Shown here piece by piece: positions 1 to 64,000 of a DNA stretch of 64,000 nucleotides. Every line of letters begins with the position of its first letter. The first letter of the stretch is position 1. Below the pieces are notes generated by a model that was given only the letters and a program-made list of their open reading frames with translations, did no database searches and was not told the DNA's origin. Position numbers and translations under genes: made by a program. Source of the stretch: Janibacter sp. CX7 (GTDB lineage Bacteria; Actinomycetota; Actinomycetes; Actinomycetales; Dermatophilaceae); assembly GCF_024362365.1 (NCBI RefSeq), contig NZ_CP101464.1, positions 2,976,001 through 3,040,000 of the forward strand. The letters are read 5' to 3'.

Positions 1-279
1 GATCGTCGCGTTGTCCTTGACCCGGAAGGCGTAGTCGCGCGCGCGCTCGAAGCGCACGACCTTGGCGCGGGTCGGCCAGAGCAGCGGACCGCGACGGTTG
101 ATGTTGATCGTGCGCGTGCCGAGCCCGACGGGGGCCGTACCCACGACGTGGGTGCGCACCACCTGATCGGACAGTCCGGCGAGGGCTCGCGGATCGGTGA
201 TGACCGCCCAGACCTGCTCGGGCGTGGCATCGATGTCGGTCGTGGACTCCAGGAGCGGGGCGTTCTGCGTCGTCGTCAT
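1..279 (-). CDS. SRPBCC (START-like) domain protein, partial
   Basis: Ninety-three residues are visible and the 3' end lies outside the window. The N-terminus carries the helix-grip signature TDIDATPEQVWAVITDP at about residues 14-30, followed by an alternating strand pattern. This is typical of small polyketide-cyclase/ligand-binding SRPBCC proteins that hold a hydrophobic ligand in a deep pocket. The ATG at 279 follows the MMPL gene by 11 bases on the same strand, so the two are probably co-transcribed. The substrate cannot be inferred. The family call is secure, and the function is open. Confidence 0.75.
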   Translation of the reverse strand, partial: MTTTQNAPLLESTTDIDATPEQVWAVITDPRALAGLSDQVVRTHVVGTAPVGLGTRTININRRGPLLWPTRAKVVRFERARDYAFRVKDNATI

Positions 280-290
280 GCGACCCGACC

Positions 291-2813
291 CTATGAGCCG
301 CTGACGGGCTCCGCTGTGGCCGAGGTCTCCCCCTTCGTCACCGGACCCTGCTCCAGGGCGGTGCCCTCGACGTCGAGGTCCGGCAGGATCCGGTCGAGCC
401 AGCGGGGCATCCACCAGGCGCCCTCACCGAGCAGGTGCATCACCGCAGGAGTGAGGGTCATCCGCACGAGGAGCGCGTCGACGAGGACTCCGACGGCGAG
501 CGCAAAGCCGATCGGCCGGATCATCGTCAGGTGGGCGAAGATGAAGCCCGCGAAGACCGCCGCCATGATCAGGGCCGCGGCGAGCACGACCTTGGCGCCG
601 TGGGTGAAGCCGTGCCGCACCGCAGCGCGGGCGTCGGCGCCGTGGGCGTGCGCCTCCTTCATCCCGGACACGAGGAACATCTGGTAGTCCATCGCCAGGC
701 CGAAGAGGACGCCGATGAGCATGATCGGCATGAAGCTGAGCATCGGCCCGGGGGTGTCGACACCGAGGATCGAGCCGAGCCAGCCCCACTGGTAGACCGC
801 GACGGCGGCACCGAAGGACGCGGCGACGGACAGCAGGAAGCCGGCGGTCGCGACGAGCGGCACGAGGATGCTGCGGAAGACGATGGTGAGCAGGACGAGC
901 GAGAGCCCGATGACGATCGCCAGGTAGGGAGGAAGCGCGGCGGCGAGCTGCTCGGAGATCTCGATGTTGGCGACGGTCTGGCCGGTGAGGCCGATCTCGG
1001 AGTGCGTCGCCGTGCCGATCGGTCCGGCGCTCGCCTTGAGGAGGCGGACGGTGTCGCTCGTCTCCTTGTCCGCCGGGCCGCCTACGGTGACGACCTGGAA
1101 GGCGAGCGTGGTCCGGTCGTCACTGACCCCGAAGGGGATGACCGCCTTGACGCCGTCGACGCTGCGCAGCTCCTTGACGAGGTGGCTCTGCTCGACGAGG
1201 ACCGCGTCCGTGTCCTTCGCCGGCTCGTCGAGGGTTGCGACGGCGATGATCGGACCGTTGGCCCCGGCGCCGAAGTTGTCCTCGACCTCGACGTAGGTCT
1301 GGTGGGCGGTGGACTCAAGCGGCTCACTCGACCCGTCCGGCAGCCCGAGGCGAAGGGAGAGCGCCGGCACCGCGATGATCCCGCACAGGGCGATGACAGC
1401 GAGCACGACGAGCGCGGGGCGCTTCGTCACGCCGTCGACGTAGCGCGACCCGAAGACCTGGTCGGTGTCGGGCCGGGCGGCATGCTTGGCCCACGCGCGC
1501 TTCGAGATGACCCGGCGGCCGACGACGTGGAGCAGGGCCGGGGTGAGCGTCAGGGCGACGCACACGGCGACGACGACGGTCGCGGCGGCGACGAGTCCCA
1601 TCTGGCCGAGGAGCGGCACGGGGGTGATGACGAGTGCGGTGAGCGCGATGGCGACGGTCGTGCCGGCGACGACGACGGCGCTGCCCGCGGTGCCGACGGC
1701 GTGCGCGATGGAGTCGGTCATCTCGCGCCCGTCGAGCAGCTGGATGCGGTGCCGGTTGACGATGAAGAGCGCGTAGTCGATGCCGACGGCGAGGCCGAGC
1801 ATGAGCGCGAGCGCCGGGGTCATCGCGTGCATGTCGAAGAAGTGCGTCGCGGTCATGGCCCCGGCGAGGCCGACGCCGACGCCGAGGAGGGCACCGGAGA
1901 TCGGCAGTCCGGCAGCGATGAGCGAGCCGAGGGCGAGGGTGAGCACGATGGCAGCGATGACCAGGCCGACGACCTCACCGGGACCGACGAGGGTGTTCTC
2001 CTGGGTGATCTCGACGCTGTACTCCGTCTGGATCCCGACGTCGTCGAGCTGCTTCCCGATCTCGACGATCGCCTCCTTGACCTCGGGGTCGACGGAGTTG
2101 GTGTTGGTGTCAAACTGGATCTGGGTCAGCGCGTAGCCGTCATCGGTGACAAATCGTGTGTCCGCGGCCCCGTGGGCGACGATCGTGCCGGCGTCGTACT
2201 GGGTCCGGCCGGCCTTGAGCTTGCGCTCCCCCTTGGCGTAGTCCTTCTTGGCCTTGGCCATCTTCTTCTCGCCGTCCTTGACCTGCTGGCGGATCTCGGC
2301 GAGGTGCGGGCTGTCGGGGTCGTTCTTCTCGAAGTAGTCGATCCACGCGTTGCCGTAGTCGAGCTGGCCCTGGGCCTTGGAGATCTTGACCCAGGCCTTG
2401 TCGAGGTCCTTCTGGCCCTTGTCGAGGTCCTTCTTCGCGTCCGTCAGGTCGGTGCGCGAGTCGTCGAGGGTCCGCTGGTTGTCGAAGGGGTTGATGACCC
2501 GCTTGACGCTCGGCTGGTCCTCCCACTCGCCGTAGACCTTGTCGATCGCCGTGCGCTGCTCGGAGGTGAATGCGCCGTCCTCGGTGTGGAGCACCACCGT
2601 GCCGAAGCCGCCTGCTGCGTCGGGGATCTCGGTCTGCAGGTTGTCCAGCACCTCCTCGAACTCGCTCCCGGGCACCGACACCTCGTTGGTCAGGGGGCGA
2701 CCGAAGGCGGCGGCGCCGGATCCGGCCAGTACGAGGACGACGAGCCAGGCCGCGAGCACGCTCTTGGCGTGGGTGGCGCACCAGCGGCCGAGGCGGTAGA
2801 GGCGAAGTGCCAT
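291..2813 (-). CDS. MMPL-family RND-type membrane transporter
   Basis: The 840-residue protein has the usual MMPL plan: a first membrane helix at about 15-37, a large extracytoplasmic domain, a block of five or six helices at about 275-430, a second extracytoplasmic domain, and a final helix block from about 628 to 790. The first outer domain contains a Lys/Asp-rich coiled coil at about 115-205. Family members export lipids, antibiotics or siderophores using the proton gradient. The start is preceded by AGGAG at good spacing. The gene is divergent from an MFS exporter across a shared operator region, and the SRPBCC gene follows it directly. The cargo is unknown. Confidence 0.9.
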   Translation of the reverse strand: MALRLYRLGRWCATHAKSVLAAWLVVLVLAGSGAAAFGRPLTNEVSVPGSEFEEVLDNLQTEIPDAAGGFGTVVLHTEDGAFTSEQRTAIDKVYGEWEDQPSVKRVINPFDNQRTLDDSRTDLTDAKKDLDKGQKDLDKAWVKISKAQGQLDYGNAWIDYFEKNDPDSPHLAEIRQQVKDGEKKMAKAKKDYAKGERKLKAGRTQYDAGTIVAHGAADTRFVTDDGYALTQIQFDTNTNSVDPEVKEAIVEIGKQLDDVGIQTEYSVEITQENTLVGPGEVVGLVIAAIVLTLALGSLIAAGLPISGALLGVGVGLAGAMTATHFFDMHAMTPALALMLGLAVGIDYALFIVNRHRIQLLDGREMTDSIAHAVGTAGSAVVVAGTTVAIALTALVITPVPLLGQMGLVAAATVVVAVCVALTLTPALLHVVGRRVISKRAWAKHAARPDTDQVFGSRYVDGVTKRPALVVLAVIALCGIIAVPALSLRLGLPDGSSEPLESTAHQTYVEVEDNFGAGANGPIIAVATLDEPAKDTDAVLVEQSHLVKELRSVDGVKAVIPFGVSDDRTTLAFQVVTVGGPADKETSDTVRLLKASAGPIGTATHSEIGLTGQTVANIEISEQLAAALPPYLAIVIGLSLVLLTIVFRSILVPLVATAGFLLSVAASFGAAVAVYQWGWLGSILGVDTPGPMLSFMPIMLIGVLFGLAMDYQMFLVSGMKEAHAHGADARAAVRHGFTHGAKVVLAAALIMAAVFAGFIFAHLTMIRPIGFALAVGVLVDALLVRMTLTPAVMHLLGEGAWWMPRWLDRILPDLDVEGTALEQGPVTKGETSATAEPVSGS

Positions 2814-2837
2814 GCGAGTGATCTCCTGATCGAGTCT

Positions 2838-2872
2838 TCTACGTCCGTAGAACAGTCATCTACAAATGTAGA
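2838..2872. promoter_or_regulatory. Tandem inverted repeats in the divergent MMPL/MFS promoter
   Basis: Two copies of TCTAC-N4-GTAGA lie at 2838-2851 and 2859-2872, with centres 21 bp (two helical turns) apart. That spacing suits cooperative binding of a dimeric repressor on one face of the DNA. The CTAC-N4-GTAG core resembles operators of BlaI/MecI-type and some TetR-type regulators. No regulator gene adjoins the site. Confidence 0.65.
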
Positions 2873-2876
2873 GGCA

Positions 2877-4124
2877 ATGTCGTTGAGAGGTCAAACGGTG
2901 GGAGAGAATGGATCGGTGAATCCCCCTTCGCCGCCCCCGGTTGCACGATCGTCCACCGATGGTCGGGTGGGGACAGCCCTCGCCGCCCTGGTGCTCGGGG
3001 GCGTCGGCATCGGCGTCACCGAGTTCGTGACGATGGGACTGCTCCCGGAGATCGCCGGGGGCATCGGGACAACGATCCCACAGGCCGGGCACACAATCTC
3101 GGCGTACGCGCTCGGCGTCGTCGTCGGCGCACCGACGATCGCGATCTTCGGCAACCGGCTCCCCCGCCGTGAGCTGCTGGTCGCGCTCATGGTCCTCTTC
3201 GCCGTGGGCAACGCCCTGAGCGCGGTCGCCACGAGCTACCCGCTGCTCATGCTCGCCCGGCTCGTCGCCGGCATCCCGCACGGCGCCTTCTTCGGCATCG
3301 CCTCGATCGTCGCCTTCGACATCGTCGCGCCGGGGCGCGGCGGCTGGGCGGTCAGCCGGATCATGCTCGGCATCCCCATCGCCAACGTCGCCGGCGTCCC
3401 ACTCGCGACCTGGCTGGGCCAGCAGGCCGGCTGGCGCTCCGCGTACTGGCTCGTCGCCGCGATCGGTGTCCTCACCGCCGTGCTCGTCAGCATCGTCGTC
3501 CCGCACCAGCCCGCCGACACAGAGGCCGACGTGCGCAGCGAGCTGTCCGCCTTCGCCGACTCGCAGGTCTGGCTCACACTGCTCGTCGGGTCGATCGGCT
3601 TCGGCGGCGTCTTTGCGATGTACTCCTACATCTCACCGATCCTGCGCAACCAGACCGGCCTGCCCGCCGACGCGGTGCCGATCTACCTCTTCGTCTACGG
3701 CGTCGGTGGCCTGCTCGGCACGATGATCGCCGGGCGGCTCGTCGACCTGTCGGTGCTGCGCACGCTCGTCGGGTCGACGATCGCGACCGGGGCCAGCCTC
3801 GCCCTCTTCGCCTGGGCCGCCAACTGGGCGATCCCGGCCGGCGTCGTCCTGCTCCTCGTGTGCATCTCCGTCTCGGCCTTCGTCCTCGCCCTCCAGCTGC
3901 GGCTCATGGAGGTCGCCGGACGCGCCCGCACCCTCGGCGCCGCCGGCAATCACGCCGCCCTCAACGTCGCCAACGCCCTCGGCGCCTGGCTCGGTGGACT
4001 CGTCCTCGCCGCTGGATGGGGGTGGCAGGCGCCCTCGCTCGTCGGCGCCGGCCTGTCCCTCGCCGGCCTCGTGACGCTGCTGATCTCCCTTCGCATCCAC
4101 CGCGGTCGCACGACGCTGGACTGA
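2877..4124 (+). CDS. MFS transporter, DHA1 (AraJ/Cmx-like) family
   Basis: A 12-helix drug/sugar efflux permease of about 400-415 residues. The first helix contains VGIGVTEFVTMGLLPEIA, a hallmark of the DHA1 group that includes AraJ and chloramphenicol exporters. A further conserved segment reads LARLVAGIPHGAFFG. The ATG at 2877 has poor ribosome-binding-site spacing. GTG codons at 2898 (after GAGAGG) and 2916 (after GGAGAG) are in frame and are good alternatives, which would place both inverted repeats fully upstream. The open frame continues far upstream on this strand only as a shadow of the MMPL gene. Probably a proton-driven exporter. Substrate unknown. Confidence 0.85.
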   Translation: MSLRGQTVGENGSVNPPSPPPVARSSTDGRVGTALAALVLGGVGIGVTEFVTMGLLPEIAGGIGTTIPQAGHTISAYALGVVVGAPTIAIFGNRLPRRELLVALMVLFAVGNALSAVATSYPLLMLARLVAGIPHGAFFGIASIVAFDIVAPGRGGWAVSRIMLGIPIANVAGVPLATWLGQQAGWRSAYWLVAAIGVLTAVLVSIVVPHQPADTEADVRSELSAFADSQVWLTLLVGSIGFGGVFAMYSYISPILRNQTGLPADAVPIYLFVYGVGGLLGTMIAGRLVDLSVLRTLVGSTIATGASLALFAWAANWAIPAGVVLLLVCISVSAFVLALQLRLMEVAGRARTLGAAGNHAALNVANALGAWLGGLVLAAGWGWQAPSLVGAGLSLAGLVTLLISLRIHRGRTTLD

Positions 4125-4138
4125 CCCTGCACCCTTCG

Positions 4139-4176
4139 CCCCTTCGAGACGCTTGCTGCGCAAGCCCCTCAGGGAC
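4139..4176. repeat. REP-like hairpin, type A (copy 1)
   Basis: A short intergenic element with a CCCTTCGAG left end and a CTCAGGGACC right end around a small internal stem (GCTTGC-tgc-GCAAGC). Related copies lie at 14436-14473, 51176-51216 and 58499-58558. The ends are conserved and the middle is variable. Confidence 0.7.
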
Positions 4177-4198
4177 CGGAGGGCATATCGTCGGCCCC

Positions 4199-4711
4199 AT
4201 GGCGCACCCCGACATCCGCCCGGCCACACCGGAGGACCTGCCCGACCTGATCCGTCTGGTCAAGGACCTGGCGACGTACGAGAAGGAGCCGGACGCGGCC
4301 GTCGCCACGGAGGACGACTTCCGCGCCGCGCTCTTCCCCACGGGCAAGGGCGCGACGCCGATGGCCTGGTGCCACGTCGCCGAGGCGGGCGAAGGGCGGG
4401 ACCGTCAGGTCGTCGGGATGGCGCTGTGGTTCCTCACCTTTTCCACCTGGACCGGTCGGCACGGTATCCACCTCGAGGACCTCTACGTCGAGCCGCGGCA
4501 CCGCGGGTCGGGCCTGGGCAAGGCGCTGCTCGAGACCCTCGCGCAGGAGTGCCGCGAGCGCGGGTACAAGCGGCTGGAGTGGTCCGTGCTGCGGTGGAAT
4601 GCACCGTCGATCGCCTTCTACGACTCGCTCGACGCGACGCCGCAGGACGAGTGGCTGACCTACCGGCTCGACGGCGACGCTCTCGAGGCGCTCGGTCGCG
4701 ACGACGACTGA
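4199..4711 (+). CDS. GNAT acetyltransferase, diamine/spermidine N-acetyltransferase-like
   Basis: The 170 residues resemble SSAT-type enzymes, which acetylate polyamines or thialysine with acetyl-CoA. An early LATYEKEPDAAVAT segment matches the substrate-side N-terminus of that family. The acetyl-CoA loop LEDLYVEPRHRGSGLGKALL is at about residues 97-116, and the C-terminal EWSVLRWNAPSIAFYDSL stretch is typical of SSAT. The ATG at 4199 is chosen because similarity begins there. A weak GGAGGG lies about 16 bases upstream. The gene stands alone between the MFS gene and ppdK. Acceptor specificity is inference. Confidence 0.8.
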   Translation: MAHPDIRPATPEDLPDLIRLVKDLATYEKEPDAAVATEDDFRAALFPTGKGATPMAWCHVAEAGEGRDRQVVGMALWFLTFSTWTGRHGIHLEDLYVEPRHRGSGLGKALLETLAQECRERGYKRLEWSVLRWNAPSIAFYDSLDATPQDEWLTYRLDGDALEALGRDDD

Positions 4712-4822
4712 GCGGACTCCCCCTTCGCCCCCGCCCGTCCGGCCACGTGGAACCGGACGTGGAGATCCGGGTCACGCCTGCCATAGTGGGCGGGTTCCAC
4801 GCACGCATTTGGGAGGCACCCG

Positions 4823-7540
<2,718 letters not shown>

Positions 7541-7580
7541 CCGGACCTCGTCCGGGCACGTCCGGGCCTCGAGACCGCAC

Positions 7581-7613
7581 AGGGCGGGACTCCCGACGAG
7601 GGGGTCCCGCCCT
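7581..7613 (+). terminator. Hairpin after ppdK
   Basis: AGGGCGGGAC and GTCCCGCCCT form a 10-bp GC stem around a 13-nt loop, 40 bp past the ppdK stop. There is no long T tract, as is usual for high-GC actinobacterial terminators. Confidence 0.7.
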
Positions 7614-7632
7614 TCGTCATGCTGGCCCGGTA

Positions 7633-7701
7633 TTGAACCGGTAGCCCCGGGAGCCGGCGGGCCCCTTGGACTGCTGCCGGCTTCCAGGGCTACCGGTTCA
7701 A
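7633..7701. repeat. Long imperfect inverted repeat (26-bp arms)
   Basis: The arms run 7633-7658 (beginning TTGAACCGGTAGCCC) and 7676-7701 (ending GGGCTACCGGTTCAA). They differ at two positions that would be G-U pairs in one RNA strand. The loop is 17 nt. The element lies between two ordinary terminator hairpins in the 280-bp gene-free stretch after ppdK. It lacks tRNA features and I recognise no second copy in the window. Confidence 0.7.
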
Positions 7702-7747
7702 CACACAACCTTCATGACGCATGGGCGTCAGTACCTCGTCCGGGCAC

Positions 7748-7785
7748 GACGAAGGCCCCGCACCACATGGTGCGGGGCCTTCGTC
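7748..7785. terminator. Bidirectional terminator hairpin
   Basis: Eighteen-bp perfect arms (GACGAAGGCCCCGCACCA and its complement) with a two-base loop sit between ppdK and the convergent small minus-strand gene. The stem end carries the window's GACGAAGG motif. Confidence 0.75.
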
Positions 7786-7820
7786 ACGTCCGGGCTGGAT
7801 TCGCCCCCGGACGGTCGCGC

Positions 7821-8060
7821 TCAGCGCGTGGAGAGGACCGGGTGGAAGCGGTCGCTCATCCGGTTGTCGTAGGGCGCGTGGTAGCCCGGCGCCGACGTGG
7901 CCGAGGAGATGAGGTCCTGCTTGGACGTACGGGTCTCGTCCTGGGACATGGCGGCCAGCTCGGCGGCCATGCGGGTGTGGTCGGAGTCCGGGCCGGCACC
8001 CCAGTGGCGGTTGGCGGCGGGACGAAGGGCGTTGATGTAGGTCATCCAGAGCTTCTCCAT
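7821..8060 (-). CDS. Small conserved-looking protein of unknown function
   Basis: A 79-residue soluble protein with no signal peptide, membrane helix or Cys pair. The sequence starts MEKLWMTYINALRPAANRHW and ends with a His/Tyr-containing tail. A GTG at 8066 is an alternative start two codons upstream. It is transcribed divergently from the LysR gene, which makes it a possible target of that regulator. I do not recognise a family. Codon use looks normal for the window, so it is probably a real gene. Confidence 0.55.
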   Translation of the reverse strand: MEKLWMTYINALRPAANRHWGAGPDSDHTRMAAELAAMSQDETRTSKQDLISSATSAPGYHAPYDNRMSDRFHPVLSTR

Positions 8061-8153
8061 GGCCACAATGATGTCAGCGTCAACTATCCGTGACCAATGC
8101 AGTTTTGTGGCAGATCATGCAGGTTTGCTTCATCATCGGCTACTCTTCCGGGC

Positions 8154-9056
8154 ATGGTCGACGCCCACCGACTCCGGACCTTCTTGTCCGTCATGGCCTC
8201 CGGCTCGGTCAACGCCGCCGCCGGGCACCTCGGCTACTCACCGTCGGCGGTGAGCCAGCAGATCGCCGCGCTGCAGAAGGAGACCGGGCTCACACTCTTC
8301 ACCCGCCACGGGCGCGGGATCGAGCCCACACCGGCGGCCCACACGCTCGCAGCGGAGTCCGAGCAGCTCATGACGGAGCTCAAGCGGGTCGATGCCGTCG
8401 TCGACGACCTGCGCGAAGGGAGCACCGGCTCGCTGGCGATCGGGTACTTCGCCTCGGCGGGCTATCGGTGGATGCCGCAGCTGGCCAAGCGCCTGCAGGC
8501 GAAGATGCCCGAGCTGACGCTGCAGATGGTCCTCACCGAGGGCTACCCGCGCGGCGAGGCGCCGATCGTCGACATCGACGTCGTGCCCGCCGACCCCACC
8601 ACCTCGGTCCGGGCCGGCCACCTCGTCACTCCCCTGATGACCGACCACTTCGTCGCGCTCGTGCCGGCCGACCACAAGCTCGCCGGCCGGCGCCGCGTCG
8701 AGATGGCCGAGCTCGCCGACAGCCCGTGGATCAGCAACGACATCTCCGCCGGCATCACCCAGGACATGGTCGACCGGGCTTGTCGCGCAGCGGGGTTCCG
8801 GCCCCGCTACACCGTCGAGGCGCAGGACCACTACACGGCGACGGCCTTCGTCGCGGCGGGTGTGGGCATCACGGTCCTGCCCGACCTCGCCAGCCGCTCG
8901 ATCCCCAAGTCGGTGCGCCGCCTGCGCCTGACCAACCCCAACCCGGTGCGTGACATCGTCGCGCTCACCGCGCCCGTGGCCCGGTCCAACGAGGCGGCGA
9001 AGCTCGCCGTCGACCTGCTGCAGCAGATCGCCGCCGCCTCTGCCCGGCGGCGGTGA
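8154..9056 (+). CDS. LysR-family transcriptional regulator
   Basis: A 300-residue LTTR. The winged helix-turn-helix occupies residues 1-60 and includes the sequence GHLGYSPSAVSQQIAALQKE. The rest is a periplasmic-binding-protein-like effector domain (about 90-290). The ATG at 8154 matches the usual LTTR start (MVDAHRLRTFLSVMASGS). A TACTCT hexamer sits seven bases before it, so the mRNA may be leaderless. The divergent small gene at 7821 is the obvious candidate target. The effector is unknown. Confidence 0.92.
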   Translation: MVDAHRLRTFLSVMASGSVNAAAGHLGYSPSAVSQQIAALQKETGLTLFTRHGRGIEPTPAAHTLAAESEQLMTELKRVDAVVDDLREGSTGSLAIGYFASAGYRWMPQLAKRLQAKMPELTLQMVLTEGYPRGEAPIVDIDVVPADPTTSVRAGHLVTPLMTDHFVALVPADHKLAGRRRVEMAELADSPWISNDISAGITQDMVDRACRAAGFRPRYTVEAQDHYTATAFVAAGVGITVLPDLASRSIPKSVRRLRLTNPNPVRDIVALTAPVARSNEAAKLAVDLLQQIAAASARRR

Positions 9057-9069
9057 CGCCCCCTTCGGC

Positions 9070-9633
9070 TCAGGGCCACTCCTCGCGCAGGATCCCGTAG
9101 GTGTAGCCGTCGACCCAGCCGAGCTCGGCGTGCCACGAGTCCTTGACGCCGTGCTGCTCCCTGCGCATGCCGATGCGCTCCATGACCCGCCACGACGGGG
9201 TGTTGTCGGCGAAGCAGCCGGCCGTCACCCGGTGCAGCCCGAGCTCGTCGAAGGCGATCGACAGCAGGCCGCGCGCCAGGTGTGTGCCGTGGCCGCGACC
9301 GGCGTGCGCGGGGTCGATGGTGTAGCCGAGGCTGCCCTGGGCCCGGCTCCAGATGTCCTGACCGGCGTGGACCTGGCCCATGGCGTCCCCGATGGACAGT
9401 GAGCCGGTCCCCACGAGCTGACCGTCGACGTGTGCGGCCACGCCGAGGCTGTCGGGGTCGTCCTCGAGCCAGCTGCGCGTGTACGTCTGCGGGTCGACGG
9501 TCGTCAGCAGCAGCCACCGCGTGACCTCGGGGCTGTTCCGCCAGGTGAGTGCCTGCGCGATGTCGTCGGGTGTCGGTGGGCGAAGGGAGAGTGGCCCGGC
9601 CTGTCGTGGCCAGGCAAGGTCGGCGACCTTCAC
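9070..9633 (-). CDS. GNAT acetyltransferase (RimJ/RimL type)
   Basis: The 187 residues contain the RimJ/L-like pattern LSLRPPTPDDIAQALTWRNS at the N-terminus, the acetyl-CoA loop AHAGRGHGTHLARGLL, and the C-terminal NTPSWRVMERIGMRRE segment. Such enzymes acetylate N-terminal or side-chain amines of proteins or small molecules. The GTG start at 9633 overlaps the stop of the DUF1801 gene by four bases, so translation is probably coupled. Substrate unknown. Confidence 0.82.
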   Translation of the reverse strand: MKVADLAWPRQAGPLSLRPPTPDDIAQALTWRNSPEVTRWLLLTTVDPQTYTRSWLEDDPDSLGVAAHVDGQLVGTGSLSIGDAMGQVHAGQDIWSRAQGSLGYTIDPAHAGRGHGTHLARGLLSIAFDELGLHRVTAGCFADNTPSWRVMERIGMRREQHGVKDSWHAELGWVDGYTYGILREEWP

Positions 9634-10040
9634 TCGCCGGACCCCGCCCAGGACCGCTCGACGAGCTCGCGCAGGACGTCGGCGTCGACGTCCTGCAGAC
9701 GCTTGATGTAGACGCAGCCCTTGCCGGTGGTGTGCGTGCCGAGGCGGTCGAGCAGGTCCTCGTTGGACCCGTAGAAGGTCAGTCCGTAGAGCGTGAGCGC
9801 TGCCTTGCGCGGGGCGAGGCCGATGCGGAACCACTCGTGCTCCTTGCCGTCGGCCGTCGTGTAGGGCTGGGTGCCGAAGCCGATCATCGACGGCCCCCAC
9901 ACGACCGGCTCGGCCCCGGAGACCTCGCGCATGAGGTCGAGCGCGGCCTGCGCGTCCGTGCGGCGGCGCTCGTCGGCCACGGCGCCGAGCACCTCGTCGG
10001 GGGAGGTGTCGGTGGGCTTCGTCTTGCGGTCGCTGGCCAT
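9630..10040 (-). CDS. DUF1801 domain protein
   Basis: The 136-residue protein has the DUF1801/YdhG-like fold signature: a Pro/Asp-rich helix, then PSMIGFG, a KEHEWFRIGLAPRKAALTLY strand block and a Lys-rich GKGCVYIKRL segment. These small proteins have no settled biochemical role. The gene is first in a two-gene operon with the GNAT gene at 9070, which it overlaps by four bases. It ends the core segment before the accessory island. Confidence 0.8.
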   Translation of the reverse strand: MASDRKTKPTDTSPDEVLGAVADERRRTDAQAALDLMREVSGAEPVVWGPSMIGFGTQPYTTADGKEHEWFRIGLAPRKAALTLYGLTFYGSNEDLLDRLGTHTTGKGCVYIKRLQDVDADVLRELVERSWAGSGE

Positions 10041-10152
10041 GGACCGAGGCTAGTCCGGTTGGAGGCCGTCACTGAGGGACGCGAGCGCACGCACCCGCGG
10101 CCGGGGCTGGCACAGCCCCAAGTCAGGACTCCGAGACGGACCTCGCCACGTG

Positions 10153-10182
10153 CCCTAGGGTTGGGAGCCAAACCTAGGGGGG
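10153..10182 (+). promoter_or_regulatory. Hairpin covering the ribosome-binding region of the toxin gene
   Basis: CCCTAGGGTTGG (10153-10164) and CCAAACCTAGGG (10168-10179) pair at 11 of 12 positions around a GAG loop. The purine run AGGGGGG (10176-10182) that must serve the GTG at 10187 begins inside the right arm. Folding would restrict ribosome access, a plausible brake on a harmful protein. Confidence 0.55.
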
Positions 10183-10186
10183 TTAC

Positions 10187-11344
10187 GTGCCACAGGCGAC
10201 ACATGGAGCCGACGTCGAGCGACTGCACGACATTGCGGCATCGCTCGGCGAAGAGTGCGAGAAGATCACGACGTTGAGTCGTCAGGGGTCAGCAATGGCC
10301 GACGTTCTCAACTCGCACTGGTCCGGTACGGACCAAGCGACCTTCCAATCCGAGTGGTCCGCATCCGTCACCGCCTTGACGTCCGCTGCCAGTGCACTCC
10401 GTGCGTGGTCCGCGCGCCTCCTTGAGCAAGCCGAGGACCAGGTGCAGGCAAGCACAGCCGCACGTGGAGGCGCGGCCAGCGGGAAACGGGCCCCACTGAC
10501 CGGTCAGCCGCCGGCCACGCCCGGGCCCACGACGTCCAGAGGTCAGTCCGCGCAAGCGACCAGCACGTCACAAGCGGCTGTCGGCAGTCGAGCTCCTGAT
10601 GTCAACAAGGTCGACAATCAGGTGGTCGGCGGTACCGGCGGACCAGACCCGCACCGACCCGACGGGTTGGGAACAGGGAGACCTGGCACGGCTGCGCCGA
10701 CCAAGCCGAGTGCACCTGCATGGACTCCACCCGATGGAGGCGCGGGCAAGCACGACTCCCAACCGGTGTCGAAGGACGTGCTCCAGACTCTGGCGAAGGC
10801 GCGCGGCATGGTGGCTGGAGCGAGAGTCAAGGGTTGGGACGACGCGGCCAGACACATGGACCACTACCTCGACGGATCCGGCGAGCCACTCGGGGTGGAC
10901 GTGGACGAGTTGATCCGAGACAACGGCATAGTGGCCGATGCGATCAAGCAACGCGAGAACGATGTAGCCTCTGCCGCCGTGGAGAAGGCTCGCAAGGAGG
11001 GCGTCCACGGCCCCGTGACCTACCCGGTCAACACCACGTGGGCTCACACCTTCGCCGACAACAGTCAGAACTGGTACTACGCGACGAACGGCATGGCACA
11101 CAACGCGGCCGGTCACGTCACGGTCTACCCGCCTGACACGCCCAACGGGAAGTGGCGCTACGAGATGGAGACCCAGGTCAACTACCGGGACCGCTACAAC
11201 TTCGACGACGGGAAGTCTGCTCCGGTGAACGGAGACACCGTCCCGGACAAGGACCTGGCCGACCTGCACCGCGCCGGCTTGGCCAAGGAGTACACCCTGC
11301 ACGGCACCTCATCGACCCGACGTCGGTCAGGCAGCATCTCGTGA
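10187..11344 (+). CDS. WXG100-type putative polymorphic toxin (type VII secretion substrate)
   Basis: The 385-residue protein has three parts. Residues 1-95 are an all-helical WXG100-like module with the turn motif W45-S46-G47. Residues about 95-200 are a Pro/Thr/Ser/Gly-rich linker. Residues about 200-385 form a globular C-terminal domain containing DRYNFDDGKSAP and a final LHRAGLAKEYTLHG segment. This layout is that of Esx/LXG-type effectors exported by type VII secretion. I have seen the D-x-Y-N/D-F/W-D-x-GK tail in uncharacterised actinobacterial WXG proteins but cannot name an activity. Base composition is lower in GC than its neighbours, and the CGAAGGG motif common elsewhere is absent. 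The next gene overlaps it and is a lipoprotein. Confidence 0.7.
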   Translation: MPQATHGADVERLHDIAASLGEECEKITTLSRQGSAMADVLNSHWSGTDQATFQSEWSASVTALTSAASALRAWSARLLEQAEDQVQASTAARGGAASGKRAPLTGQPPATPGPTTSRGQSAQATSTSQAAVGSRAPDVNKVDNQVVGGTGGPDPHRPDGLGTGRPGTAAPTKPSAPAWTPPDGGAGKHDSQPVSKDVLQTLAKARGMVAGARVKGWDDAARHMDHYLDGSGEPLGVDVDELIRDNGIVADAIKQRENDVASAAVEKARKEGVHGPVTYPVNTTWAHTFADNSQNWYYATNGMAHNAAGHVTVYPPDTPNGKWRYEMETQVNYRDRYNFDDGKSAPVNGDTVPDKDLADLHRAGLAKEYTLHGTSSTRRRSGSIS

Positions 11345-11778
11345 AGGTGCTCGCCATCTCCGGGGCCACTCTCGTCGCGGCCGCGTGCACCGCCGGCTGG
11401 CCGAGTCCGCCGCCCACCACCACCCCCACAACGTCGAACGTCGCGCTCGACGACGTCACCGCGGAGGTCGGGATCGCTCTCCCAAGGGGCGCCGAGGTGA
11501 CGAGCACCCACAACATCGCGGATGAGCCGACGACGTACCGCATCATCTTCACTGCCCCTCACGAATCCGTGCGCGCTTGGTGTGCCGACGAGATCGGAAG
11601 CGACCTCCCTGCAACCGGTCTCACGGAGCAGGACCAAGAGCTGCTCGGGGTGGACTCGGCTCCGGAGGGAGCAAGGATCTGCTCCGCGCTCTCGAGCAAC
11701 CACACGTGGCAGCAGACCGCACTCGTCACCACCGACACCCCGGCGAAGGTCCGACTCGCGGTCTACCGAGCGTCATGA
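11341..11778 (+). CDS. Small lipoprotein, candidate immunity partner
   Basis: The 145-residue protein begins with a short hydrophobic segment and a lipobox (LVAAAC), so the mature protein would be lipid-anchored on the outer face of the membrane. A Pro/Thr linker and a globular domain with three further Cys follow. Its GTG start overlaps the toxin stop by four bases. Small genes coupled to a WXG-type effector are usually immunity proteins. A surface lipoprotein implies that the effector acts outside the cytoplasmic membrane. The family is not recognised and the role is inferred from context only. Confidence 0.65.
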   Translation: MKVLAISGATLVAAACTAGWPSPPPTTTPTTSNVALDDVTAEVGIALPRGAEVTSTHNIADEPTTYRIIFTAPHESVRAWCADEIGSDLPATGLTEQDQELLGVDSAPEGARICSALSSNHTWQQTALVTTDTPAKVRLAVYRAS

Positions 11779-11844
11779 ACGCGGCCTCGAGCAGGCTGAA
11801 ACAGCACAGAGGTGGATCCGCTCTTTCAGATCCGGTCCCCGGTC

Positions 11845-12540
11845 TCACGCACCTCGTGGCTGAGCCCGGAACTCCACGTCGCGGAGGATCTCGACGATGT
11901 CGTCAACTGCGCTCTCGTCGACGATCAGCTCGACGAAGCGCACCTGGTGGACGTCGAAGCGCGCACCGTCGAGGTAGCCACCGAAGGCCTCCTTGGCCGC
12001 TTCGCGGTCGAGCCCGACGAGCGACCTCACGAAGAGCCCGAGCCCGCGCGCCTTTTCAGCCGCCCGCTCCACGTCCGCGGCAGCCCCGGCTCCGCTCTCC
12101 AGCAGCATCTGCTCGAGCGCGCTGAGGTCACCCTCGGTGAGCTGCCGGTTACGCCGCAGCCGCTGCAGGGCGATGTTGCTCTCGTGGGAGCGCAGGTAGG
12201 CACTGGCCTTCGCGCGGAAGCGCTCCATGTCGGTGCCCGGCACCGTCCCGGGCAGCGTCACCTCGGTCGCCTCACCGAGCTCGTCGGCGAAGTCCGTGTA
12301 GACCGGGTTGCGTTTCGTCTTCTCCACCAGGCGAACGAGCGCCCGCAGCTTCAGGCGCATCTGCTCGAGCATCGGGAGCGTCACATCGACCCACCACTCG
12401 TCACCCGCCACGGGACGAGATAACCGTCGGCGACGGCTTCGTCGAGGCTGTAGGCACCGGTCGGGACACCGTACTCGAGCTGGAAGAGCCGGTAGGTGTT
12501 GTGGTCGACCTCGTCCTTGGGCGTGGCGGTCAGCGCGCGA
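11845..12540 (-). pseudogene. hsdR: Remnant of type I restriction endonuclease subunit R
   Basis: Two fragments in different frames belong to one EcoEI-type HsdR. The upstream piece (about 12381-12540) starts abruptly in helicase motif III, LTATPKDEVDHNTYRLF, and runs to DGYLVP. The downstream piece (11845 to about 12410) opens with WWVDVTLPMLEQMRLKLRAL and is the EcoEI_R_C tail. Several hundred residues between them and the whole nuclease/ATPase N-terminus are missing. The truncated 5' end touches the last codons of the abi gene. No hsdM or hsdS is present. It is a decayed defence gene, not functional. Confidence 0.85.
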
Positions 12541-13504
12541 ACCGGCCCTGCGACCACAGTGGCGTGGCCTGCCAGCCCTCTGGGAACCCCATCTCTCCCA
12601 CCGACCGCCCGGGCAAATCTTGGAACGTGTCCTCCACGAGATTCCTGACCTTGGAGGTCCAAGAACTCCCGGGCGACGTCCCCTGCAGCAGGTAGCCCAT
12701 GAGGGTGAGCGCACCAAATGCTCGCTCGCTCTGCCCCTCGGGCAGGCACTCAAGGGCGTCGATCGTCCTCAGTCCAGCCGTCCCAACAGGGGTGAAGGAC
12801 CGATTCCACACACGGCCATGGTGCGCTGCGCTGTTCCGGATGACAGTCAAGTGCTCGAGCCAACGTGCCAGCGGATGCACCTTTCTGCCCTTCTTCCGCT
12901 GGTTGGCAGTCAATCTTGCTTCGTCGACCCGGACGCCAAGGCGCTCCGCAACTGTCCACTGATCACGAACGAGCATCCCGTCGTAGAGCTTGGAGACGTC
13001 CGAAAAGTCCAGGACCTCCGTCAGGACCCAGATCGGCACCCGCCCGCCGTACTTCTTCTCGTAGTGACGGATCGGCTCACTGTGTCTCTTGGCACGATCA
13101 ACGCGCCGCCGTGCTGTCGCCAACCACTCCGAGCGCTCGAAGGCCGGGCGGAAGAGGCTCGGGTTCTCATAGCCCAATGGGTCGTGCTCCGCGATGCGGT
13201 AACTGACCCTGCTCCGCAGAGCCACCTCGATGCGCTCGACCCCGTCATGGATCTGGGTCCTGAGCTTCCGGTCAAACTCATACAAGCGGACAACGTCGTC
13301 GAACCTCGCATCCTGGACGAACTGATCCCCACGGACGCCTGTGTTGAGTGCCCGGTACGGGTACCAGTAGCCGCTAAGGCGGTAGTACCCGACCACCGTT
13401 AGCCACCGCTCAGCTTCGTCTCGATCCAGCATCATTCCACGCGCTCGCAGCAGCTCGACCTGCTTGCCGATCGTGGTGAATGGCTTGACCACCTGCTGGG
13501 CCAT
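12530..13504 (-). CDS. Abi_2 (AbiD/AbiF-like) abortive infection protein with HEPN-like motif
   Basis: The 324-residue protein shows the Abi_2 family signatures in order: VGYYRLSGYWYPYR (about 38-51), FDRKLRTQIHDGVERIEVALR (given in part, about 77-97) and RNSAAHHGRVWNR (223-235). R223-N-S-A-A-H228 fits the R-x4-H catalytic motif of HEPN ribonucleases. As I recall, AbiF-type members are RNA-targeting toxins held by a cognate small RNA and have been linked to Cas13 ancestry. A UUCG-capped hairpin precedes the gene. The C-terminus reads into the hsdR remnant, so the last few residues may be junction sequence. Likely a phage-defence or toxin-antitoxin gene acquired with the island. Confidence 0.85.
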   Translation of the reverse strand: MAQQVVKPFTTIGKQVELLRARGMMLDRDEAERWLTVVGYYRLSGYWYPYRALNTGVRGDQFVQDARFDDVVRLYEFDRKLRTQIHDGVERIEVALRSRVSYRIAEHDPLGYENPSLFRPAFERSEWLATARRRVDRAKRHSEPIRHYEKKYGGRVPIWVLTEVLDFSDVSKLYDGMLVRDQWTVAERLGVRVDEARLTANQRKKGRKVHPLARWLEHLTVIRNSAAHHGRVWNRSFTPVGTAGLRTIDALECLPEGQSERAFGALTLMGYLLQGTSPGSSWTSKVRNLVEDTFQDLPGRSVGEMGFPEGWQATPLWSQGRFAR

Positions 13505-13526
13505 GCGTCCCCCTACATAGAGATCC

Positions 13527-13555
13527 AGCCCGCACCAAGCGAACTTGGGCGGGCT
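13527..13555 (-). ncRNA. Candidate structured RNA/leader hairpin upstream of abi
   Basis: On the minus strand AGCCCGC-CCAAG pairs with CTTGG-t-GCGGGCT, a 12-bp stem with one bulge capped by a UUCG tetraloop. It ends 22 bp before the abi start codon. No T-run follows, so it is unlikely to be a terminator for the next gene. It could be a 5'UTR control element or part of a cognate antitoxin RNA. Its extent and promoter cannot be judged from sequence alone. Confidence 0.4.
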
Positions 13556-13644
13556 GAACGATTGCGGACAACGCTACCATCCCCAGGCGTCAGCCAGAAG
13601 CGCCCGGCGCGGTTTCGAGGCTCGGCCGCGGGCGGCCTCACACC

Positions 13645-14391
13645 TCACCCAGCGAGGGGGCGCAGGTCGTGGTGGACCCAGACGTTGGGCTCGACGTAGA
13701 CCGCGTGGTCGTTGGCCAGGTCGACGTGGACGGGGGCGAGGCCCCCTTCGACCTCGACGGACCCGTCCACGTCGAAGGGCAGACCGGTCCACTCCCGCCA
13801 CTGGGCCAGCGTGCCGGGGATCGTCATGGACAGCGGCGCCACCTGCACGATGCGGCCGCCGAGGCGCACGTGGGCGCGCAGCCATGGGTCGACCGGCAGC
13901 CCGTCCTCGCGGACCCGACGCGCGTACTCGTCTGCGGCAGTGCGGGGTTCGAGCCACTTGCGGGTCGGGCGGACCGGGCCTAGGAGGTCACGGCAGCCGA
14001 GCGCGGCATAGCGACGCCGCGCCTCGGCGAGCAGCGCGCCGCTCAGCCCTTCGCCCCGTCGGTCCACCGCCACCCGGGCCTCGATGAGGCTGATCGTCGA
14101 CAGGTCCGGGGCTTCCCCCTTCGCCGCCAGCCACTCGGCCTCCTGCATCGCGGCATCCCAACCACGAGGCGGCAGGTCCGCCAAGGCATGACCGAAGGGC
14201 ACCGCGTGCAGCCGCGCTACCGCGGCCTCGCCCTCCATGACGACGAGGTGCAGCTGCGGGAAGGCGTCGACCGCCGCCTCGTAGGCCCGGTCCGAGGTCG
14301 GGTCCTGGAGCATGAAGGTCGGCCAGTCCCCCGCGATCGACCAGAAGGCGTCGACGAGGTCCGGCCGCTCGGCGAGCGAGTGCGTCTGCAT
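13645..14391 (-). CDS. GNAT-fold acyltransferase-like protein, unknown substrate
   Basis: The 248 residues have an N-terminal GNAT-type half and a longer C-terminal half. A helix-rich start leads to LHLVVMEGEAAVAR, followed by the acyl-CoA loop ARVAVDRRGEGLSGALLAEA. The C-terminal half contains LLGPVRPTRKWLEP and the ending EPNVWVHHDL. This resembles uncharacterised actinobacterial acetyltransferase-like proteins rather than a named enzyme. The start at 14391 is the first good ATG. Upstream in-frame sequence is repeat DNA. The gene stands alone, divergent from nadE across a 320-bp repeat-filled gap. Confidence 0.7.
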   Translation of the reverse strand: MQTHSLAERPDLVDAFWSIAGDWPTFMLQDPTSDRAYEAAVDAFPQLHLVVMEGEAAVARLHAVPFGHALADLPPRGWDAAMQEAEWLAAKGEAPDLSTISLIEARVAVDRRGEGLSGALLAEARRRYAALGCRDLLGPVRPTRKWLEPRTAADEYARRVREDGLPVDPWLRAHVRLGGRIVQVAPLSMTIPGTLAQWREWTGLPFDVDGSVEVEGGLAPVHVDLANDHAVYVEPNVWVHHDLRPLAG

Positions 14392-14435
14392 CGGTCCATC
14401 CAAGACGAAGGGAGCCGCCCCGACCAGTGGGTTTC

Positions 14436-14473
14436 GTCCCTTCGAGACGGTCGCTGGCGTCCTCCTCAGGGAC
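14436..14473. repeat. REP-like hairpin, type A (copy 2)
   Basis: GTCCCT-tc-GAG and CTC-AGGGAC form the ends. It is the first module of a composite repeat tract filling the gap before nadE, with the same order (A, palindrome P, structured C) as at 58.5 kb. Confidence 0.75.
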
Positions 14474-14486
14474 CGGGGCGTGGCCT

Positions 14487-14530
14487 TTCGAAGAAGGAAC
14501 GCTCGCTCGAGCGAGCGTTCCTTCTTCGAA
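14487..14530. repeat. Perfect 44-bp palindrome (module P, copy 1)
   Basis: Twenty-two-bp arms with no loop, starting TTCGAAGAAGGAACGC and centred on TCGA at 14508/14509. A related 48-bp imperfect copy lies at 58581-58628, next to the same partner modules. Confidence 0.85.
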
Positions 14531-14546
14531 TGAGCCGCACCAGGTC

Positions 14547-14574
14547 TCGAGGCTCGCTGGCGCTCGCACCTCGA
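14547..14574. repeat. REP-like hairpin, type B
   Basis: TCGAGG and CCTCGA bracket a GCTCGCTGGCGCTCGCA core. Close copies occur at 16837-16863 (after nadE) and, inverted, at 56716-56740. A longer variant with its own stem is at 58778-58831. Confidence 0.65.
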
Positions 14575-14580
14575 GCGGAC

Positions 14581-14677
14581 GGCGAGGAGGCCCGGCGCAG
14601 CGTCAAGCCGACGTCGAGAACGACAACGCGACCACACGACGACGAAGGACTTCGGCAGCGCGCCGGGCCTCCTCGCC
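14581..14677 (+). repeat. Structured repeat element C, copy 1
   Basis: Perfect 18-bp arms (14581-14598, GGCGAGGAGGCCCGGCGC, and 14660-14677) enclose an interior conserved in copies at 58653-58746 and 56761-56860 (minus). The shared interior blocks are TCAAGCCGA, AACGACAAC and ACGAAGGACTTCGGC. An inner stem GCCGA-c-GTC/GACTTCGGC is also possible. The outer stem sequence differs between copies but stays complementary. The element lies 34 bp upstream of nadE. Confidence 0.8.
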
Positions 14678-14711
14678 GGGAGCAACCGGGCAGGGGCCAT
14701 AGGCTCGGGGC

Positions 14712-16832
<2,121 letters not shown>

Positions 16833-16836
16833 GGCT

Positions 16837-16863
16837 TCGAGGCTCGCTGGCGCTCGCACCTCA
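16837..16863. repeat. REP-like hairpin, type B, after nadE
   Basis: TCGAGGCTCGCTGGCGCTCG followed by CACCTCAG matches the module at 14547. It begins four bases after the nadE stop and could act as its terminator. Confidence 0.55.
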
Positions 16864-16921
16864 GCCGGCGGGGATGAGGGGCCCCACCTCAGCCGGCGGG
16901 GTGAAGGCCAGCGGGTGAGGG

Positions 16922-17218
16922 CTACTTGATGCCGACCGACGCGCTGTCGGTGGCGGTGTCACCCTTGCCGTAGGTGTAGGAGCCCAGGCCCATCTTCGAC
17001 ATGACGACACCGACGACGATGGTCAGCACGGCGAGCACGGCCGCGACGACACCGAGCATCGGGCTGAGGACGACGACCGCCCACGTGCCCACGGCGCCAG
17101 CGATGATCCCGAGCGTCATGACGGTCCACCACGCGGGGTTCTGGGACTCCCCGAGGTCCTCGACGGCGTGCGGGCCGGTCGGGGGGTGCGAGAGACGCTG
17201 GTGCTTGTGCTTGCTCAT
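16922..17218 (-). CDS. Small membrane protein, DUF6704/HGxxPAAW-like
   Basis: The 98-residue protein has a His-rich N-terminus (MSKHKHQRLSHPP), a NPAWWTVMTLG segment entering the first of two membrane helices (about 37-60 and 65-83), and a soluble Gly/Tyr tail. This matches the small actinobacterial family built around an H-x-x-P-A-x-W motif. Its function is not established. The frame stays open upstream to 17308, but the ATG at 17218 is where the protein pattern begins. It is divergent from the P450 gene. Confidence 0.7.
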   Translation of the reverse strand: MSKHKHQRLSHPPTGPHAVEDLGESQNPAWWTVMTLGIIAGAVGTWAVVVLSPMLGVVAAVLAVLTIVVGVVMSKMGLGSYTYGKGDTATDSASVGIK

Positions 17219-17334
17219 GGCGCACATCATCCCATGCGGGCCGCGCCGATCGGCAAGGGCCGATCCCTCGCCATGCCGTCCGGCGAGGTCTACCGTGAGT
17301 CGGGTCACTACACCTGACGAAAGGACCCGGCACC

Positions 17335-18798
17335 GTGGCCGTGACCGACACCCTCGTGGACCATCCCCCGACGACCGGGATGGGGTGGGCGGACCACGAC
17401 TTCCCGCACCCGCCGGGTCGTCGTCGGGTGCTGGGTGACGCCTTCCGCAAAGGAATGGACCCGACCCAGCCGGTGCAGAACATGCTGCGGCTCGGGGCCG
17501 ATCTCGGGCCGATGTTCGAGATGCTCGCGCTGGGCCGCAAGTTCGTCTTCGCCCGCGGTGTCGACCTCGTCGGCGAGCTGTGCGACGACCACCGCTTCAC
17601 CAAGGCGCTCGCCCCGGGCGTCGAGGACCTGCGGATGTTCGTCGGCGACGGCCTCTTCACCGCTCACAGCCACGAGCCCAACTGGCGGCTGGCCCACGAC
17701 CTGCTCATGCCGGCCTTCAGCAAGTCGGCGATGCGCGGCTACCACGACGTCATGGTCGAGGCCACGGACGAGCTGATCGGGGTGTGGGACACGGCAGCAG
17801 GCGAAGGGAGGACCGTCGACGTCTCCCCGTGGCTGACCAAGCTCACCCTCGAGACCATCGGCCGGGCCGCCTTCAGCCACACCTTCCGCAGCTTCGAGAC
17901 CGAGGAGGTCGACCCCTTCGTCACGACCTTCGTCGCGGACATGTCGCACGCGGCCTCCCGGTCCAACCTGGCGGGCCTGCCCTTCGCCCGTCGGTGGGTG
18001 CGTCGCCGGGACGCCCGCGCGCTGGAGCGTCACGCCCACATCGACCGGCTCCTGCGCGGGATCGTCGCCGAGCGGGAGGCGAGTGGCGACCGCCGCGAGG
18101 ACCTGCTGGGCCGGATGATGCACGTGCCCGTCGACGACTCGGGCGACCTGCTCGAGGCGACGAACGTGCGCCACCAGATCCTCACCCTGCTCGTCGCCGG
18201 CCACGAGACGACCTCCGGCGCGCTCTCCTTCGCCCTCTACCACCTGGCCCGCGAGCCCGAGGTGCTCGCGCGGGTGCGGGCCGAGCTCGACGAGGTCCTC
18301 GGCACCGACCCCATGGCGACCCCGACCTTCGAGCAGGTGCCCAAGCTGCGCTACCTGCGCCGGGTCGTCGACGAGACCCTGCGCCTGTGGCCGACGGCAC
18401 CGGGCTTCGCCCGCTCGCCGCGGCAGACGACGACGATCGGCGCCGACGGCTCGGCCGGCGTGCCCGGCGGTCTGCGGATGACGCCGCAGGACAAGGTGCT
18501 CGTCTTCATCCCGCTCCTGCACCGCGACCCCGACGTGTGGCCGGACCCGGAGCGCTTCGACCCCGACAGGTTCCTGCCGGAGCACATCCGGGCCCGGCCG
18601 GCCCACGCCTACAAGCCCTTCGGCACCGGCGAGCGCGCCTGCATCGGCCGCCAGTTCGCGCTGCACGAGTCCGTCATCGTCCTGGCCAAGCTGCTGCACC
18701 GCTTCGACCTGACGCCCGAGCCCGGCTACGACCTGAAGATCACCGAGCGGCTGACGCTCATGCCGGTGGGGTTCCGGGTGGGCCTGACCCGGCGCTGA
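17335..18798 (+). CDS. Cytochrome P450, CYP102-like heme domain
   Basis: The 487-residue P450 resembles the heme domain of self-sufficient fatty-acid hydroxylases but lacks a fused reductase, so it needs external electron-transfer partners. Visible motifs are the I-helix AGHETTS (about 288-294), the ExxR motif ETLR (about 346) and the heme-thiolate loop PFGTGERACIG (about 427-437). The GTG start has GAAAGGA upstream. It ends just before the convergent AztD-like gene. Likely substrates are fatty acids, by family analogy. No ferredoxin or reductase gene adjoins it. Confidence 0.92.
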   Translation: MAVTDTLVDHPPTTGMGWADHDFPHPPGRRRVLGDAFRKGMDPTQPVQNMLRLGADLGPMFEMLALGRKFVFARGVDLVGELCDDHRFTKALAPGVEDLRMFVGDGLFTAHSHEPNWRLAHDLLMPAFSKSAMRGYHDVMVEATDELIGVWDTAAGEGRTVDVSPWLTKLTLETIGRAAFSHTFRSFETEEVDPFVTTFVADMSHAASRSNLAGLPFARRWVRRRDARALERHAHIDRLLRGIVAEREASGDRREDLLGRMMHVPVDDSGDLLEATNVRHQILTLLVAGHETTSGALSFALYHLAREPEVLARVRAELDEVLGTDPMATPTFEQVPKLRYLRRVVDETLRLWPTAPGFARSPRQTTTIGADGSAGVPGGLRMTPQDKVLVFIPLLHRDPDVWPDPERFDPDRFLPEHIRARPAHAYKPFGTGERACIGRQFALHESVIVLAKLLHRFDLTPEPGYDLKITERLTLMPVGFRVGLTRR

Positions 18799-18801
18799 CC
18801 A

Positions 18802-20100
18802 TCAGCCGAGGGTGCCGTCGATCTCGTTGGGCACCACCGGGAGGGCGCCGCTGCTGATGACCTCGCCGGAGTGCAGGTCGACGAGGTGCAGCTCCTTGCT
18901 CGCCGGGTCGGTGACATAGGCGGTGCCGTCCTGGACGTGCACCGTCGGCCGGGGCTGCTGCCAGTCGGTCGGCTCGGTCCACTCGTCGACGACGTCGACG
19001 GAGCGGCTCACCTCTCCCTTCGCCATGTCGATGAGGTGGAGCCTGCCGTCGGTGCCGAGAACGACGCCCTCGCCGTCGGGTCCGCGCTCGAGCGAGCGGA
19101 AGGAGTAGCTGGCCGGCAGGTCGACGAGCCGGAGGCTCCCGTCGCGGGTGTCCGTGATGCTCACCCGCGTCGGCCGCTCGAGCTCGGCCTCTGGGTCGGT
19201 CTTGTAGTCACCCAGGACGAAGGGGGACTCCTCGCTGCCCGCCTGGTTGCCGATGCGCCCGTAGTCGTCCGGGGCGTCGATCTTCGTGATGTCGTCGTCC
19301 TTGACGAGCAGCAGCCCGTCCTCGCAGCCGAAGACGAGGGCGCCACCCTGCGCGGCCGCCTCGCCGTGGACTCCGGGGCACTCGTCGGACGAGGCGACCC
19401 TCGCTCCCTTCGCGTCGCGGATGACGATGCCGGAGCGCTCCTCCGCCGTGCCGACCGTCGTGACGATCGACCCGTCCTCGCGCTCGACGGCCACGCCGTG
19501 GTGCGGCGTGCGCTCGGCCCGTGTCGTCACCTCGGGCTTCGCGGTGGCGCCGTCCCGCAGGGCGTCGGAGTCGAAGGAGCGGATGGAGCCGTCCCCGTCG
19601 CCGTAGAGCACGGTGCGCCCGTCGTGGACGACGACGTGACCGGGGTGCTCGGCGGGGAAGGTCATGTCGGTGAGCGTCGGCCGGGTCGAGTGGTGGTGGT
19701 CGTGGTCGCCGTGCGGCAGGGACCAGCCCCCGAGGTCGAGGACGCGGAAGCCCTCGCCCTCGGTGACCATGAGGTGGCGCCCGTCCCCGACGGGGTTGAG
19801 CCGGGTGAATCCGGAGAGCGGGAACTCTCCGAGCAGCTCGAGCGAAACCGCGTCGAGGACGATGACGCCCTCGTCGTGGGTGATCGCCAGGCGCGCCGCC
19901 CGGCTGCCCTCCTCGACGGTCTTGCCCGAGGGCTCACCGACCGAGGTGGAGACGTCGGCGGCGCGCGGGATCGCCGAGGCGGAGGGGGCGGCCGAGCTCG
20001 TGGCGGAGTCCGTCGTCGTCCCGGTGCCGCACGCGGTGAGGCCGAGGGCGAGCAGGGTCGCGACGGAGAGGATCTGGGTGTGGCGTCGTGTCGTTCGCAT
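18802..20100 (-). CDS. aztD: AztD-like zinc metallochaperone lipoprotein (beta-propeller)
   Basis: The 432-residue lipoprotein has the signal peptide MRTTRRHTQILSVATLLALG and the lipobox LTAC. A Ser/Ala linker and repeated strand blocks of a beta-propeller follow. A His-rich loop, LPHGDHDHHHSTRP at about 128-141, fits the flexible zinc-binding loop of AztD, which hands zinc to an ABC-transporter binding protein. The usual aztABC transporter genes are absent, so it is orphaned here. A strong Zur-type box lies four bases upstream of the ATG, with GATAAT inside it. The transcript is probably leaderless and shut off when zinc is plentiful. Confidence 0.8.
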   Translation of the reverse strand: MRTTRRHTQILSVATLLALGLTACGTGTTTDSATSSAAPSASAIPRAADVSTSVGEPSGKTVEEGSRAARLAITHDEGVIVLDAVSLELLGEFPLSGFTRLNPVGDGRHLMVTEGEGFRVLDLGGWSLPHGDHDHHHSTRPTLTDMTFPAEHPGHVVVHDGRTVLYGDGDGSIRSFDSDALRDGATAKPEVTTRAERTPHHGVAVEREDGSIVTTVGTAEERSGIVIRDAKGARVASSDECPGVHGEAAAQGGALVFGCEDGLLLVKDDDITKIDAPDDYGRIGNQAGSEESPFVLGDYKTDPEAELERPTRVSITDTRDGSLRLVDLPASYSFRSLERGPDGEGVVLGTDGRLHLIDMAKGEVSRSVDVVDEWTEPTDWQQPRPTVHVQDGTAYVTDPASKELHLVDLHSGEVISSGALPVVPNEIDGTLG

Positions 20101-20103
20101 AAG

Positions 20104-20124
20104 TGAGAACGATTATCGTTTTAG
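20104..20124 (-). promoter_or_regulatory. Zur box overlapping the aztD promoter
   Basis: The palindromic core AACGATtATCGTT sits in a 21-bp site flanked by TGAG and TTAG, matching the actinobacterial Zur consensus (AAT/CGATNATC-type 7-1-7 palindrome). It covers a GATAAT -10-like hexamer and abuts the aztD start codon. Confidence 0.8.
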
Positions 20125-20151
20125 ATACGAAGGTCAAGTCGAGGAGATTCC

Positions 20152-20180
20152 TTGACAGGCATATGCTTTGAGAGGAATAT
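20152..20180 (+). promoter_or_regulatory. Canonical SigA-type promoter of the arsR-like gene
   Basis: TTGACA (20152-20157), a 17-bp spacer and GAATAT (20175-20180). The predicted transcription start coincides with the ATG at 20188, so the message would be leaderless. The spacer contains GCATATGC, a small palindrome that may be the autoregulatory operator. Confidence 0.7.
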
Positions 20181-20187
20181 TCATCGC

Positions 20188-20517
20188 ATGGCCACGCGCG
20201 ACGTCTTCACCCTCCTCGCCGACCCGACCCGACGGCGGATCCTCGAGGAGCTGTGTGCGGGCGAGCGCACCGTGGGCCAGCTCGTCACCGCGCTCGGCAC
20301 GCCCCAACCCAGCGTGTCGAAGCACCTCAAGCAGCTCGGCGAGGCCGACCTCGTCCGCGCTCGCGTCGACGGGCCTCGACGGCACTACGCCGTGCAGGCC
20401 GACCAGCTGCTGGTCCTCGACCTGTGGCTTGCGCCCTTCCGCAGGGCCTGGGCCGATCGGCTCGACGACCTCGAGCGCCACCTCGACACCATGGACGACC
20501 ACCAGGAGCAGTCATGA
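20188..20517 (+). CDS. ArsR-family transcriptional regulator
   Basis: The 109-residue winged-helix repressor contains DPTRRRILEELCAGERTVGQ and the recognition helix region GTPQPSVSKHLKQLGEADLV. It lacks the metal-binding ELCVCD motif of true metal sensors, so it belongs to the group paired with AHSA1/SRPBCC proteins, which usually sense non-metal signals. The start is set by the leaderless promoter. Its stop overlaps the next gene (ATGA). Confidence 0.88.
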   Translation: MATRDVFTLLADPTRRRILEELCAGERTVGQLVTALGTPQPSVSKHLKQLGEADLVRARVDGPRRHYAVQADQLLVLDLWLAPFRRAWADRLDDLERHLDTMDDHQEQS

Positions 20518-21029
20518 CCCAGTCCACCAGCACCCCGCTCGGCACCGTGACCCGCGACGGCGCCGCCGTCGTCCTCACCTACGACCGCCACCTCGCGCAC
20601 GCCCCGCAGAAGGTGTGGCGCGCGCTCACCGAGTCAGAGCACCTGCACGACTGGTTCCCTGCCGACATCGTCGGCGAGCGGGCGAAGGGAGCCCAGGTCA
20701 CCCTGCCCTTCTGGCCGGAGGCGGACGAGCAGCCGGAGGACACCCCCACCCTGACCGGCGAGATCCTCGAGTGGGACCCGCCGCGGACCTTCGCCTTCAT
20801 GTGGGACAGCGAGAAGATCCACTTCGAGCTCACGCCCAGCAACGAGGGCACCCGGCTCGTGACGCGGGTCCACGTCGTCGACCCGGCCGAGCGCGGCTGG
20901 CCCAGCAATGCCGCGGGGTACCACATGTGCCTCGACGCGCTCGCTGCCTCGCTCGACGGGCAGCGGATCGCGATCTTCGAGCAGGTCGGCATCCCCGAGC
21001 TCGAGGCCACCTACACCGCGCGCGGCTGA
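20514..21029 (+). CDS. SRPBCC (Aha1/AHSA1-like) protein
   Basis: The 171-residue protein has the activator-of-Hsp90-type START fold. YDRHLAHAPQKVWRALTESE leads to LHDWFPADI, and the later strand GEILEWDPPRTFAFMW is typical of the AHSA1 group. It is translationally coupled to the ArsR gene by a four-base overlap, the classic ArsR-SRPBCC operon. The protein probably binds or senses a small hydrophobic molecule. The ligand is unknown. Confidence 0.85.
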   Translation: MTQSTSTPLGTVTRDGAAVVLTYDRHLAHAPQKVWRALTESEHLHDWFPADIVGERAKGAQVTLPFWPEADEQPEDTPTLTGEILEWDPPRTFAFMWDSEKIHFELTPSNEGTRLVTRVHVVDPAERGWPSNAAGYHMCLDALAASLDGQRIAIFEQVGIPELEATYTARG

Positions 21030-21032
21030 GCC

Positions 21033-22598
21033 TCAGCCCAGGTCGCGCCGCACCACCTTGCCGTTGGCCGTGCGGGGCAGCGCGTCGGCGAAGCGCACCT
21101 CGCGCGGTCGCTTGTAGGCAGCCAACCGCTCGGCCGCTCGCTCGACCACCTTGTCCCGCAAGGCATCTCGGTCGGTGACGTCCGGCGTCGGCACGACCCA
21201 GGCGCACACGATGCTCACCCCGTCGCCGACGTCGAGGGCGGCGACGGCCACCTCGGCGACGCCCGGCACCCCGGCGAGCGCCTCCTCGACCTCGACCGGG
21301 GAGACCCGGTAGCCCATCGCATTCATGACGTCGTCAGCACGGCCGTGATAGGTCAGGTAGCCGTCGGCGTCGACCTCCGCGAGATCGCCAGTGACGAACC
21401 ACTCGCCCCGCATGACCTCGGCCGTCTCGTCGGGCCGCTGCCAGTAGCCGAGCATGAGGCCGGGGTCCTCTCGGTGGACCGCCAGACGGCCGACCTCGCC
21501 GACCGAGAGCTCTACGGGCGAGGACTGCGGGTCCTCGAGCACCTCGGGGTCGAGGACCCCGATGCGCCGGCCCGGCTGCGCCCGCCCCGGGCTGCCGGGT
21601 CGCACCGGCATGCCGGGCCCCGTCGAGACGAAGGTCGAGATCTCGCTCATGCCGAGCGACTCGTGCAGCGGCACCCCGGTCGCTGCGCCCCACTCCTCGA
21701 GCAGTGCCGTGGGCAGCGCCTCCCCGGCGACGAGCGCGGCCCGCAGGGAGCCCAGGTCCCACTCCCCCGGGTCGCCGTGGCGCAGCAGGTGACGGTAGAC
21801 CCCGGGGACCGCCGCGAGATGGGTCGCCTGGTGCGCGTGGACGATCCGCGGCCAGACGAGCCCGTCGCGCGGGCCGTCGTAGACGATGGCGGTCGCGGCG
21901 TTGGCCCACGGGTCGGTGAGCCCGACCCCGAGCGTGTAGGTCCAGTTGAGCGCCCCGGCGTGGAGCATGACGTCGCCCTCGCCGAGGCCGTACCAGCCGC
22001 GGTACATCGGGCGGCGGCCCCAGGCGCTGCGATGGGCGTGGACGACCCCCTTCGGCCGTCCGGTCGTGCCGGAGGTGTAGGTGATGAAGGCGGGGCGGTT
22101 GGGGTCACCGAGGTCGTGCTCGGCCCGCTCGCCGCCGGCCACCCACCGGTCGACATCGTCGGAGGTGACGACCGAGATGCCTTGCGGCACAGCGAGATCG
22201 AGGTCGGGATCGAGGGCCACGGCCCGGGCGCCGCTGTCTGCGAGCAGCCCGGCGGCCTCGTCGGCGGTCAGCTGCGCGCTCGTCGGCACGGCGACGAGCC
22301 CGGCCGCGATGGCCCCGAAGAAGACGAAGGGGAACTCCGCCCGGTTGCCCATGCGCAGCAGCACCCGGTCGCCCGGGTCCAACCCCAGCCCGAGGAACCC
22401 GGCGGCCACCGCACGCACCACGTCGTCGACCTGCGCAAAGGTCCAGCGCGAGTCCTCGTCGTCACCGTGGACGACGACGAGCGCGTCGCGCCCCGGTGCA
22501 CGGGCGGCCGGGTCGGCGACGCAGTAGGCCGACATGCCGAAGGGGGACGGCACCGCCTCTCCCGGCACGGGCCGGACCGGCCAGCGCTGGCCGCTCAC
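21033..22598 (-). CDS. AMP-forming acyl-CoA synthetase (benzoate-CoA ligase/FadD-like)
   Basis: The 521-residue member of the ANL superfamily activates a carboxylic acid to its acyl-CoA through an acyl-adenylate. Motifs are the P-loop TYTSGTTGRPKGVVHAH (about 180-196), YHGRADDVMNAMGYRVSP near residue 410, and the catalytic Lys in ALPRTANGKVVRR at the C-terminus. The GTG start at 22598 overlaps the stop of the upstream aldo-keto reductase gene, so translation is coupled. An ATG at 22535 is a weaker alternative. It is the last gene of a run of oxidative lipid/ketone genes. Aromatic or medium-chain substrate specificity is inference. Confidence 0.9.
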   Translation of the reverse strand: MSGQRWPVRPVPGEAVPSPFGMSAYCVADPAARAPGRDALVVVHGDDEDSRWTFAQVDDVVRAVAAGFLGLGLDPGDRVLLRMGNRAEFPFVFFGAIAAGLVAVPTSAQLTADEAAGLLADSGARAVALDPDLDLAVPQGISVVTSDDVDRWVAGGERAEHDLGDPNRPAFITYTSGTTGRPKGVVHAHRSAWGRRPMYRGWYGLGEGDVMLHAGALNWTYTLGVGLTDPWANAATAIVYDGPRDGLVWPRIVHAHQATHLAAVPGVYRHLLRHGDPGEWDLGSLRAALVAGEALPTALLEEWGAATGVPLHESLGMSEISTFVSTGPGMPVRPGSPGRAQPGRRIGVLDPEVLEDPQSSPVELSVGEVGRLAVHREDPGLMLGYWQRPDETAEVMRGEWFVTGDLAEVDADGYLTYHGRADDVMNAMGYRVSPVEVEEALAGVPGVAEVAVAALDVGDGVSIVCAWVVPTPDVTDRDALRDKVVERAAERLAAYKRPREVRFADALPRTANGKVVRRDLG

Positions 22599-23425
22599 AT
22601 CTCCTCGTGGCGGTCCGGGTCGGCGTCGAAGAGGCGCCCGTCGGGACGGCCGAGCGCGGTGATCGCCTCGGTCTCGGCCTCGGAGAGGTCGAAGCCGAGG
22701 ACCTCGAGGTTGGTCCGCTGGCGCTCCGGGTCGCCGGACTTCGGCAGCGGGAGCGACCCGAGGTGCAGGTGCCAGCGCAGGACGACCTGGGCGGGCGTGA
22801 CGTCGTGGGCCCGGGCGGCGGCCACCACGGGAGCCGCCTCGAAGATCTCGCCCCGGCCGATCGGGCTCCACGCCTGCGTCGTGATGCCCCGCTCGGCGTC
22901 GGCGGCCCGCTGCTCCGTTTGCGGGAAGGCGGGGTGCATCTCGACCTGGTTGCTCGCCGGAGTCACGCCGGTCGCCTCGATGATCTCGTCGAGGTGGGCG
23001 GGCGTGAAGTTGCTGACGCCGATCGAGCGGACCAGCCCCGCCTCGCGCGCCTCGACGAGCCCCTGCCAGGCCTGCACGTAGTGCCCCTGCGAGGGGTTGG
23101 GCCAGTGGATGAGCACGCTGTCGAGGTACTCGAGGTCCATGACCTGCAGCGAGGTCTCGATGCTCTTGCGGGCGCTCTCGTGGTCGCGACCGGGGACCTT
23201 GGTCTGGACGAAGACATCGCCGCGGTCGACGCCACTCGCCCGGATCGCCTCGGTCACCTCGCGCTCGTTGCGGTAGTTGACCGCCGTGTCGATGAGTCGA
23301 TAGCCCACCTCGAGCGCCGACGCGATGGCGCGCACGCCGTCGTCCCCGCGCAGGGGGTAGGTACCGAATCCGAGGACCGGCACCGACGTGCCGTCCCCGA
23401 GGACGCGAGTGGGGATCTCAGCCAT
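22595..23425 (-). CDS. Aldo/keto reductase (2,5-diketo-D-gluconate reductase-like)
   Basis: The 276-residue (alpha/beta)8 NADPH-dependent reductase carries the full catalytic tetrad: Asp and Tyr in DTAVNYRNE, Lys in VQTKVPG and His in LIHWPN. The NADPH-binding KSGDPERQRTNLEV segment is near residue 235. It reduces carbonyls in the cytoplasm. The ATG at 23425 after GGAGGG is preferred to a GTG-type extension. It overlaps the acyl-CoA synthetase gene downstream. Upstream lies a 66-bp palindrome. Confidence 0.92.
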   Translation of the reverse strand: MAEIPTRVLGDGTSVPVLGFGTYPLRGDDGVRAIASALEVGYRLIDTAVNYRNEREVTEAIRASGVDRGDVFVQTKVPGRDHESARKSIETSLQVMDLEYLDSVLIHWPNPSQGHYVQAWQGLVEAREAGLVRSIGVSNFTPAHLDEIIEATGVTPASNQVEMHPAFPQTEQRAADAERGITTQAWSPIGRGEIFEAAPVVAAARAHDVTPAQVVLRWHLHLGSLPLPKSGDPERQRTNLEVLGFDLSEAETEAITALGRPDGRLFDADPDRHEEM

Positions 23426-23537
23426 GCCCTCCACGCTAGCCCCGCGGTCCACCGGGACGAAGGGGGGTTCCGCACCCGCTCACGGCGGGTCTTCGACGCC
23501 AGCCAGCGGACGACGGGGACGGTATGGCCCGACTCAT

Positions 23538-23603
23538 GAAGAAGTCCGGTCGCCAACTCTGCAAGACCCTAAGGTCTTGCAGAGTTGGCGACCGGACTTC
23601 TTC
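23538..23603. repeat. 66-bp palindrome, REP family R (copy 1)
   Basis: Thirty-one-bp perfect arms around a CTAA loop. The inner part AACTCTGCAAGACC and its complement recur in two shorter hairpins at 46495-46571. It lies between the aldo-keto reductase start and the nitronate monooxygenase stop on the same strand and may end transcription there. Confidence 0.85.
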
Positions 23604-23671
23604 TGAGGGCCACGCCGTCCCCGTCGGGAGCCGACCAGGATGGAGGTCGGGGAACGTCTCCCTGGGCTCAC

Positions 23672-24664
23672 CTACTCGCCGAGGACCGCGAGCAGCTCCC
23701 CCTTCGCCTGGGTGTACTCGGCCTCGAGCTGGTCGACGAGCTCGGCCACGGGGACGACGGAGTCGATGCCGGCGACGGACTGGCCGGCGCTCCAGACCTC
23801 CTTCCACGCCTTGGGCGCGGTCGTCGAGGTCGTGCTCGGCGGCTCCTCGGCGTGCGGGTTGGTGACGTGGCCGAGGTCGACGCGCTCGGGCACCGGCAGG
23901 TGGTCGGGGTCGAGGCCGGCGGCGACGATGCTCTCGCGCAGGAAGTTCGCCGGGATGGTGCTGATCGACGGGGTGTAGACGATCTGCTCGGCACTGTGCC
24001 CGACGAGCATGTCGCGGTACTCCTGCGACACGAGCGACTCGCTCGTCGCGAGGAATCGCGTGCCCATGTAGGCCAGGTCGGCACCGGCGGCCTGGGCGGC
24101 GAGCACGTCGCGGCCGGTCGACAGGGCACCGCTGAGGATGAGCGGCCCGTCCCAGACCGCGCGCACCTCGCTGATCAGGGCGAAGGGGTTGAGCCCGCCG
24201 GCATGCCCACCGGCACCGGCGGCGACGAGGATGATCCCGTCGACCCCCGCGGCAGCAGCCTTGGCCGCGTGCTTGGCATTGGTGACGTCGTGGAAGACGA
24301 GCCCGCCGTAGGAGTGGACCGCGTCGACGACCTCCTTGGCCGCGCCGAGGCTGGTGATGACGAGCGGCACCTCGTGGGCGACGATCCGCTCCAGGTCGGC
24401 CTCGATGCGCTTGTTGCTGCTGTGCACGATGAAGTTGACGCCGTAGGGAGCCGGCTGCCGATCGCCGGGCTCGGCGAGCGCGTCCTCGATCTGGGTCAGC
24501 CAGCCGTCGAAGTCCTCGGTCGTGCGCAGGTTGAGCGCGGGGAAGGTCCCGAGGACCCCCGCGCGGCAGGCACCGACGACGAGGTCGACACCCGACCCGA
24601 GGAACATCGGCGCGGAGATGATCGGCAGGCGCAGTCGGCCCTGGAGCTGCTGGGGCATCGTCAT
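23672..24664 (-). CDS. Nitronate monooxygenase / 2-nitropropane dioxygenase-like flavoprotein
   Basis: The 330-residue FMN barrel contains LPIISAPMFLGSGVDLVVGA at the start, GVNFIVHSSNKR, and the signature AAGAGGHAGGLNPFALISEV near residue 150. It also has GALSTGRDVLAAQAAGADLAY and MGTRFLATSE. These enzymes oxidise alkyl nitronates or act as related FMN reductases. The ATG at 24664 is used because the open frame upstream belongs to the opposite phase of the SDR gene. It is transcribed with the SDR gene 19 bp upstream. Confidence 0.9.
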   Translation of the reverse strand: MTMPQQLQGRLRLPIISAPMFLGSGVDLVVGACRAGVLGTFPALNLRTTEDFDGWLTQIEDALAEPGDRQPAPYGVNFIVHSSNKRIEADLERIVAHEVPLVITSLGAAKEVVDAVHSYGGLVFHDVTNAKHAAKAAAAGVDGIILVAAGAGGHAGGLNPFALISEVRAVWDGPLILSGALSTGRDVLAAQAAGADLAYMGTRFLATSESLVSQEYRDMLVGHSAEQIVYTPSISTIPANFLRESIVAAGLDPDHLPVPERVDLGHVTNPHAEEPPSTTSTTAPKAWKEVWSAGQSVAGIDSVVPVAELVDQLEAEYTQAKGELLAVLGE

Positions 24665-24683
24665 GGCCCCATGGTGGCAGTCG

Positions 24684-25535
24684 CTACTGGCGCTTCGCCG
24701 CGAGGGCCATCCCTCGACCCATGAGCGACCAGTAGCGCGCGGGCAGCAGCCGGGCGACGGCGTCGAGCGCGCGGGCGTCGTTGCCGATGAGCAACCGGGG
24801 GCGCCGGGCGACGGCGGCCTCGATGATCTCCTCGGCGGCCCGGTCGGCCGGGTAGCGCAGCACCTTGTCGAAGGCCGCCCGTCCGCGCTCGGCCTCGTCG
24901 GGGTCGGTCCCCGCGGCGATCCGGGCGTTCTTGGCGATGCCGGTGCGGATGCCGCCCGGGTGCACGCTCGTGACCCCCACCGGCTGGTCCTCCGCCTCGA
25001 GCTCGCTGCGCAGCGACTCGCTGAACCCGCGCAGCCCGAACTTGCTCGTCGAGTAGGCCGACTGCCCGGGCGGGCCGATGAGCCCGAAGAGGCTCGAGGT
25101 GTTGACCACCTGCCCCTGACCGTTGGCGAGCATGAGCGGCAGCAGCGCCCGGGTGAGCCGGATCGGCACGAGCAGGTTGATCTCGAGCAGCCAGTCGAAG
25201 TCCTGTGCCGAGACGTCGACGAACCGGCCACCGACCGCGACGCCGGCGTTGTTGAAGAGCATCGTCACGCCGGCGTGCTCGTCGCGGATGCGGGCGATCA
25301 CCTCGTCGGCAGCGGCCCGGTCCGACAGGTCGACGACGAAGGGGGTGACCCTCGCCCCGGGCGTCTCCCGGCCGATCTCCGCGACGACCCGCTCGAGGCC
25401 GGCGGCATCGCGGTCGAGGACGACGAGGTCGGCCCCGCGACGCGCCAGCCCCTTGGCGATGTGCTCACCCATGCCTCCCGCGGCTCCCGTGACGACGGCC
25501 GTGCCGCCGGCGACGACGAGCTCTGGCCGGCTCAC
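24684..25535 (-). CDS. Short-chain dehydrogenase/reductase
   Basis: The 283-residue classical SDR has the NAD(P) loop TGAAGGMGEHIA, NNAGVAVGG, the catalytic Ser in NTSSLFG and Tyr/Lys in SAYSTSKFG. The C-terminal extension (LLPARYWSLMGRGMALAAK) is like SadH-type long-chain dehydrogenases in mycolic-type lipid clusters. Its GTG start overlaps the flavin monooxygenase stop by four bases, so the two are coupled. It probably oxidises or reduces an alcohol/ketone intermediate handled by the neighbour. Confidence 0.9.
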   Translation of the reverse strand: MSRPELVVAGGTAVVTGAAGGMGEHIAKGLARRGADLVVLDRDAAGLERVVAEIGRETPGARVTPFVVDLSDRAAADEVIARIRDEHAGVTMLFNNAGVAVGGRFVDVSAQDFDWLLEINLLVPIRLTRALLPLMLANGQGQVVNTSSLFGLIGPPGQSAYSTSKFGLRGFSESLRSELEAEDQPVGVTSVHPGGIRTGIAKNARIAAGTDPDEAERGRAAFDKVLRYPADRAAEEIIEAAVARRPRLLIGNDARALDAVARLLPARYWSLMGRGMALAAKRQ

Positions 25536-27208
25536 CGGACGATCTCCGCCGGCACCTCGGTGGCCGCATCCGTGGTCGGGCCCGTCGGCGAGCCCTCTGC
25601 AGTCGCGCCCTGACCGGCGCCGGCAGGCACCTCGACGACGTCGCCGACGGACCCGTCGACATTGCTCGAGCTGCCCGGCAGCGGCAGCTGCGCCGGGGCC
25701 GCGGCTCCCTGGGGCAGGGACACTCCCTTCGCCCCGAGCGGAGCGAAGAACATGTCCTCGGTGACGTCGGCGCGGCCGAAGGCGATCTTGTCCTTGACGT
25801 AGCTCTGCGGCATCGTCCACGGGGCGCGGTCGCCGACCTTGGGGAAGGCCGAGACGATGCGCTGCACGTAGCCCGAGGTGAGGTCGAGGATCGGCCCGGC
25901 GGTCATGCCGTCGGGCGCGACCGGCACGGCGACGCCGAGGCCGTGGTCACGCAGGTGCACGAGCAGGCGGGCGACGTAGCGGCTGACGAGGTCGGCCCGC
26001 AGCGTCCACGACGCGTTGACGTAGCCGACGGTCATCGTGAGGTTGGGGACCCCGGCGAGCATCAGGCCGCGGTAGGCATAGGCCCGCTCCTGGGCGACCG
26101 GCTCGCCGTCGACCGACAGGCTCGCGCCGCCGAGCAGCTGCAGCCGCAGGCCCGTCGCCGTGACGACGATGTCGGCCTCGACGACGCGACCGTCGGTGAG
26201 ACGGACCCCCTCGGGGACGAAGCGCTCGATGTGGCCGGTGACGACCTCGGCGCGACCGCGGCGGATCGCCGCGTAGAGGTCCCCGTCGGGGACGGCGCAC
26301 AGGCGCTGGTCCCACACGTCGTAGGGCGGGGTGAAGTGCTCGTCGACGACCTCCTTGGGCAGGAAGGCACGCGCCTGGCCGAGGACGATCGCATTGGCCG
26401 CCCGCGGGCGCTTGCGCGAGAGCTCGTAGAGGAAGGTCTGCAGTCCGAGGTTCTTGATCCGGGTCAGGGTCTGGACCCGCTGCGGGCTGAGCCGCTTGCG
26501 CAGCACTTGGACGAAGGGGTCGACCCCCGGCTGCGAGAAGACATAGCTCGGCGTGCGCTGCAACATCGTCACGTGCGCCGCGGTCTGCGCCATCGCCGGC
26601 ACAACGGTGACGGCGGTCGCGCCGGAGCCGATGACGACGACCCGCTGCCCGGCGTGGTCGAGGTCCTCCGGCCAGAACTGCGGGTGCACGACGGTGCCGC
26701 GGAAGTCCTCGACACCGACGAAGCCCGGGTCGTGCGCCTGCTCGTAGTCGTAGTAGCCGCTGCCGAGGTGCACCCAGGCCGCGCGCACCTCGCGCCGCCC
26801 GGCGGCGGTGTCGACCTGCACCGTCCACTCCTGGGCCTCGCTCGACCAGTCGAGCGAGACGACGCGGCAGCCGGTGTGGGTCCGCTCGTCGAGGCCGCCC
26901 TCGCGGGCGGTCTCGCGGACGTAGTCGCGGATGTCGCCGCCGTCGGCGATCGCCTTGCGCCCCTGCCACGGGCGGAAGGGGAAGGACAGGGTGAACATGT
27001 CGGAGTCCGACCGCACTCCCGGGTAGCGGAAGAGGTCCCACGTGCCGCCGGTGCGCTCGCGCGCCTCGACGATCACGAGGTCGACGCCGGGGTCGGCCTC
27101 CAGGATGCGGTGGGCGGCGCCGATCCCGGAGATGCCGGCGCCGACGACGAGGACGTCGACGTGCTCCGGCAGGTCCCGGACGGCGGTGTCCTCGGGCGCG
27201 GTGGTCAT
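25532..27208 (-). CDS. Flavin-containing (Baeyer-Villiger type) monooxygenase, EthA/MymA-like
   Basis: The 558-residue FAD/NADPH monooxygenase has the FAD motif GAGISGIGAAHRI (about 23-35), the fingerprint FRGTVVHPQFWPED (FxGxxxHxxxWP, about 168-181) and the NADPH loop GSGATA (about 193-198). The overall pattern is that of EthA/MymA, which insert oxygen next to ketones. A low-complexity Ala/Pro/Thr tail of about 60 residues is unusual. It heads the cluster SDR, nitronate monooxygenase, aldo-keto reductase, acyl-CoA ligase, similar in content to the mycobacterial mymA operon. AGGAAGG precedes the ATG. Confidence 0.92.
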   Translation of the reverse strand: MTTAPEDTAVRDLPEHVDVLVVGAGISGIGAAHRILEADPGVDLVIVEARERTGGTWDLFRYPGVRSDSDMFTLSFPFRPWQGRKAIADGGDIRDYVRETAREGGLDERTHTGCRVVSLDWSSEAQEWTVQVDTAAGRREVRAAWVHLGSGYYDYEQAHDPGFVGVEDFRGTVVHPQFWPEDLDHAGQRVVVIGSGATAVTVVPAMAQTAAHVTMLQRTPSYVFSQPGVDPFVQVLRKRLSPQRVQTLTRIKNLGLQTFLYELSRKRPRAANAIVLGQARAFLPKEVVDEHFTPPYDVWDQRLCAVPDGDLYAAIRRGRAEVVTGHIERFVPEGVRLTDGRVVEADIVVTATGLRLQLLGGASLSVDGEPVAQERAYAYRGLMLAGVPNLTMTVGYVNASWTLRADLVSRYVARLLVHLRDHGLGVAVPVAPDGMTAGPILDLTSGYVQRIVSAFPKVGDRAPWTMPQSYVKDKIAFGRADVTEDMFFAPLGAKGVSLPQGAAAPAQLPLPGSSSNVDGSVGDVVEVPAGAGQGATAEGSPTGPTTDAATEVPAEIVR

Positions 27209-27250
27209 GCGGTGCCTTCCTGCCGTGCGGCTAGTTGCCTCACCAGTAAC

Positions 27251-28549
27251 CTACGCGTCGCGCGGCGGCCCCGCCAACACCTCGTTGAGGGCCTCGGTCG
27301 ACGAGGGGTGCGTCCAGATGCCGTCGCGCAGCTCGCTCGCGGTCACCCCGGCGCGCATCGCCAGCGCCACGAGGTTGATGAGCTCCTGGGCGTCGACCGT
27401 GTGCAGCGCGGCCCCGAGGACGAGGTCGGTCTCGGGGTCGACGCAGAACTTGATCAACCCGTGGGTCTCGCCGAGGACCTTCGGCCGCGGCATCGCGGCG
27501 ATCTTCGCCACCGGCTTCGCGTGGACGGCGACGTCGACCCCCTTCGCCCGCAGCTCCTCCTCGCTCGCGCCGACCCGGGCGAAGGGAGGAGTGGCGAAGG
27601 TCGTCGTCGGGACGGCCACGCGGTCGGCCGTGCTGCGCCGGCCCTCACCGGTGAGCTGGTCGAGGATGATGCGGTGGTCGTCGTAGGAGACGTAGGTCTG
27701 CTGCGGGCCGCCGTTGACGTCGCCGACGGCGAAGACGCCCTCGACGCTGGTGCGCAGGTGCTCGTCGACGACGATCGCGCCGGAGTCATCGGTCTCGATC
27801 CCGGCGGCGTCGAGGCCCCGTCGTCCTCGAGCGCGACGACCTGGGTCCCCGTGCGGATCTCGACGCCGCGGTCGACGAGGGCCTGCTCGACCGACGCGGC
27901 GACGTCGGCGTCCTCGCGGGCGAGGATCCGCTCGCCGCGCTCGAGCACCGTGACCTTCGCACCAAAGCCGGCGAACATGCTGGCGAACTCGAGGGAGATC
28001 GGCCCGCCGCCGACGATCACCAGGCTGCCCGGGAAGGGCCGTGCGTGCTGGATCGACGTCGAGTCGTGGATGCGCGGGCCGTCGGCGCCGGGGACGTCGA
28101 GCGGGCGCGCACGGCGCCGGTGTTGATGATGACCGTCTCGGCGGCGATGTCGAGCTCGTCCGCCCCGCCGGTGACGTGGACGGTCCGGGGGCCGGTGAAG
28201 CTCGCCCGGCCGCCGACGACGACGCGCACCGCGTCGACGTCCTCGAGCATCTGACGGTTGGCGGCGTTGAGCTTGGTGATGAGGGCATCGCGCGCGTCGA
28301 CCGCCCGACCGAACCACGCGGCCGGGTCGTCCTCGGGCCGTCGCTCCTCGGCCTGGTGGACCAAGGCCTTGGTCGGGACGCAGCCGATGTTGATGCAGGT
28401 GCCGCCGACCATGTCGGCGGACTGCTCGACGATCGTCACGCTGCGGCCGGCCCGGCCGAGGGCACCGGCGAGGGTCTTGCCGGCCTTGCCCCAGCCGATG
28501 ACGAGGACGTCGGTCTGCCCGGTCGTGGCCTGGGCTGCGCTCTGGGTGA
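27251..28549 (-). pseudogene. Broken RclA/mercuric-reductase-like flavoprotein disulfide reductase
   Basis: Homology runs through three reading frames. The N-terminal part has the FAD loop VIGWGKAGKTLAGAL and the redox pair in GGTCINIGCVPTKALVH, then shifts frame near 28110. The middle part (LVIVGGGPISLEFASMF) reads to about 27830. There roughly 30-40 residues appear to be missing and the frame changes again, to AGIETDDSGAIVVDEHLRT and the C-terminal dimerisation domain ending at THPSSTEALNEVL. No ATG, GTG or TTG opens the first segment. The CxxxxC spacing and C-terminus resemble RclA. Either a real pseudogene or assembly errors; the missing block argues for decay. Confidence 0.75.
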
Positions 28550-28559
28550 TGCACCGACG

Positions 28560-29222
28560 CTATCGCTCGGCGGGCACCCGCAGGAGGCAGGCGCCCGGCT
28601 CGGCGAAGGGGGTCAGCTCGATGGGCGGGTCCTCCTCCCTTCGGCCGAGGGTGCCGGCCACGAGGCCCAGGTGGACCTGGCAGATGACCTCGGGGTGCTC
28701 GAGCGCCGCCTCGAGGAGGGGGCAGGTCCTCAGGCGCACGACCTCCCCCTCGCGGACCGGGCCGAAGCCGAGGTCGGCGAGGGTCGCATCGAGGCGCGCG
28801 GACGCGTCGCCATCAGCCGTGCGCATCTGCTCACCCCAGGCGCGGCCGATGGAGCGGGCCCGCGTGCGCACCTCGGGCCCGTCGCCGTGGGCGATGAGGT
28901 CGGCGGCGAAGGCGCTGGTGAGCGCCCGGTACTCCGCGGTGCGCGCGCCGGGGCGGGGGCCGGCCTCGTAGAGCGTCGCGGGGCGGCCGCGCCCCTGGGC
29001 CGGAGCGGTCGTCGCGGTCGCGAGGCGCCGCTCGACGAGCTGGGCGAGGTGGGTGCGGACCGTGTTGTCGTGCGTGCCCATCCGCTCGGCGACGTCACTG
29101 ACGCGAAGGGAGCCACCCGCCTCCCGGAGCACGTCGAGCACCGCACGCGCAGCCGCGCCGAGGTCGACGGGGTCGCCCTCGGGGGCAGGCGCAGGGCCGG
29201 CGGTGGTATTTTTCACAGTCAT
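28560..29222 (-). CDS. SufR-like winged-helix regulator with C-terminal Cys ligands
   Basis: The 220-residue protein begins with a winged HTH (SLRVSDVAERMGTHDNTVRTHL, given in part; the recognition helix is GTHDNTVRTHLAQL at about 48-61). The C-terminal sensory domain has Cys residues in RTCPLLEAALEHPEVICQVH and a later GACLL, the arrangement of Fe-S-binding SufR-type regulators. It is divergent from the DUF2249-hemerythrin-nirK genes and probably controls them in response to NO, oxygen or Fe-S status. The AT-rich start region suggests a leaderless transcript. The regulon is inferred from position. Confidence 0.8.
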   Translation of the reverse strand: MTVKNTTAGPAPAPEGDPVDLGAAARAVLDVLREAGGSLRVSDVAERMGTHDNTVRTHLAQLVERRLATATTAPAQGRGRPATLYEAGPRPGARTAEYRALTSAFAADLIAHGDGPEVRTRARSIGRAWGEQMRTADGDASARLDATLADLGFGPVREGEVVRLRTCPLLEAALEHPEVICQVHLGLVAGTLGRREEDPPIELTPFAEPGACLLRVPAER

Positions 29223-29296
29223 GAATGTAGTAATTTGAAGAGGGGTCGGGCAAGCACCGCCCGATCCTGACACCCGACGACGAAGGGACCACCACC

Positions 29297-29557
29297 ATGC
29301 CTGCGAACCTCCCCATGGCCGACACCGACATCCCCGCCCTCGACGTGCGCCCGGTCCCCCACTCCATCCGCCACGCGACGGTCATCGGTGCGCTCTCCGC
29401 GATCCGCCCGGGCCGCTCCCTCGACCTCGTCGCCCCGCACGACCCGCAGCCGCTGCTGCGCCAGATCGAGGGCCTGGAGCCCGGCGTCTGGTCGGTCGAG
29501 TACCTCGAGCGCGGCCCGGAGGCGTGGACCCTGCGCCTCACCCGCGCCGCCTCCTGA
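29297..29557 (+). CDS. DUF2249 domain protein
   Basis: The 86-residue protein has the TusA-like DUF2249 fold, with DVRPVPHSIRHATVIGALSA, a central LDLVAPHDPQPLLRQIEG loop and a final EYLERGPEAWTLRLTR strand. These proteins are found next to hemerythrins and NO-related respiratory genes in many bacteria. Their biochemical role is not settled. It is the first gene of the operon with the hemerythrin seven bases downstream. Confidence 0.85.
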   Translation: MPANLPMADTDIPALDVRPVPHSIRHATVIGALSAIRPGRSLDLVAPHDPQPLLRQIEGLEPGVWSVEYLERGPEAWTLRLTRAAS

Positions 29558-29563
29558 CCGACC

Positions 29564-30025
29564 GTGTGCTCCTACTGCGGCTGCCAGTCGATCGGGGTCA
29601 TCGGGCGCTTCACCGCCGAGCACGAGCAGATCATCAACGCCAGCGGACTGCTGCGACGCGCAGCGCAGGCCGGGCGCACCGATGAGGTCGTCGAGCTCGT
29701 CGACGAGGTGGCCGCACTGCTCACCCCGCACACCGACGCCGAGGAGGTCGGCCTGTTCACCGTGCTGCGGCGCGACGAGGACTTCACCGAGTACGTCGAC
29801 GCGCTCTGCGGCGAGCACGTCACCCTCGACGAGCTGCTGGAGCGCATCCGCGCCGGCGAGAGCGACCTGGCCGACCGCTTCTACAAGGAGCTGCGGTCGC
29901 ACATCGAGCGTGAGGAGGACGGCCTCTTCCCCGCCTCGCTCACGACCCTGCGCGGCGACGACTGGACCGAGGTCGACGAGCTGACCGCCGCGGCCTTCCC
30001 CGTCTCGCCCCTCGCGCCGCAGTGA
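29564..30025 (+). CDS. Hemerythrin-domain protein
   Basis: The 153-residue four-helix protein carries a non-heme di-iron His/Glu set: AEHEQII (His 21), TPHTDAEE, CGEHVTLDELLERI and LRSHIEREEDGLFP. A Cys-rich N-terminus, CSYCGC, precedes the helices and may bind metal or a cluster. Such proteins bind oxygen or NO or serve Fe-S repair. The start is a GTG. The stop overlaps the GTG of the NirK-like gene, so the two are coupled. Its role in nitrite/NO handling is inferred from the operon. Confidence 0.88.
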   Translation: MCSYCGCQSIGVIGRFTAEHEQIINASGLLRRAAQAGRTDEVVELVDEVAALLTPHTDAEEVGLFTVLRRDEDFTEYVDALCGEHVTLDELLERIRAGESDLADRFYKELRSHIEREEDGLFPASLTTLRGDDWTEVDELTAAAFPVSPLAPQ

Positions 30026-32661
30026 CCGCACGACCGGCCGGACCACCCCGAGGGCAGTCCGGCGTGTGGGCGATGCGCGACCGACCGGGCGTAGTGTGGC
30101 TCGTCGCCGCCGCCCTCACAGCGCTCGTGCACCCCTTCGTCCCCGACTCGACGTGGCTGATGGTGCACATGGTCGCCCTCGGCGCCATCACGCACTCGAT
30201 CATGGTGTGGAGCTCGCACTTCGCGACGACGCTCCTCAAGCACCGACCCGACATCGACGTCCGCGCGACGCACAACCGGCGCCTGGTCCTGCTGCACCTG
30301 GGGATCATCGCCGTCCTCGTCGGTGTGCCGACGGCGTGGTGGTGGCTGACCCTCGTCGGCGCGACCGCCGTCGGCGTCGCCGTCATCTGGCACGCGTGGC
30401 AACTGAGGCGCCGGCTGCGCGGCGCACTGCCCGGACGATTTCGCATCGTCGTCCACCACTACCTGGCCTCGGCCGCCTTCCTGCCCGTGGGCGCGACCCT
30501 GGGCGTGCTCCTCGCTCGTGGCCAGACCGACGAGATGCACGCCCGGCTGCTCCTGGCGCACTCCCTGGTCAACCTGCTCGGCTGGGTGGGCATCACCGTC
30601 ACCGGCACGCTCATCACCCTGTGGCCGACGATCCTGCGCGCCCGTATGGACGACGCGTCCGAGCGCCGCGCCCGCCAGGCGCTGCCGGGTCTCGTCCTCG
30701 GTCTCGCGCTCGCGTGCACCGGCGCCCTGGCCGGATGGCGCTGGCTGCTCCTCGCCGGCGTGGCCGGCTACCTCGTCGCACTGCTGTGGTCCGCCCGCTC
30801 CCTCGTCGCGCCCACCCGGCAGAAGCCACCCCGCCACTTCGCCGCATGGTCCGTCATGGCCGGCGCCGTCTGGTTCCTCGTCGGCATCGGCATGGTCGGC
30901 TGGCGGGTGGCGACCGCGGACGACTTCGCCGCCATGGCCTCCGGCTACGGGCGGGTCGCCGCGGTGCTCGTCGTCGGTTTCGGCCTGCAGGTGCTCACCG
31001 GCGCGCTCAGCCACCTCGTCCCGGCCGTCATCGGTGGTGGCCCACGGGTCGTGCGGGTCGGCATCGAGAGCTTCGATCGCATCGGCATGACCCGCATCGT
31101 CATCATCAACGTGCCGTTGGCGCTGTCGCTCCTGCCCGTCCCCTCCGGCACCCGCGTCGTGCTGACCACCCTCGTCCTCATCGGGCTGGTCGCCTTCATC
31201 CCGATCATGCTCACGTCGATCAAGCGGCTCGTCGCGGCCCGCAGGGAGGCCGCGCTGGCCACCCCCGAAGACCGTCGCGCAGGTCTGAAGCAGGGTCGGG
31301 CCGACGCTGCGCGGGTCCTCGATCCTCCCTTCCCCCGTACCCAGGTCATGGCGGGCGTGACACTCGTGGCCCTCGCCCTGGCCGCCGGCCCCGCACTCCA
31401 ACCGGCCCTCGACGGCGGGAGCGTCGACGCCGCCCCTGCAGCAGCCGTCACGCCCACTGGCGAGACGACCGAGGTGACCGTCACCGCGCGGGCCGACATG
31501 ACCTTCAGCCCCTCCCGCATCGAGGTGCCCGCCGGGGACCGCCTCGTCATCACGCTGACCAACGAGGACGGCAGCACCGTCCACGACCTCTACCTCGACG
31601 ACGAGACGCACACGCCCCGCCTGGCGAAGGGAGAGTCAGCCACCCTCGACGTCGGTGTCGTCGGCGCCGACCGCCAGGGGTGGTGCACGGTGACCGGGCA
31701 CAAGCGGATGGGCATGACGTTGACGATCGACGTCACGGGCGCACCCCAGGCCGCCCCCTCCGACGCGCCGTCCCATGACGGCCACGACAACGAGGACACC
31801 CCCTTCGACCTCACCACGGGCGCGACGTGGCCGGACGGCTTCGAGGCCGACGACGCCTCTCTCCCACCACTGCCCGACGCGCGTACCCACCGGGTGACGC
31901 TGCGCGTGCAGGAGGTGGAGGTCAAGGTGGCGCCGGGTGTGACCCGGACCCGCTGGACCTTCGGTGGCACCGCGCCCGGCCCGACCCTGCACGGCCGGGT
32001 CGGTGACCGCTTCGTCATCACGCTGGTCAACGACGGCAGCATCGGGCACTCGATCGACTTCCACGCCGGCTCGCTCGCGCCGGACCGGCCGATGCGCACG
32101 ATCACGCCCGGGCAGCGGCTGACCTACACCTTCACCGCTGAGCGCGCGGGCATCTGGATGTACCACTGCTCGACGATGCCGATGGCGACGCACATCGCCC
32201 AGGGCATGTTTGGCGCGGTCGTCATCGAGCCGGAGGGACTGCCCGAGGTCGACCGCTCCTACGTGGTGACCGCGTCGGAGCTCTATGCCGGCGAGGAACC
32301 CGACGGCGACCCGGCGGCGACCGCCTTCAACGGCCGCGCCTTCCAGTACGAGGCGGACCCGCTCACCGCGAGGGTCGGCGAGCGGGTGCGCTTCTGGGTC
32401 CTCGACGCCGGACCGGACCGGCCGGTCTCCTTCCACGTCGTCGGCGGGCAGTTCGACACCGTCTGGAGCGAGGGCGCCTACCGCACCGGGGGACCGGACA
32501 CCGTGGGTGGCCCGGCGGCCGGCTCCCAGGCGCTGGGCCTGATGCCCGCCCAGGGCGGCTTCGTCGAGCTGACCTTCCCCGAGGCCGGTCACTACCCCTT
32601 CGTCAACCACGTGATGAGCGACGGGGACAAGGGGGCGCGCGGCACCATCCGGGTGCGCTGA
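30022..32661 (+). CDS. nirK: Membrane-fused copper nitrite reductase (NirK-type)
   Basis: The 879-residue protein has three parts. Residues about 10-460 form roughly a dozen membrane helices with conserved-looking His (MVHMVALGAITHSI, LLAHSLVNLLGWVGITVTGT), reminiscent of heme-binding membrane domains. Residues about 485-575 are a cupredoxin, with VHDLYLDDE and a Cys in RQGWCTVTGHKRMGM. Residues about 610-879 are a two-domain NirK. Its copper ligands lie in HSIDFHA, YHCSTMPMATHIAQGM and FVNHVMSDGDKG. It would reduce nitrite to NO at the outer face of the membrane. The GTG start overlaps the hemerythrin stop. The membrane module could feed quinol electrons, which is inference. Confidence 0.9.
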   Translation: MTARPAGPPRGQSGVWAMRDRPGVVWLVAAALTALVHPFVPDSTWLMVHMVALGAITHSIMVWSSHFATTLLKHRPDIDVRATHNRRLVLLHLGIIAVLVGVPTAWWWLTLVGATAVGVAVIWHAWQLRRRLRGALPGRFRIVVHHYLASAAFLPVGATLGVLLARGQTDEMHARLLLAHSLVNLLGWVGITVTGTLITLWPTILRARMDDASERRARQALPGLVLGLALACTGALAGWRWLLLAGVAGYLVALLWSARSLVAPTRQKPPRHFAAWSVMAGAVWFLVGIGMVGWRVATADDFAAMASGYGRVAAVLVVGFGLQVLTGALSHLVPAVIGGGPRVVRVGIESFDRIGMTRIVIINVPLALSLLPVPSGTRVVLTTLVLIGLVAFIPIMLTSIKRLVAARREAALATPEDRRAGLKQGRADAARVLDPPFPRTQVMAGVTLVALALAAGPALQPALDGGSVDAAPAAAVTPTGETTEVTVTARADMTFSPSRIEVPAGDRLVITLTNEDGSTVHDLYLDDETHTPRLAKGESATLDVGVVGADRQGWCTVTGHKRMGMTLTIDVTGAPQAAPSDAPSHDGHDNEDTPFDLTTGATWPDGFEADDASLPPLPDARTHRVTLRVQEVEVKVAPGVTRTRWTFGGTAPGPTLHGRVGDRFVITLVNDGSIGHSIDFHAGSLAPDRPMRTITPGQRLTYTFTAERAGIWMYHCSTMPMATHIAQGMFGAVVIEPEGLPEVDRSYVVTASELYAGEEPDGDPAATAFNGRAFQYEADPLTARVGERVRFWVLDAGPDRPVSFHVVGGQFDTVWSEGAYRTGGPDTVGGPAAGSQALGLMPAQGGFVELTFPEAGHYPFVNHVMSDGDKGARGTIRVR

Positions 32662-32670
32662 GACGTACAG

Positions 32671-32701
32671 CGACCGGACGCGTCCGCGACGCGTCCGGTC
32701 G
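32671..32701. terminator. Terminator between nirK and the convergent gene
   Basis: Perfect 14-bp arms CGACCGGACGCGTC and its complement around CGC, ten bases after the nirK stop and ten before the stop of the minus-strand gene. Confidence 0.8.
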
Positions 32702-32710
32702 GTGTTGTGA

Positions 32711-33200
32711 TCAGATCGGCTCGACCTCGCCGACCTTGCCGTAGAGCACCGGCTCGTCCCCACCACCGGTCATCCACAGGGTGCCCCCGCCACCGATCGG
32801 GGTGGCCGATCCGCCACCACCACGCCCGCTGGGCTTCGGCGGCTCGGGGTCGCGCTCGTTGCGGGTGCAGTCCGTGCGCGTGGCCCCCCCTGAAGCGGTC
32901 CACGTCCCAGGTCTCGCGCTGGTAGTAGTCGGCGCCGAAGGTCTCGTAGACCTGTGTCGACCAGAGCGGGATCGTGCCCTCCGGGCCCCGCTCGTCGGAG
33001 ATCTTGCGCACCCCCCGGTAGTTGCCCGCGGAGTCGATCCACGTGTTCGGCGAGGGCGGGCTCGTCGCCGGAGGGCACTGCCCCGGGGGCGTCTGCGCGT
33101 GCGCCGGTGCTGCGGTGAGGGCGGCTCCGGCCGCGGCGAGCGAGCCGGCCGTGAGCAGGGTGGCGATGGTCGTGCGGATGCGTGCGCGTCGAGCGGACAT
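32711..33200 (-). pseudogene. Secreted small protein, frame interrupted at a G7 run
   Basis: A strong start (AGGAGG, then ATG at 33200) opens a protein with a Sec signal peptide ending APAHA and a mature N-terminus QTPPGQCPPATSP. The reading frame is sensible to the sequence VDRFRG at about 32890. There a run of seven G (minus strand) shifts it. With six G the protein continues ATRTDCTRNERDPEPPKPSG through a Gly-rich stretch to GKVGEVEPI and a stop at 32711, about 162 residues in total. Either a slippage-prone phase-variable gene, a fresh pseudogene or a sequencing error. The family is not recognised. Confidence 0.6.
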
Positions 33201-33216
33201 GTCAGTTCCTCCTGAT

Positions 33217-33251
33217 CGCCGGGGACCGGACCCGGTGCCCGGTCCCCGGCG
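33217..33251 (-). terminator. Hairpin between hydrolase and secreted-protein gene
   Basis: CGCCGGGGACCGG and CCGGTCCCCGGCG form 13-bp arms with a 9-nt loop, with a second small stem (CCTCGTCG/CGACGAGG) at 33273-33293. Both lie downstream of the hydrolase and just upstream of the secreted-protein ribosome-binding site, so they may end transcription of the first gene. Confidence 0.55.
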
Positions 33252-33306
33252 GCCTGCGCCGCCGGGACCGAGCCTCGTCGCGTCACGACGAGGTGACCCG
33301 CGCATC

Positions 33307-33339
33307 AGTACTCATCCCGTGGAGGTGACGGTGAGTACT
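33307..33339. promoter_or_regulatory. Inverted repeat AGTACTCA-N17-TGAGTACT
   Basis: Perfect 8-bp arms about 110 bp upstream of the secreted-protein start, in the gap after the hydrolase. The spacing fits a regulator binding two half sites or an extended hairpin. No cognate regulator is adjacent. Confidence 0.35.
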
Positions 33340-33362
33340 CGCACCGATGACGGGCCCGGCGC

Positions 33363-34178
33363 TCAGGCGGCCGGCAGCGTCGAGTCGGCGCGCGCGAAGG
33401 TCGCGGTCGCGACGTCGACGACGAGCTCGGGGTGGTCGACCTGCGGGCAGTGGCCGCAGTCCGGCAGCGGCACGTGGGTCGCCTCGGGCAGCCGCTCGCG
33501 GGCGGCGCGGGCCTCCGAGGGCAGCAGCAACCGGTCGCCGTCGCCCCAGGCGATGGTCGTCGGGACGACGAGGTGGCGGGTCGTGCGCAGGAAGGTCGCG
33601 CGGACGAAGTGCGGCCAGAAGCCCTTGGCCCGACGCAGGTTGAGGGTGTCGCCGACCGCGTCCTCGAGGGTGACCTTGTCGGGGTGCTTGTAGAGGGAGC
33701 GGAAGGCGAGCTTGCGGAAGCACGGGTAGGAATTGAGCCGGCGGTGGACGGCCTCGGGCAGGTGGCTTCCGACCTTCATGAAGAGCAGGTTGGCCGCGAT
33801 GTTGGGCAGGTGCCACGGCGGGAAGAACCCGGCCGGCGACAGCGCGGTCGCGCTCCTGACGACGCCCTCACGGGCGGCCATCTCGAGGACCATCGCGCCA
33901 CCGAGGGAGTTGCCGATCACGTGCGGCCGGTCGATGCCCAGCTCGCGGAAGAACCGCTCGAACTGCTCCGCGTGGCTGCCCATCGACCAGCCGTCGGGGC
34001 GGGTCGGCCTAGGCGACTCGCCGTGGCCGGGCAGGTCGACGACGTAGACGTCGTGACCGCGCGCCGCGAGCATCTCCGGGACCTCACCCCAGGCCTGCCG
34101 CCGGTGGCCGATGCCGTGGATGAGGACGACGGGCTCCCCGGAGCCCTCGTGGCGGGTGTACTCGATGCGACTCTGCAT
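33363..34178 (-). CDS. Alpha/beta-fold hydrolase
   Basis: The 271-residue hydrolase has the oxyanion segment VVLIHGIGHRRQAWGEVPEM, the nucleophile elbow GNSLGGAMV (Ser near residue 95), an acid in AWGDGDRLLLP and the catalytic His in PDCGHCPQVDHPE. There is no signal peptide, so it is cytoplasmic. The lid region is Phe/Pro rich and suits a hydrophobic ester. It appears monocistronic. Substrate unknown. Confidence 0.9.
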   Translation of the reverse strand: MQSRIEYTRHEGSGEPVVLIHGIGHRRQAWGEVPEMLAARGHDVYVVDLPGHGESPRPTRPDGWSMGSHAEQFERFFRELGIDRPHVIGNSLGGAMVLEMAAREGVVRSATALSPAGFFPPWHLPNIAANLLFMKVGSHLPEAVHRRLNSYPCFRKLAFRSLYKHPDKVTLEDAVGDTLNLRRAKGFWPHFVRATFLRTTRHLVVPTTIAWGDGDRLLLPSEARAARERLPEATHVPLPDCGHCPQVDHPELVVDVATATFARADSTLPAA

Positions 34179-34219
34179 GAGCGGAGGTTACTGAGGGGTC
34201 ACCTCGGGCGCCAGACCGA

Positions 34220-34264
34220 CGACGAAGGGTGGGACGCACGTCACGTGCGCCCCACCCTTCGTCG
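34220..34264. terminator. Terminator hairpin after the cupin gene
   Basis: Twenty-two-bp arms with one mismatch, starting CGACGAAGGGTGGG, six bases beyond the cupin stop. The outer ends contain the CGAAGGG motif. Confidence 0.75.
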
Positions 34265-34269
34265 GTGGA

Positions 34270-34698
34270 TCAGTGCTCGTTGGGGTCCGCGTCCTGGTCG
34301 GCCTTGGCGGCGTGGACCGTGCCGTGCACGTGCTCCGGCGGCCCGTAGAGGGAGTAGACCTTCAGCGGCACGTCGCCGATGTTGGTGACGTTGTGCCACT
34401 GACCCGCCGGCACCATGATGATGTCGTCGTCGCCGACCTCGCGGTCGAACGAGAGGTCGTCCTCGGCCGGCCCCATCTGGGCGCGGCCACGGCCCTCCTC
34501 GACCCGCAGGAACTGGTCGTGGTCCTCGTGGACCTCGAGGCCGATGTCGTCACCGGGGGCGATCGCCATGACGGTCAGCTGCAGGTTGGTGCCGGTCCAG
34601 AGCGTGGAGCGGTAGTTCGTGTTCTGCAGGGTGGCCGACTCGATGTCGACGACATAGGGGGCGGGTCCGTGGTCGGAGAGGTCGATCTGCTCGCTCAT
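34270..34698 (-). CDS. Cupin-domain protein
   Basis: The 142-residue single-cupin barrel has metal-ligand candidates in LEVHEDHDQFLRVEEG (first cupin motif: two His and Glu) and PAGQWHNVTNIGD (second motif His). It resembles small uncharacterised cupins often annotated as mannose-6-phosphate isomerase-like. The ATG at 34698 follows AGGAG at five bases. A GTG two codons earlier is less likely. Downstream of ahpF on the same strand after 50 bp, so possibly part of the oxidative-stress transcript. Confidence 0.85.
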   Translation of the reverse strand: MSEQIDLSDHGPAPYVVDIESATLQNTNYRSTLWTGTNLQLTVMAIAPGDDIGLEVHEDHDQFLRVEEGRGRAQMGPAEDDLSFDREVGDDDIIMVPAGQWHNVTNIGDVPLKVYSLYGPPEHVHGTVHAAKADQDADPNEH

Positions 34699-34748
34699 GC
34701 GCACTCCTGGTGTGGTCGAAGGGGGATGACGGCGACGGTAGCGGTGGG

Positions 34749-36428
34749 TCAGGCCGAGGCGCCCACCGAGTCGGGGACGTCGATCTGGTCGCCGGCCTCG
34801 AGCGGGCCGTCGGCGGCCTTGGTCGCCGCGACCGCGGCCTCCTCGCTCGGGGCGCTCGTGCGGATCAGGTGGTCGAAGGCGCTCAGCGAGGCCGTCGACC
34901 CGGCACCCAGGGCGGTGACGATCTGCTTGTAGGGCTCGACCGTGCAGTCGCCCGCGGCGAAGACGCCCGGCAGGTTGGTCCGGCCGACGCCGTCGATGAC
35001 GATCTCGCCGCGCTCGGAGAGCTCGACCGCGTCACCGAGCCACTCGGTGTTGGGCAGCAGGCCGATCTGGACGAAGACACCCTCCAGGGCGAGGGTCTCC
35101 CCTTCGCCGCCGTCGCGGGGCTCAACGACGATGCCAGTGACCTTGCCACCGTCGCCGACGACCTCGGTCGTCTTCGTGCCGAGGCGGATGTCGACGTTGG
35201 GCAGCGAGCGCAGCTTGCGCTGGAGCACCTCGTCGGCGCGCATCTCGTCCATGAACTCGACGAGCGTCACGTGACCGACGATGCCCGCGAGGTCGATCGC
35301 AGCCTCGACGCCGGAGTTGCCGCCGCCGATGACGGCGATGCGCTTGCCCTTGAAGAGCGGACCGTCGCAGTGCGGGCAGAAGGTGACGCCCTTGTTGCGG
35401 TACTCCTCCTCGCCGGGGACACCCATGGTGCGCCAGCGGGCACCGGTCGCGAGGACAACCGTCTTGCCCTTGAGCGCGGCGCCGTTGGCGAGGTCGACGA
35501 CCGTCAGCCCGTCGTCGCCGGCGGACAGGCCGGCCGCGGTCTGGCTGCGGATCATGTCGACCTCGTACTCGCCCACGTGGCGCTCGAGGTCGGCCGCGAG
35601 CTTCGGGCCCTCGGTGTGCGGGACGGAGACGAGGTTCTCGATCGCCATGGTGTCGAGGACCTGACCGCCGAAGCGCTCGGCGAGCAAACCCGTGCGGATC
35701 CCCTTGCGCGCCGCGTAGATCGCGGCGGAGGCGCCGGCGGGACCGCCGCCGACGACGAGGACGTCGTAGGGCTCGCGGGCCGACAGCTCCTCGGCGGCGC
35801 GGGCCGCGGAGTCGCCACCGGCCAGCTCGTCGACCTTGGCGACGATCTCGGCGAGCTCCATGCGGCCGGAGCCGAAGGACTCGCCGTCCACGAAGACGGT
35901 CGGCACGGCGAGCACGCCGCGGCGCTCGGCCTCCTCGGGGAAGACGGCGCCGTCGATGGCGGTGTGGGTGATGCCGGGGTTGAGCACGCTCATGAGGTTG
36001 AGGGCCTGGACGACGTCCGGGCAGTTCTGGCAGCTGAGCGAGAAGAAGGTCTCGAAGTGGTGCTCACCGGCCAGACCCTTGATCTGCTCGATGACGTCCT
36101 GCGCGGCCTTGCTCGGGTGCCCGCCGACCTGGAGCAGCGCCAGGACGAGGGAGGTGAACTCGTGGCCCATCGGGATGCCGGCGAAGCGCACGGACACCTG
36201 CGGGTCGGACACGCGGGTGATCGCGAAGGAGGGGACACGCTCGTCGAGGTCGCTCCCTTCGGCCACCCGGCGGGTGATGAGGTCGCTCATCCCCTCGATC
36301 TCGACGATCAGCTCGTCGAGCTCACGGGACTTGGGGCCCTCGTCGAGGCTCACGACGAGCTCGATCGGCTCGCGGAGGTTGTCGAGGTAGGCCTTGAGCT
36401 GGGTGGCGAGGTTCTGGTCGAGGGCCAT
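34749..36428 (-). CDS. ahpF: Alkyl hydroperoxide reductase subunit F
   Basis: The 559-residue flavoprotein recycles AhpC with NADH. The N-terminal tandem thioredoxin-like domain carries the CxxC of SLSCQNCPD near residue 130. The thioredoxin-reductase part has [17 protein letters not shown] (FAD), CPHCDG (redox disulfide, near residue 350), [15 protein letters not shown] (NADH) and GVFAAGDCT at the C-terminal FAD site. The length is standard. It follows ahpC after 125 bp containing a strong hairpin, which may set a lower level of AhpF than AhpC. Confidence 0.97.
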
Positions 36429-36474
36429 GGTGCGAGCGACTCCTGCAGGGACGAAGGGGGTGTGGCTGGGGGCG

Positions 36475-36505
36475 GGTGGGGGCGGCGGCGAGCGCCGCCC
36501 CCACC
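36475..36505 (-). terminator. Intercistronic hairpin between ahpC and ahpF
   Basis: GGTGGGGGCGGCG and CGCCGCCCCCACC form a 13-bp GC stem with a five-base loop. It probably works as a partial terminator or mRNA stabiliser, giving more ahpC than ahpF transcript. Confidence 0.65.
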
Positions 36506-36553
36506 AGAGATGCACCGTGCGTGACGGCGATCAGGTCGAGCGGAGAGGCTCGA

Positions 36554-37120
36554 TCAGATCTTGCCGACGAGGTCCAGCGAGGGGGCGAGGGTCTCGGCGC
36601 CCTCTTCCCACTTGGCCGGGCAGACCTCGCCGGGGTTGTTGCGGACGTACTGCGCGGCCTTGACCTTGCGGACGAGCTCCTTGGCATTGCGGCCGATGCC
36701 CTCAGCGGTGATCTCGAGGAACTGGATGACACCGTCGGGGTCGACGAGGAAGGTGCCGCGGTTGGCCAGGCCCTCGTCCTCGCGCAGGATGTCGAAGTTG
36801 CGCGAGATGGTGGCGGTCGGGTCGCCGAGCATCGGGTAGGTCACCTTGCCGACGGCGTCGGAGGTCTCGTGCCACGCCTTGTGCGTGAAGTGCGTGTCGG
36901 TCGAGACGGAGAAGACCTCGACGCCCAGGCCCTTGAGCTCCGCGTCGTACTCGGCCGCGAGGTCCTCGAGCTCCGTCGGGCAGACGAAGGTGAAGTCGGC
37001 CGGGTAGAAGAAGAAGATCGCCCACTTGCCGGCGATGTCGGCCTCGGAGAAGTCCTTGAACTCGCCGTTGATGTAGCCGGTCGCCTGGAAGGGCTTGATC
37101 TGGGTGTTGATGAGGGACAT
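36554..37120 (-). CDS. ahpC: Alkyl hydroperoxide reductase subunit C (2-Cys peroxiredoxin)
   Basis: The 188-residue AhpC-type peroxiredoxin reduces hydrogen peroxide and organic peroxides. The peroxidatic Cys is in [14 protein letters not shown] near residue 48 and the resolving Cys in [14 protein letters not shown] near 167. The length and motifs match the enterobacterial type that pairs with AhpF rather than the mycobacterial AhpD-linked type. It is the first gene of the ahpCF unit. The 130 bp upstream holds the promoter and no obvious oxyR gene is nearby. Confidence 0.97.
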
Positions 37121-37430
37121 GCGTGGTCTCCTGTGCATCTCTCGGGTTCAGGTCGCTCCATCCGGCGCGGACTTGACCGCTCCGTTGATTGGAACGAATC
37201 CAGATTAGCCAAGGCCCTCCTTCGATGCAAACCGGGGCGGCGACATCGACGTGAACCCTGCGTGTGAAGGGCGCGAACTCACCCGGCAAGAGTCAGGGGG
37301 GACCGCCCCAGCGGTCGGGATATCGCCAGCCGGTCCCGGATTCGGTCAGGTGGCATGGCGCGGGTCACATCGGCCCGCCACCTTCGACTCATCGGCCGGA
37401 CACCCCGGCTCGCCACCGAAGGAGAACCCC
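37121..37430. promoter_or_regulatory. Divergent intergenic region ahpC / protease
   Basis: This 310-bp gap carries the ahpC promoter (AT-richer stretch around 37185-37215) and the protease leader. I see no convincing OxyR site or RNA gene. The GAAGGAG at 37418-37424 serves the protease start. Confidence 0.4.
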
Positions 37431-38594
37431 ATGACCTCGCGCAGCACCCTGATGCTCACCGCCGCCCTCGCCGGCGCCGGCACGCTCCTCGCCCCGGCCG
37501 CCACCGCGGCCCCCGTGCCCGACGGCGGGGTCTCCACGCAGGACCCGATGACCTCCTACGTCATGGAGCGCGACGGCAAGACCCGGGCACAGGCACGCGC
37601 CTACCTGGCGACCAAGGACACCAAGCAGGCCACGCTCCGATCGCTCGAGGCGAAGGGGGTCACGGCCGACGGCGCGTGGTTCGACGGCACCCAGCTCGTC
37701 GTCGGGGTCGACTCCGCAGCCGACGCCGCGAAGGTCCGTGCCGCCGGGCTGCGCCCGAGCACCGCTGTGGGACAACGGGATCTGGACCGCGTCGCGACCA
37801 AGGTGCTGGGCCAGGCCGGCGCCTCGAAGCACGTCGTCACCGTCGGACCCGACCTGCAGCAGGGCGTCGTCGAGGTGCGGATCGCCGCGGACGCACCCGA
37901 CTCCCTTCGCCAGCGCATCGCGGCCATGGACCGGGTGACCGTGACGACCGCCGACGAGCTGACGACGCAGGCCGACGTCGTCCCGGGCCGGATCATGGAC
38001 CTCTCCCCCGGGACCAACTGCTCGCTCGGCTACCCGGGCAAGACGTCCAGCGGCAACAACGTCCTGCTCACCGCCGGCCACTGCGTCGAGGGCCTGCCGG
38101 ACATCCTCGACGCCAACGGCACCCACATCGGGCGGGGCACCCACACCCGCTTCCACGAGGGCTACAGCAGCGTCGACATGGGCCTGATGGACATCGACTC
38201 CGAGGACGTCGGCCAGCCCTACGTCGACAGCCGCGGCCACTCCGGGTACTACGCCGTCCAGGGCGCGAGCAAGAACGCGGTCGGCTCCGAGATCTGCAAG
38301 GCCGGCAACACGACGGGCTGGACCTGCGGCACGATCAAGGCCTACAACCGCACCGTCAACTACGGCGGCACCATCGTCTCCGGCCTCGCCGAGGCGAGCG
38401 TGTGCACGGAGGGCGGCGACTCCGGTGGCGCCTACATCGGCGTCGGCAACCTCGCCCAGGGCATGACCTCCGGCGGTCCCGTCGGTGCCGACTGCGGGTA
38501 CAACCGCGGCTACGCGGCCGGCTCCTACAGCTTCTACCAGCCGGTCGTCGACGCGGCGAACTACTACGGCGTCACGATCGACACGGCGAACTGA
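37431..38594 (+). CDS. Secreted S1 family serine protease, streptogrisin-like
   Basis: The 387-residue preproprotein has a signal peptide (LMLTAALAGAGTLLAPAATA), an alpha-lytic/streptogrisin propeptide to about residue 190, and a trypsin-fold mature enzyme. The catalytic triad is visible: His in LLTAGHCVEG, Asp in SSVDMGLMDID and Ser in EGGDSGGAY. Cys pairs around CSLGYPGK and CKAGNTTGWTCG fit the family disulfides. It is exported unfolded and matured by self-cleavage. The start is fixed by GAAGGAG seven bases upstream. It is monocistronic and closed by a large hairpin. Confidence 0.93.
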   Translation: MTSRSTLMLTAALAGAGTLLAPAATAAPVPDGGVSTQDPMTSYVMERDGKTRAQARAYLATKDTKQATLRSLEAKGVTADGAWFDGTQLVVGVDSAADAAKVRAAGLRPSTAVGQRDLDRVATKVLGQAGASKHVVTVGPDLQQGVVEVRIAADAPDSLRQRIAAMDRVTVTTADELTTQADVVPGRIMDLSPGTNCSLGYPGKTSSGNNVLLTAGHCVEGLPDILDANGTHIGRGTHTRFHEGYSSVDMGLMDIDSEDVGQPYVDSRGHSGYYAVQGASKNAVGSEICKAGNTTGWTCGTIKAYNRTVNYGGTIVSGLAEASVCTEGGDSGGAYIGVGNLAQGMTSGGPVGADCGYNRGYAAGSYSFYQPVVDAANYYGVTIDTAN

Positions 38595-38620
38595 CCCTCC
38601 TCACCCACGCTCGACCCTTC

Positions 38621-38682
38621 GCATCCCCCTATGGCAATGCAGAGTCTCGATGTCGAGAGACCGCATTGCCGTAGGGGGATGC
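38621..38682. repeat. 62-bp near-perfect hairpin
   Basis: Twenty-bp arms (GCATCCCCCTATGGCAATGC, one mismatch) continue inward through GTCTCGA-tg-TCGAGAGAC. It lies between two convergent genes and may act as a bidirectional terminator. It is unlike the other repeat families in the window. Confidence 0.75.
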
Positions 38683-38694
38683 AATGTGGGGCCC

Positions 38695-39405
38695 TCAGCC
38701 GGACACGTCCGCGAGGGTCAAGGGCGTGCGCGAGCGAAGGGCGAGCTCGGCCACCTGGGCGAGGTAGAGCTCCGCGCACCCGAGTGCGTCGGCTAGCGGG
38801 TCGTGGGCGCGGTAGCGGGGCAGGCCGAAGCGCTGGCGCGCGGCCGCGAGCCGCAGCTCACCGCCTGCGGGCTCGGGTCCGGTGCCGAGCGGTCCCTCGA
38901 GGACCCGACGCTGCAGCCGCATCGTGTCCACGGACGGTGGGACGAAGGGGGAGCCGAAGACCCGCGCGCACTCGGCCGAGATGAAACCCGCCTCGAGACC
39001 GGCGTGGTGGGCGAGCAGCACCCGACCGGCCAAGGCATCGAGCAGCCGCGCGAGGGCCTCGCCCGATGGCACCCCTGCGGCCACCGCATCATCGGTCAGT
39101 CCGTGGAGGGTCGCGGACTCACCGACGTCCGATCCCGGCCTGACGACGAGACGTCCGGCGCCCCCGAGGACCACGCCCAGCCTGTCGATGGGCACCCACG
39201 CGATCGCGACGATCCGGTCCCGGCCCGGGTCCAGGCCGGTCGTCTCGAGGTCGACGGCGAGCAGCGGCAGCTCGGCCACCGGGGTCCCGGGCGTCGGCGT
39301 CGGGACCGTCAGGTGGTCCCGCAGCGGGCCGGCCGGCGCGCGCCGGGCCGCGGCCTCCCGGCGTCGGGCCTCTCTCCCACCGCGCGCACCTCCACGCCAG
39401 ATCAT
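38695..39405 (-). CDS. DnaQ-like 3'-5' exonuclease domain protein
   Basis: The 236-residue DEDD exonuclease has ExoI LLAVDLETTGLDPGRD (Asp, Glu), a middle LLAHHAGLEAGFI block (ExoII-like) and ExoIII YRAHDPLADALGCAELYL (His, Asp). Homologues include the proofreading epsilon-like exonucleases that accompany DUF294 proteins in actinobacteria. Its ATG overlaps the stop of the DUF294 gene (ATGA), so they are made together. Its nucleic acid substrate is unknown. Confidence 0.9.
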   Translation of the reverse strand: MIWRGGARGGREARRREAAARRAPAGPLRDHLTVPTPTPGTPVAELPLLAVDLETTGLDPGRDRIVAIAWVPIDRLGVVLGGAGRLVVRPGSDVGESATLHGLTDDAVAAGVPSGEALARLLDALAGRVLLAHHAGLEAGFISAECARVFGSPFVPPSVDTMRLQRRVLEGPLGTGPEPAGGELRLAAARQRFGLPRYRAHDPLADALGCAELYLAQVAELALRSRTPLTLADVSG

Positions 39406-41306
39406 GTCCAGCGCTGCCCGGGGTGCCACTGGGCCAGCGCACGCTGGGCCCGGCGCACGACGTGGAAGGCCTCCCGTAGGGCGCGCCGATCGAAGGTCGT
39501 CAGGTCGTCGGGCGAGATCCACGAGGTGACGGGCAGGCCGGCCTCCTGCTGTCGGGACTGGTGTGCCAGACGCACGTGGGAGATGAACTCGAGGGCGTCG
39601 ACGAGGCCCTCCGCCGTCTCGGGCGCGAGTCCACCCGGTCCGGCGACGGCACGCAGGCGGGCCCGGGTGTTGACGACCGTCAGGCCCGCGGCGAGCGCAT
39701 GGACCCGGGCGAGGTCGACGATGGCCCCGACGCCGCCGCGCTTGAGGTCGAGCAGGTCCTTGTGCTCACCGCTGCGCCCGAGGACGAAGCCGCGGAAGAA
39801 GCCGAGCGGCGGATCGTTGTCGACGGCCTGCGCGGTCAGGTGCCCGAGGAGGTTGCGCGCCCCGGGCAGCCGTCCGGCGACCTCGTTGACGAGGGCGGCG
39901 TGCAGCTCGTGGTCGCCCGCCAGCGGCCGGGAGTCGAAGAAGATGCTCGCGCCGAGCACGGCATCGGGGACCGGCTCGTCGAGCCACTGGGCGAACTCGG
40001 CGCGCCACCCCGAGAGCCGCTGGTGCCAGCGCGGATTGGTCGCCATGACGTCCCCGGGGCAGCGGGGGTGCCCGGCCGCCTCCAACCCGGCGACGACCTG
40101 CTCGGCGAGGGCCGCGACGTAGTCCTCTGCCCTCTCCGGCGCGTCGTCGGCGATGATCACCGCGTGGTCCTGGTCGCTGCCGAGCGCCTGCTCGTGGCGT
40201 GCCCGTGACCCGAGGACCATCCAGCACATCCGGGGCGCCGGCCCCATCCCGCGGGCCGCGAGGTCCTCGTGGGCGAGGGCGATGAGCCGGCGCTCGACCG
40301 CGTCGCCGACCGACGTGACGACCCGGGTGATGTCGTCGGCGCTCACGTCCTGCTCGAGCAGCTGCTGCACGAGCCTCGGTGTCCGGGCCGCGAAGTCGAC
40401 CACGCCGGCGACATCGGTCTGCTTGGCGACGTCGCCGACGATGTGCACGGCGCTCACCCGCTCGAGGCGCATGAGGTCCGTCGTCGTCACCACGCCCACC
40501 GGTGCGCCGCCCTCGACCACCGGCAGGTGGTGCACATTGGCCTCGGTCATCGTGAGCAGCAGCTCGAGCGCCGACGCGTCGGCCGGCGCCACGACCGGGT
40601 CACTCGTCATCACGTCGCTCACGGGCTGCCTGGGGTCGACGCCGGCGGCGAGGACCCGACGGCGCAGGTCGCGGTCGGTGAGGATGCCCACGAGTCGCTC
40701 GCCCTCGACGACGAGCAGGCTGGAGACCCCTTCGTCGGTCATGGTCCGCGCAGCCTGCGCGATCTCCCCGTCCGCGCGCACGGTGACCGGCGCCCGGTGC
40801 GCCAGGTCGCGCGCTGACGTCCGGAGGATCGGCTCGCCGTGCCGGCCCGTCGCGACGGCGGTGGCGGCCGCGCGCAGGAGCCCGGCGCGTTCCCCTTCGA
40901 AGTGCTCGGCGAAGACCTCGTGCTCCCGCCGCAGCTCGTGGAAGACCTCGGCCGGCAGGTGCAGGGCGAGCGTGTCCTCGATGGCGACGACGTCGAAGCG
41001 GGACGGGTTGCGGCCCACGAGGGTCGTCGAGCCACAGGCCGAGCCCTCCGCGCCGCGGAAGACGAGCCGGCCCTCCGCGTCATGCGTCTCGATCGCACCG
41101 GACCGGATGATCATCAGCTCGTCGCTGTCCCGGCCGACCGTCATCAGGTGGCTGCCGCGCCGGTGGTAGCGGACCGTCAGCCGGCCGGCCAGGTCATGCC
41201 GCACCCGATGGGGCAGCGCGTCGAAGGGGGCGTGCAGCGCCAGGAAGTCGACGACCTCCGTCAGCTCGGTCTCGGCCATGCCCCATGGTGGCAGGCTCGC
41301 GGTCAC
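39402..41306 (-). CDS. DUF294 nucleotidyltransferase-like protein with cNMP-binding and CBS domains
   Basis: The roughly 630-residue protein has a cyclic-nucleotide-binding fold (about 30-130, with RGAEGSACGSTTLVGRNPSR), a CBS pair (about 165-285, VMTSDPVVAPADASALELLL) and the DUF294 nucleotidyltransferase-like domain. The DUF294 domain has GSRARHEQALGSDQDHAVII at about 370-389 and a C-terminal substrate-binding helical domain. The GSxxRxE...DxD layout is like GlnD/GlnE-type transferases. The GTG at 41306 overlaps the RskA stop. An ATG at 41279 (MAETELTEVVDF) is equally plausible. It is coupled downstream to the exonuclease. It probably senses an adenine nucleotide and modifies an unknown target. 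Confidence 0.88.
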   Translation of the reverse strand: MTASLPPWGMAETELTEVVDFLALHAPFDALPHRVRHDLAGRLTVRYHRRGSHLMTVGRDSDELMIIRSGAIETHDAEGRLVFRGAEGSACGSTTLVGRNPSRFDVVAIEDTLALHLPAEVFHELRREHEVFAEHFEGERAGLLRAAATAVATGRHGEPILRTSARDLAHRAPVTVRADGEIAQAARTMTDEGVSSLLVVEGERLVGILTDRDLRRRVLAAGVDPRQPVSDVMTSDPVVAPADASALELLLTMTEANVHHLPVVEGGAPVGVVTTTDLMRLERVSAVHIVGDVAKQTDVAGVVDFAARTPRLVQQLLEQDVSADDITRVVTSVGDAVERRLIALAHEDLAARGMGPAPRMCWMVLGSRARHEQALGSDQDHAVIIADDAPERAEDYVAALAEQVVAGLEAAGHPRCPGDVMATNPRWHQRLSGWRAEFAQWLDEPVPDAVLGASIFFDSRPLAGDHELHAALVNEVAGRLPGARNLLGHLTAQAVDNDPPLGFFRGFVLGRSGEHKDLLDLKRGGVGAIVDLARVHALAAGLTVVNTRARLRAVAGPGGLAPETAEGLVDALEFISHVRLAHQSRQQEAGLPVTSWISPDDLTTFDRRALREAFHVVRRAQRALAQWHPGQRWT

Positions 41307-42097
41307 GCCTGGTCGGTCAGGGATCCGCGCACCAAGCTGTCACCGGAGTGCTCGGGCTGGTCGTCGTAGGCCTCGTGCGAGATGTCGACGACCACGTAGC
41401 CCTGGTCGAGCAGGTCCTGGGTGATGGGGAAGGACTCCGCACCCTGCGAGCCGTCGAGGACTCCCACCGAGACCATCCGCTTGCCGTCACGGTTGATCAA
41501 CCAGACCTCGGCGTAGCCATCAGGGACCGTGACCTCCGCGGCGGAGACCTCCAGCGAGACCCTGCCCTCGCGCTGCTCGACCGTGGCGACGCCCCGCGAC
41601 TCGCCGGTGTCGAGGGTGTCCAGCTCGGCCGAAGCGATCGTGCGCTGATCCGGTTCACCCAGACGGTCGGCCAGCTGGCTGCCACCCACCCCGACGAGGA
41701 GGCCGGCGATGCACGCCGCGACCAGCCATGTCACGGCAGGTCGACGCCCGGTGCGGCCGTACCCGCGAGCGGCTCGACCGTCACTACGCCCGGTTGGGGA
41801 CTGGATCCCCTGGGAGTCCGCAGCCGCGCCCTCGGACGATGCCGGGTCGACCTCTCCGGCGTCATCGATCTCCGCCCGGATCCGCGACCACGTCGTGGAC
41901 GGGGGTGGGGTGAGCGTGGTGGTCGCCGCCTCACGGGTCACCGCGACGGTGTGCACGTATGACTCCAGGCCTTCACGGCACTGGTCGCAGTCGTCGACGT
42001 GCTGGCTCTCCTGCGGCGACGCGGACTCGCCCAGCGCGAGGTCGATCAGACGGTCCTCCGGGAGATGGTCGTCGGGGACGGGTGCGAGACGGGTCAT
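41303..42097 (-). CDS. rskA: Anti-sigma-K factor RskA-like membrane protein
   Basis: The 264-residue single-pass protein has an N-terminal zinc anti-sigma domain (H-x3-C-x2-C in QHVDDCDQCREG), a Pro/Ser linker, one membrane helix (VTWLVAACIAGLLVGVGG, about 123-140) and an extracytoplasmic RskA domain. The RskA domain contains EVWLINRDGKRMVSVGVLDG. It should hold SigK inactive until cut by regulated intramembrane proteolysis. Its ATG overlaps the sigK stop (ATGA), which suits one-to-one synthesis. Confidence 0.92.
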   Translation of the reverse strand: MTRLAPVPDDHLPEDRLIDLALGESASPQESQHVDDCDQCREGLESYVHTVAVTREAATTTLTPPPSTTWSRIRAEIDDAGEVDPASSEGAAADSQGIQSPTGRSDGRAARGYGRTGRRPAVTWLVAACIAGLLVGVGGSQLADRLGEPDQRTIASAELDTLDTGESRGVATVEQREGRVSLEVSAAEVTVPDGYAEVWLINRDGKRMVSVGVLDGSQGAESFPITQDLLDQGYVVVDISHEAYDDQPEHSGDSLVRGSLTDQA

Positions 42098-42657
42098 CGG
42101 TTCACCTCCTCGAGGTGCTTGCGCAGGTGGGTCAAACCTCTCCTGACATGACTCTTGACGGTGCCCAGTGGCAGCTGCAGCGTCTGGGCGATGTCCTCGT
42201 GGCGTCGGTCGTCGATGACCGCCATGCGGATGATCGTGGCCCGCGGGTCCCCGAGCGCCTGCAGGGCGTCGGCCAGGTACACCTGTTCCACCACGTCCTG
42301 GGCCGCGGTGACCGATGGGCCCGCCTCATGGACGAAGGCGCGCTCGTCACGCGAGCGGCGGGCACGTGCGGCGTGCAGGTCGGCGCACCTTCTTCGGGTC
42401 ACCGTGGCAAGCCACCCACCCAGCGAGCCGCCTCCCGGGTCGAGAGAGGCGCGCCCCTTCCACAATGCGACGAAGACCTGCTGCGTGATGTCCTCGGCCT
42501 CGTGGTGCTCGCCGACCGAACGCTGGGCGATGGTGTGCACCAGCGCGCCGAACCGCTGGTAGGCCTCGGCGAGGGCTGACTCGTCCCCGTCGACCAGTCG
42601 GTGCATCAGGTCCTCACCCATGGCCGCCTGCACGGGATCACCGGTCACGCGAGTCAC
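42094..42657 (-). CDS. sigK: ECF sigma factor, SigK-like
   Basis: The 187-residue ECF sigma factor has region 2 in RFGALVHTIAQRSVGEHHEAEDITQQVFVALW (in part: HEAEDITQQVFVALW) and region 4 in LQLPLGTVKSHVRRGLTHLR. The overlap with rskA identifies the SigK group. A TATAGT hexamer stands seven bases upstream of an in-frame GTG at 42648, so an internal leaderless promoter starting there is possible. The annotated GTG is at 42657. The gene lies 12 bp after the sortase gene. A SigK-type promoter at 44281-44308 would make the whole run self-activating. Confidence 0.93.
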   Translation of the reverse strand: MTRVTGDPVQAAMGEDLMHRLVDGDESALAEAYQRFGALVHTIAQRSVGEHHEAEDITQQVFVALWKGRASLDPGGGSLGGWLATVTRRRCADLHAARARRSRDERAFVHEAGPSVTAAQDVVEQVYLADALQALGDPRATIIRMAVIDDRRHEDIAQTLQLPLGTVKSHVRRGLTHLRKHLEEVNR

Positions 42658-42669
42658 TATAGGGCGGCC

Positions 42670-43398
42670 TCAACCATCGACCCGCGATGCGACCGCGACG
42701 ACATTGTCCTCGTAGCTGCGAGTCCGTGGGTCGTAGTCACCGCCACAGGTGACGATGTGCAGGCGGGCAGGGCCGGTGCGGTCGAAGAGCGCGTCTACGT
42801 CGAGCGCGTCCTTCGCGTGGTGGTCCACGCGCCGGATCTCGTAGGTCACCAGGTCGTCACCGACGGTGACCGTCACCCGATCACCTCGTTGCACCTCGTC
42901 CAAGCGGGACAACGGACCGACCTGACCCGCCGTGTCCGTGTGCGCCGAGATGACGCTGGCTCCCGAGGCCGACCCCGGCGCCGGGCCGAAGCGGTACCAG
43001 CCAGCCGTCCCGGGGTCCTCGGGGATCACCATGAGTCGACCGCCGTCCACACCGACCGGGACCACGGGCAGATCCGCTCCCAGGGACGGGATCTCCAGCC
43101 GCGAGGGCGGTGTCGCCTCGGACGTGGGCTGCCCGAGCGCTGCCGACCTCGTCCGCGGACCGGACGAGGACGCCCCCGACGCAGAGGCCGGCGTCGACGC
43201 CTGGCGCGTCGGGCTCGACCGCGACGGCTGCGACGGGCCCGACCCTGCCGACCCCGAGGGCGCGAGCGCCTCCCGGGTGTCGGCAGGGTCGGTCAATCTC
43301 GACGGGGACGTGAGGCCGTCGGTGACGACGAATCCGCCGCCTCCGGCGAGCACCGCGGCGATGGCGACCATCGCCAGCCTCTTCCTGTCGAGATCCAT
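42670..43398 (-). CDS. Class E/F sortase
   Basis: The 242-residue transpeptidase has an N-terminal membrane anchor (LAMVAIAAVLAGGGGFVV), a long Ser/Pro/Ala linker (about 30-95) and a sortase barrel. The catalytic His is in VISAHTDTAGQ, Cys in HIVTCGGDYD and Arg in NVVAVASR. It would cut a C-terminal sorting signal on the outer membrane face and attach the protein to the wall. The ATG at 43398 follows GAGGCGG. The preceding gene ends with a sortase-type tail and is the likely substrate. Confidence 0.92.
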   Translation of the reverse strand: MDLDRKRLAMVAIAAVLAGGGGFVVTDGLTSPSRLTDPADTREALAPSGSAGSGPSQPSRSSPTRQASTPASASGASSSGPRTRSAALGQPTSEATPPSRLEIPSLGADLPVVPVGVDGGRLMVIPEDPGTAGWYRFGPAPGSASGASVISAHTDTAGQVGPLSRLDEVQRGDRVTVTVGDDLVTYEIRRVDHHAKDALDVDALFDRTGPARLHIVTCGGDYDPRTRSYEDNVVAVASRVDG

Positions 43399-43411
43399 GC
43401 GCCGCCTCACG

Positions 43412-44230
43412 TCAGTCGCGCACCGGGGACACGCGACGGGTCATGAGCAGCACGGCACCTCCGGCGAGCACGGCGGCGGCACCGGCAGCACCCATGGCGG
43501 CGTACGAGCCGGTGTCGGCCTGGCCGCCGGTACCGCTCGGCACCCCACCCGGGGAGCTGTGCAGGCCGGAGATCTCCTGGACCGCGAGGTCGAGGTTGTC
43601 GTCCTCGGCCGAGCCCCACGCGTAGACGATGGTGTTGGTGCCCTCCTTGAGGGTGACGTCGGCGGGCCCGATGGCGACGTCGTCGGTGCCGGCGAGGACG
43701 ACGTCCGCCGAGATCGTGCCGGCGGCGAGGTCGGTCTTGCCCTCCTTCGGGTTCGTCACGTCGGCGAAGGCCACCTCGCCGTTGGCGCGGACGTCCACGG
43801 CCGGAGCCGCCGCCGTGTGGCGCACCGTCAGCCGCGCCTGGCCCGGCTCGGTGGCGGACACGTCGTTGGCGAAGGGGGTGAGGACCGGGTTGCCGTCGGC
43901 GTCCAGGTGGGCCGCGACGGTGATGTTGGTGCCGGCCTCGACGGCGACGTCCTGTGCCTCGATGACGGCGTCGCCGTCGGCTCCGGCACCGGCCGCGGTG
44001 ACCTTGAGGTCGTACTCCCCGGCGGGCAGGGGCATCGGGTCGGTGATCGTCCCCGGCTCGAAGTCCTCGAGGAGGACGTCGCCGTTGGCGTACACATCGA
44101 CCGTGGCCTCCGGCACCCCGTGGAGGATGCTGACCGTGGCGTCACCCTCGGCGGCGAAGGACGGGGCGCTCAGGACGGTGACGAATCCCGTCGACAGGGC
44201 GGCGATGGCGATGGGGCGGGTGAGTCGCAT
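43412..44230 (-). CDS. DUF4397 surface protein with C-terminal sorting signal
   Basis: The 272-residue protein has a Sec signal peptide (to SAPSFAA), two DUF4397 repeats (SILHGVPEATVDVYANGD and RLTVRHTAAAPAVDVRANGE) and a C-terminal sorting signal. The signal consists of QADTG, a membrane helix (AAMGAAGAAAVLAGGAVLLM) and a basic RR tail. It should be anchored to the wall by the sortase encoded 13 bp downstream. AGGAG precedes the ATG. A SigK-type promoter ends about 50 bp upstream, as for the SigK-controlled surface antigens of mycobacteria. Confidence 0.88.
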   Translation of the reverse strand: MRLTRPIAIAALSTGFVTVLSAPSFAAEGDATVSILHGVPEATVDVYANGDVLLEDFEPGTITDPMPLPAGEYDLKVTAAGAGADGDAVIEAQDVAVEAGTNITVAAHLDADGNPVLTPFANDVSATEPGQARLTVRHTAAAPAVDVRANGEVAFADVTNPKEGKTDLAAGTISADVVLAGTDDVAIGPADVTLKEGTNTIVYAWGSAEDDNLDLAVQEISGLHSSPGGVPSGTGGQADTGSYAAMGAAGAAAVLAGGAVLLMTRRVSPVRD

Positions 44231-44280
44231 GGCGTTGCTCCTGGTGTGTGGGACGGACGCCTCCTGACGTCCTGCCCCTA

Positions 44281-44308
44281 CTTCGGCCACCACCCGTCGC
44301 AGGGATGC
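44281..44308 (-). promoter_or_regulatory. Candidate SigK promoter
   Basis: On the minus strand GCATCC (44308-44303), a 16-bp spacer and CCGAAG (44286-44281) closely match the mycobacterial SigK consensus CCATCC-N16/17-CCGAAT. The DUF4397 start codon is about 50 nt downstream. This implies autoregulation of the DUF4397-sortase-sigK-rskA operon. Confidence 0.65.
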
Positions 44309-44383
44309 ACCTCGGCACAACTTTTTTTCGTGACCCGCTGGACGTGCGCGCGGCGAACCTGTGAGTCGCCAGGAGGAGGCTGG

Positions 44384-45886
44384 TCAGGCCGAGTGCGTCA
44401 TCCGCCCACCGACGAAGGTCGCGAGCACCCGCGTCTGCCGCAGCCGCGCCGCCTGCTCCGCGGTGCCGGACAGCCCTGCGGGACAAGGGTCCTCGTCGAC
44501 GAGCACGATGTCAGCCGGTCCGCCGACGGCGATCTCGGTGACGCCGTCGGTCGAGGCGTCCAGTGCCTCGCGGGGGGTGAGCGCCTGCTCCGGGGCCCAC
44601 GGCTCGCGCTCGTCGGCGCTGCGGTGGACGGCGGCCGACATCGCCAGCCACGGGTCGAGCGGGGAGACCGGCGCATCCGACCCCAGTCGAAGGGGGATCC
44701 CCGCCTGCGTCATCGACCGCAGGGCGAAGCACCGGTCGAGCCGGTCGGGCCACAGGGCTTCGGTCGAGTCCCGGTCGTCGAGCAGGTGCGCGGGTTGGAC
44801 GCTCGCGACCAGCCCCAGGTCGGCGAAGCGCTGCAGCGCCTCCATCCGCACGAGCTGCGCGTGCTCGATGGTGCCGCGGGCACCGCTCGCGGCGTAGGCG
44901 TCGAGCGCGTCGAGCAGTGCCTGGTCGCCGATCGCGTGGACCGCGCCGTCGAGGCCGTGCGCGTGGGCGCGCCGGAGCAGCTGGGTGAGCTCCTCGGGCC
45001 CGACGGTGCTCTTGCCGTGCGGGTCGCCGAGATCGTCGTCTGTGACGAAGGGTTCGCAGCACCAGGCGGTGCGGGTGTTGAGCGAGCCGTCGGTGATGAC
45101 CTTGAGCGGGCCCATCGTCACGAGGCCGGTCTCGTCGAGCACGTCGCCGGTGCGCATGCCGGCCGCGATCGCCTCGCCGAGGCCCTCGGGATAGGTCGCC
45201 GGGCGCACCCGCAGCAGGTCGAGGCCGTCGGCGGTGCGCTGCGGCCACTCGAGCCGCCCAGCCTCGAACTCCATGTCGGCGATGCCGACGACCCCCTTCG
45301 CCGCGGCGGCTCGCATCGCGGAGTCGAGACTGGCGCGGACGACGGCCGGGTCCTCCGGCAGGTCGGCCAGGCGCTGGTAGATGGGGAACCACTCGTCCTC
45401 GTCGAGGTGTCCCTCGTGGACCGGCAGACCGAGGGCTCGGAAGGCCGCGCTGCTCAGCCACCCGGCGTGGCAGTCCCCGCTGATGAGGATGACCGGCCGG
45501 TCGCCGGCGACGGCGTCGAGCTCGGCGGTGCTCGGCAGGCGGTCCCAGCCGGCCACGCGCCAGCCGAAGCCCTGCACGACGGTCCCGGGCGCCGGTCGCT
45601 CCGCGGCGAGGTGGCGCGCGACCCGGGCCGTGACATCCTCGGGGCTCGCGGTGTCCGCGACGTCGACCCGGCGGGACATCGCCGCCCACTGGCCGAAGTG
45701 GACGTGTGCGTCCCACAGCCCCGGGAGCGCGAGCGCTCCGCCGGCGTCATGGACCTCGGCCCCCGCGGTGGTGAGGTGCTCGCCGATCTCGGCGATCCTC
45801 CCTTCGCGCAGCCGGATGTCCACGGGTGCGGCGCCGGGTCGCAGGCGGGCGCCACGGATCAGCGCATGCGGGACGAAGGGGGCCAT
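44384..45886 (-). CDS. Amidohydrolase family protein (YtcJ-like)
   Basis: The 500-residue metal-dependent hydrolase has the small N-terminal beta domain, the metal motif DAHVHFGQ, then HAIGDQALLDALDAYA and the late Asp in LGSDAPVSPLDPW. The C-terminal STDGVTEIAVGGPADIVLVD segment is typical of the YtcJ/exoenzyme regulatory AepA branch. The ATG at 45886 is used. A GTG three codons upstream is possible. It is divergent from the nucleosidase gene. Substrate unknown. Confidence 0.9.
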   Translation of the reverse strand: MAPFVPHALIRGARLRPGAAPVDIRLREGRIAEIGEHLTTAGAEVHDAGGALALPGLWDAHVHFGQWAAMSRRVDVADTASPEDVTARVARHLAAERPAPGTVVQGFGWRVAGWDRLPSTAELDAVAGDRPVILISGDCHAGWLSSAAFRALGLPVHEGHLDEDEWFPIYQRLADLPEDPAVVRASLDSAMRAAAAKGVVGIADMEFEAGRLEWPQRTADGLDLLRVRPATYPEGLGEAIAAGMRTGDVLDETGLVTMGPLKVITDGSLNTRTAWCCEPFVTDDDLGDPHGKSTVGPEELTQLLRRAHAHGLDGAVHAIGDQALLDALDAYAASGARGTIEHAQLVRMEALQRFADLGLVASVQPAHLLDDRDSTEALWPDRLDRCFALRSMTQAGIPLRLGSDAPVSPLDPWLAMSAAVHRSADEREPWAPEQALTPREALDASTDGVTEIAVGGPADIVLVDEDPCPAGLSGTAEQAARLRQTRVLATFVGGRMTHSA

Positions 45887-45918
45887 GCTCGGCACGATAC
45901 GACGGATACGGTGGCGCC

Positions 45919-46482
45919 ATGCACCTGCTCGTCGTCGCCGCGATCCGGGCCGAGGCCGCCCACGTCCCCGAAGACCTCGAGGTCCTCGTCACCGGGGTCG
46001 GCAAGAGCCTCGCGGCGGTGCAGGTCACCCGCGCGATCTGCGAGCACCCGCGCCGCGACGAGCTCGTCGTCGTCAACATCGGCACGGCCGGCGCCCTGCG
46101 CCCCGACGTCGCCGGACTCCACGAGATCGGGACCGTGCTCAACCACGACCTGTCGGCCGAGCCGATCCGGCAGCTCGGCCTCGACCCGCGCGAGAGGCTC
46201 GTGCTCGACCCCGCGCAGCAGACGGTGCTGGCGAGCGGCGACCTCTTCGTCACCGACCCGGCCGTGCGCGACGAGCTGGCGACCCGCGCCGACCTCGTCG
46301 ACATGGAGGGTTACGCCATCGCCCTGGCCTGCACCGAGCTCGGCGTGCCCGTCCACCTCGTCAAGCGGGTGAGCGACAACGCCGACGAGACGGCGCACGA
46401 CTGGTCGGCCGCCGTCGACGGCTGCGCCCGGGACCTGGGCGCGTGGCTGGCGGACTTCGTCCGGCTCGACCGCGTGCGCTGA
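45919..46482 (+). CDS. Nucleoside phosphorylase/MTA-SAH nucleosidase family protein
   Basis: The 187-residue protein has the short form of the PNP/MTAN fold. VLVTGVGKSLAAVQVTRAI leads to ELVVVNIGTAGALRPD, the base-binding strand VDMEGYAIALAC (Met-Glu pair for the nucleoside) and LVKRVSDNADETAHDW with the catalytic Asp. It should cleave a purine nucleoside such as methylthioadenosine or adenosylhomocysteine. The precise substrate is inference. Monocistronic, followed by two REP hairpins. Confidence 0.88.
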   Translation: MHLLVVAAIRAEAAHVPEDLEVLVTGVGKSLAAVQVTRAICEHPRRDELVVVNIGTAGALRPDVAGLHEIGTVLNHDLSAEPIRQLGLDPRERLVLDPAQQTVLASGDLFVTDPAVRDELATRADLVDMEGYAIALACTELGVPVHLVKRVSDNADETAHDWSAAVDGCARDLGAWLADFVRLDRVR

Positions 46483-46494
46483 CTCCGAGCCGCC

Positions 46495-46571
46495 CACTCC
46501 GCAAGACCCTGGGGTCCTGCAGGGTTAGGGCCGCTCAACTGCGCAAGACCCTAGGGTCCTGCAGAGTTGGG
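46495..46571. repeat. Two tandem REP family R hairpins
   Basis: Copies at 46495-46529 and 46537-46571 contain GCAAGACCCT-(G/A)GGGTCCTGC with partly complementary flanks. They match the core of the 66-bp palindrome at 23538-23603. The paired arrangement is like BIME clusters. It starts 13 bp after the nucleosidase stop. Confidence 0.8.
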
Positions 46572-46608
46572 TGGGAATGGTTCTCACCCGCCGCGGGTTG
46601 AGGACGGC

Positions 46609-47025
46609 ATGACCACCACGACGCGCGAGCTGTACGGCTTCGAGCGCTACGAGCGCGCGAAGCACGCCTTCGACGATGCCCGCTACACGGAAGCGGCAAC
46701 CGACCTCGAGGACTTCTTCACGGATCTCGCGGCCGCCCGCGCCGAGAGCGACGCCGACCCGGTCGGGCACGGCACGGCCGAGATCCACCTGCTGCTGGCG
46801 CGCTGCTACTTCCACTCCGCGCAGCTCGGGCGGGCCGAGGCCGCGGCCCGCGAGGTCATCGCCGAGGCGCCCGACGACGCCTACGCGCACCTGCTCCTGG
46901 GCCGCACCCTGCAGCGGGCCGGCCGGGCCGACGAGGCGCGCGGCCCCCTTCGCCTGGCGGAGCTGCTCGGTGGCTACGGCACCGCTGCCGGCCCCGCGGC
47001 CAAGGTCGCCGACGAGGGCTTCTGA
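46609..47025 (+). CDS. Small TPR-repeat protein
   Basis: The 138-residue helical protein has tetratricopeptide-like repeats: AKHAFDDARYTEAATDLEDF, LLLARCYFHSAQLGRAEAAA and AHLLLGRTLQRAGRADEARG. There is no signal or membrane segment. Such proteins mediate protein contacts, and no partner is indicated by neighbours. It ends at a perfect bidirectional terminator shared with fumC. Confidence 0.85.
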   Translation: MTTTTRELYGFERYERAKHAFDDARYTEAATDLEDFFTDLAAARAESDADPVGHGTAEIHLLLARCYFHSAQLGRAEAAAREVIAEAPDDAYAHLLLGRTLQRAGRADEARGPLRLAELLGGYGTAAGPAAKVADEGF

Positions 47026-47042
47026 CGCAGCCACGCCCATGA

Positions 47043-47079
47043 CGAAGGGGGGGGAGACGCATCGTCTCCCCCCCCTTCG
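47043..47079. terminator. Bidirectional terminator between the TPR gene and fumC
   Basis: Seventeen-bp perfect arms CGAAGGGGGGGGAGACG and complement with a CAT loop. The stem includes G8/C8 runs and starts with CGAAGGG. Confidence 0.85.
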
Positions 47080-47087
47080 CTCGTGGA

Positions 47088-48488
<1,401 letters not shown>

Positions 48489-48585
48489 GAGGGCAACGCT
48501 ACTCGGCAGCGATCGACGGCCCGCGCAATACCCCGGAAACATCCGCGCAGCAGTCGGGAAACCCTTGCGGCGCACCATCTCTCGC

Positions 48586-48795
48586 ATGCAGCGCCACACC
48601 CGCACCGTCCGCCGCCTGACCGCCCCCGAGCTCACCCGCCCCGCGCAGGGTCCGCGCATCGTCGCCTACCGGTGCGGTGTGCACGAGACCTTCCGGATCC
48701 TGTGGCCGGAGGTCGACGCGCCTCTGGTCCACCCGTGCCCGGAGTGCGCTGGCTCCTCCCTTCGCCTCATCGGTATCCGCCCCGACGCGGCCTGA
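48586..48795 (+). CDS. Small putative zinc-ribbon protein
   Basis: The 69-residue protein starts [20 protein letters not shown] and contains [16 protein letters not shown] then [10 protein letters not shown], three Cys and a His in zinc-ribbon spacing. The frame is open upstream to 48487, but the Met at 48586 is where protein-like sequence starts. No ribosome-binding site is strong. The gene lies between fumC (divergent) and LOG (convergent). Probably real. Function unknown. Confidence 0.5.
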
Positions 48796-48805
48796 CGAAG
48801 GGGAG

Positions 48806-49381
48806 TCAGGTCACCGAGCGCAGTATGCGGGTGCCGGTGCCGCGCGCCTCGAGGCCGGCGAGCGCGGAGTCGAGGTCGGGCGCGACGACGACGTCGTCGA
48901 GGCTCGCCTGCGACATGAAGCCGGCCTGCGAGATGCCGCGAAGGGAGTCGAGCAGCGGGGTCCAGAAGCCGTCGGCGTCGAGGAAGCCGACCGGCTTGTC
49001 GAGCAGGCCGATCTGCCGCCAGGTCCACACCTCGAAGACCTCCTCGAGCGTGCCCATGCCGCCCGGCAGCGCGAGGAAGGCGCTCGTCAGGTCTGCCATG
49101 AGCGCCTTGCGCTCGTGCATCGTCTCGACGACGTGGACTTCGGTGAGGTCGTCGCGGCCCCACTCCCGCTCGATCATGAAGGTGGGGATGACGCCGACGA
49201 CCTCGCCCCCTTCGTCCAGCGCACCCTGGGCGAGGGCGCCCATCAGGCCGCCACCGCCCGCGCCGTAGACGACCCCGATCCCGCGCCGGGCGAGGTCGCG
49301 TCCGACGGAGTGGGCCAGCTCGACCCACCTCAGGTCGTGGCCGGGGGTCGATCCGCAAAAGACCGTCAGTCGCTCGATCAC
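48806..49381 (-). CDS. LOG family cytokinin riboside 5'-monophosphate phosphoribohydrolase-like
   Basis: The 191-residue Rossmann protein shows the LOG signature PGGMGTLEEVFEVWTW (PGGxGTxxE) near residue 100 and GVVYGAGGGGLMGALAQGAL earlier. It releases the free base from cytokinin-type or other nucleoside monophosphates. In bacteria it is a general nucleotide phosphoribohydrolase. The GTG at 49381 opens at the conserved RLTVFCGS strand. Monocistronic. Confidence 0.9.
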   Translation of the reverse strand: MIERLTVFCGSTPGHDLRWVELAHSVGRDLARRGIGVVYGAGGGGLMGALAQGALDEGGEVVGVIPTFMIEREWGRDDLTEVHVVETMHERKALMADLTSAFLALPGGMGTLEEVFEVWTWRQIGLLDKPVGFLDADGFWTPLLDSLRGISQAGFMSQASLDDVVVAPDLDSALAGLEARGTGTRILRSVT

Positions 49382-49426
49382 GGCCTCGACCCTATGCGCG
49401 CACCCACCGGCGCCGGGCATCTCCCC

Positions 49427-49825
49427 TCACCGGGCGACGAGCCGGCGCAGCGCGAGGGACGCGATCGGGGCGTACGAGAGCGCCAGCAGTCGCGGCGCCG
49501 CGATCTCGACCCACGCACTGCTGCCCTCCGGGTGCGCGTCGACCCCGTGCCGCATGCGGATCGCGACCGGCCCGATCCTCGGACACCACCCCCAGCGCCT
49601 CGCCTGGTCGTCCACCGCTTCCACGACGAAGGGGACGTCCAGACCCAGCGGTCCGCGCACCGTTCCCCGTCCACCGGCTCGGATCCGGCTGGGCGGGTGC
49701 TCCACCGCCCTAATCTGCGGCGCCCACCCGGACCAGAGGCCGGGCGTGGTGTACCGCAGCCACACCTCGTCGACGTCCGCCGGCCCGGCGGCGACCACGC
49801 GAAGGGGGGTGCGCGCCGGCGTCAT
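49427..49825 (-). CDS. SRPBCC-like protein
   Basis: The 132-residue protein has the helix-grip pattern ADVDEVWLRYTTPGLWSGWA near the start and then strands ending in SSAWVEIAAPRLLALSYAPI. The family is broad and includes polyketide cyclase-like lipid binders. It begins with MTPARTPLRVV. An upstream GTG is less likely. It is divergent from the MFS gene 88 bp away. Confidence 0.7.
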   Translation of the reverse strand: MTPARTPLRVVAAGPADVDEVWLRYTTPGLWSGWAPQIRAVEHPPSRIRAGGRGTVRGPLGLDVPFVVEAVDDQARRWGWCPRIGPVAIRMRHGVDAHPEGSSAWVEIAAPRLLALSYAPIASLALRRLVAR

Positions 49826-49913
49826 CGCCGCGCGGCCGTGCGAGAGGTCATGCGTCGACGATACGGGCCACGCCGGTGCCGGCGGACCACGTCGACGTGG
49901 TTGTCTGTGCGAC

Positions 49914-51239
49914 ATGCAACGGCGCTGGTACCTGCTCGTCACGCTGACCCTGGCCAACATCGTCAACTTCTACGACCGAACGATCCCGGCGGTCATCGTC
50001 GAGCCGCTCAAGGACGAGTTCGGGTTGAGCGACACCCTCATCGGAGTGCTCGGCGGGTCCTTCACCGTCGTCTACGCGATCGCCGGGGTGCTCCTCGGGC
50101 GCCTCGCCGACCGGGTCCCGCGCCGCTACGTCATGGCCGGCGGGCTGGTCGTGTGGAGCCTGTTCACGGGCGCGAGCGGCTTCGTCCAGGGCTTCCTGTT
50201 CCTCTTCCTCTTCCGCCTCGGCGTCGGGATCGGTGAGGCGAGCTACGGGCCGGCGTCCAACGCGCTGCTCATCGACGCCTACGAGCCCAAGCGGCGCAGC
50301 CGCGCCATCAGCATCGTCTCGCTCGGCATCCCCATCGGGCTGCTCCTCGCCTTCCTCACCGTCGGCGTCATCGTCGAGTCGACCGGGACCTGGCGGGCTC
50401 CCTTCGTCATCGCGGCGGTGCCCGGACTCCTGCTCGCCGTCGCCATGCTCTTCGTCAAGGAACCTCCCCGCGGGGCCTCCGACACCGTCGAGCTGCACAC
50501 CGCCGACGAGCAGACCCATCCGTATCGCGCGGTGCTGCGGATCCGCACCATCACCTGGCTCATGGTCGCCGGCATCGGACTGCAGATCCCGACCTACGGC
50601 GTCGCGACCTTCATCGTCCCGCTGCTGCAGCGCTACTTCGGACTGTCGATCGGCACCGCGTCGATCGGGGCCGGCGTGATCCTCGGGCTCGCCGGCATCG
50701 TCGGCCTGCTCCTCGGCGGGCGCCTCGCCGACCGGGCCTCCGACCGGCACCCGTCAGGACGGCTCGTCGTCGCGGCAGCCGGTTTCGCCGCCGCGATCCC
50801 CCTGACCCTCGCCGCGCTGCTGCTCGGCCCAGGCCGTGCCGTCGCCTTCGTCGCGCTCTTCGCCATCGGCTGGACGGGCACCCAGTTCCTCTCCGCCGCA
50901 GCGTCGCCCGCGATCGCCGACGTCACCCCGCCCACCATGCGGGCGACCGCGATCGCGGTGTACTTCGCGTCCTTCAACCTCGTCGGCGCGACGATCGGAC
51001 CGATCCTCGTCGGGGCCCTGTCGGACGCTCTCGCCACCCCGGTCGGCGGGCTGAGCGCCGACGCCGTCGGACTGCACCGGGCCTTGCTCGTCATCGTCCC
51101 GATCGGGCTGGTCATCGCCGTCCTCGGCTCGTGGCGGGCCAGTCGCGCCCTCCCCGCCGACCGGGAGGCGATGACGCCCTTCGAGACGGCTCGTCCCTCG
51201 CCTCCTCAGGGACCGGGCCGGGTCACCCCCGCAGCGTGA
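49914..51239 (+). CDS. MFS transporter, spinster-like
   Basis: The 441-residue 12-helix transporter has LANIVNFYDRTIPAVIVEPL in the first helix, the loop GRLADRVPRRYVMAGG after helix 2 and RLGVGIGEASYGPASNALL, all typical of spinster-like lipid/organic acid carriers. Its last about 20 residues (from MTPFETARPS) are encoded by a type A REP element, so the original C-terminus was replaced or extended. Its 3' end overlaps that of the convergent TetR gene by 17 bp. Confidence 0.9.
   Translation: MQRRWYLLVTLTLANIVNFYDRTIPAVIVEPLKDEFGLSDTLIGVLGGSFTVVYAIAGVLLGRLADRVPRRYVMAGGLVVWSLFTGASGFVQGFLFLFLFRLGVGIGEASYGPASNALLIDAYEPKRRSRAISIVSLGIPIGLLLAFLTVGVIVESTGTWRAPFVIAAVPGLLLAVAMLFVKEPPRGASDTVELHTADEQTHPYRAVLRIRTITWLMVAGIGLQIPTYGVATFIVPLLQRYFGLSIGTASIGAGVILGLAGIVGLLLGGRLADRASDRHPSGRLVVAAAGFAAAIPLTLAALLLGPGRAVAFVALFAIGWTGTQFLSAAASPAIADVTPPTMRATAIAVYFASFNLVGATIGPILVGALSDALATPVGGLSADAVGLHRALLVIVPIGLVIAVLGSWRASRALPADREAMTPFETARPSPPQGPGRVTPAA
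51176..51216. repeat. REP-like hairpin, type A (copy 3), inside the MFS 3' end
   Basis: GCCCT-tc-GAG and CTC-AGGGAC ends as in copies at 4139, 14436 and 58499. Here the element lies in the reading frame and supplies the last residues and nearly the stop of the MFS protein. Confidence 0.7.
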
Positions 51240-51822
51240 CCACGGCCAGCAGGCGGGTGAGCCGCTGCGCCATCTGCTCCGCGGTGTGGTCGTCGTGCTC
51301 CTGCCACCACGCGACCGCGGCCTCGACGATCGACTCCCAGATGTGGTCGAGCAGGTCGTGGTCAAGCGGGTCGGCGAGCCCGGCCGCCTCGAGGACGTCG
51401 CGGGTGCCGACGGTCCCCATCGAGTGCAGCTGCGCGCGGTAGCCCTGTGCCAGCTCGGCAGCCGCCGATCCCTCGGGCAGGGTCTCGTCCTTGACGAGCG
51501 CCCACGCATAGCGGTGCTCGGCCATCGCCGAGAAGATCGCGGTGAAGGTGTCGAGGGCGCGCTCACCGGGATCGGTCGCCGTCTGGGCCCGGGCGATCGT
51601 GGCGACGAGGCGCGGTCCGACCTCCTCGAGGCAGGCCTGCGCGAGGTCGGCCTTGGACCCGAAGACGTTGTGCACCATGGCCTTCGAGACACCGGCGCGC
51701 GCGGCGACGTCGGCCATGGAGGCGCGGTCATAGCCCAGGCTTCCCAGCTCCTCGACCGCCTCGTGCACGAGCTGCTGCCTGCGCTCGGCACGGGCGACGC
51801 CCTTCGTCCCGATCTCGGCCAT
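51223..51822 (-). CDS. TetR-family transcriptional regulator
   Basis: The 199-residue repressor has the N-terminal HTH in YDRASMADVAARAGVSKAMVHN and the following FGSKADLAQACL helix, then an all-helical ligand domain. GGGAGG stands eight bases before the ATG. A perfect 8-6-8 inverted repeat at 51864-51885 in the divergent promoter of the sterol desaturase gene is the likely operator for both genes. It probably responds to a hydrophobic ligand, which is inference. Confidence 0.92.
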   Translation of the reverse strand: MAEIGTKGVARAERRQQLVHEAVEELGSLGYDRASMADVAARAGVSKAMVHNVFGSKADLAQACLEEVGPRLVATIARAQTATDPGERALDTFTAIFSAMAEHRYAWALVKDETLPEGSAAAELAQGYRAQLHSMGTVGTRDVLEAAGLADPLDHDLLDHIWESIVEAAVAWWQEHDDHTAEQMAQRLTRLLAVVTLRG

Positions 51823-51863
51823 CGCGGTCACCTCCCGTCGTCGACACATCTTGTCAGGCACCT

Positions 51864-51885
51864 CAACTGACTCTATGGTCAGTTG
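51864..51885. promoter_or_regulatory. TetR operator between tetR and the sterol desaturase gene
   Basis: CAACTGAC-TCTATG-GTCAGTTG is a perfect inverted repeat. A TATGGT -10-like hexamer lies in its spacer, so binding would block the promoter. Confidence 0.75.
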
Positions 51886-51910
51886 CGTTCGTCCCCGGCA
51901 AAGGAGCCCC

Positions 51911-53092
<1,182 letters not shown>

Positions 53093-53095
53093 GCG

Positions 53096-53929
53096 TCAGT
53101 CGATCGACTGGCCGAGCACCCCGAGCAGCCGGTCGAGCAGCGCCTCGTCCCCCTCCATCTCGACCGGGTGGGCCGGCCCGCGGTGCCACAGCCACAGGTC
53201 GAGCGCCGCGGCGTCGGCGGTGATCGTCGCGTCGGCCTCGGCGTGACCGTGGACGGAGCGGTCGAGCACCTGCAGCTCGGTCTGGTCGACCTCGTCGCCG
53301 GTGCGCGGGTTGCGGCCCGTGACCCGGCCGAGCCCGACGAGCACGCGGTGGCCGGTGTCGGCCGCGTGCACGAGGACCCGTGACCCGTCGCGCTCCCAGC
53401 GGGCCCAGCCGGGCAGGTTGCCGTACATCCACTCGAGGCACTCGAGCACCCCGTCGCTCGCCAGCTGCGGGTCGAGCGGCGTCACCTCGCCGACCGTCAG
53501 CTCGGCGTCGACGCGGTGGATCAGCGCCTCGTGGGCCTGGCGTCGGACGGTGAAACCGACCGTGTGCAGCGCCGGGTCGCCGACCCACGACCACGCGGCG
53601 TCGGCCGGGTCGGCATTGCGCAGGCCGAGCATGAGCTGCTCGTGGGCGTGGTCGAGGTGGGCGAGCAGCCCGGCCCGGTCGGCGGGCCGCTCCGGCTCCT
53701 CGTATGCCTCCGGCACCTCGGGACGGTGCGCGATGACCCAGGCCCAGAAGTCCTGCACCTCTCCCCCGAGGTGCCACAGCAGGTCGTCGGCGGTCCAGTC
53801 GGGGCAGGTCGGCACCCGCAGGCCCGGGTCGGCGTCGGCGAGGCACTCGCGGAAGCGGCGGGTCTCCCGCTCGATGGCGGCGAGGTAGGTGTCCACGGGG
53901 AGCCCGGCGGCCCGGGGGTCAGGTGTCAT
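53096..53929 (-). CDS. Maleylpyruvate isomerase family (mycothiol-dependent DinB-like) protein
   Basis: The 277-residue protein starts with the MDMPI N-terminal four-helix bundle (YLAAIERETRRFRECLADAD, then PTCPDWTADDLLWHLGGE with a metal-site His). Later HTVGFTVRRQAHEALIHRVD supplies the other metal ligands. The C-terminal domain ends in DLWLWHRGP, standard for this actinobacterial family. Many members are mycothiol-S-transferases of unknown substrate. It is divergent from the PIG-L gene, which fits a mycothiol context. Confidence 0.88.
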   Translation of the reverse strand: MTPDPRAAGLPVDTYLAAIERETRRFRECLADADPGLRVPTCPDWTADDLLWHLGGEVQDFWAWVIAHRPEVPEAYEEPERPADRAGLLAHLDHAHEQLMLGLRNADPADAAWSWVGDPALHTVGFTVRRQAHEALIHRVDAELTVGEVTPLDPQLASDGVLECLEWMYGNLPGWARWERDGSRVLVHAADTGHRVLVGLGRVTGRNPRTGDEVDQTELQVLDRSVHGHAEADATITADAAALDLWLWHRGPAHPVEMEGDEALLDRLLGVLGQSID

Positions 53930-53998
53930 GGGTGGAGACTTCCCCCCTTCGCCCGCCTCGGCAAGCGAGTTGTCGGCGCGCCGGTGCACGATGTCCTC

Positions 53999-54787
53999 GT
54001 GACGACCACCGTCTTCTTCCACGCCCACCCCGACGACGAGGCCACCGGCACCGCCGGATCGATTATCCTCACCTCCCGCGCCGGCGGGCGCGTGGTCGTC
54101 GTCTACGCCACCGGCGGCGAGCACGGCACCCGACCCGACGAGCTCGGCGAAGGGGGTGATCTCGCCGCCCACCGCCGGGCCGAGGCCGAAGCATCGGCCG
54201 TCGTCACCGGCACGCACCGTGTCGAGTGGCTCGGCTACGTCGACTCCGGCATGACCGGCTGGGAGCACAACGCCTGGGACGGGTCCTTCCACGGCGCCGA
54301 CCTCGACGAGGCCGCCGGCCGCCTGGCCGCGATCCTCGACGAGGAGGACGCGGACATCCTCGTCGGCTACGACTGGCACGGCGGCTACGGCCACCCCGAC
54401 CACGTCAAGGTGAACCACGTCGCCCATCGCGCGGCCGAGCTGGCGACCCGGCGCCCCCGCGTGCTGGAGAACACGATGAACCGCGACCGCATGCGCGAGC
54501 AGGTCGAGCAGGCGAAGGCCGCGGGCATCGACCCCGGCTTCTCCCCCGACGACCCGATGGACGACGGCAACCCGATGGGCCTGCCGCAGAGCGAGATCCA
54601 CCACGCCGTCGACGTCACCGAGGCCATCGACGTCAAGCGCGCAGCCCTCGCCTGCCACTCCTCGCAGGGTGACGTGCAGCAGATGCTGCAGATGCCGCCC
54701 GAGGTCTTCGCCGCGGCCTTCGGCGTCGAGCACTACGCGGAGCCCGGGCGCCCCGAGGGGATGAGCAGCGCGCTCCCCTTCGTCTGA
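53999..54787 (+). CDS. PIG-L family deacetylase (MshB/Mca-like)
   Basis: The 262-residue zinc deacetylase has the metal motif HAHPDDEATGTAG and a later His in GYGHPDHVKVN. These enzymes remove acetyl groups from GlcNAc-inositol (MshB) or cut mycothiol S-conjugates (Mca). The sequence ends with DVTEAIDVKRAALACHSSQ, a helix shared by both. The start is a GTG at 53999. The exact role within mycothiol metabolism is undecided. Confidence 0.9.
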   Translation: MTTTVFFHAHPDDEATGTAGSIILTSRAGGRVVVVYATGGEHGTRPDELGEGGDLAAHRRAEAEASAVVTGTHRVEWLGYVDSGMTGWEHNAWDGSFHGADLDEAAGRLAAILDEEDADILVGYDWHGGYGHPDHVKVNHVAHRAAELATRRPRVLENTMNRDRMREQVEQAKAAGIDPGFSPDDPMDDGNPMGLPQSEIHHAVDVTEAIDVKRAALACHSSQGDVQQMLQMPPEVFAAAFGVEHYAEPGRPEGMSSALPFV

Positions 54788-54838
54788 GCGGGCACCATGG
54801 GGGGCGGCGCCACCTCGACCCCGACCTCGGAGACCTCG

Positions 54839-55126
54839 ATGACGAGCACGACACCCCCTTCGGACCGGCAGGACGCGGCGGTCGCAGACCTGGCGAAGCG
54901 TCTGGGCATCGACCCTGCCGACGTCGAGCCGGTGTCACATGACGCGGTGACCTGGCGCGACAGCAGCCTCGGCTGCCCCGAGCCGGGGCGGGTCTACGGC
55001 CAGACCCTCGTCGAGGGACACCGGATCGTGCTCCGAGCGCAGGGTCGCGAGTACACCTACCACTCGGGTGGGAGCACGGCGCCCTTCCTCTGCGAGGACC
55101 CGCAGGAGCCCGCCGCCACCTCCTAG
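54839..55126 (+). CDS. Small hypothetical protein with a conserved Trp/Cys core
   Basis: The 95-residue protein contains RLGIDPADVEPVSHDAVTW and RDSSLGCPEPGRVYGQTLVE, then VLRAQGREYTYHSGG and a final Cys. This pattern occurs in small actinobacterial proteins of unknown function, usually lipoproteins or secreted, but no signal peptide is seen here. GGAG lies six bases before the ATG at 54839. An ATG at 54797 in the same frame is an alternative. Confidence 0.65.
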   Translation: MTSTTPPSDRQDAAVADLAKRLGIDPADVEPVSHDAVTWRDSSLGCPEPGRVYGQTLVEGHRIVLRAQGREYTYHSGGSTAPFLCEDPQEPAATS

Positions 55127-55212
55127 CCCCGGGCGAAGGGGGATCCGCCGCCGGTTCCCGAGGGGCGAACGGAGGGTAGGCGAGCCTCACCTGCATGGCC
55201 TAGCGTGCCGTC

Positions 55213-55395
55213 ATGGGCAAGAAGGTCAAGATCGGGAAGATCAAGGTCAAGGAGAAGTGCTGCGTCAGCAAGAAGCGCTGCAGCTCCTGCCCGATCCGCC
55301 TGCTCAAGGAGGGGCGCCTGCCCGACGGCTACGCGGTCCACAAGCGCCGGCTCGTCACCGCCAAGGCCAAGGACAAGCTGCGCAAGGCAGCCTGA
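55213..55395 (+). CDS. Very basic Cys-rich 60-residue protein
   Basis: The sequence is Lys/Arg rich (MGKKVKIGKIKVKEKCCVSK) with a CC...C-x2-C set in CCVSKKRCSSCPIRL that could bind zinc, and a Lys-rich C-terminus. The size and charge suggest a nucleic-acid or ribosome-associated protein. I do not recognise a named family. It is conserved-looking, in normal codon use, and lies between two well-supported genes. Confidence 0.65.
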   Translation: MGKKVKIGKIKVKEKCCVSKKRCSSCPIRLLKEGRLPDGYAVHKRRLVTAKAKDKLRKAA

Positions 55396-55470
55396 CCCGC
55401 ACGCGAGCGACCACGAAGGCTCGGCTGTCCTTGCTGGCGGCGGCCGCGGCGGGCCGCCTATTTTTCGGGC

Positions 55471-55995
55471 ATGACCGCCTCGCCCTTCGCCGCTCAGCTC
55501 ACCACCCAGATCGGTGAGGAGTTCGCCGCCCACCAGCAGTACCTCGCCGTCGCGGCCCACTACGAGTCGCTGACCCTGCCCCAGCTCGCGGGCTTCTTCT
55601 ACCGGCAGGCGGCCGAGGAGAGCGGCCACGCGAAGATGATGATCCAGTACCTGCTCGACACCGACCAGCCGGTGCACCTGCCGGCGATCGAGGCGCCGGT
55701 CAGCACCTTCGAGGGGATCGTCGCGCCGGTCGAGCTGGCCGTCGAGCAGGAGAAGCGGGTCACCGAGCAGATCCACGCCCTGACGCGGACGGCCCGCGAG
55801 GACAACGACTTCGCCGCCGAGCAGTTCATGCAGTGGTTCATCAAGGAGCAGGTCGAGGAGGTCGCCACGATGCAGGACCTGCTCGCCGTGGTCCGCCGCA
55901 GCGAGGACGACCTCAACGCCATCGAGGCCTACGTCGAGCGCGACCTCGCCGCGACCGGCCCCGACGCGGCCGCTCCCAAGCAGGCCGGCGCCTGA
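55471..55995 (+). CDS. ftn: Ferritin (non-heme, BfrB/Ftn type)
   Basis: The 174-residue four-helix ferritin stores iron as a mineral core and oxidises Fe(II). Ferroxidase ligands lie in IGEEFAAHQQYLAVAAHYES, FYRQAAEESGHAKMMIQYL and VEQEKRVTEQIHAL. There is no heme-binding Met typical of bacterioferritin. A TATTTT hexamer is seven bases before the ATG, so the message may be leaderless. No Fur-type box is evident. Confidence 0.95.
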   Translation: MTASPFAAQLTTQIGEEFAAHQQYLAVAAHYESLTLPQLAGFFYRQAAEESGHAKMMIQYLLDTDQPVHLPAIEAPVSTFEGIVAPVELAVEQEKRVTEQIHALTRTAREDNDFAAEQFMQWFIKEQVEEVATMQDLLAVVRRSEDDLNAIEAYVERDLAATGPDAAAPKQAGA

Positions 55996-56011
55996 TCCCC
56001 CTTCGCCCCGG

Positions 56012-56665
56012 TCAGGACTGACGCGGGCGCACCCGCACCCGCCCGTCGACCACCTCGAAGGCCACGTCGGCCAGCGACGACACGACGAGGTCGGCGTCGC
56101 CGAGCTCGTCGGGGGTGCTCGTCGTCGTCACCGCGAGCACAGAGCAGCCCGCGGCGCGGGCCGCCGCGACCCCGCTCGGGGCGTCCTCGCAGACCAGGCA
56201 GTCCGCCGGGTCGACGCCGAGCCGCTCGGCGGCAAGGAGGAAGGGATCGGGGTGCGGCTTGCCGCGCTCGACGTCGTCGAAGGTCACGACCTGCGCGATG
56301 CCGATGCCCGCCGCCGCCAGCCGGACCCGGGCCAGCTCACGAGTCGCCGAGGTGACGACCGCGGCGGGTCCGTCGCCGATCGCCGCGATGGCGTCGAGCA
56401 CGCCGGGCAGGGCGACGACGCCCTCGACGTCGTCGACCTCGAGCTGCTCGATCCGCGCGAAGGCCGTCTGCGGGTCCAGGTGCGGCGCGACCGACGCGAT
56501 GATCGCCGGCGCCGGCATCCCGTGGTGACCGACGAGCGTCCGCGGTTCGATGTCGTGCTCCACCGCCCACCGCACCCACGACCGCTCCACCGAGCCCGTC
56601 GAGTCGACGAGGGTGCCGTCGTTGTCGAAGAGGACGGCGGCGAAGGTGCGGTCGGCGAGGCTCAT
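56012..56665 (-). CDS. HAD-superfamily phosphatase (phosphoglycolate phosphatase-like)
   Basis: The 217-residue hydrolase has motif I VLFDNDGTLVDST, motif II VVTSATRELAR, the Lys region VERGKPHPDPFLLAAERLG and motif IV CLVCEDAPSGVAAARAAG. This is the beta-phosphoglucomutase/sugar phosphatase subgroup with a helical cap. It is cytoplasmic. Substrate unknown. Upstream is a 302-bp repeat-rich gap. Confidence 0.93.
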   Translation of the reverse strand: MSLADRTFAAVLFDNDGTLVDSTGSVERSWVRWAVEHDIEPRTLVGHHGMPAPAIIASVAPHLDPQTAFARIEQLEVDDVEGVVALPGVLDAIAAIGDGPAAVVTSATRELARVRLAAAGIGIAQVVTFDDVERGKPHPDPFLLAAERLGVDPADCLVCEDAPSGVAAARAAGCSVLAVTTTSTPDELGDADLVVSSLADVAFEVVDGRVRVRPRQS

Positions 56666-56715
56666 GCCCCGACCCTAGGCGCCACCGGTGGTCTGGGTCC
56701 CAGGTCCGCGTGGGC

Positions 56716-56740
56716 GGTGCGAGCGCCAGCGAGCCTCGAG
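56716..56740. repeat. REP-like hairpin, type B (inverted copy)
   Basis: The complement of the TCGAGGCTCGCTGGCGCTCG module seen at 14547 and 16837, beside structured element C in the 56.67-56.97 kb gap. Confidence 0.65.
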
Positions 56741-56760
56741 ACCCCGCTTCCGCCTCCGGA

Positions 56761-56860
56761 CGAAGGGGGACGGCTGCGCCCGCCGAAGTCCTTCGTTCTC
56801 CTCTTCGCCGGCGGTTGTCGTTGCTGACTTCGGCTTGATGTGCGCAGCCATCCCCCTTCG
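56761..56860 (-). repeat. Structured repeat element C, copy 3
   Basis: Outer arms CGAAGGGGGA-c-GGCTGCGC (56761-56779) and the matching 56842-56860 enclose the conserved interior in minus orientation: TCAAGCCGAAGTC, AACGACAAC and ACGAAGGACTTCGGC. The inner stem GCCGAAGTC/GACTTCGGC is perfect. The outer stem shares no sequence with copies 1 and 2 yet pairs fully except one position. A 31-bp fragment identical to the left arm and flank of copy 2 lies at 56877-56907. Confidence 0.75.
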
Positions 56861-56967
56861 CCCTGCGGCTCGCCTGGACGCCACGCCAACCCTCCCCGCC
56901 GTCCGCTCCGCAGGCATCCCCCTTCGGCCTGCGGCGATCGACTCGGGGCCACGTATCCTCGGACCCC

Positions 56968-58488
56968 GTGAGTGAGACCCAGGCCAGCAACACGAGCGGC
57001 GTCGACCCCGATGACCTGGCGACCACCCTTCGCGTCCTCGGGATGCTCCACGAGCTGCCGCCGGGCCACGAGGACATCGCGACGGTCAAGCGGGCCGCGG
57101 GCACGATGTACAACCGGGTGAAGAAGGCGCGTCGCCGCGAGGCCCGGCAGGCCGAGCGCGGGCCCAAGATGGCGCACGACCAGGCGATCCTCGACCAGAC
57201 CGCGACCGGGTCGCCGATGCGCATCGACGACGAGACGAAGGGGATCCCGCTCGCCGCGTCGAGCGAGAGCCGATTCGTCGGCGAGCTGCAGATCCCCCGC
57301 GGCTGCTACATCTGCCACGCCGACTACACGCTCGTCGATGCCTTCTACCACTGGCTGTGCCCGGACTGCGCGGCGATGAGCCACGAGCGCCGCGACCAGG
57401 GCACCGACCTGCGCGGGCGCCGGGCGCTGCTCACCGGCGGCCGGGCGAAGATCGGCATGTACATCGCCCTGCGGCTGCTGCGTGACGGCGCCGACCTGAC
57501 GATCACCACCCGCTTCCCCCGGGACGCGGCGCGGCGCTTCGCCGAGCTCGCCGACTCGCCGGAGTGGATCGACCGGCTGACGATCGTCGGCATCGACCTG
57601 CGCGACCCGACCCAGGTGGTTGCCCTGACCGACGAGGTCGCGGCCGCCGGGCCGCTCGACATCCTCATCAACAACGCCTGCCAGACGGTGCGGCGCTCCC
57701 CCGGCGCCTACAGCCAGCTCGTCGACGGCGAGTCGCAGCCGCTCGAGATCGACGGGCCGACGCCGACGATGATCTCCTTCGACCGGGTGAGCGAGGCCCA
57801 CCCCGCGGCGCTCGTCGGCTCCCTCGGCGAGCACCCGGTGCCCCACGCCGACGCGGCCGCCGTGCGCACCGCTGCCGACATGACCCGGCTGGCCCTCACC
57901 GCCGGCAGCGCGAGCCTGGAGGCCCACCTCGCCGGCACGGCCGTCGACGCCGGCGGGCTGCTGCCCGACGTCGTGACGACGAACTCGTGGAAGCAGACCG
58001 TCGACGAGGTCGACCCGCTCGAGCTCCTCGAGGTGCAGATGTGCAACTCGGTCGCGCCCTTCCTGCTCGTCTCCCGGCTGCGGCCGGCCATGCGCGCGGC
58101 CGTCGAGCGCCGCCGCGAGGTGGTGGGCGACGCCGCCCGCGGCCACGTCGTCAACGTCTCGGCGATGGAGGGGCAGTTCTCGCGCCGCTACAAGGGCGCC
58201 GGCCACCCGCACACCAACATGGCCAAGGCCGCGCTCAACATGCTCACCCGCACCTCGGCCGGGGAGATGTTCGAGACCGACCGGATCCTCATGACGGCCG
58301 TCGACACCGGCTGGATCACCGACGAGCGCCCGCACCACGAAAAGCTCGACATCGCCGCCCAGGGCTGGCACGCCCCGCTCGACCTCGTCGACGGCGCCGC
58401 CCGCGTCTACGACCCGATCGTCCGCGGCGAGCGCGGCGAGGACCTCTACGGCGTCTTCCTGAAGAACTTCGAGCCCTACGCCTGGTAG
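56968..58488 (+). CDS. Atypical SDR with N-terminal zinc ribbon
   Basis: The 506-residue protein has a roughly 150-residue N-terminal part containing CYICHADYTLVDAFYHWLC (C-x2-C-x14-C-x2-C, about 112-133), then an SDR domain. The coenzyme loop is LLTGGRAKIGMYIALRLL and NNACQTVRR follows. Near the end, where SDRs have Tyr-x3-Lys, it reads TNMAK, so the catalytic Tyr is replaced. Insertions enlarge the domain. It may bind a partner or use a changed mechanism. The start is a GTG at 56968. Monocistronic. The zinc-ribbon-SDR family has no function known to me. Confidence 0.82.
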   Translation: MSETQASNTSGVDPDDLATTLRVLGMLHELPPGHEDIATVKRAAGTMYNRVKKARRREARQAERGPKMAHDQAILDQTATGSPMRIDDETKGIPLAASSESRFVGELQIPRGCYICHADYTLVDAFYHWLCPDCAAMSHERRDQGTDLRGRRALLTGGRAKIGMYIALRLLRDGADLTITTRFPRDAARRFAELADSPEWIDRLTIVGIDLRDPTQVVALTDEVAAAGPLDILINNACQTVRRSPGAYSQLVDGESQPLEIDGPTPTMISFDRVSEAHPAALVGSLGEHPVPHADAAAVRTAADMTRLALTAGSASLEAHLAGTAVDAGGLLPDVVTTNSWKQTVDEVDPLELLEVQMCNSVAPFLLVSRLRPAMRAAVERRREVVGDAARGHVVNVSAMEGQFSRRYKGAGHPHTNMAKAALNMLTRTSAGEMFETDRILMTAVDTGWITDERPHHEKLDIAAQGWHAPLDLVDGAARVYDPIVRGERGEDLYGVFLKNFEPYAW

Positions 58489-58498
58489 GCGGGCTGGC

Positions 58499-58558
58499 GT
58501 CCCTTCGAGACGGTCGCTGAGCGACCGCCCACGCGGAACGTGGGACCCACTCAGGGAC
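58499..58558. repeat. REP-like hairpin, type A (copy 4)
   Basis: GTCCCT-tc-GAG and CTC-AGGGAC ends around two small stems (GGTCGCT/GCGACC and CCCACG/CGTGGG). It is the first module of the 412-bp gene-free tract before fdhA. Confidence 0.75.
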
Positions 58559-58580
58559 CGGGGTGGGCAGAGAGCGCGGC

Positions 58581-58628
58581 CATTCGAAGAAGAAGCGCCC
58601 GGTCGAGCGAGCGTTTCTTCTTCGAATG
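58581..58628. repeat. 48-bp imperfect palindrome (module P, copy 2)
   Basis: CATTCGAAGAAGAA and its complement form 14-bp ends, with a partly paired GCGCCCGGTCGAGCGAGCG centre. The counterpart is the perfect palindrome at 14487-14530. Confidence 0.8.
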
Positions 58629-58652
58629 AGGCGGCAGGGCAGCAGAGCGGAC

Positions 58653-58746
58653 GGCGGGGAGGGTTGGCGTGGCGTCAAGCCGAAGAGAACGACAACGCGA
58701 CCACACGACGACGAAGGACTTCGGCAGCGCGCCAACCCTCCTCGCC
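58653..58746 (+). repeat. Structured repeat element C, copy 2
   Basis: Seventeen-bp arms GGCGGGGAGGGTTGGCG (58653-58669) and 58730-58746 pair with one G-U position. The interior is nearly identical to copy 1 (14581-14677). Compared with copy 1 the stem positions CCCGG changed to GTTGG and the opposite strand changed to match, which is compensatory covariation. Confidence 0.8.
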
Positions 58747-58777
58747 GGGAGCGCCACCCTTCGCCCGGAGGCGGGTC

Positions 58778-58831
58778 TCGAGGCTCGTCGCAGAGCTCCG
58801 CCCACGCGGAGCGTGGGACCCAGCACCTCGA
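58778..58831. repeat. REP-like hairpin, type B (long variant)
   Basis: TCGAGG and CCTCGA ends with an internal GCTCCGC-ccac-GCGGAGC stem. It is the last module before the fdhA promoter region. Confidence 0.6.
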
Positions 58832-58900
58832 CCAACGTGTAGTGACTAGGAAGCGCTACGGTGATCCAGAGCACGTCTTCTCGCGAAGGGAGTGGCAGCG

Positions 58901-61900
58901 ATGGCACCGAAGGACTCGACCTTCCTCGGCTGGCCCGTCCTGCGGCAGCTGGCCTCGGGCGACTTCTTGGGGCGCGGCAACGCCGTCACCTCGCGACGCA
59001 CCCGTGAGACCGAGCCGCGCACGTCGAGCGCCGACCGTGTCGTGCAGAGTGTCTGCCCGTACTGCGCCGTCGGCTGCGGCCAGCGGGTGTTCGTCAAGGA
59101 CGAGCAGGTCGTCCAGATCGAGGGCGACCCGGACTCGCCGGTGAGCCGAGGGCGCTTGTGCCCCAAGGGTGCTGCGAGCGAGCAGCTGGTCAACTCGCCG
59201 ACCCGCCAGACGCACGTGCTCTACCGCGCGCCGGGCGCCACGGACTTCCAGCGGATCGAGCTCGACGAGGCCATCGACATGGTCGCCGACCGCTTCCTCG
59301 CCTCGCGCGCCGCGAAGTGGCAGGACCACGACGAGCACGGCCGCCCCCTTCGTCGCACGATGGGCATCGCCTCGCTCGGGGGAGCCACCCTCGACAACGA
59401 GGAGAACTACCTCATCAAGAAGCTCTTCACGGCGGCCGGCGCGATCCAGATCGAGAACCAGGCGCGTATTTGACACTCCGCCACGGTTCCCAGTCTGGGA
59501 GCCTCCTTCGGGCGCGGCGGCGCCACCCAGTCCCTCCAGGACATGGCCAACGCGGACTGCATCATCATCCAGGGCTCCAACATGGCCGAGTGCCACCCGG
59601 TGGGCTTCCAGTGGGTCTCCGAGGCCAAGGCCCGCGGTGCGCGGGTCATCCACATCGACCCGCGATTCACCCGCACCTCCGCGATCGCTGACACCCACGT
59701 CGCGATCCGGGCGGGCACCGACGTCGTGCTCCTGGGCGCGCTCATCAAGCACGTCATCGACAACGACCTCTTCTTCCGTGACTACGTCGTGGCCTACACC
59801 AATGCCGCGACCCTCGTCGGCGAGGACTTCGTCGACACCGAGGACCTCGACGGCGTCTTCTCCGGCTACGACGAGCAGTCCGGCACCTATGACATGAGCT
59901 CGTGGGCCTATGCCGAGCGCGAGGACGACGAAGGGGGCGCCTCGGGTGACGACGAGGTCGGCGGCCCGAGCGGTGGTCACGAGCACGGAGCGCACAAGAG
60001 CGCCCGCGCCGCGGGCGACCAGCACGGCGCGGCCGGCCCGGCCCTCGAGCACGCCCGGGTGATTCGTGACGAATCCCTGCAGCACCCGCGCTCGGTCTTC
60101 CAGGTGCTCAAGCGGCACTACGCGCGCTACACGCCCGAGATGGTCGAGGAGGTGTGCGGCATCCCGCAGTGGCAGTTCCGCGAGATCGCCGACGCGCTGA
60201 CGAGCAACTCCGGCCGCGAGCGCACGACCTGCTTCGCGTATGCCCTGGGGTGGACCCAGCACAGCCTCGGCGCGCAGTTCATCCGCACCGCCGCGATCCT
60301 CCAGCTGCTCATGGGCAATGTCGGCCGACCGGGCAGCGGCATCATGGCGCTGCGCGGGCACGCGAGCATCCAGGGCTCGACCGACATCCCGACCCTCTTC
60401 AACCTCCTGCCCGGCTACCTGCCGATGCCGGTGGTCGGCAAGCACGACACCCTCGAGCAGTACCTCGAGACGATCTCCTCGCCGCTGCAGAAGGGCTTCT
60501 GGACCGAGGCGCCGGCCTACACCGCGAGCCTGATGAAGGCGTGGTTCGGCGACGCGGCGACCCCGGACAACGACTTCTGCTTCGACTACCTGCCGCGTCT
60601 GACGGGTGCCCACGGCACCTACCAGACGGTGATGTCGATGCTCGAGGACGAGGTCGAGGGCTACTTCGTGCTCGGGCAGAACCCTGCGGTCGGCTCGGCC
60701 CACGGCAAGATGCAGCGGCTGGCGATGACGCACCTCAAGTGGGTCGTCGTCCGCGACTTCCAGCTCATCGAGTCGGCGACCTTCTGGAAGGACTCCCCCG
60801 AGATCGCCAGCGGCGAGCTCAAGACCGAGGACATCGACACCGAGGTCTTCTTCTTCCCCGCGGCCAACCACGTGGAGAAGTCGGGCACCTTCACCCAGAC
60901 CCAGCGGATGCTCCAGTGGCACCACCAGGCCGTGCAGCCGCCCAACGACGCGCAGAGCGAGCTCGAGTTCTTCCACGAGCTCGGCGTGCGCATCCGCGAG
61001 CGGCTCGCCGACTCGACCGACGAGCGCGACCGGCCGCTGCTCGACCTGACGTGGGACTACCCGAAGGACGCGCACGGCGAGACCGACGCCGAGGCGGTGC
61101 TGCGGGAGATCAACGGCTACCACGTGAGCGGTGAGAAGGCCGGGCAGCTGCTCGACAAGTTCGCCGACATGAAGGCCGACGGCTCGACCTCGGGCGGCTG
61201 CTGGATCTACACCGGCGTCTACGCCGGCGGGGTCAACAAGTCGGCCAACCGCGTGCCCGGCCAGGAGCAGGACGAGACCGCCGCCGAGTGGGGCTGGGCC
61301 TGGCCGATGAACCGGCGCATCCTCTACAACCGCGCCTCCGCCGACCCGCAGGGGCGGCCGTGGAGCCAGCGCAAGAAATACGTCTGGTGGGACGCGGAGG
61401 CGAAGAAGTGGACGGGCAAGGACGTCCCAGACTTCCCGGTGGACCGCGACCCGTCCTTCCGGCCCGACCCCGACGTCGGCGGACCCGCAGCCATCGCCGG
61501 CGACGACCCCTTCATCATGCAGGCGGACGGCAAGGGCTGGCTCTTCGCGCCCAAGGGCATGGTGGACGGTCCGCTCCCTTCGCACTACGAGGCGCAGGAG
61601 TCGCCCGTCGCCAACCCGGTCTACGGGCAGCAGCGCAACCCGGCCCGGCTGGTCTACCCGCGCAAGGACAACCTGTGGAGCCCGTCCGGGGACGAGCCGG
61701 GGTCGGACGTCTACCCCTTCGTCTTCACGACCTATCGGCTCACCGAGCACCACACGGCCGGCGGCATGAGCCGGTGGCTGCCCTACCTGTCGGAGCTGCA
61801 GCCCGAGATGTTCTGCGAGGTCTCGCCCGAGCTCGCCGAGCAGCAGGGCCTCGTCAACGGCGGGTGGGCGACGCTCATCTCGGCGCGCAGCGCCATCGAG

Positions 61901-62224
61901 GCACGCGTGCTCGTCACCGAGCGGATGACGCCGCTGACGATCAAGGGCCGCACGATCCACCAGATCGGTCTGCCCTACCACTGGGGCGTCGGCCGCGACG
62001 CCGTCGTCGAGGGCGACGGGGCCAACGACCTGCTCGGCCTGGCGCTCGACCCCAACGTCCAGATCCAGGAGTCGAAGGTCGGCTCCTGCGACATCCGCCC
62101 CGGTCGCCGGCCTCGGGGCGAGGAGCTGCTGCGCCTCGTCGCGGAGTACCAGTCGCGCTCGGGCACGACCGTCGAGACCGGCAACCAGCACCGCGACGAG
62201 CCCCACGACGAAGGGAGGCCGTGA
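58901..62224 (+). CDS. fdhA: Formate dehydrogenase catalytic subunit, selenoprotein
   Basis: This is one 1107-residue protein read through an in-frame TGA at 59471-59473 (Sec191). Before it lie the [4Fe-4S] motif VCPYCAVGCGQRV and RGRLCPKG. Sequence on both sides is continuous with Mo/W formate dehydrogenase: IENQARI-U-HSATVPSLGASFGRG, where Sec is the active-site metal ligand. Later GSNMAECHPVGFQWV and the C-terminal molybdopterin dinucleotide domain (ITARSAIEARV-like, VHQIGLPYHWG) follow. A His/Gly/Asp-rich insert sits at about residues 343-387. The enzyme oxidises formate and passes electrons to FdhB. GGGAG is eight bases before the ATG. Its stop overlaps fdhB. Confidence 0.92.
59471..59503 (+). 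promoter_or_regulatory. UGA selenocysteine codon with SECIS-like hairpin
   Basis: Eleven bases after TGA, GGTTCCCAG (59485-59493) pairs with CTGGGAGCC (59495-59503), one G-U included. The apex AGUCU resembles the GGUCU of the E. coli fdhF element, and the codon-to-apex distance of about 20 nt is in the bacterial range. It should recruit SelB. Confidence 0.75.
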
Positions 62225-63333
62225 TGGGTTATCTCTCCCGGCAGCTGTCGGGCGTCACCGAGCCCGCCCGCGACGCGGGGTGGCAGGAGGCGCCCGAACG
62301 CAAGGGCTTCTTCACCGACACCTCCATCTGCATCGGCTGCAAGGCCTGCGAGGTCGCGTGCAAGGAGTGGAACGGCATCCCCCTCGACGGCCTCGCCATC
62401 ACGGGCAACAGCTACGACAACACCGGTGACCTGGGCGCGAGCACGTGGCGGCACGTCGCCTTCGTCGAGCAGAGCCGCGAGCGCATCGAGGCCGCCCGTG
62501 AGTCCGGTCGGCGGCTCGTCGACCTGGGCATGCCGGCCGTCGGTGAGCCACCCACGCAGCCCCCGACGGGCGGCGCACCCGCCGGCTACGGCACCCTCCC
62601 CGCGCCGATCGAGGGACACGGACCGGCGCTGACCGACATGCTCGCCGAGAAGGCCGACGTCGAGGCCGGCGGCACCGGGCACCTCGGTGTGACCGTCGAC
62701 GGCGTGCCGATCGTCGGGTCCGTGCCGGAGTTTCGCTGGCTGATGTCCTCCGACGTGTGCAAGCACTGCACCCACGCCGGCTGCCTCGACGTGTGCCCGA
62801 CGGGTGCGCTCTTCCGCAGCGAGCACGGCACGGTCGTCGTCCAGGCCGATGTCTGCAACGGCTGCGGCTACTGCGTCGGCGCGTGCCCCTTCGGCGTCAT
62901 CGAGCGGCGCAACGACGCGAGCGTCTCGGTGCGCGCCGACGACCACGTGCCCAATGTCGGTGTCGCGCAGAAGTGCACGCTCTGCTACGACCGCCTCTCC
63001 CACGACCAGACGCCCGCGTGCGCGCAGACCTGCCCGACGACGTCGATCAAGTTCGGCACCCACGACGACATGGTCGCCACGGCCCGGGACCGCGTCGCCC
63101 AGCTGCACGAGCAGGGCTTCACCGAGGCGCGCCTCTACGGGGCCAACGAGCACGACGGCGTCGGCGGCACCGGCTCGGTCTTCCTCCTGCTCGACGAGCC
63201 CGAGGTCTACGGCCTGCCGCCGGACCCCGAGGCCCCGACGAAGCGACTGCCCGAGATGTTCCGCGCCGCCGGCCTCGCCGGGGTCGGCCTGCTCGGCGCC
63301 GTCGCCGTCTCCTTCCTCGGGAGCCGGACGTGA
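62224..63333 (+). CDS. fdhB: Formate dehydrogenase iron-sulfur (beta) subunit
   Basis: The 369-residue electron-transfer subunit carries four [4Fe-4S] clusters: CIGCKACEVACKEW, CKHCTHAGCLDVCP, CNGCGYCVGACPFG and CTLCYDR with CAQTCP. An insert of about 75 residues rich in Pro/Gly separates the first cluster from the second. The C-terminus has one hydrophobic helix (AAGLAGVGLLGAVAVSFLG) that can anchor it to the membrane. Its ATG overlaps the fdhA stop and its own stop overlaps the next GTG, so all three are coupled. Confidence 0.95.
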   Translation: MGYLSRQLSGVTEPARDAGWQEAPERKGFFTDTSICIGCKACEVACKEWNGIPLDGLAITGNSYDNTGDLGASTWRHVAFVEQSRERIEAARESGRRLVDLGMPAVGEPPTQPPTGGAPAGYGTLPAPIEGHGPALTDMLAEKADVEAGGTGHLGVTVDGVPIVGSVPEFRWLMSSDVCKHCTHAGCLDVCPTGALFRSEHGTVVVQADVCNGCGYCVGACPFGVIERRNDASVSVRADDHVPNVGVAQKCTLCYDRLSHDQTPACAQTCPTTSIKFGTHDDMVATARDRVAQLHEQGFTEARLYGANEHDGVGGTGSVFLLLDEPEVYGLPPDPEAPTKRLPEMFRAAGLAGVGLLGAVAVSFLGSRT

Positions 63334-64000
63334 CGACCTCTCCCTTCGACAGCTACCGACCGCCCGAGGAGGGTGGCCGCCGACGCCGCCGTGACCGCGC
63401 GAAGGGGGCTGCCGGCACCGCTCGCAGCTGGCTCACCCGCGAGGGCGGGGGCCGACGCGAGGCGCCCGCGGTTCCGGACGCGGAGTTCAGCAGCTACTAC
63501 GGCCAGGCGATCGTCAAGCCGGTGCCGTGGGACCACAAGATCTCGGCCTACCTCTTCGTCGGCGGCATCGCCGGTGTCTCGGGCATCGTCCAGGCGGGTG
63601 CAGCGGCGACGGGCAACTCTGTGCTGCAACGCAACTCGCGCCTGACGGCGATGGCGGCCGTGGGCCTCAGCGGCATCGCGCTCGTCGCCGACCTCGGCCG
63701 GCCGGAGCGCTTCCTCAACATGATGCGCACGGTCAAGCTCACCTCGCCGATGTCGGTCGGCACGTGGATCCTGTCCGCCTACGCGGGCTTCGCCGGGGTG
63801 ACCACGGGCGCCGAGGTGCTGCGCCTGCTGCCCGCCCGCGGTCCGGTCGCCGCACTCACCCGCGTCACCGACGCCCTCGGCACCCCCTCGACGATCGGTC
63901 AGGCGGCCTTCGGTGCGCCGCTCGCGGCCTACACGGCCGTGCTGCTCGCCGACACCGCGCACCCGGTGTGGCACGAGAGCCGGAGGGAGCTCCCCTTCGT
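63330..64000 (+). CDS. nrfD: NrfD/polysulfide reductase-like membrane subunit, partial
   Basis: A GTG at 63330 overlapping the fdhB stop opens a frame that runs off the window (223 residues visible). A basic N-terminus (about 1-45) leads to EFSSYYGQAIVKPVPWDHKI and membrane helices (AYLFVGGIAGVSGIVQAG, AVGLSGIALVADLGRPERFL), the signature of NrfD-type quinone-interacting subunits. It should pass electrons from FdhB to the menaquinone pool. This gene replaces the cytochrome b FdhC of enterobacterial enzymes. Confidence 0.92.
   Translation, partial: MTTSPFDSYRPPEEGGRRRRRDRAKGAAGTARSWLTREGGGRREAPAVPDAEFSSYYGQAIVKPVPWDHKISAYLFVGGIAGVSGIVQAGAAATGNSVLQRNSRLTAMAAVGLSGIALVADLGRPERFLNMMRTVKLTSPMSVGTWILSAYAGFAGVTTGAEVLRLLPARGPVAALTRVTDALGTPSTIGQAAFGAPLAAYTAVLLADTAHPVWHESRRELPF

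Follow-up and report, generated by a model that had tools for sequence, protein, structure and literature searches.

The enterobacterial repetitive intergenic consensus (ERIC, also called IRU or RU-1) is a repeat of 127 bp whose RNA, according to two sources, affects neighbouring mRNA in Yersinia (PMC2229807, PMC2267715). A repeat from the actinomycete Janibacter may, by analogy, work most like ERIC, as it has a similar size and niche and would form a hairpin RNA. It shares with ERIC, as outlined in these sources, the size, the intergenic position, a single long stem-loop, the occurrence in tens of copies and the presence in related species (PMC2229807, PMC2267715). However, it belongs to another taxon, its internal and apical loops are conserved atop a freely changing outer stem, it flips in place and a terminal 5′-TA-3′ was not seen. 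To our knowledge, the ERIC sequence is unrelated to it. Being small, intergenic, hairpin-forming and scattered over related genomes, it is nevertheless of the ERIC/MITE kind; at its ends the arms pair but differ between loci, no terminal TA is visible and the flanks are too diverged for a duplication to be read.

NEMIS/Correia, YPAL/RU-2, RUP and CIR are likewise hairpin-forming, non-autonomous looking repeats of ~100-200 bp (PMC2229807), whereas the outer arms of the Janibacter element vary by locus and only their pairing, the feet and the interior are kept. REP/REPIN repeats are palindromic and extragenic as well, but the Janibacter element comes without a Y1/RAYT transposase, without a GTAG or CGTC tag and in another architecture. 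The REP/REPIN hairpin is strand-specific, like that of the Janibacter element.

Architecture and taxonomic range

The window, a stretch of 64,000 nucleotides from Janibacter sp. CX7 (NZ_CP101464.1, positions 2,976,001 to 3,040,000), contains three copies of the repeat, just where the original prediction had placed them. Their features are as follows:

14575..14683, plus strand: copy 1, whole, with feet GCGGAC ... GGGAGC and arms 14580-14599 / 14659-14678
14592-14666, plus strand: match of copy 1 to covariance model R1, 85.6 bits
14600..14606, plus strand: copy 1, 5′ side of the internal loop, 7 nt (GCGTCAA)
14607..14615, plus strand: copy 1, 5′ half of the inner stem (GCCGACGTC), one mismatch to its partner
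14616..14647, plus strand: copy 1, apical loop of 32 nt with the conserved ACGACAAC and ACGAAG
14648..14656, plus strand: copy 1, 3′ half of the inner stem (GACTTCGGC)
56752..56869, minus strand: copy 2, whole, arm type GCAGG-GCGAAGGGGGAT; R1 match 56772-56849, 84.4 bits
58647..58752, plus strand: copy 3, whole, inner stem cut by a 3-nt deletion; R1 match 58664-58735, 73.6 bits
56877..56906, minus strand: fragment read from the sequence, a lone 5′ arm of the other arm type (GCGGACGGCGGGGAGGGTTGGCGTGGCGTC) adjoining copy 2
56915..56934, minus strand: fragment read from the sequence, a lone 5′ arm (CCGCAGGCCGAAGGGGGATG)

The repeat is a hairpin of ~110 nt, with 106-118 nt in the three window copies; the predicted locations were right, but the predicted length was too short, as the real elements extend to conserved feet (14575-14683, 56752-56869, 58647-58752). 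From the outside inwards, the feet lead into a variable outer stem (~20 bp); next come an internal loop with UCAA at the end of its 5′ side, an inner stem of 9 bp and an apical loop of 32-35 nt that carries ACGACAAC and ACGAAG. The interior words said to be shared are indeed exact in all three window copies. TCAAGCCGA is found in each of them, ACGAAGGACTTCGGC occurs three times within two mismatches (0.22 expected) and AACGACAAC three times (0.14 expected), and for neither did any of 100 shuffles reach three. The outer arms differ and yet are self-complementary in the fold of each window copy, as had been claimed. The inner stem is also kept, but not perfectly in every copy: copy 1 has one mismatch (GCCGACGTC) and copy 3 lacks 3 nt (GCCGAAG-AG).

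Copy 1 ends 28 bases ahead of gene 14712-16832, which, as read from the DNA, we take to be of the NAD+ synthetase type. Several intergenic gaps, including window 14400-14700, are dense with short repeats and lone arms, for example an unpartnered CCTTCGTCCGGAGGC. A 44-base palindrome, TTCGAAGAAGGAACGCTCGCTCGAGCGAGCGTTCCTTCTTCGAA, at window 14487-14530 is a second hairpin repeat of this genome, and a diverged form of it lies at 58582-58627 upstream of copy 3. A further repeat, CCCTTCGAGACG...CTCAGGGACCGGGG, at window 14438-14478, recurs in many of the gaps that were fetched and is found inside the apical loop of L137, L161, L164, L179 and L174:14865, at nearly the same point and in two forms that differ little. 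The apical loop holds a second genus repeat in five of the 110 copies, with loop lengths of 69-72. Reverse-transcriptase matches were noted in the same genome at C1:1271594-1271965 (L301), with a 504-aa open frame, and in the element-free genome G144, where four matches have identical scores.

The covariance model R1 was built from 18 own-genome copies with a structure given by hand. It detected 24 copies in the 3.23-Mb own genome at E < 1e-10, the next match having E = 0.03, so that the predicted three copies are correct for the window and 24 is the genome total. With the same model, 14 of 16 Janibacter genomes were found to carry the element, each with 1 to 24 copies and 119 in total. Among 149 genomes of the family, 8 had a match and all were Janibacter (one of 53 genera); a pattern scan of GTDB contigs gave 20 stretches, again all from Janibacter. 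A second covariance model, R2, built from 110 copies, was used on 396 genomes of the order and gave strong matches in three Janibacter genomes only. One or two weak matches (E from 5e-5 to 0.01) were present in each of 13 non-Janibacter genomes; in the six of these genomes that were inspected they look, by eye, like chance matches within coding sequence and were discarded. Thus, the sampled family and order genomes contain no convincing member outside Janibacter. The order search scored 12 candidates per genome, recovered 12 of the 24 own copies and was less sensitive than the genus search; diverged or rare relatives outside the genus could have been missed by it.

Rfam had no matches in the window, and seven matches returned for six loci in E-value mode were all under their gathering scores. 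In the titles and opening abstract lines of the listed open-literature papers on Janibacter palindromes and intergenic repeats, or on broader topics, no description of the element was found. This agrees with the statement that no described family with this interior is known, and the repeat is a real hairpin element that is apparently undescribed.

The following counts refer to 110 copies, comprising 109 of the 119 genus matches and one weak second match in G117. The set leaves out 7 of the 13 copies in G151 (J. hoylei), two of which were seen later (L260, L277), and one copy each in G153, G155 and G038; L004 was omitted from alignment A2 owing to its divergent internal loop, and long-loop or unparsable copies such as L181 are absent from some counts. 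In 99 of the 110 parsed copies TCAA closes the 7-nt side of the internal loop, and in 101 of 110 the apical loop has 32-35 nt. The inner stem is GCCGAAGTC/GACTTCGGC in 78 of the 110 parsed copies, and six of 110 have matched double changes in it, for example GCCGATGTC/GACATCGGC. Minimum-energy folds of 19 own-genome copies with their flanks contain the long outer stem in all 19 cases and the inner stem GCCGAAGTC/GACTTCGGC in all except L010 and L012, in which a mutation makes the inner stem pair anew; in L014 the inner stem is shortened. The predicted internal loop is 7 nt x 2 nt in GCAGG-type copies, and part of it is predicted to pair otherwise in several GCGGAC-type copies (L008, L009, L014, L015, L017, L021). 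Read by eye, the 5′ foot is usually GCGGAC or GCAGG and the 3′ foot GGAGC, and many folds start with GC, followed by a purine-rich 3x3 loop and then the stem. The mean fold energy is −57.7 kcal/mol (109 copies). A search for a further helix in the apical loop by mutual information (102 copies) revealed none; what it picked up were subfamily shifts and a single additional closing pair.

Placement, descent and in-place inversion

Judged by the genes of a simple codon-usage caller, none of the 110 copies lies wholly within a gene and four overlap a gene edge by at most 19 bases. Most of the 108 copies with both neighbours lie between convergent genes (61); in tandem gaps 15 are sense and 16 antisense to both genes, and the divergent gaps hold 16. 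Counted by locus, 18 of 39 are convergent. Of the 431 background gaps, which come from the same stretches, hold no element and measure 30 bases or more, 57 are convergent (odds ratio 5.6, p = 2.8e-6), with the proviso that gaps from related genomes are not fully independent. An asymmetry in the distance to the two convergent genes (13 vs 5 loci) was not convincing. The strand of the element relative to the surrounding genes has no overall bias (44 low and 35 high of 110; by locus 11 vs 8 of 40); taken by itself, the own genome is skewed to one side (12 vs 5 of 24). Since the orientation to the genes is free, a fixed role in cis in the mRNA of one gene is unlikely. A leading/lagging-strand bias was dropped as a candidate, because the GC skew of the fetched stretches tracks the gene strand and cannot place the replichores.

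By their flanks, 97 of the 110 copies fall into 27 groups and 13 are single. Adjacent loci with overlapping flanks can merge in this grouping; 26 of the groups span genomes and the remaining one is a neighbouring pair of the own genome. Orthologous copies are present in up to six genomes. For 62 of the 95 copies that have an ortholog, the most similar copy in another genome is the one at the orthologous locus (3.5 expected), and therefore much of the family is largely inherited by descent.

Spread and loss are evident alongside descent, since species-limited loci face element-free gaps next to the orthologous gene. For eight own loci, 60 gaps next to the orthologous gene were fetched, anchored on one side only and picked mainly where no match was listed; they contain two intact elements (L260, L277) and at least three recognisable fragments (L239, L241, L269); the remainder has little or no trace by eye. 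J. indicus is ~95% identical in the compared stretch and is without several of the own-genome copies: of copy 2 it has a 3′-arm fragment only, and in L269 only the two feet are left. The ortholog of copy 3 is present there without the 3-nt deletion. Among loci, sequence conservation stops on either side at ~25-27 nt from the internal loop, and the feet are conserved. One element of J. indicus, L200, is chimeric when compared to L127; its 5′ half is of one arm type and its 3′ half of the other, its outer arms match incompletely, and it looks like the product of a deletion between neighbouring copies.

The element also inverts in place. Base by base, the flanks of L113 in the own genome and L195 in J. 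indicus match on both sides while the element between them is inverted. Flank matching revealed such flips in 9 of the 21 groups with one element per genome; over all multi-member groups the count is 14 of 27, with neighbouring loci merged in some of them. Elements of opposite direction relative to the flanking genes were also seen at the orthologous loci L119 and L173, L136 and L156, and L120 and L150.

Constraint on the interior and on one folded strand

In the 18-copy alignment all eight outer-arm pairs have changed on both sides, a measure that 15 of 500 shuffles also reached, and the covariation score is 0.528, whereas shuffling gives 0.124 and sliding the structure no more than 0.170. 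The arms of one element pair with each other at 0.887 of 18 positions (0.807 with Watson-Crick pairs only), against 0.585 after random arm swaps (109 copies); for the 97 copies in multi-member groups the values are 0.892 for own arms and 0.723 after swaps within the group. Further copies with arms that do not pair, which would have spoken against a selected hairpin, are thus not what the family contains. Where the arms meet the internal loop, their first pair is A-C in 37 of 109 copies.

Nor did the interior drift as fast as the arms, the second observation that would have spoken against it; it drifted far more slowly. Between orthologs, and with the own genome left aside, conserved columns differ by 5.3%, variable columns by 29.6% and arms by 24.7% (16 groups), and the conserved columns are below the variable ones in 14 of the 16 groups. 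For all 24 groups the values are 4.4%, 29.3% and 24.0%, with conserved columns below variable ones in 21 and below arms in 23 of 24; the conserved columns were defined from own-genome paralogs. It is unlikely that hidden decayed copies explain a fivefold difference, because matches were accepted down to 31 bits and most score 60-91.

A folded RNA tolerates G-U but not A-C, and the ratio of the two therefore tells which strand is folded. The strand described here is the one with the purine-richer 5′ arm in 110 of 110 elements. At arm positions 1-19 it has 156 G-U and 34 A-C. Over 97 ortholog pairs with similar arms from 24 groups, the steps away from Watson-Crick pairs were 57 to G-U, 26 to A-C and 60 to other mismatches (G-U vs A-C, p = 9e-4), and 58 double changes were counted in addition; by group, 16 lean to G-U, none to A-C and 8 are ties. 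In 205 control hairpins from element-free gaps, set in the orientation with a purine-rich 5′ arm, the counts were 132 G-U and 130 A-C; without this orientation (141 G-U vs 121 A-C) the hairpins have no defined strand and are a weak control. As G-U exceeds A-C in the arms and the control hairpins are balanced, the data support the view that one strand is under selection in its folded form. In 34 of 39 loci the described strand gives a more stable arm hairpin than its complement does, and in 3 a less stable one (p = 3e-7); for the whole element 27 are more and 12 less stable (p = 0.001). The inner stem has no G-U excess: G-U occurs in 4 copies and A-C, always at the closing pair, in 7.

The co-varying arms had been put forward, together with the fixed interior, as signs of selection on an RNA or of a hairpin-based mobile element. 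The co-drift was indeed seen, but alone it does not prove selection on an RNA: template switching between the arms of an inverted repeat is published to homogenise the arms and invert the spacer (PMC8604942). Because the elements flip in place and this mechanism keeps arms paired, the co-drift of the arms may be partly mutational. The arms contain both covariation beyond the control and wobbles on the correct strand, and template switching is possible for the arm part. The constraint on the interior and the asymmetry of the wobbles do not follow from template switching.

Origin and possible function

The proposal had been either an RNA under selection or a mobile element built on a hairpin, and both halves of it found support, the one in the constraint on the folded strand at resident loci and the other in the dispersal, with its species-limited loci and fragments. 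Our leading but still tentative explanation is a genus-restricted, non-coding, ERIC/MITE-like hairpin of ~110 nt that spread intergenically while the genus Janibacter evolved and whose resident copies are selected as one folded strand, most likely RNA. RNA polymerase passing the 3′ end of a neighbouring gene would transcribe the element. In a convergent gap one of the two read-throughs would always carry the described strand, whichever direction the element has; with the described strand made either way, in-place flips between convergent genes would be tolerated, as we propose, and would change only which gene's read-through carries the folded strand. The transcript is expected to fold into the long stem, the internal loop, the fixed 9-bp stem and the large apical loop, and a protein or RNA acting in trans might bind the fixed letters UCAA, ACGACAAC and ACGAAG of its loops. 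As for the stem, it could protect, end or expose the mRNA 3′ end. Against this explanation stand the free orientation to the neighbours and the 16 copies in divergent gaps, where read-through is not expected. Rather unlikely is a mobile structured-RNA module that is specific to the genus, has its own recognition loops and inserts new copies of itself into 3′ regions, where purifying selection retains them; it would act in both orientations because convergent genes produce both strands. If this were true, an in-place flip would switch which of two genes carries the regulatory strand.

The main rival, somewhat unlikely in our view, is a purely selfish mobile element without host function, in which the described strand folds as single-stranded DNA, or as an RNA intermediate, and a trans-acting transposase or recombinase recognises interior and feet. 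The end of conservation among loci at the feet, the species-limited loci that face a gap without the element next to the orthologous gene, and the fragments, lone arms and nested copies would all fit, and a strand-specific fold suits single-stranded DNA as well as RNA. However, a Y1/RAYT-type transposase occurs in 0 of 16 genomes. Reverse transcriptases were rejected as partners of the element, as they are present in 3 of 16 genomes, one of them element-free, and do not track the copy number. Moreover, same-locus copies across species are mostly vertical and keep their interior (5% vs 25-30%), which is unexpected after a selfish insertion. The transposase count also bears on a REP/BIME repeat mobilised by RAYT, an origin that we consider refuted here on transposase and tag and to which we give hardly any credence, although an intergenic palindrome with conserved terminal bases, often at 3′ ends, would be in line with it: PF01797 (Y1_Tnp) matched at E <= 0.001 in 0 of 16 Janibacter genomes but in 5 of 14 control genomes, and the rows that were read by eye have no GTAG or CGTC at the foot. 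These two are the REP tags named in the source, which gives stems of 5-13 bp and 8-9 bp for REPs compared to ~20 bp plus a second stem here (PMC3733652).

An improbable alternative is a bidirectional terminator or insulator hairpin between convergent genes that acts through its long stem, with the interior of minor importance. Like an intrinsic terminator, the element is a GC-rich hairpin with a strong preference for convergent gaps, a very stable fold and a free orientation. But the interior, needless in a terminator, is its most conserved part, TTTT follows within 30 nt past the arm in 0 of 110 copies (TTT in one), divergent gaps are occupied too (16 of 108 copies), and at the own locus L123 a separate GC-rich, terminator-like hairpin adjoins the element. 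Very improbable, finally, is a by-product of mutation, with template switching keeping the palindromic arms complementary and flipping the spacer while the fold is unselected. The mechanism is published (PMC8604942), and the in-place inversions (L113 vs L195; the 9 of 21 one-element-per-genome groups) agree with it, but it leaves unexplained the constraint on the interior, the excess of G-U over A-C where control hairpins are balanced, and the spread to ~40 loci.

Small bacterial hairpin repeats are usually treated as selfish debris or judged from sequence alone. Sets of orthologs permit three tests jointly, of interior constraint, of co-drifting arms and of strand asymmetry in the wobbles. 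For Janibacter they say that resident loci retain the fold of one strand amid flips and losses of the element. Should transcription be confirmed, the repeat would be a dispersed element turned RNA module that is tractable in the laboratory, and it would offer a way of telling selection on RNA from template-switch correction, which also preserves the complementarity of arms.
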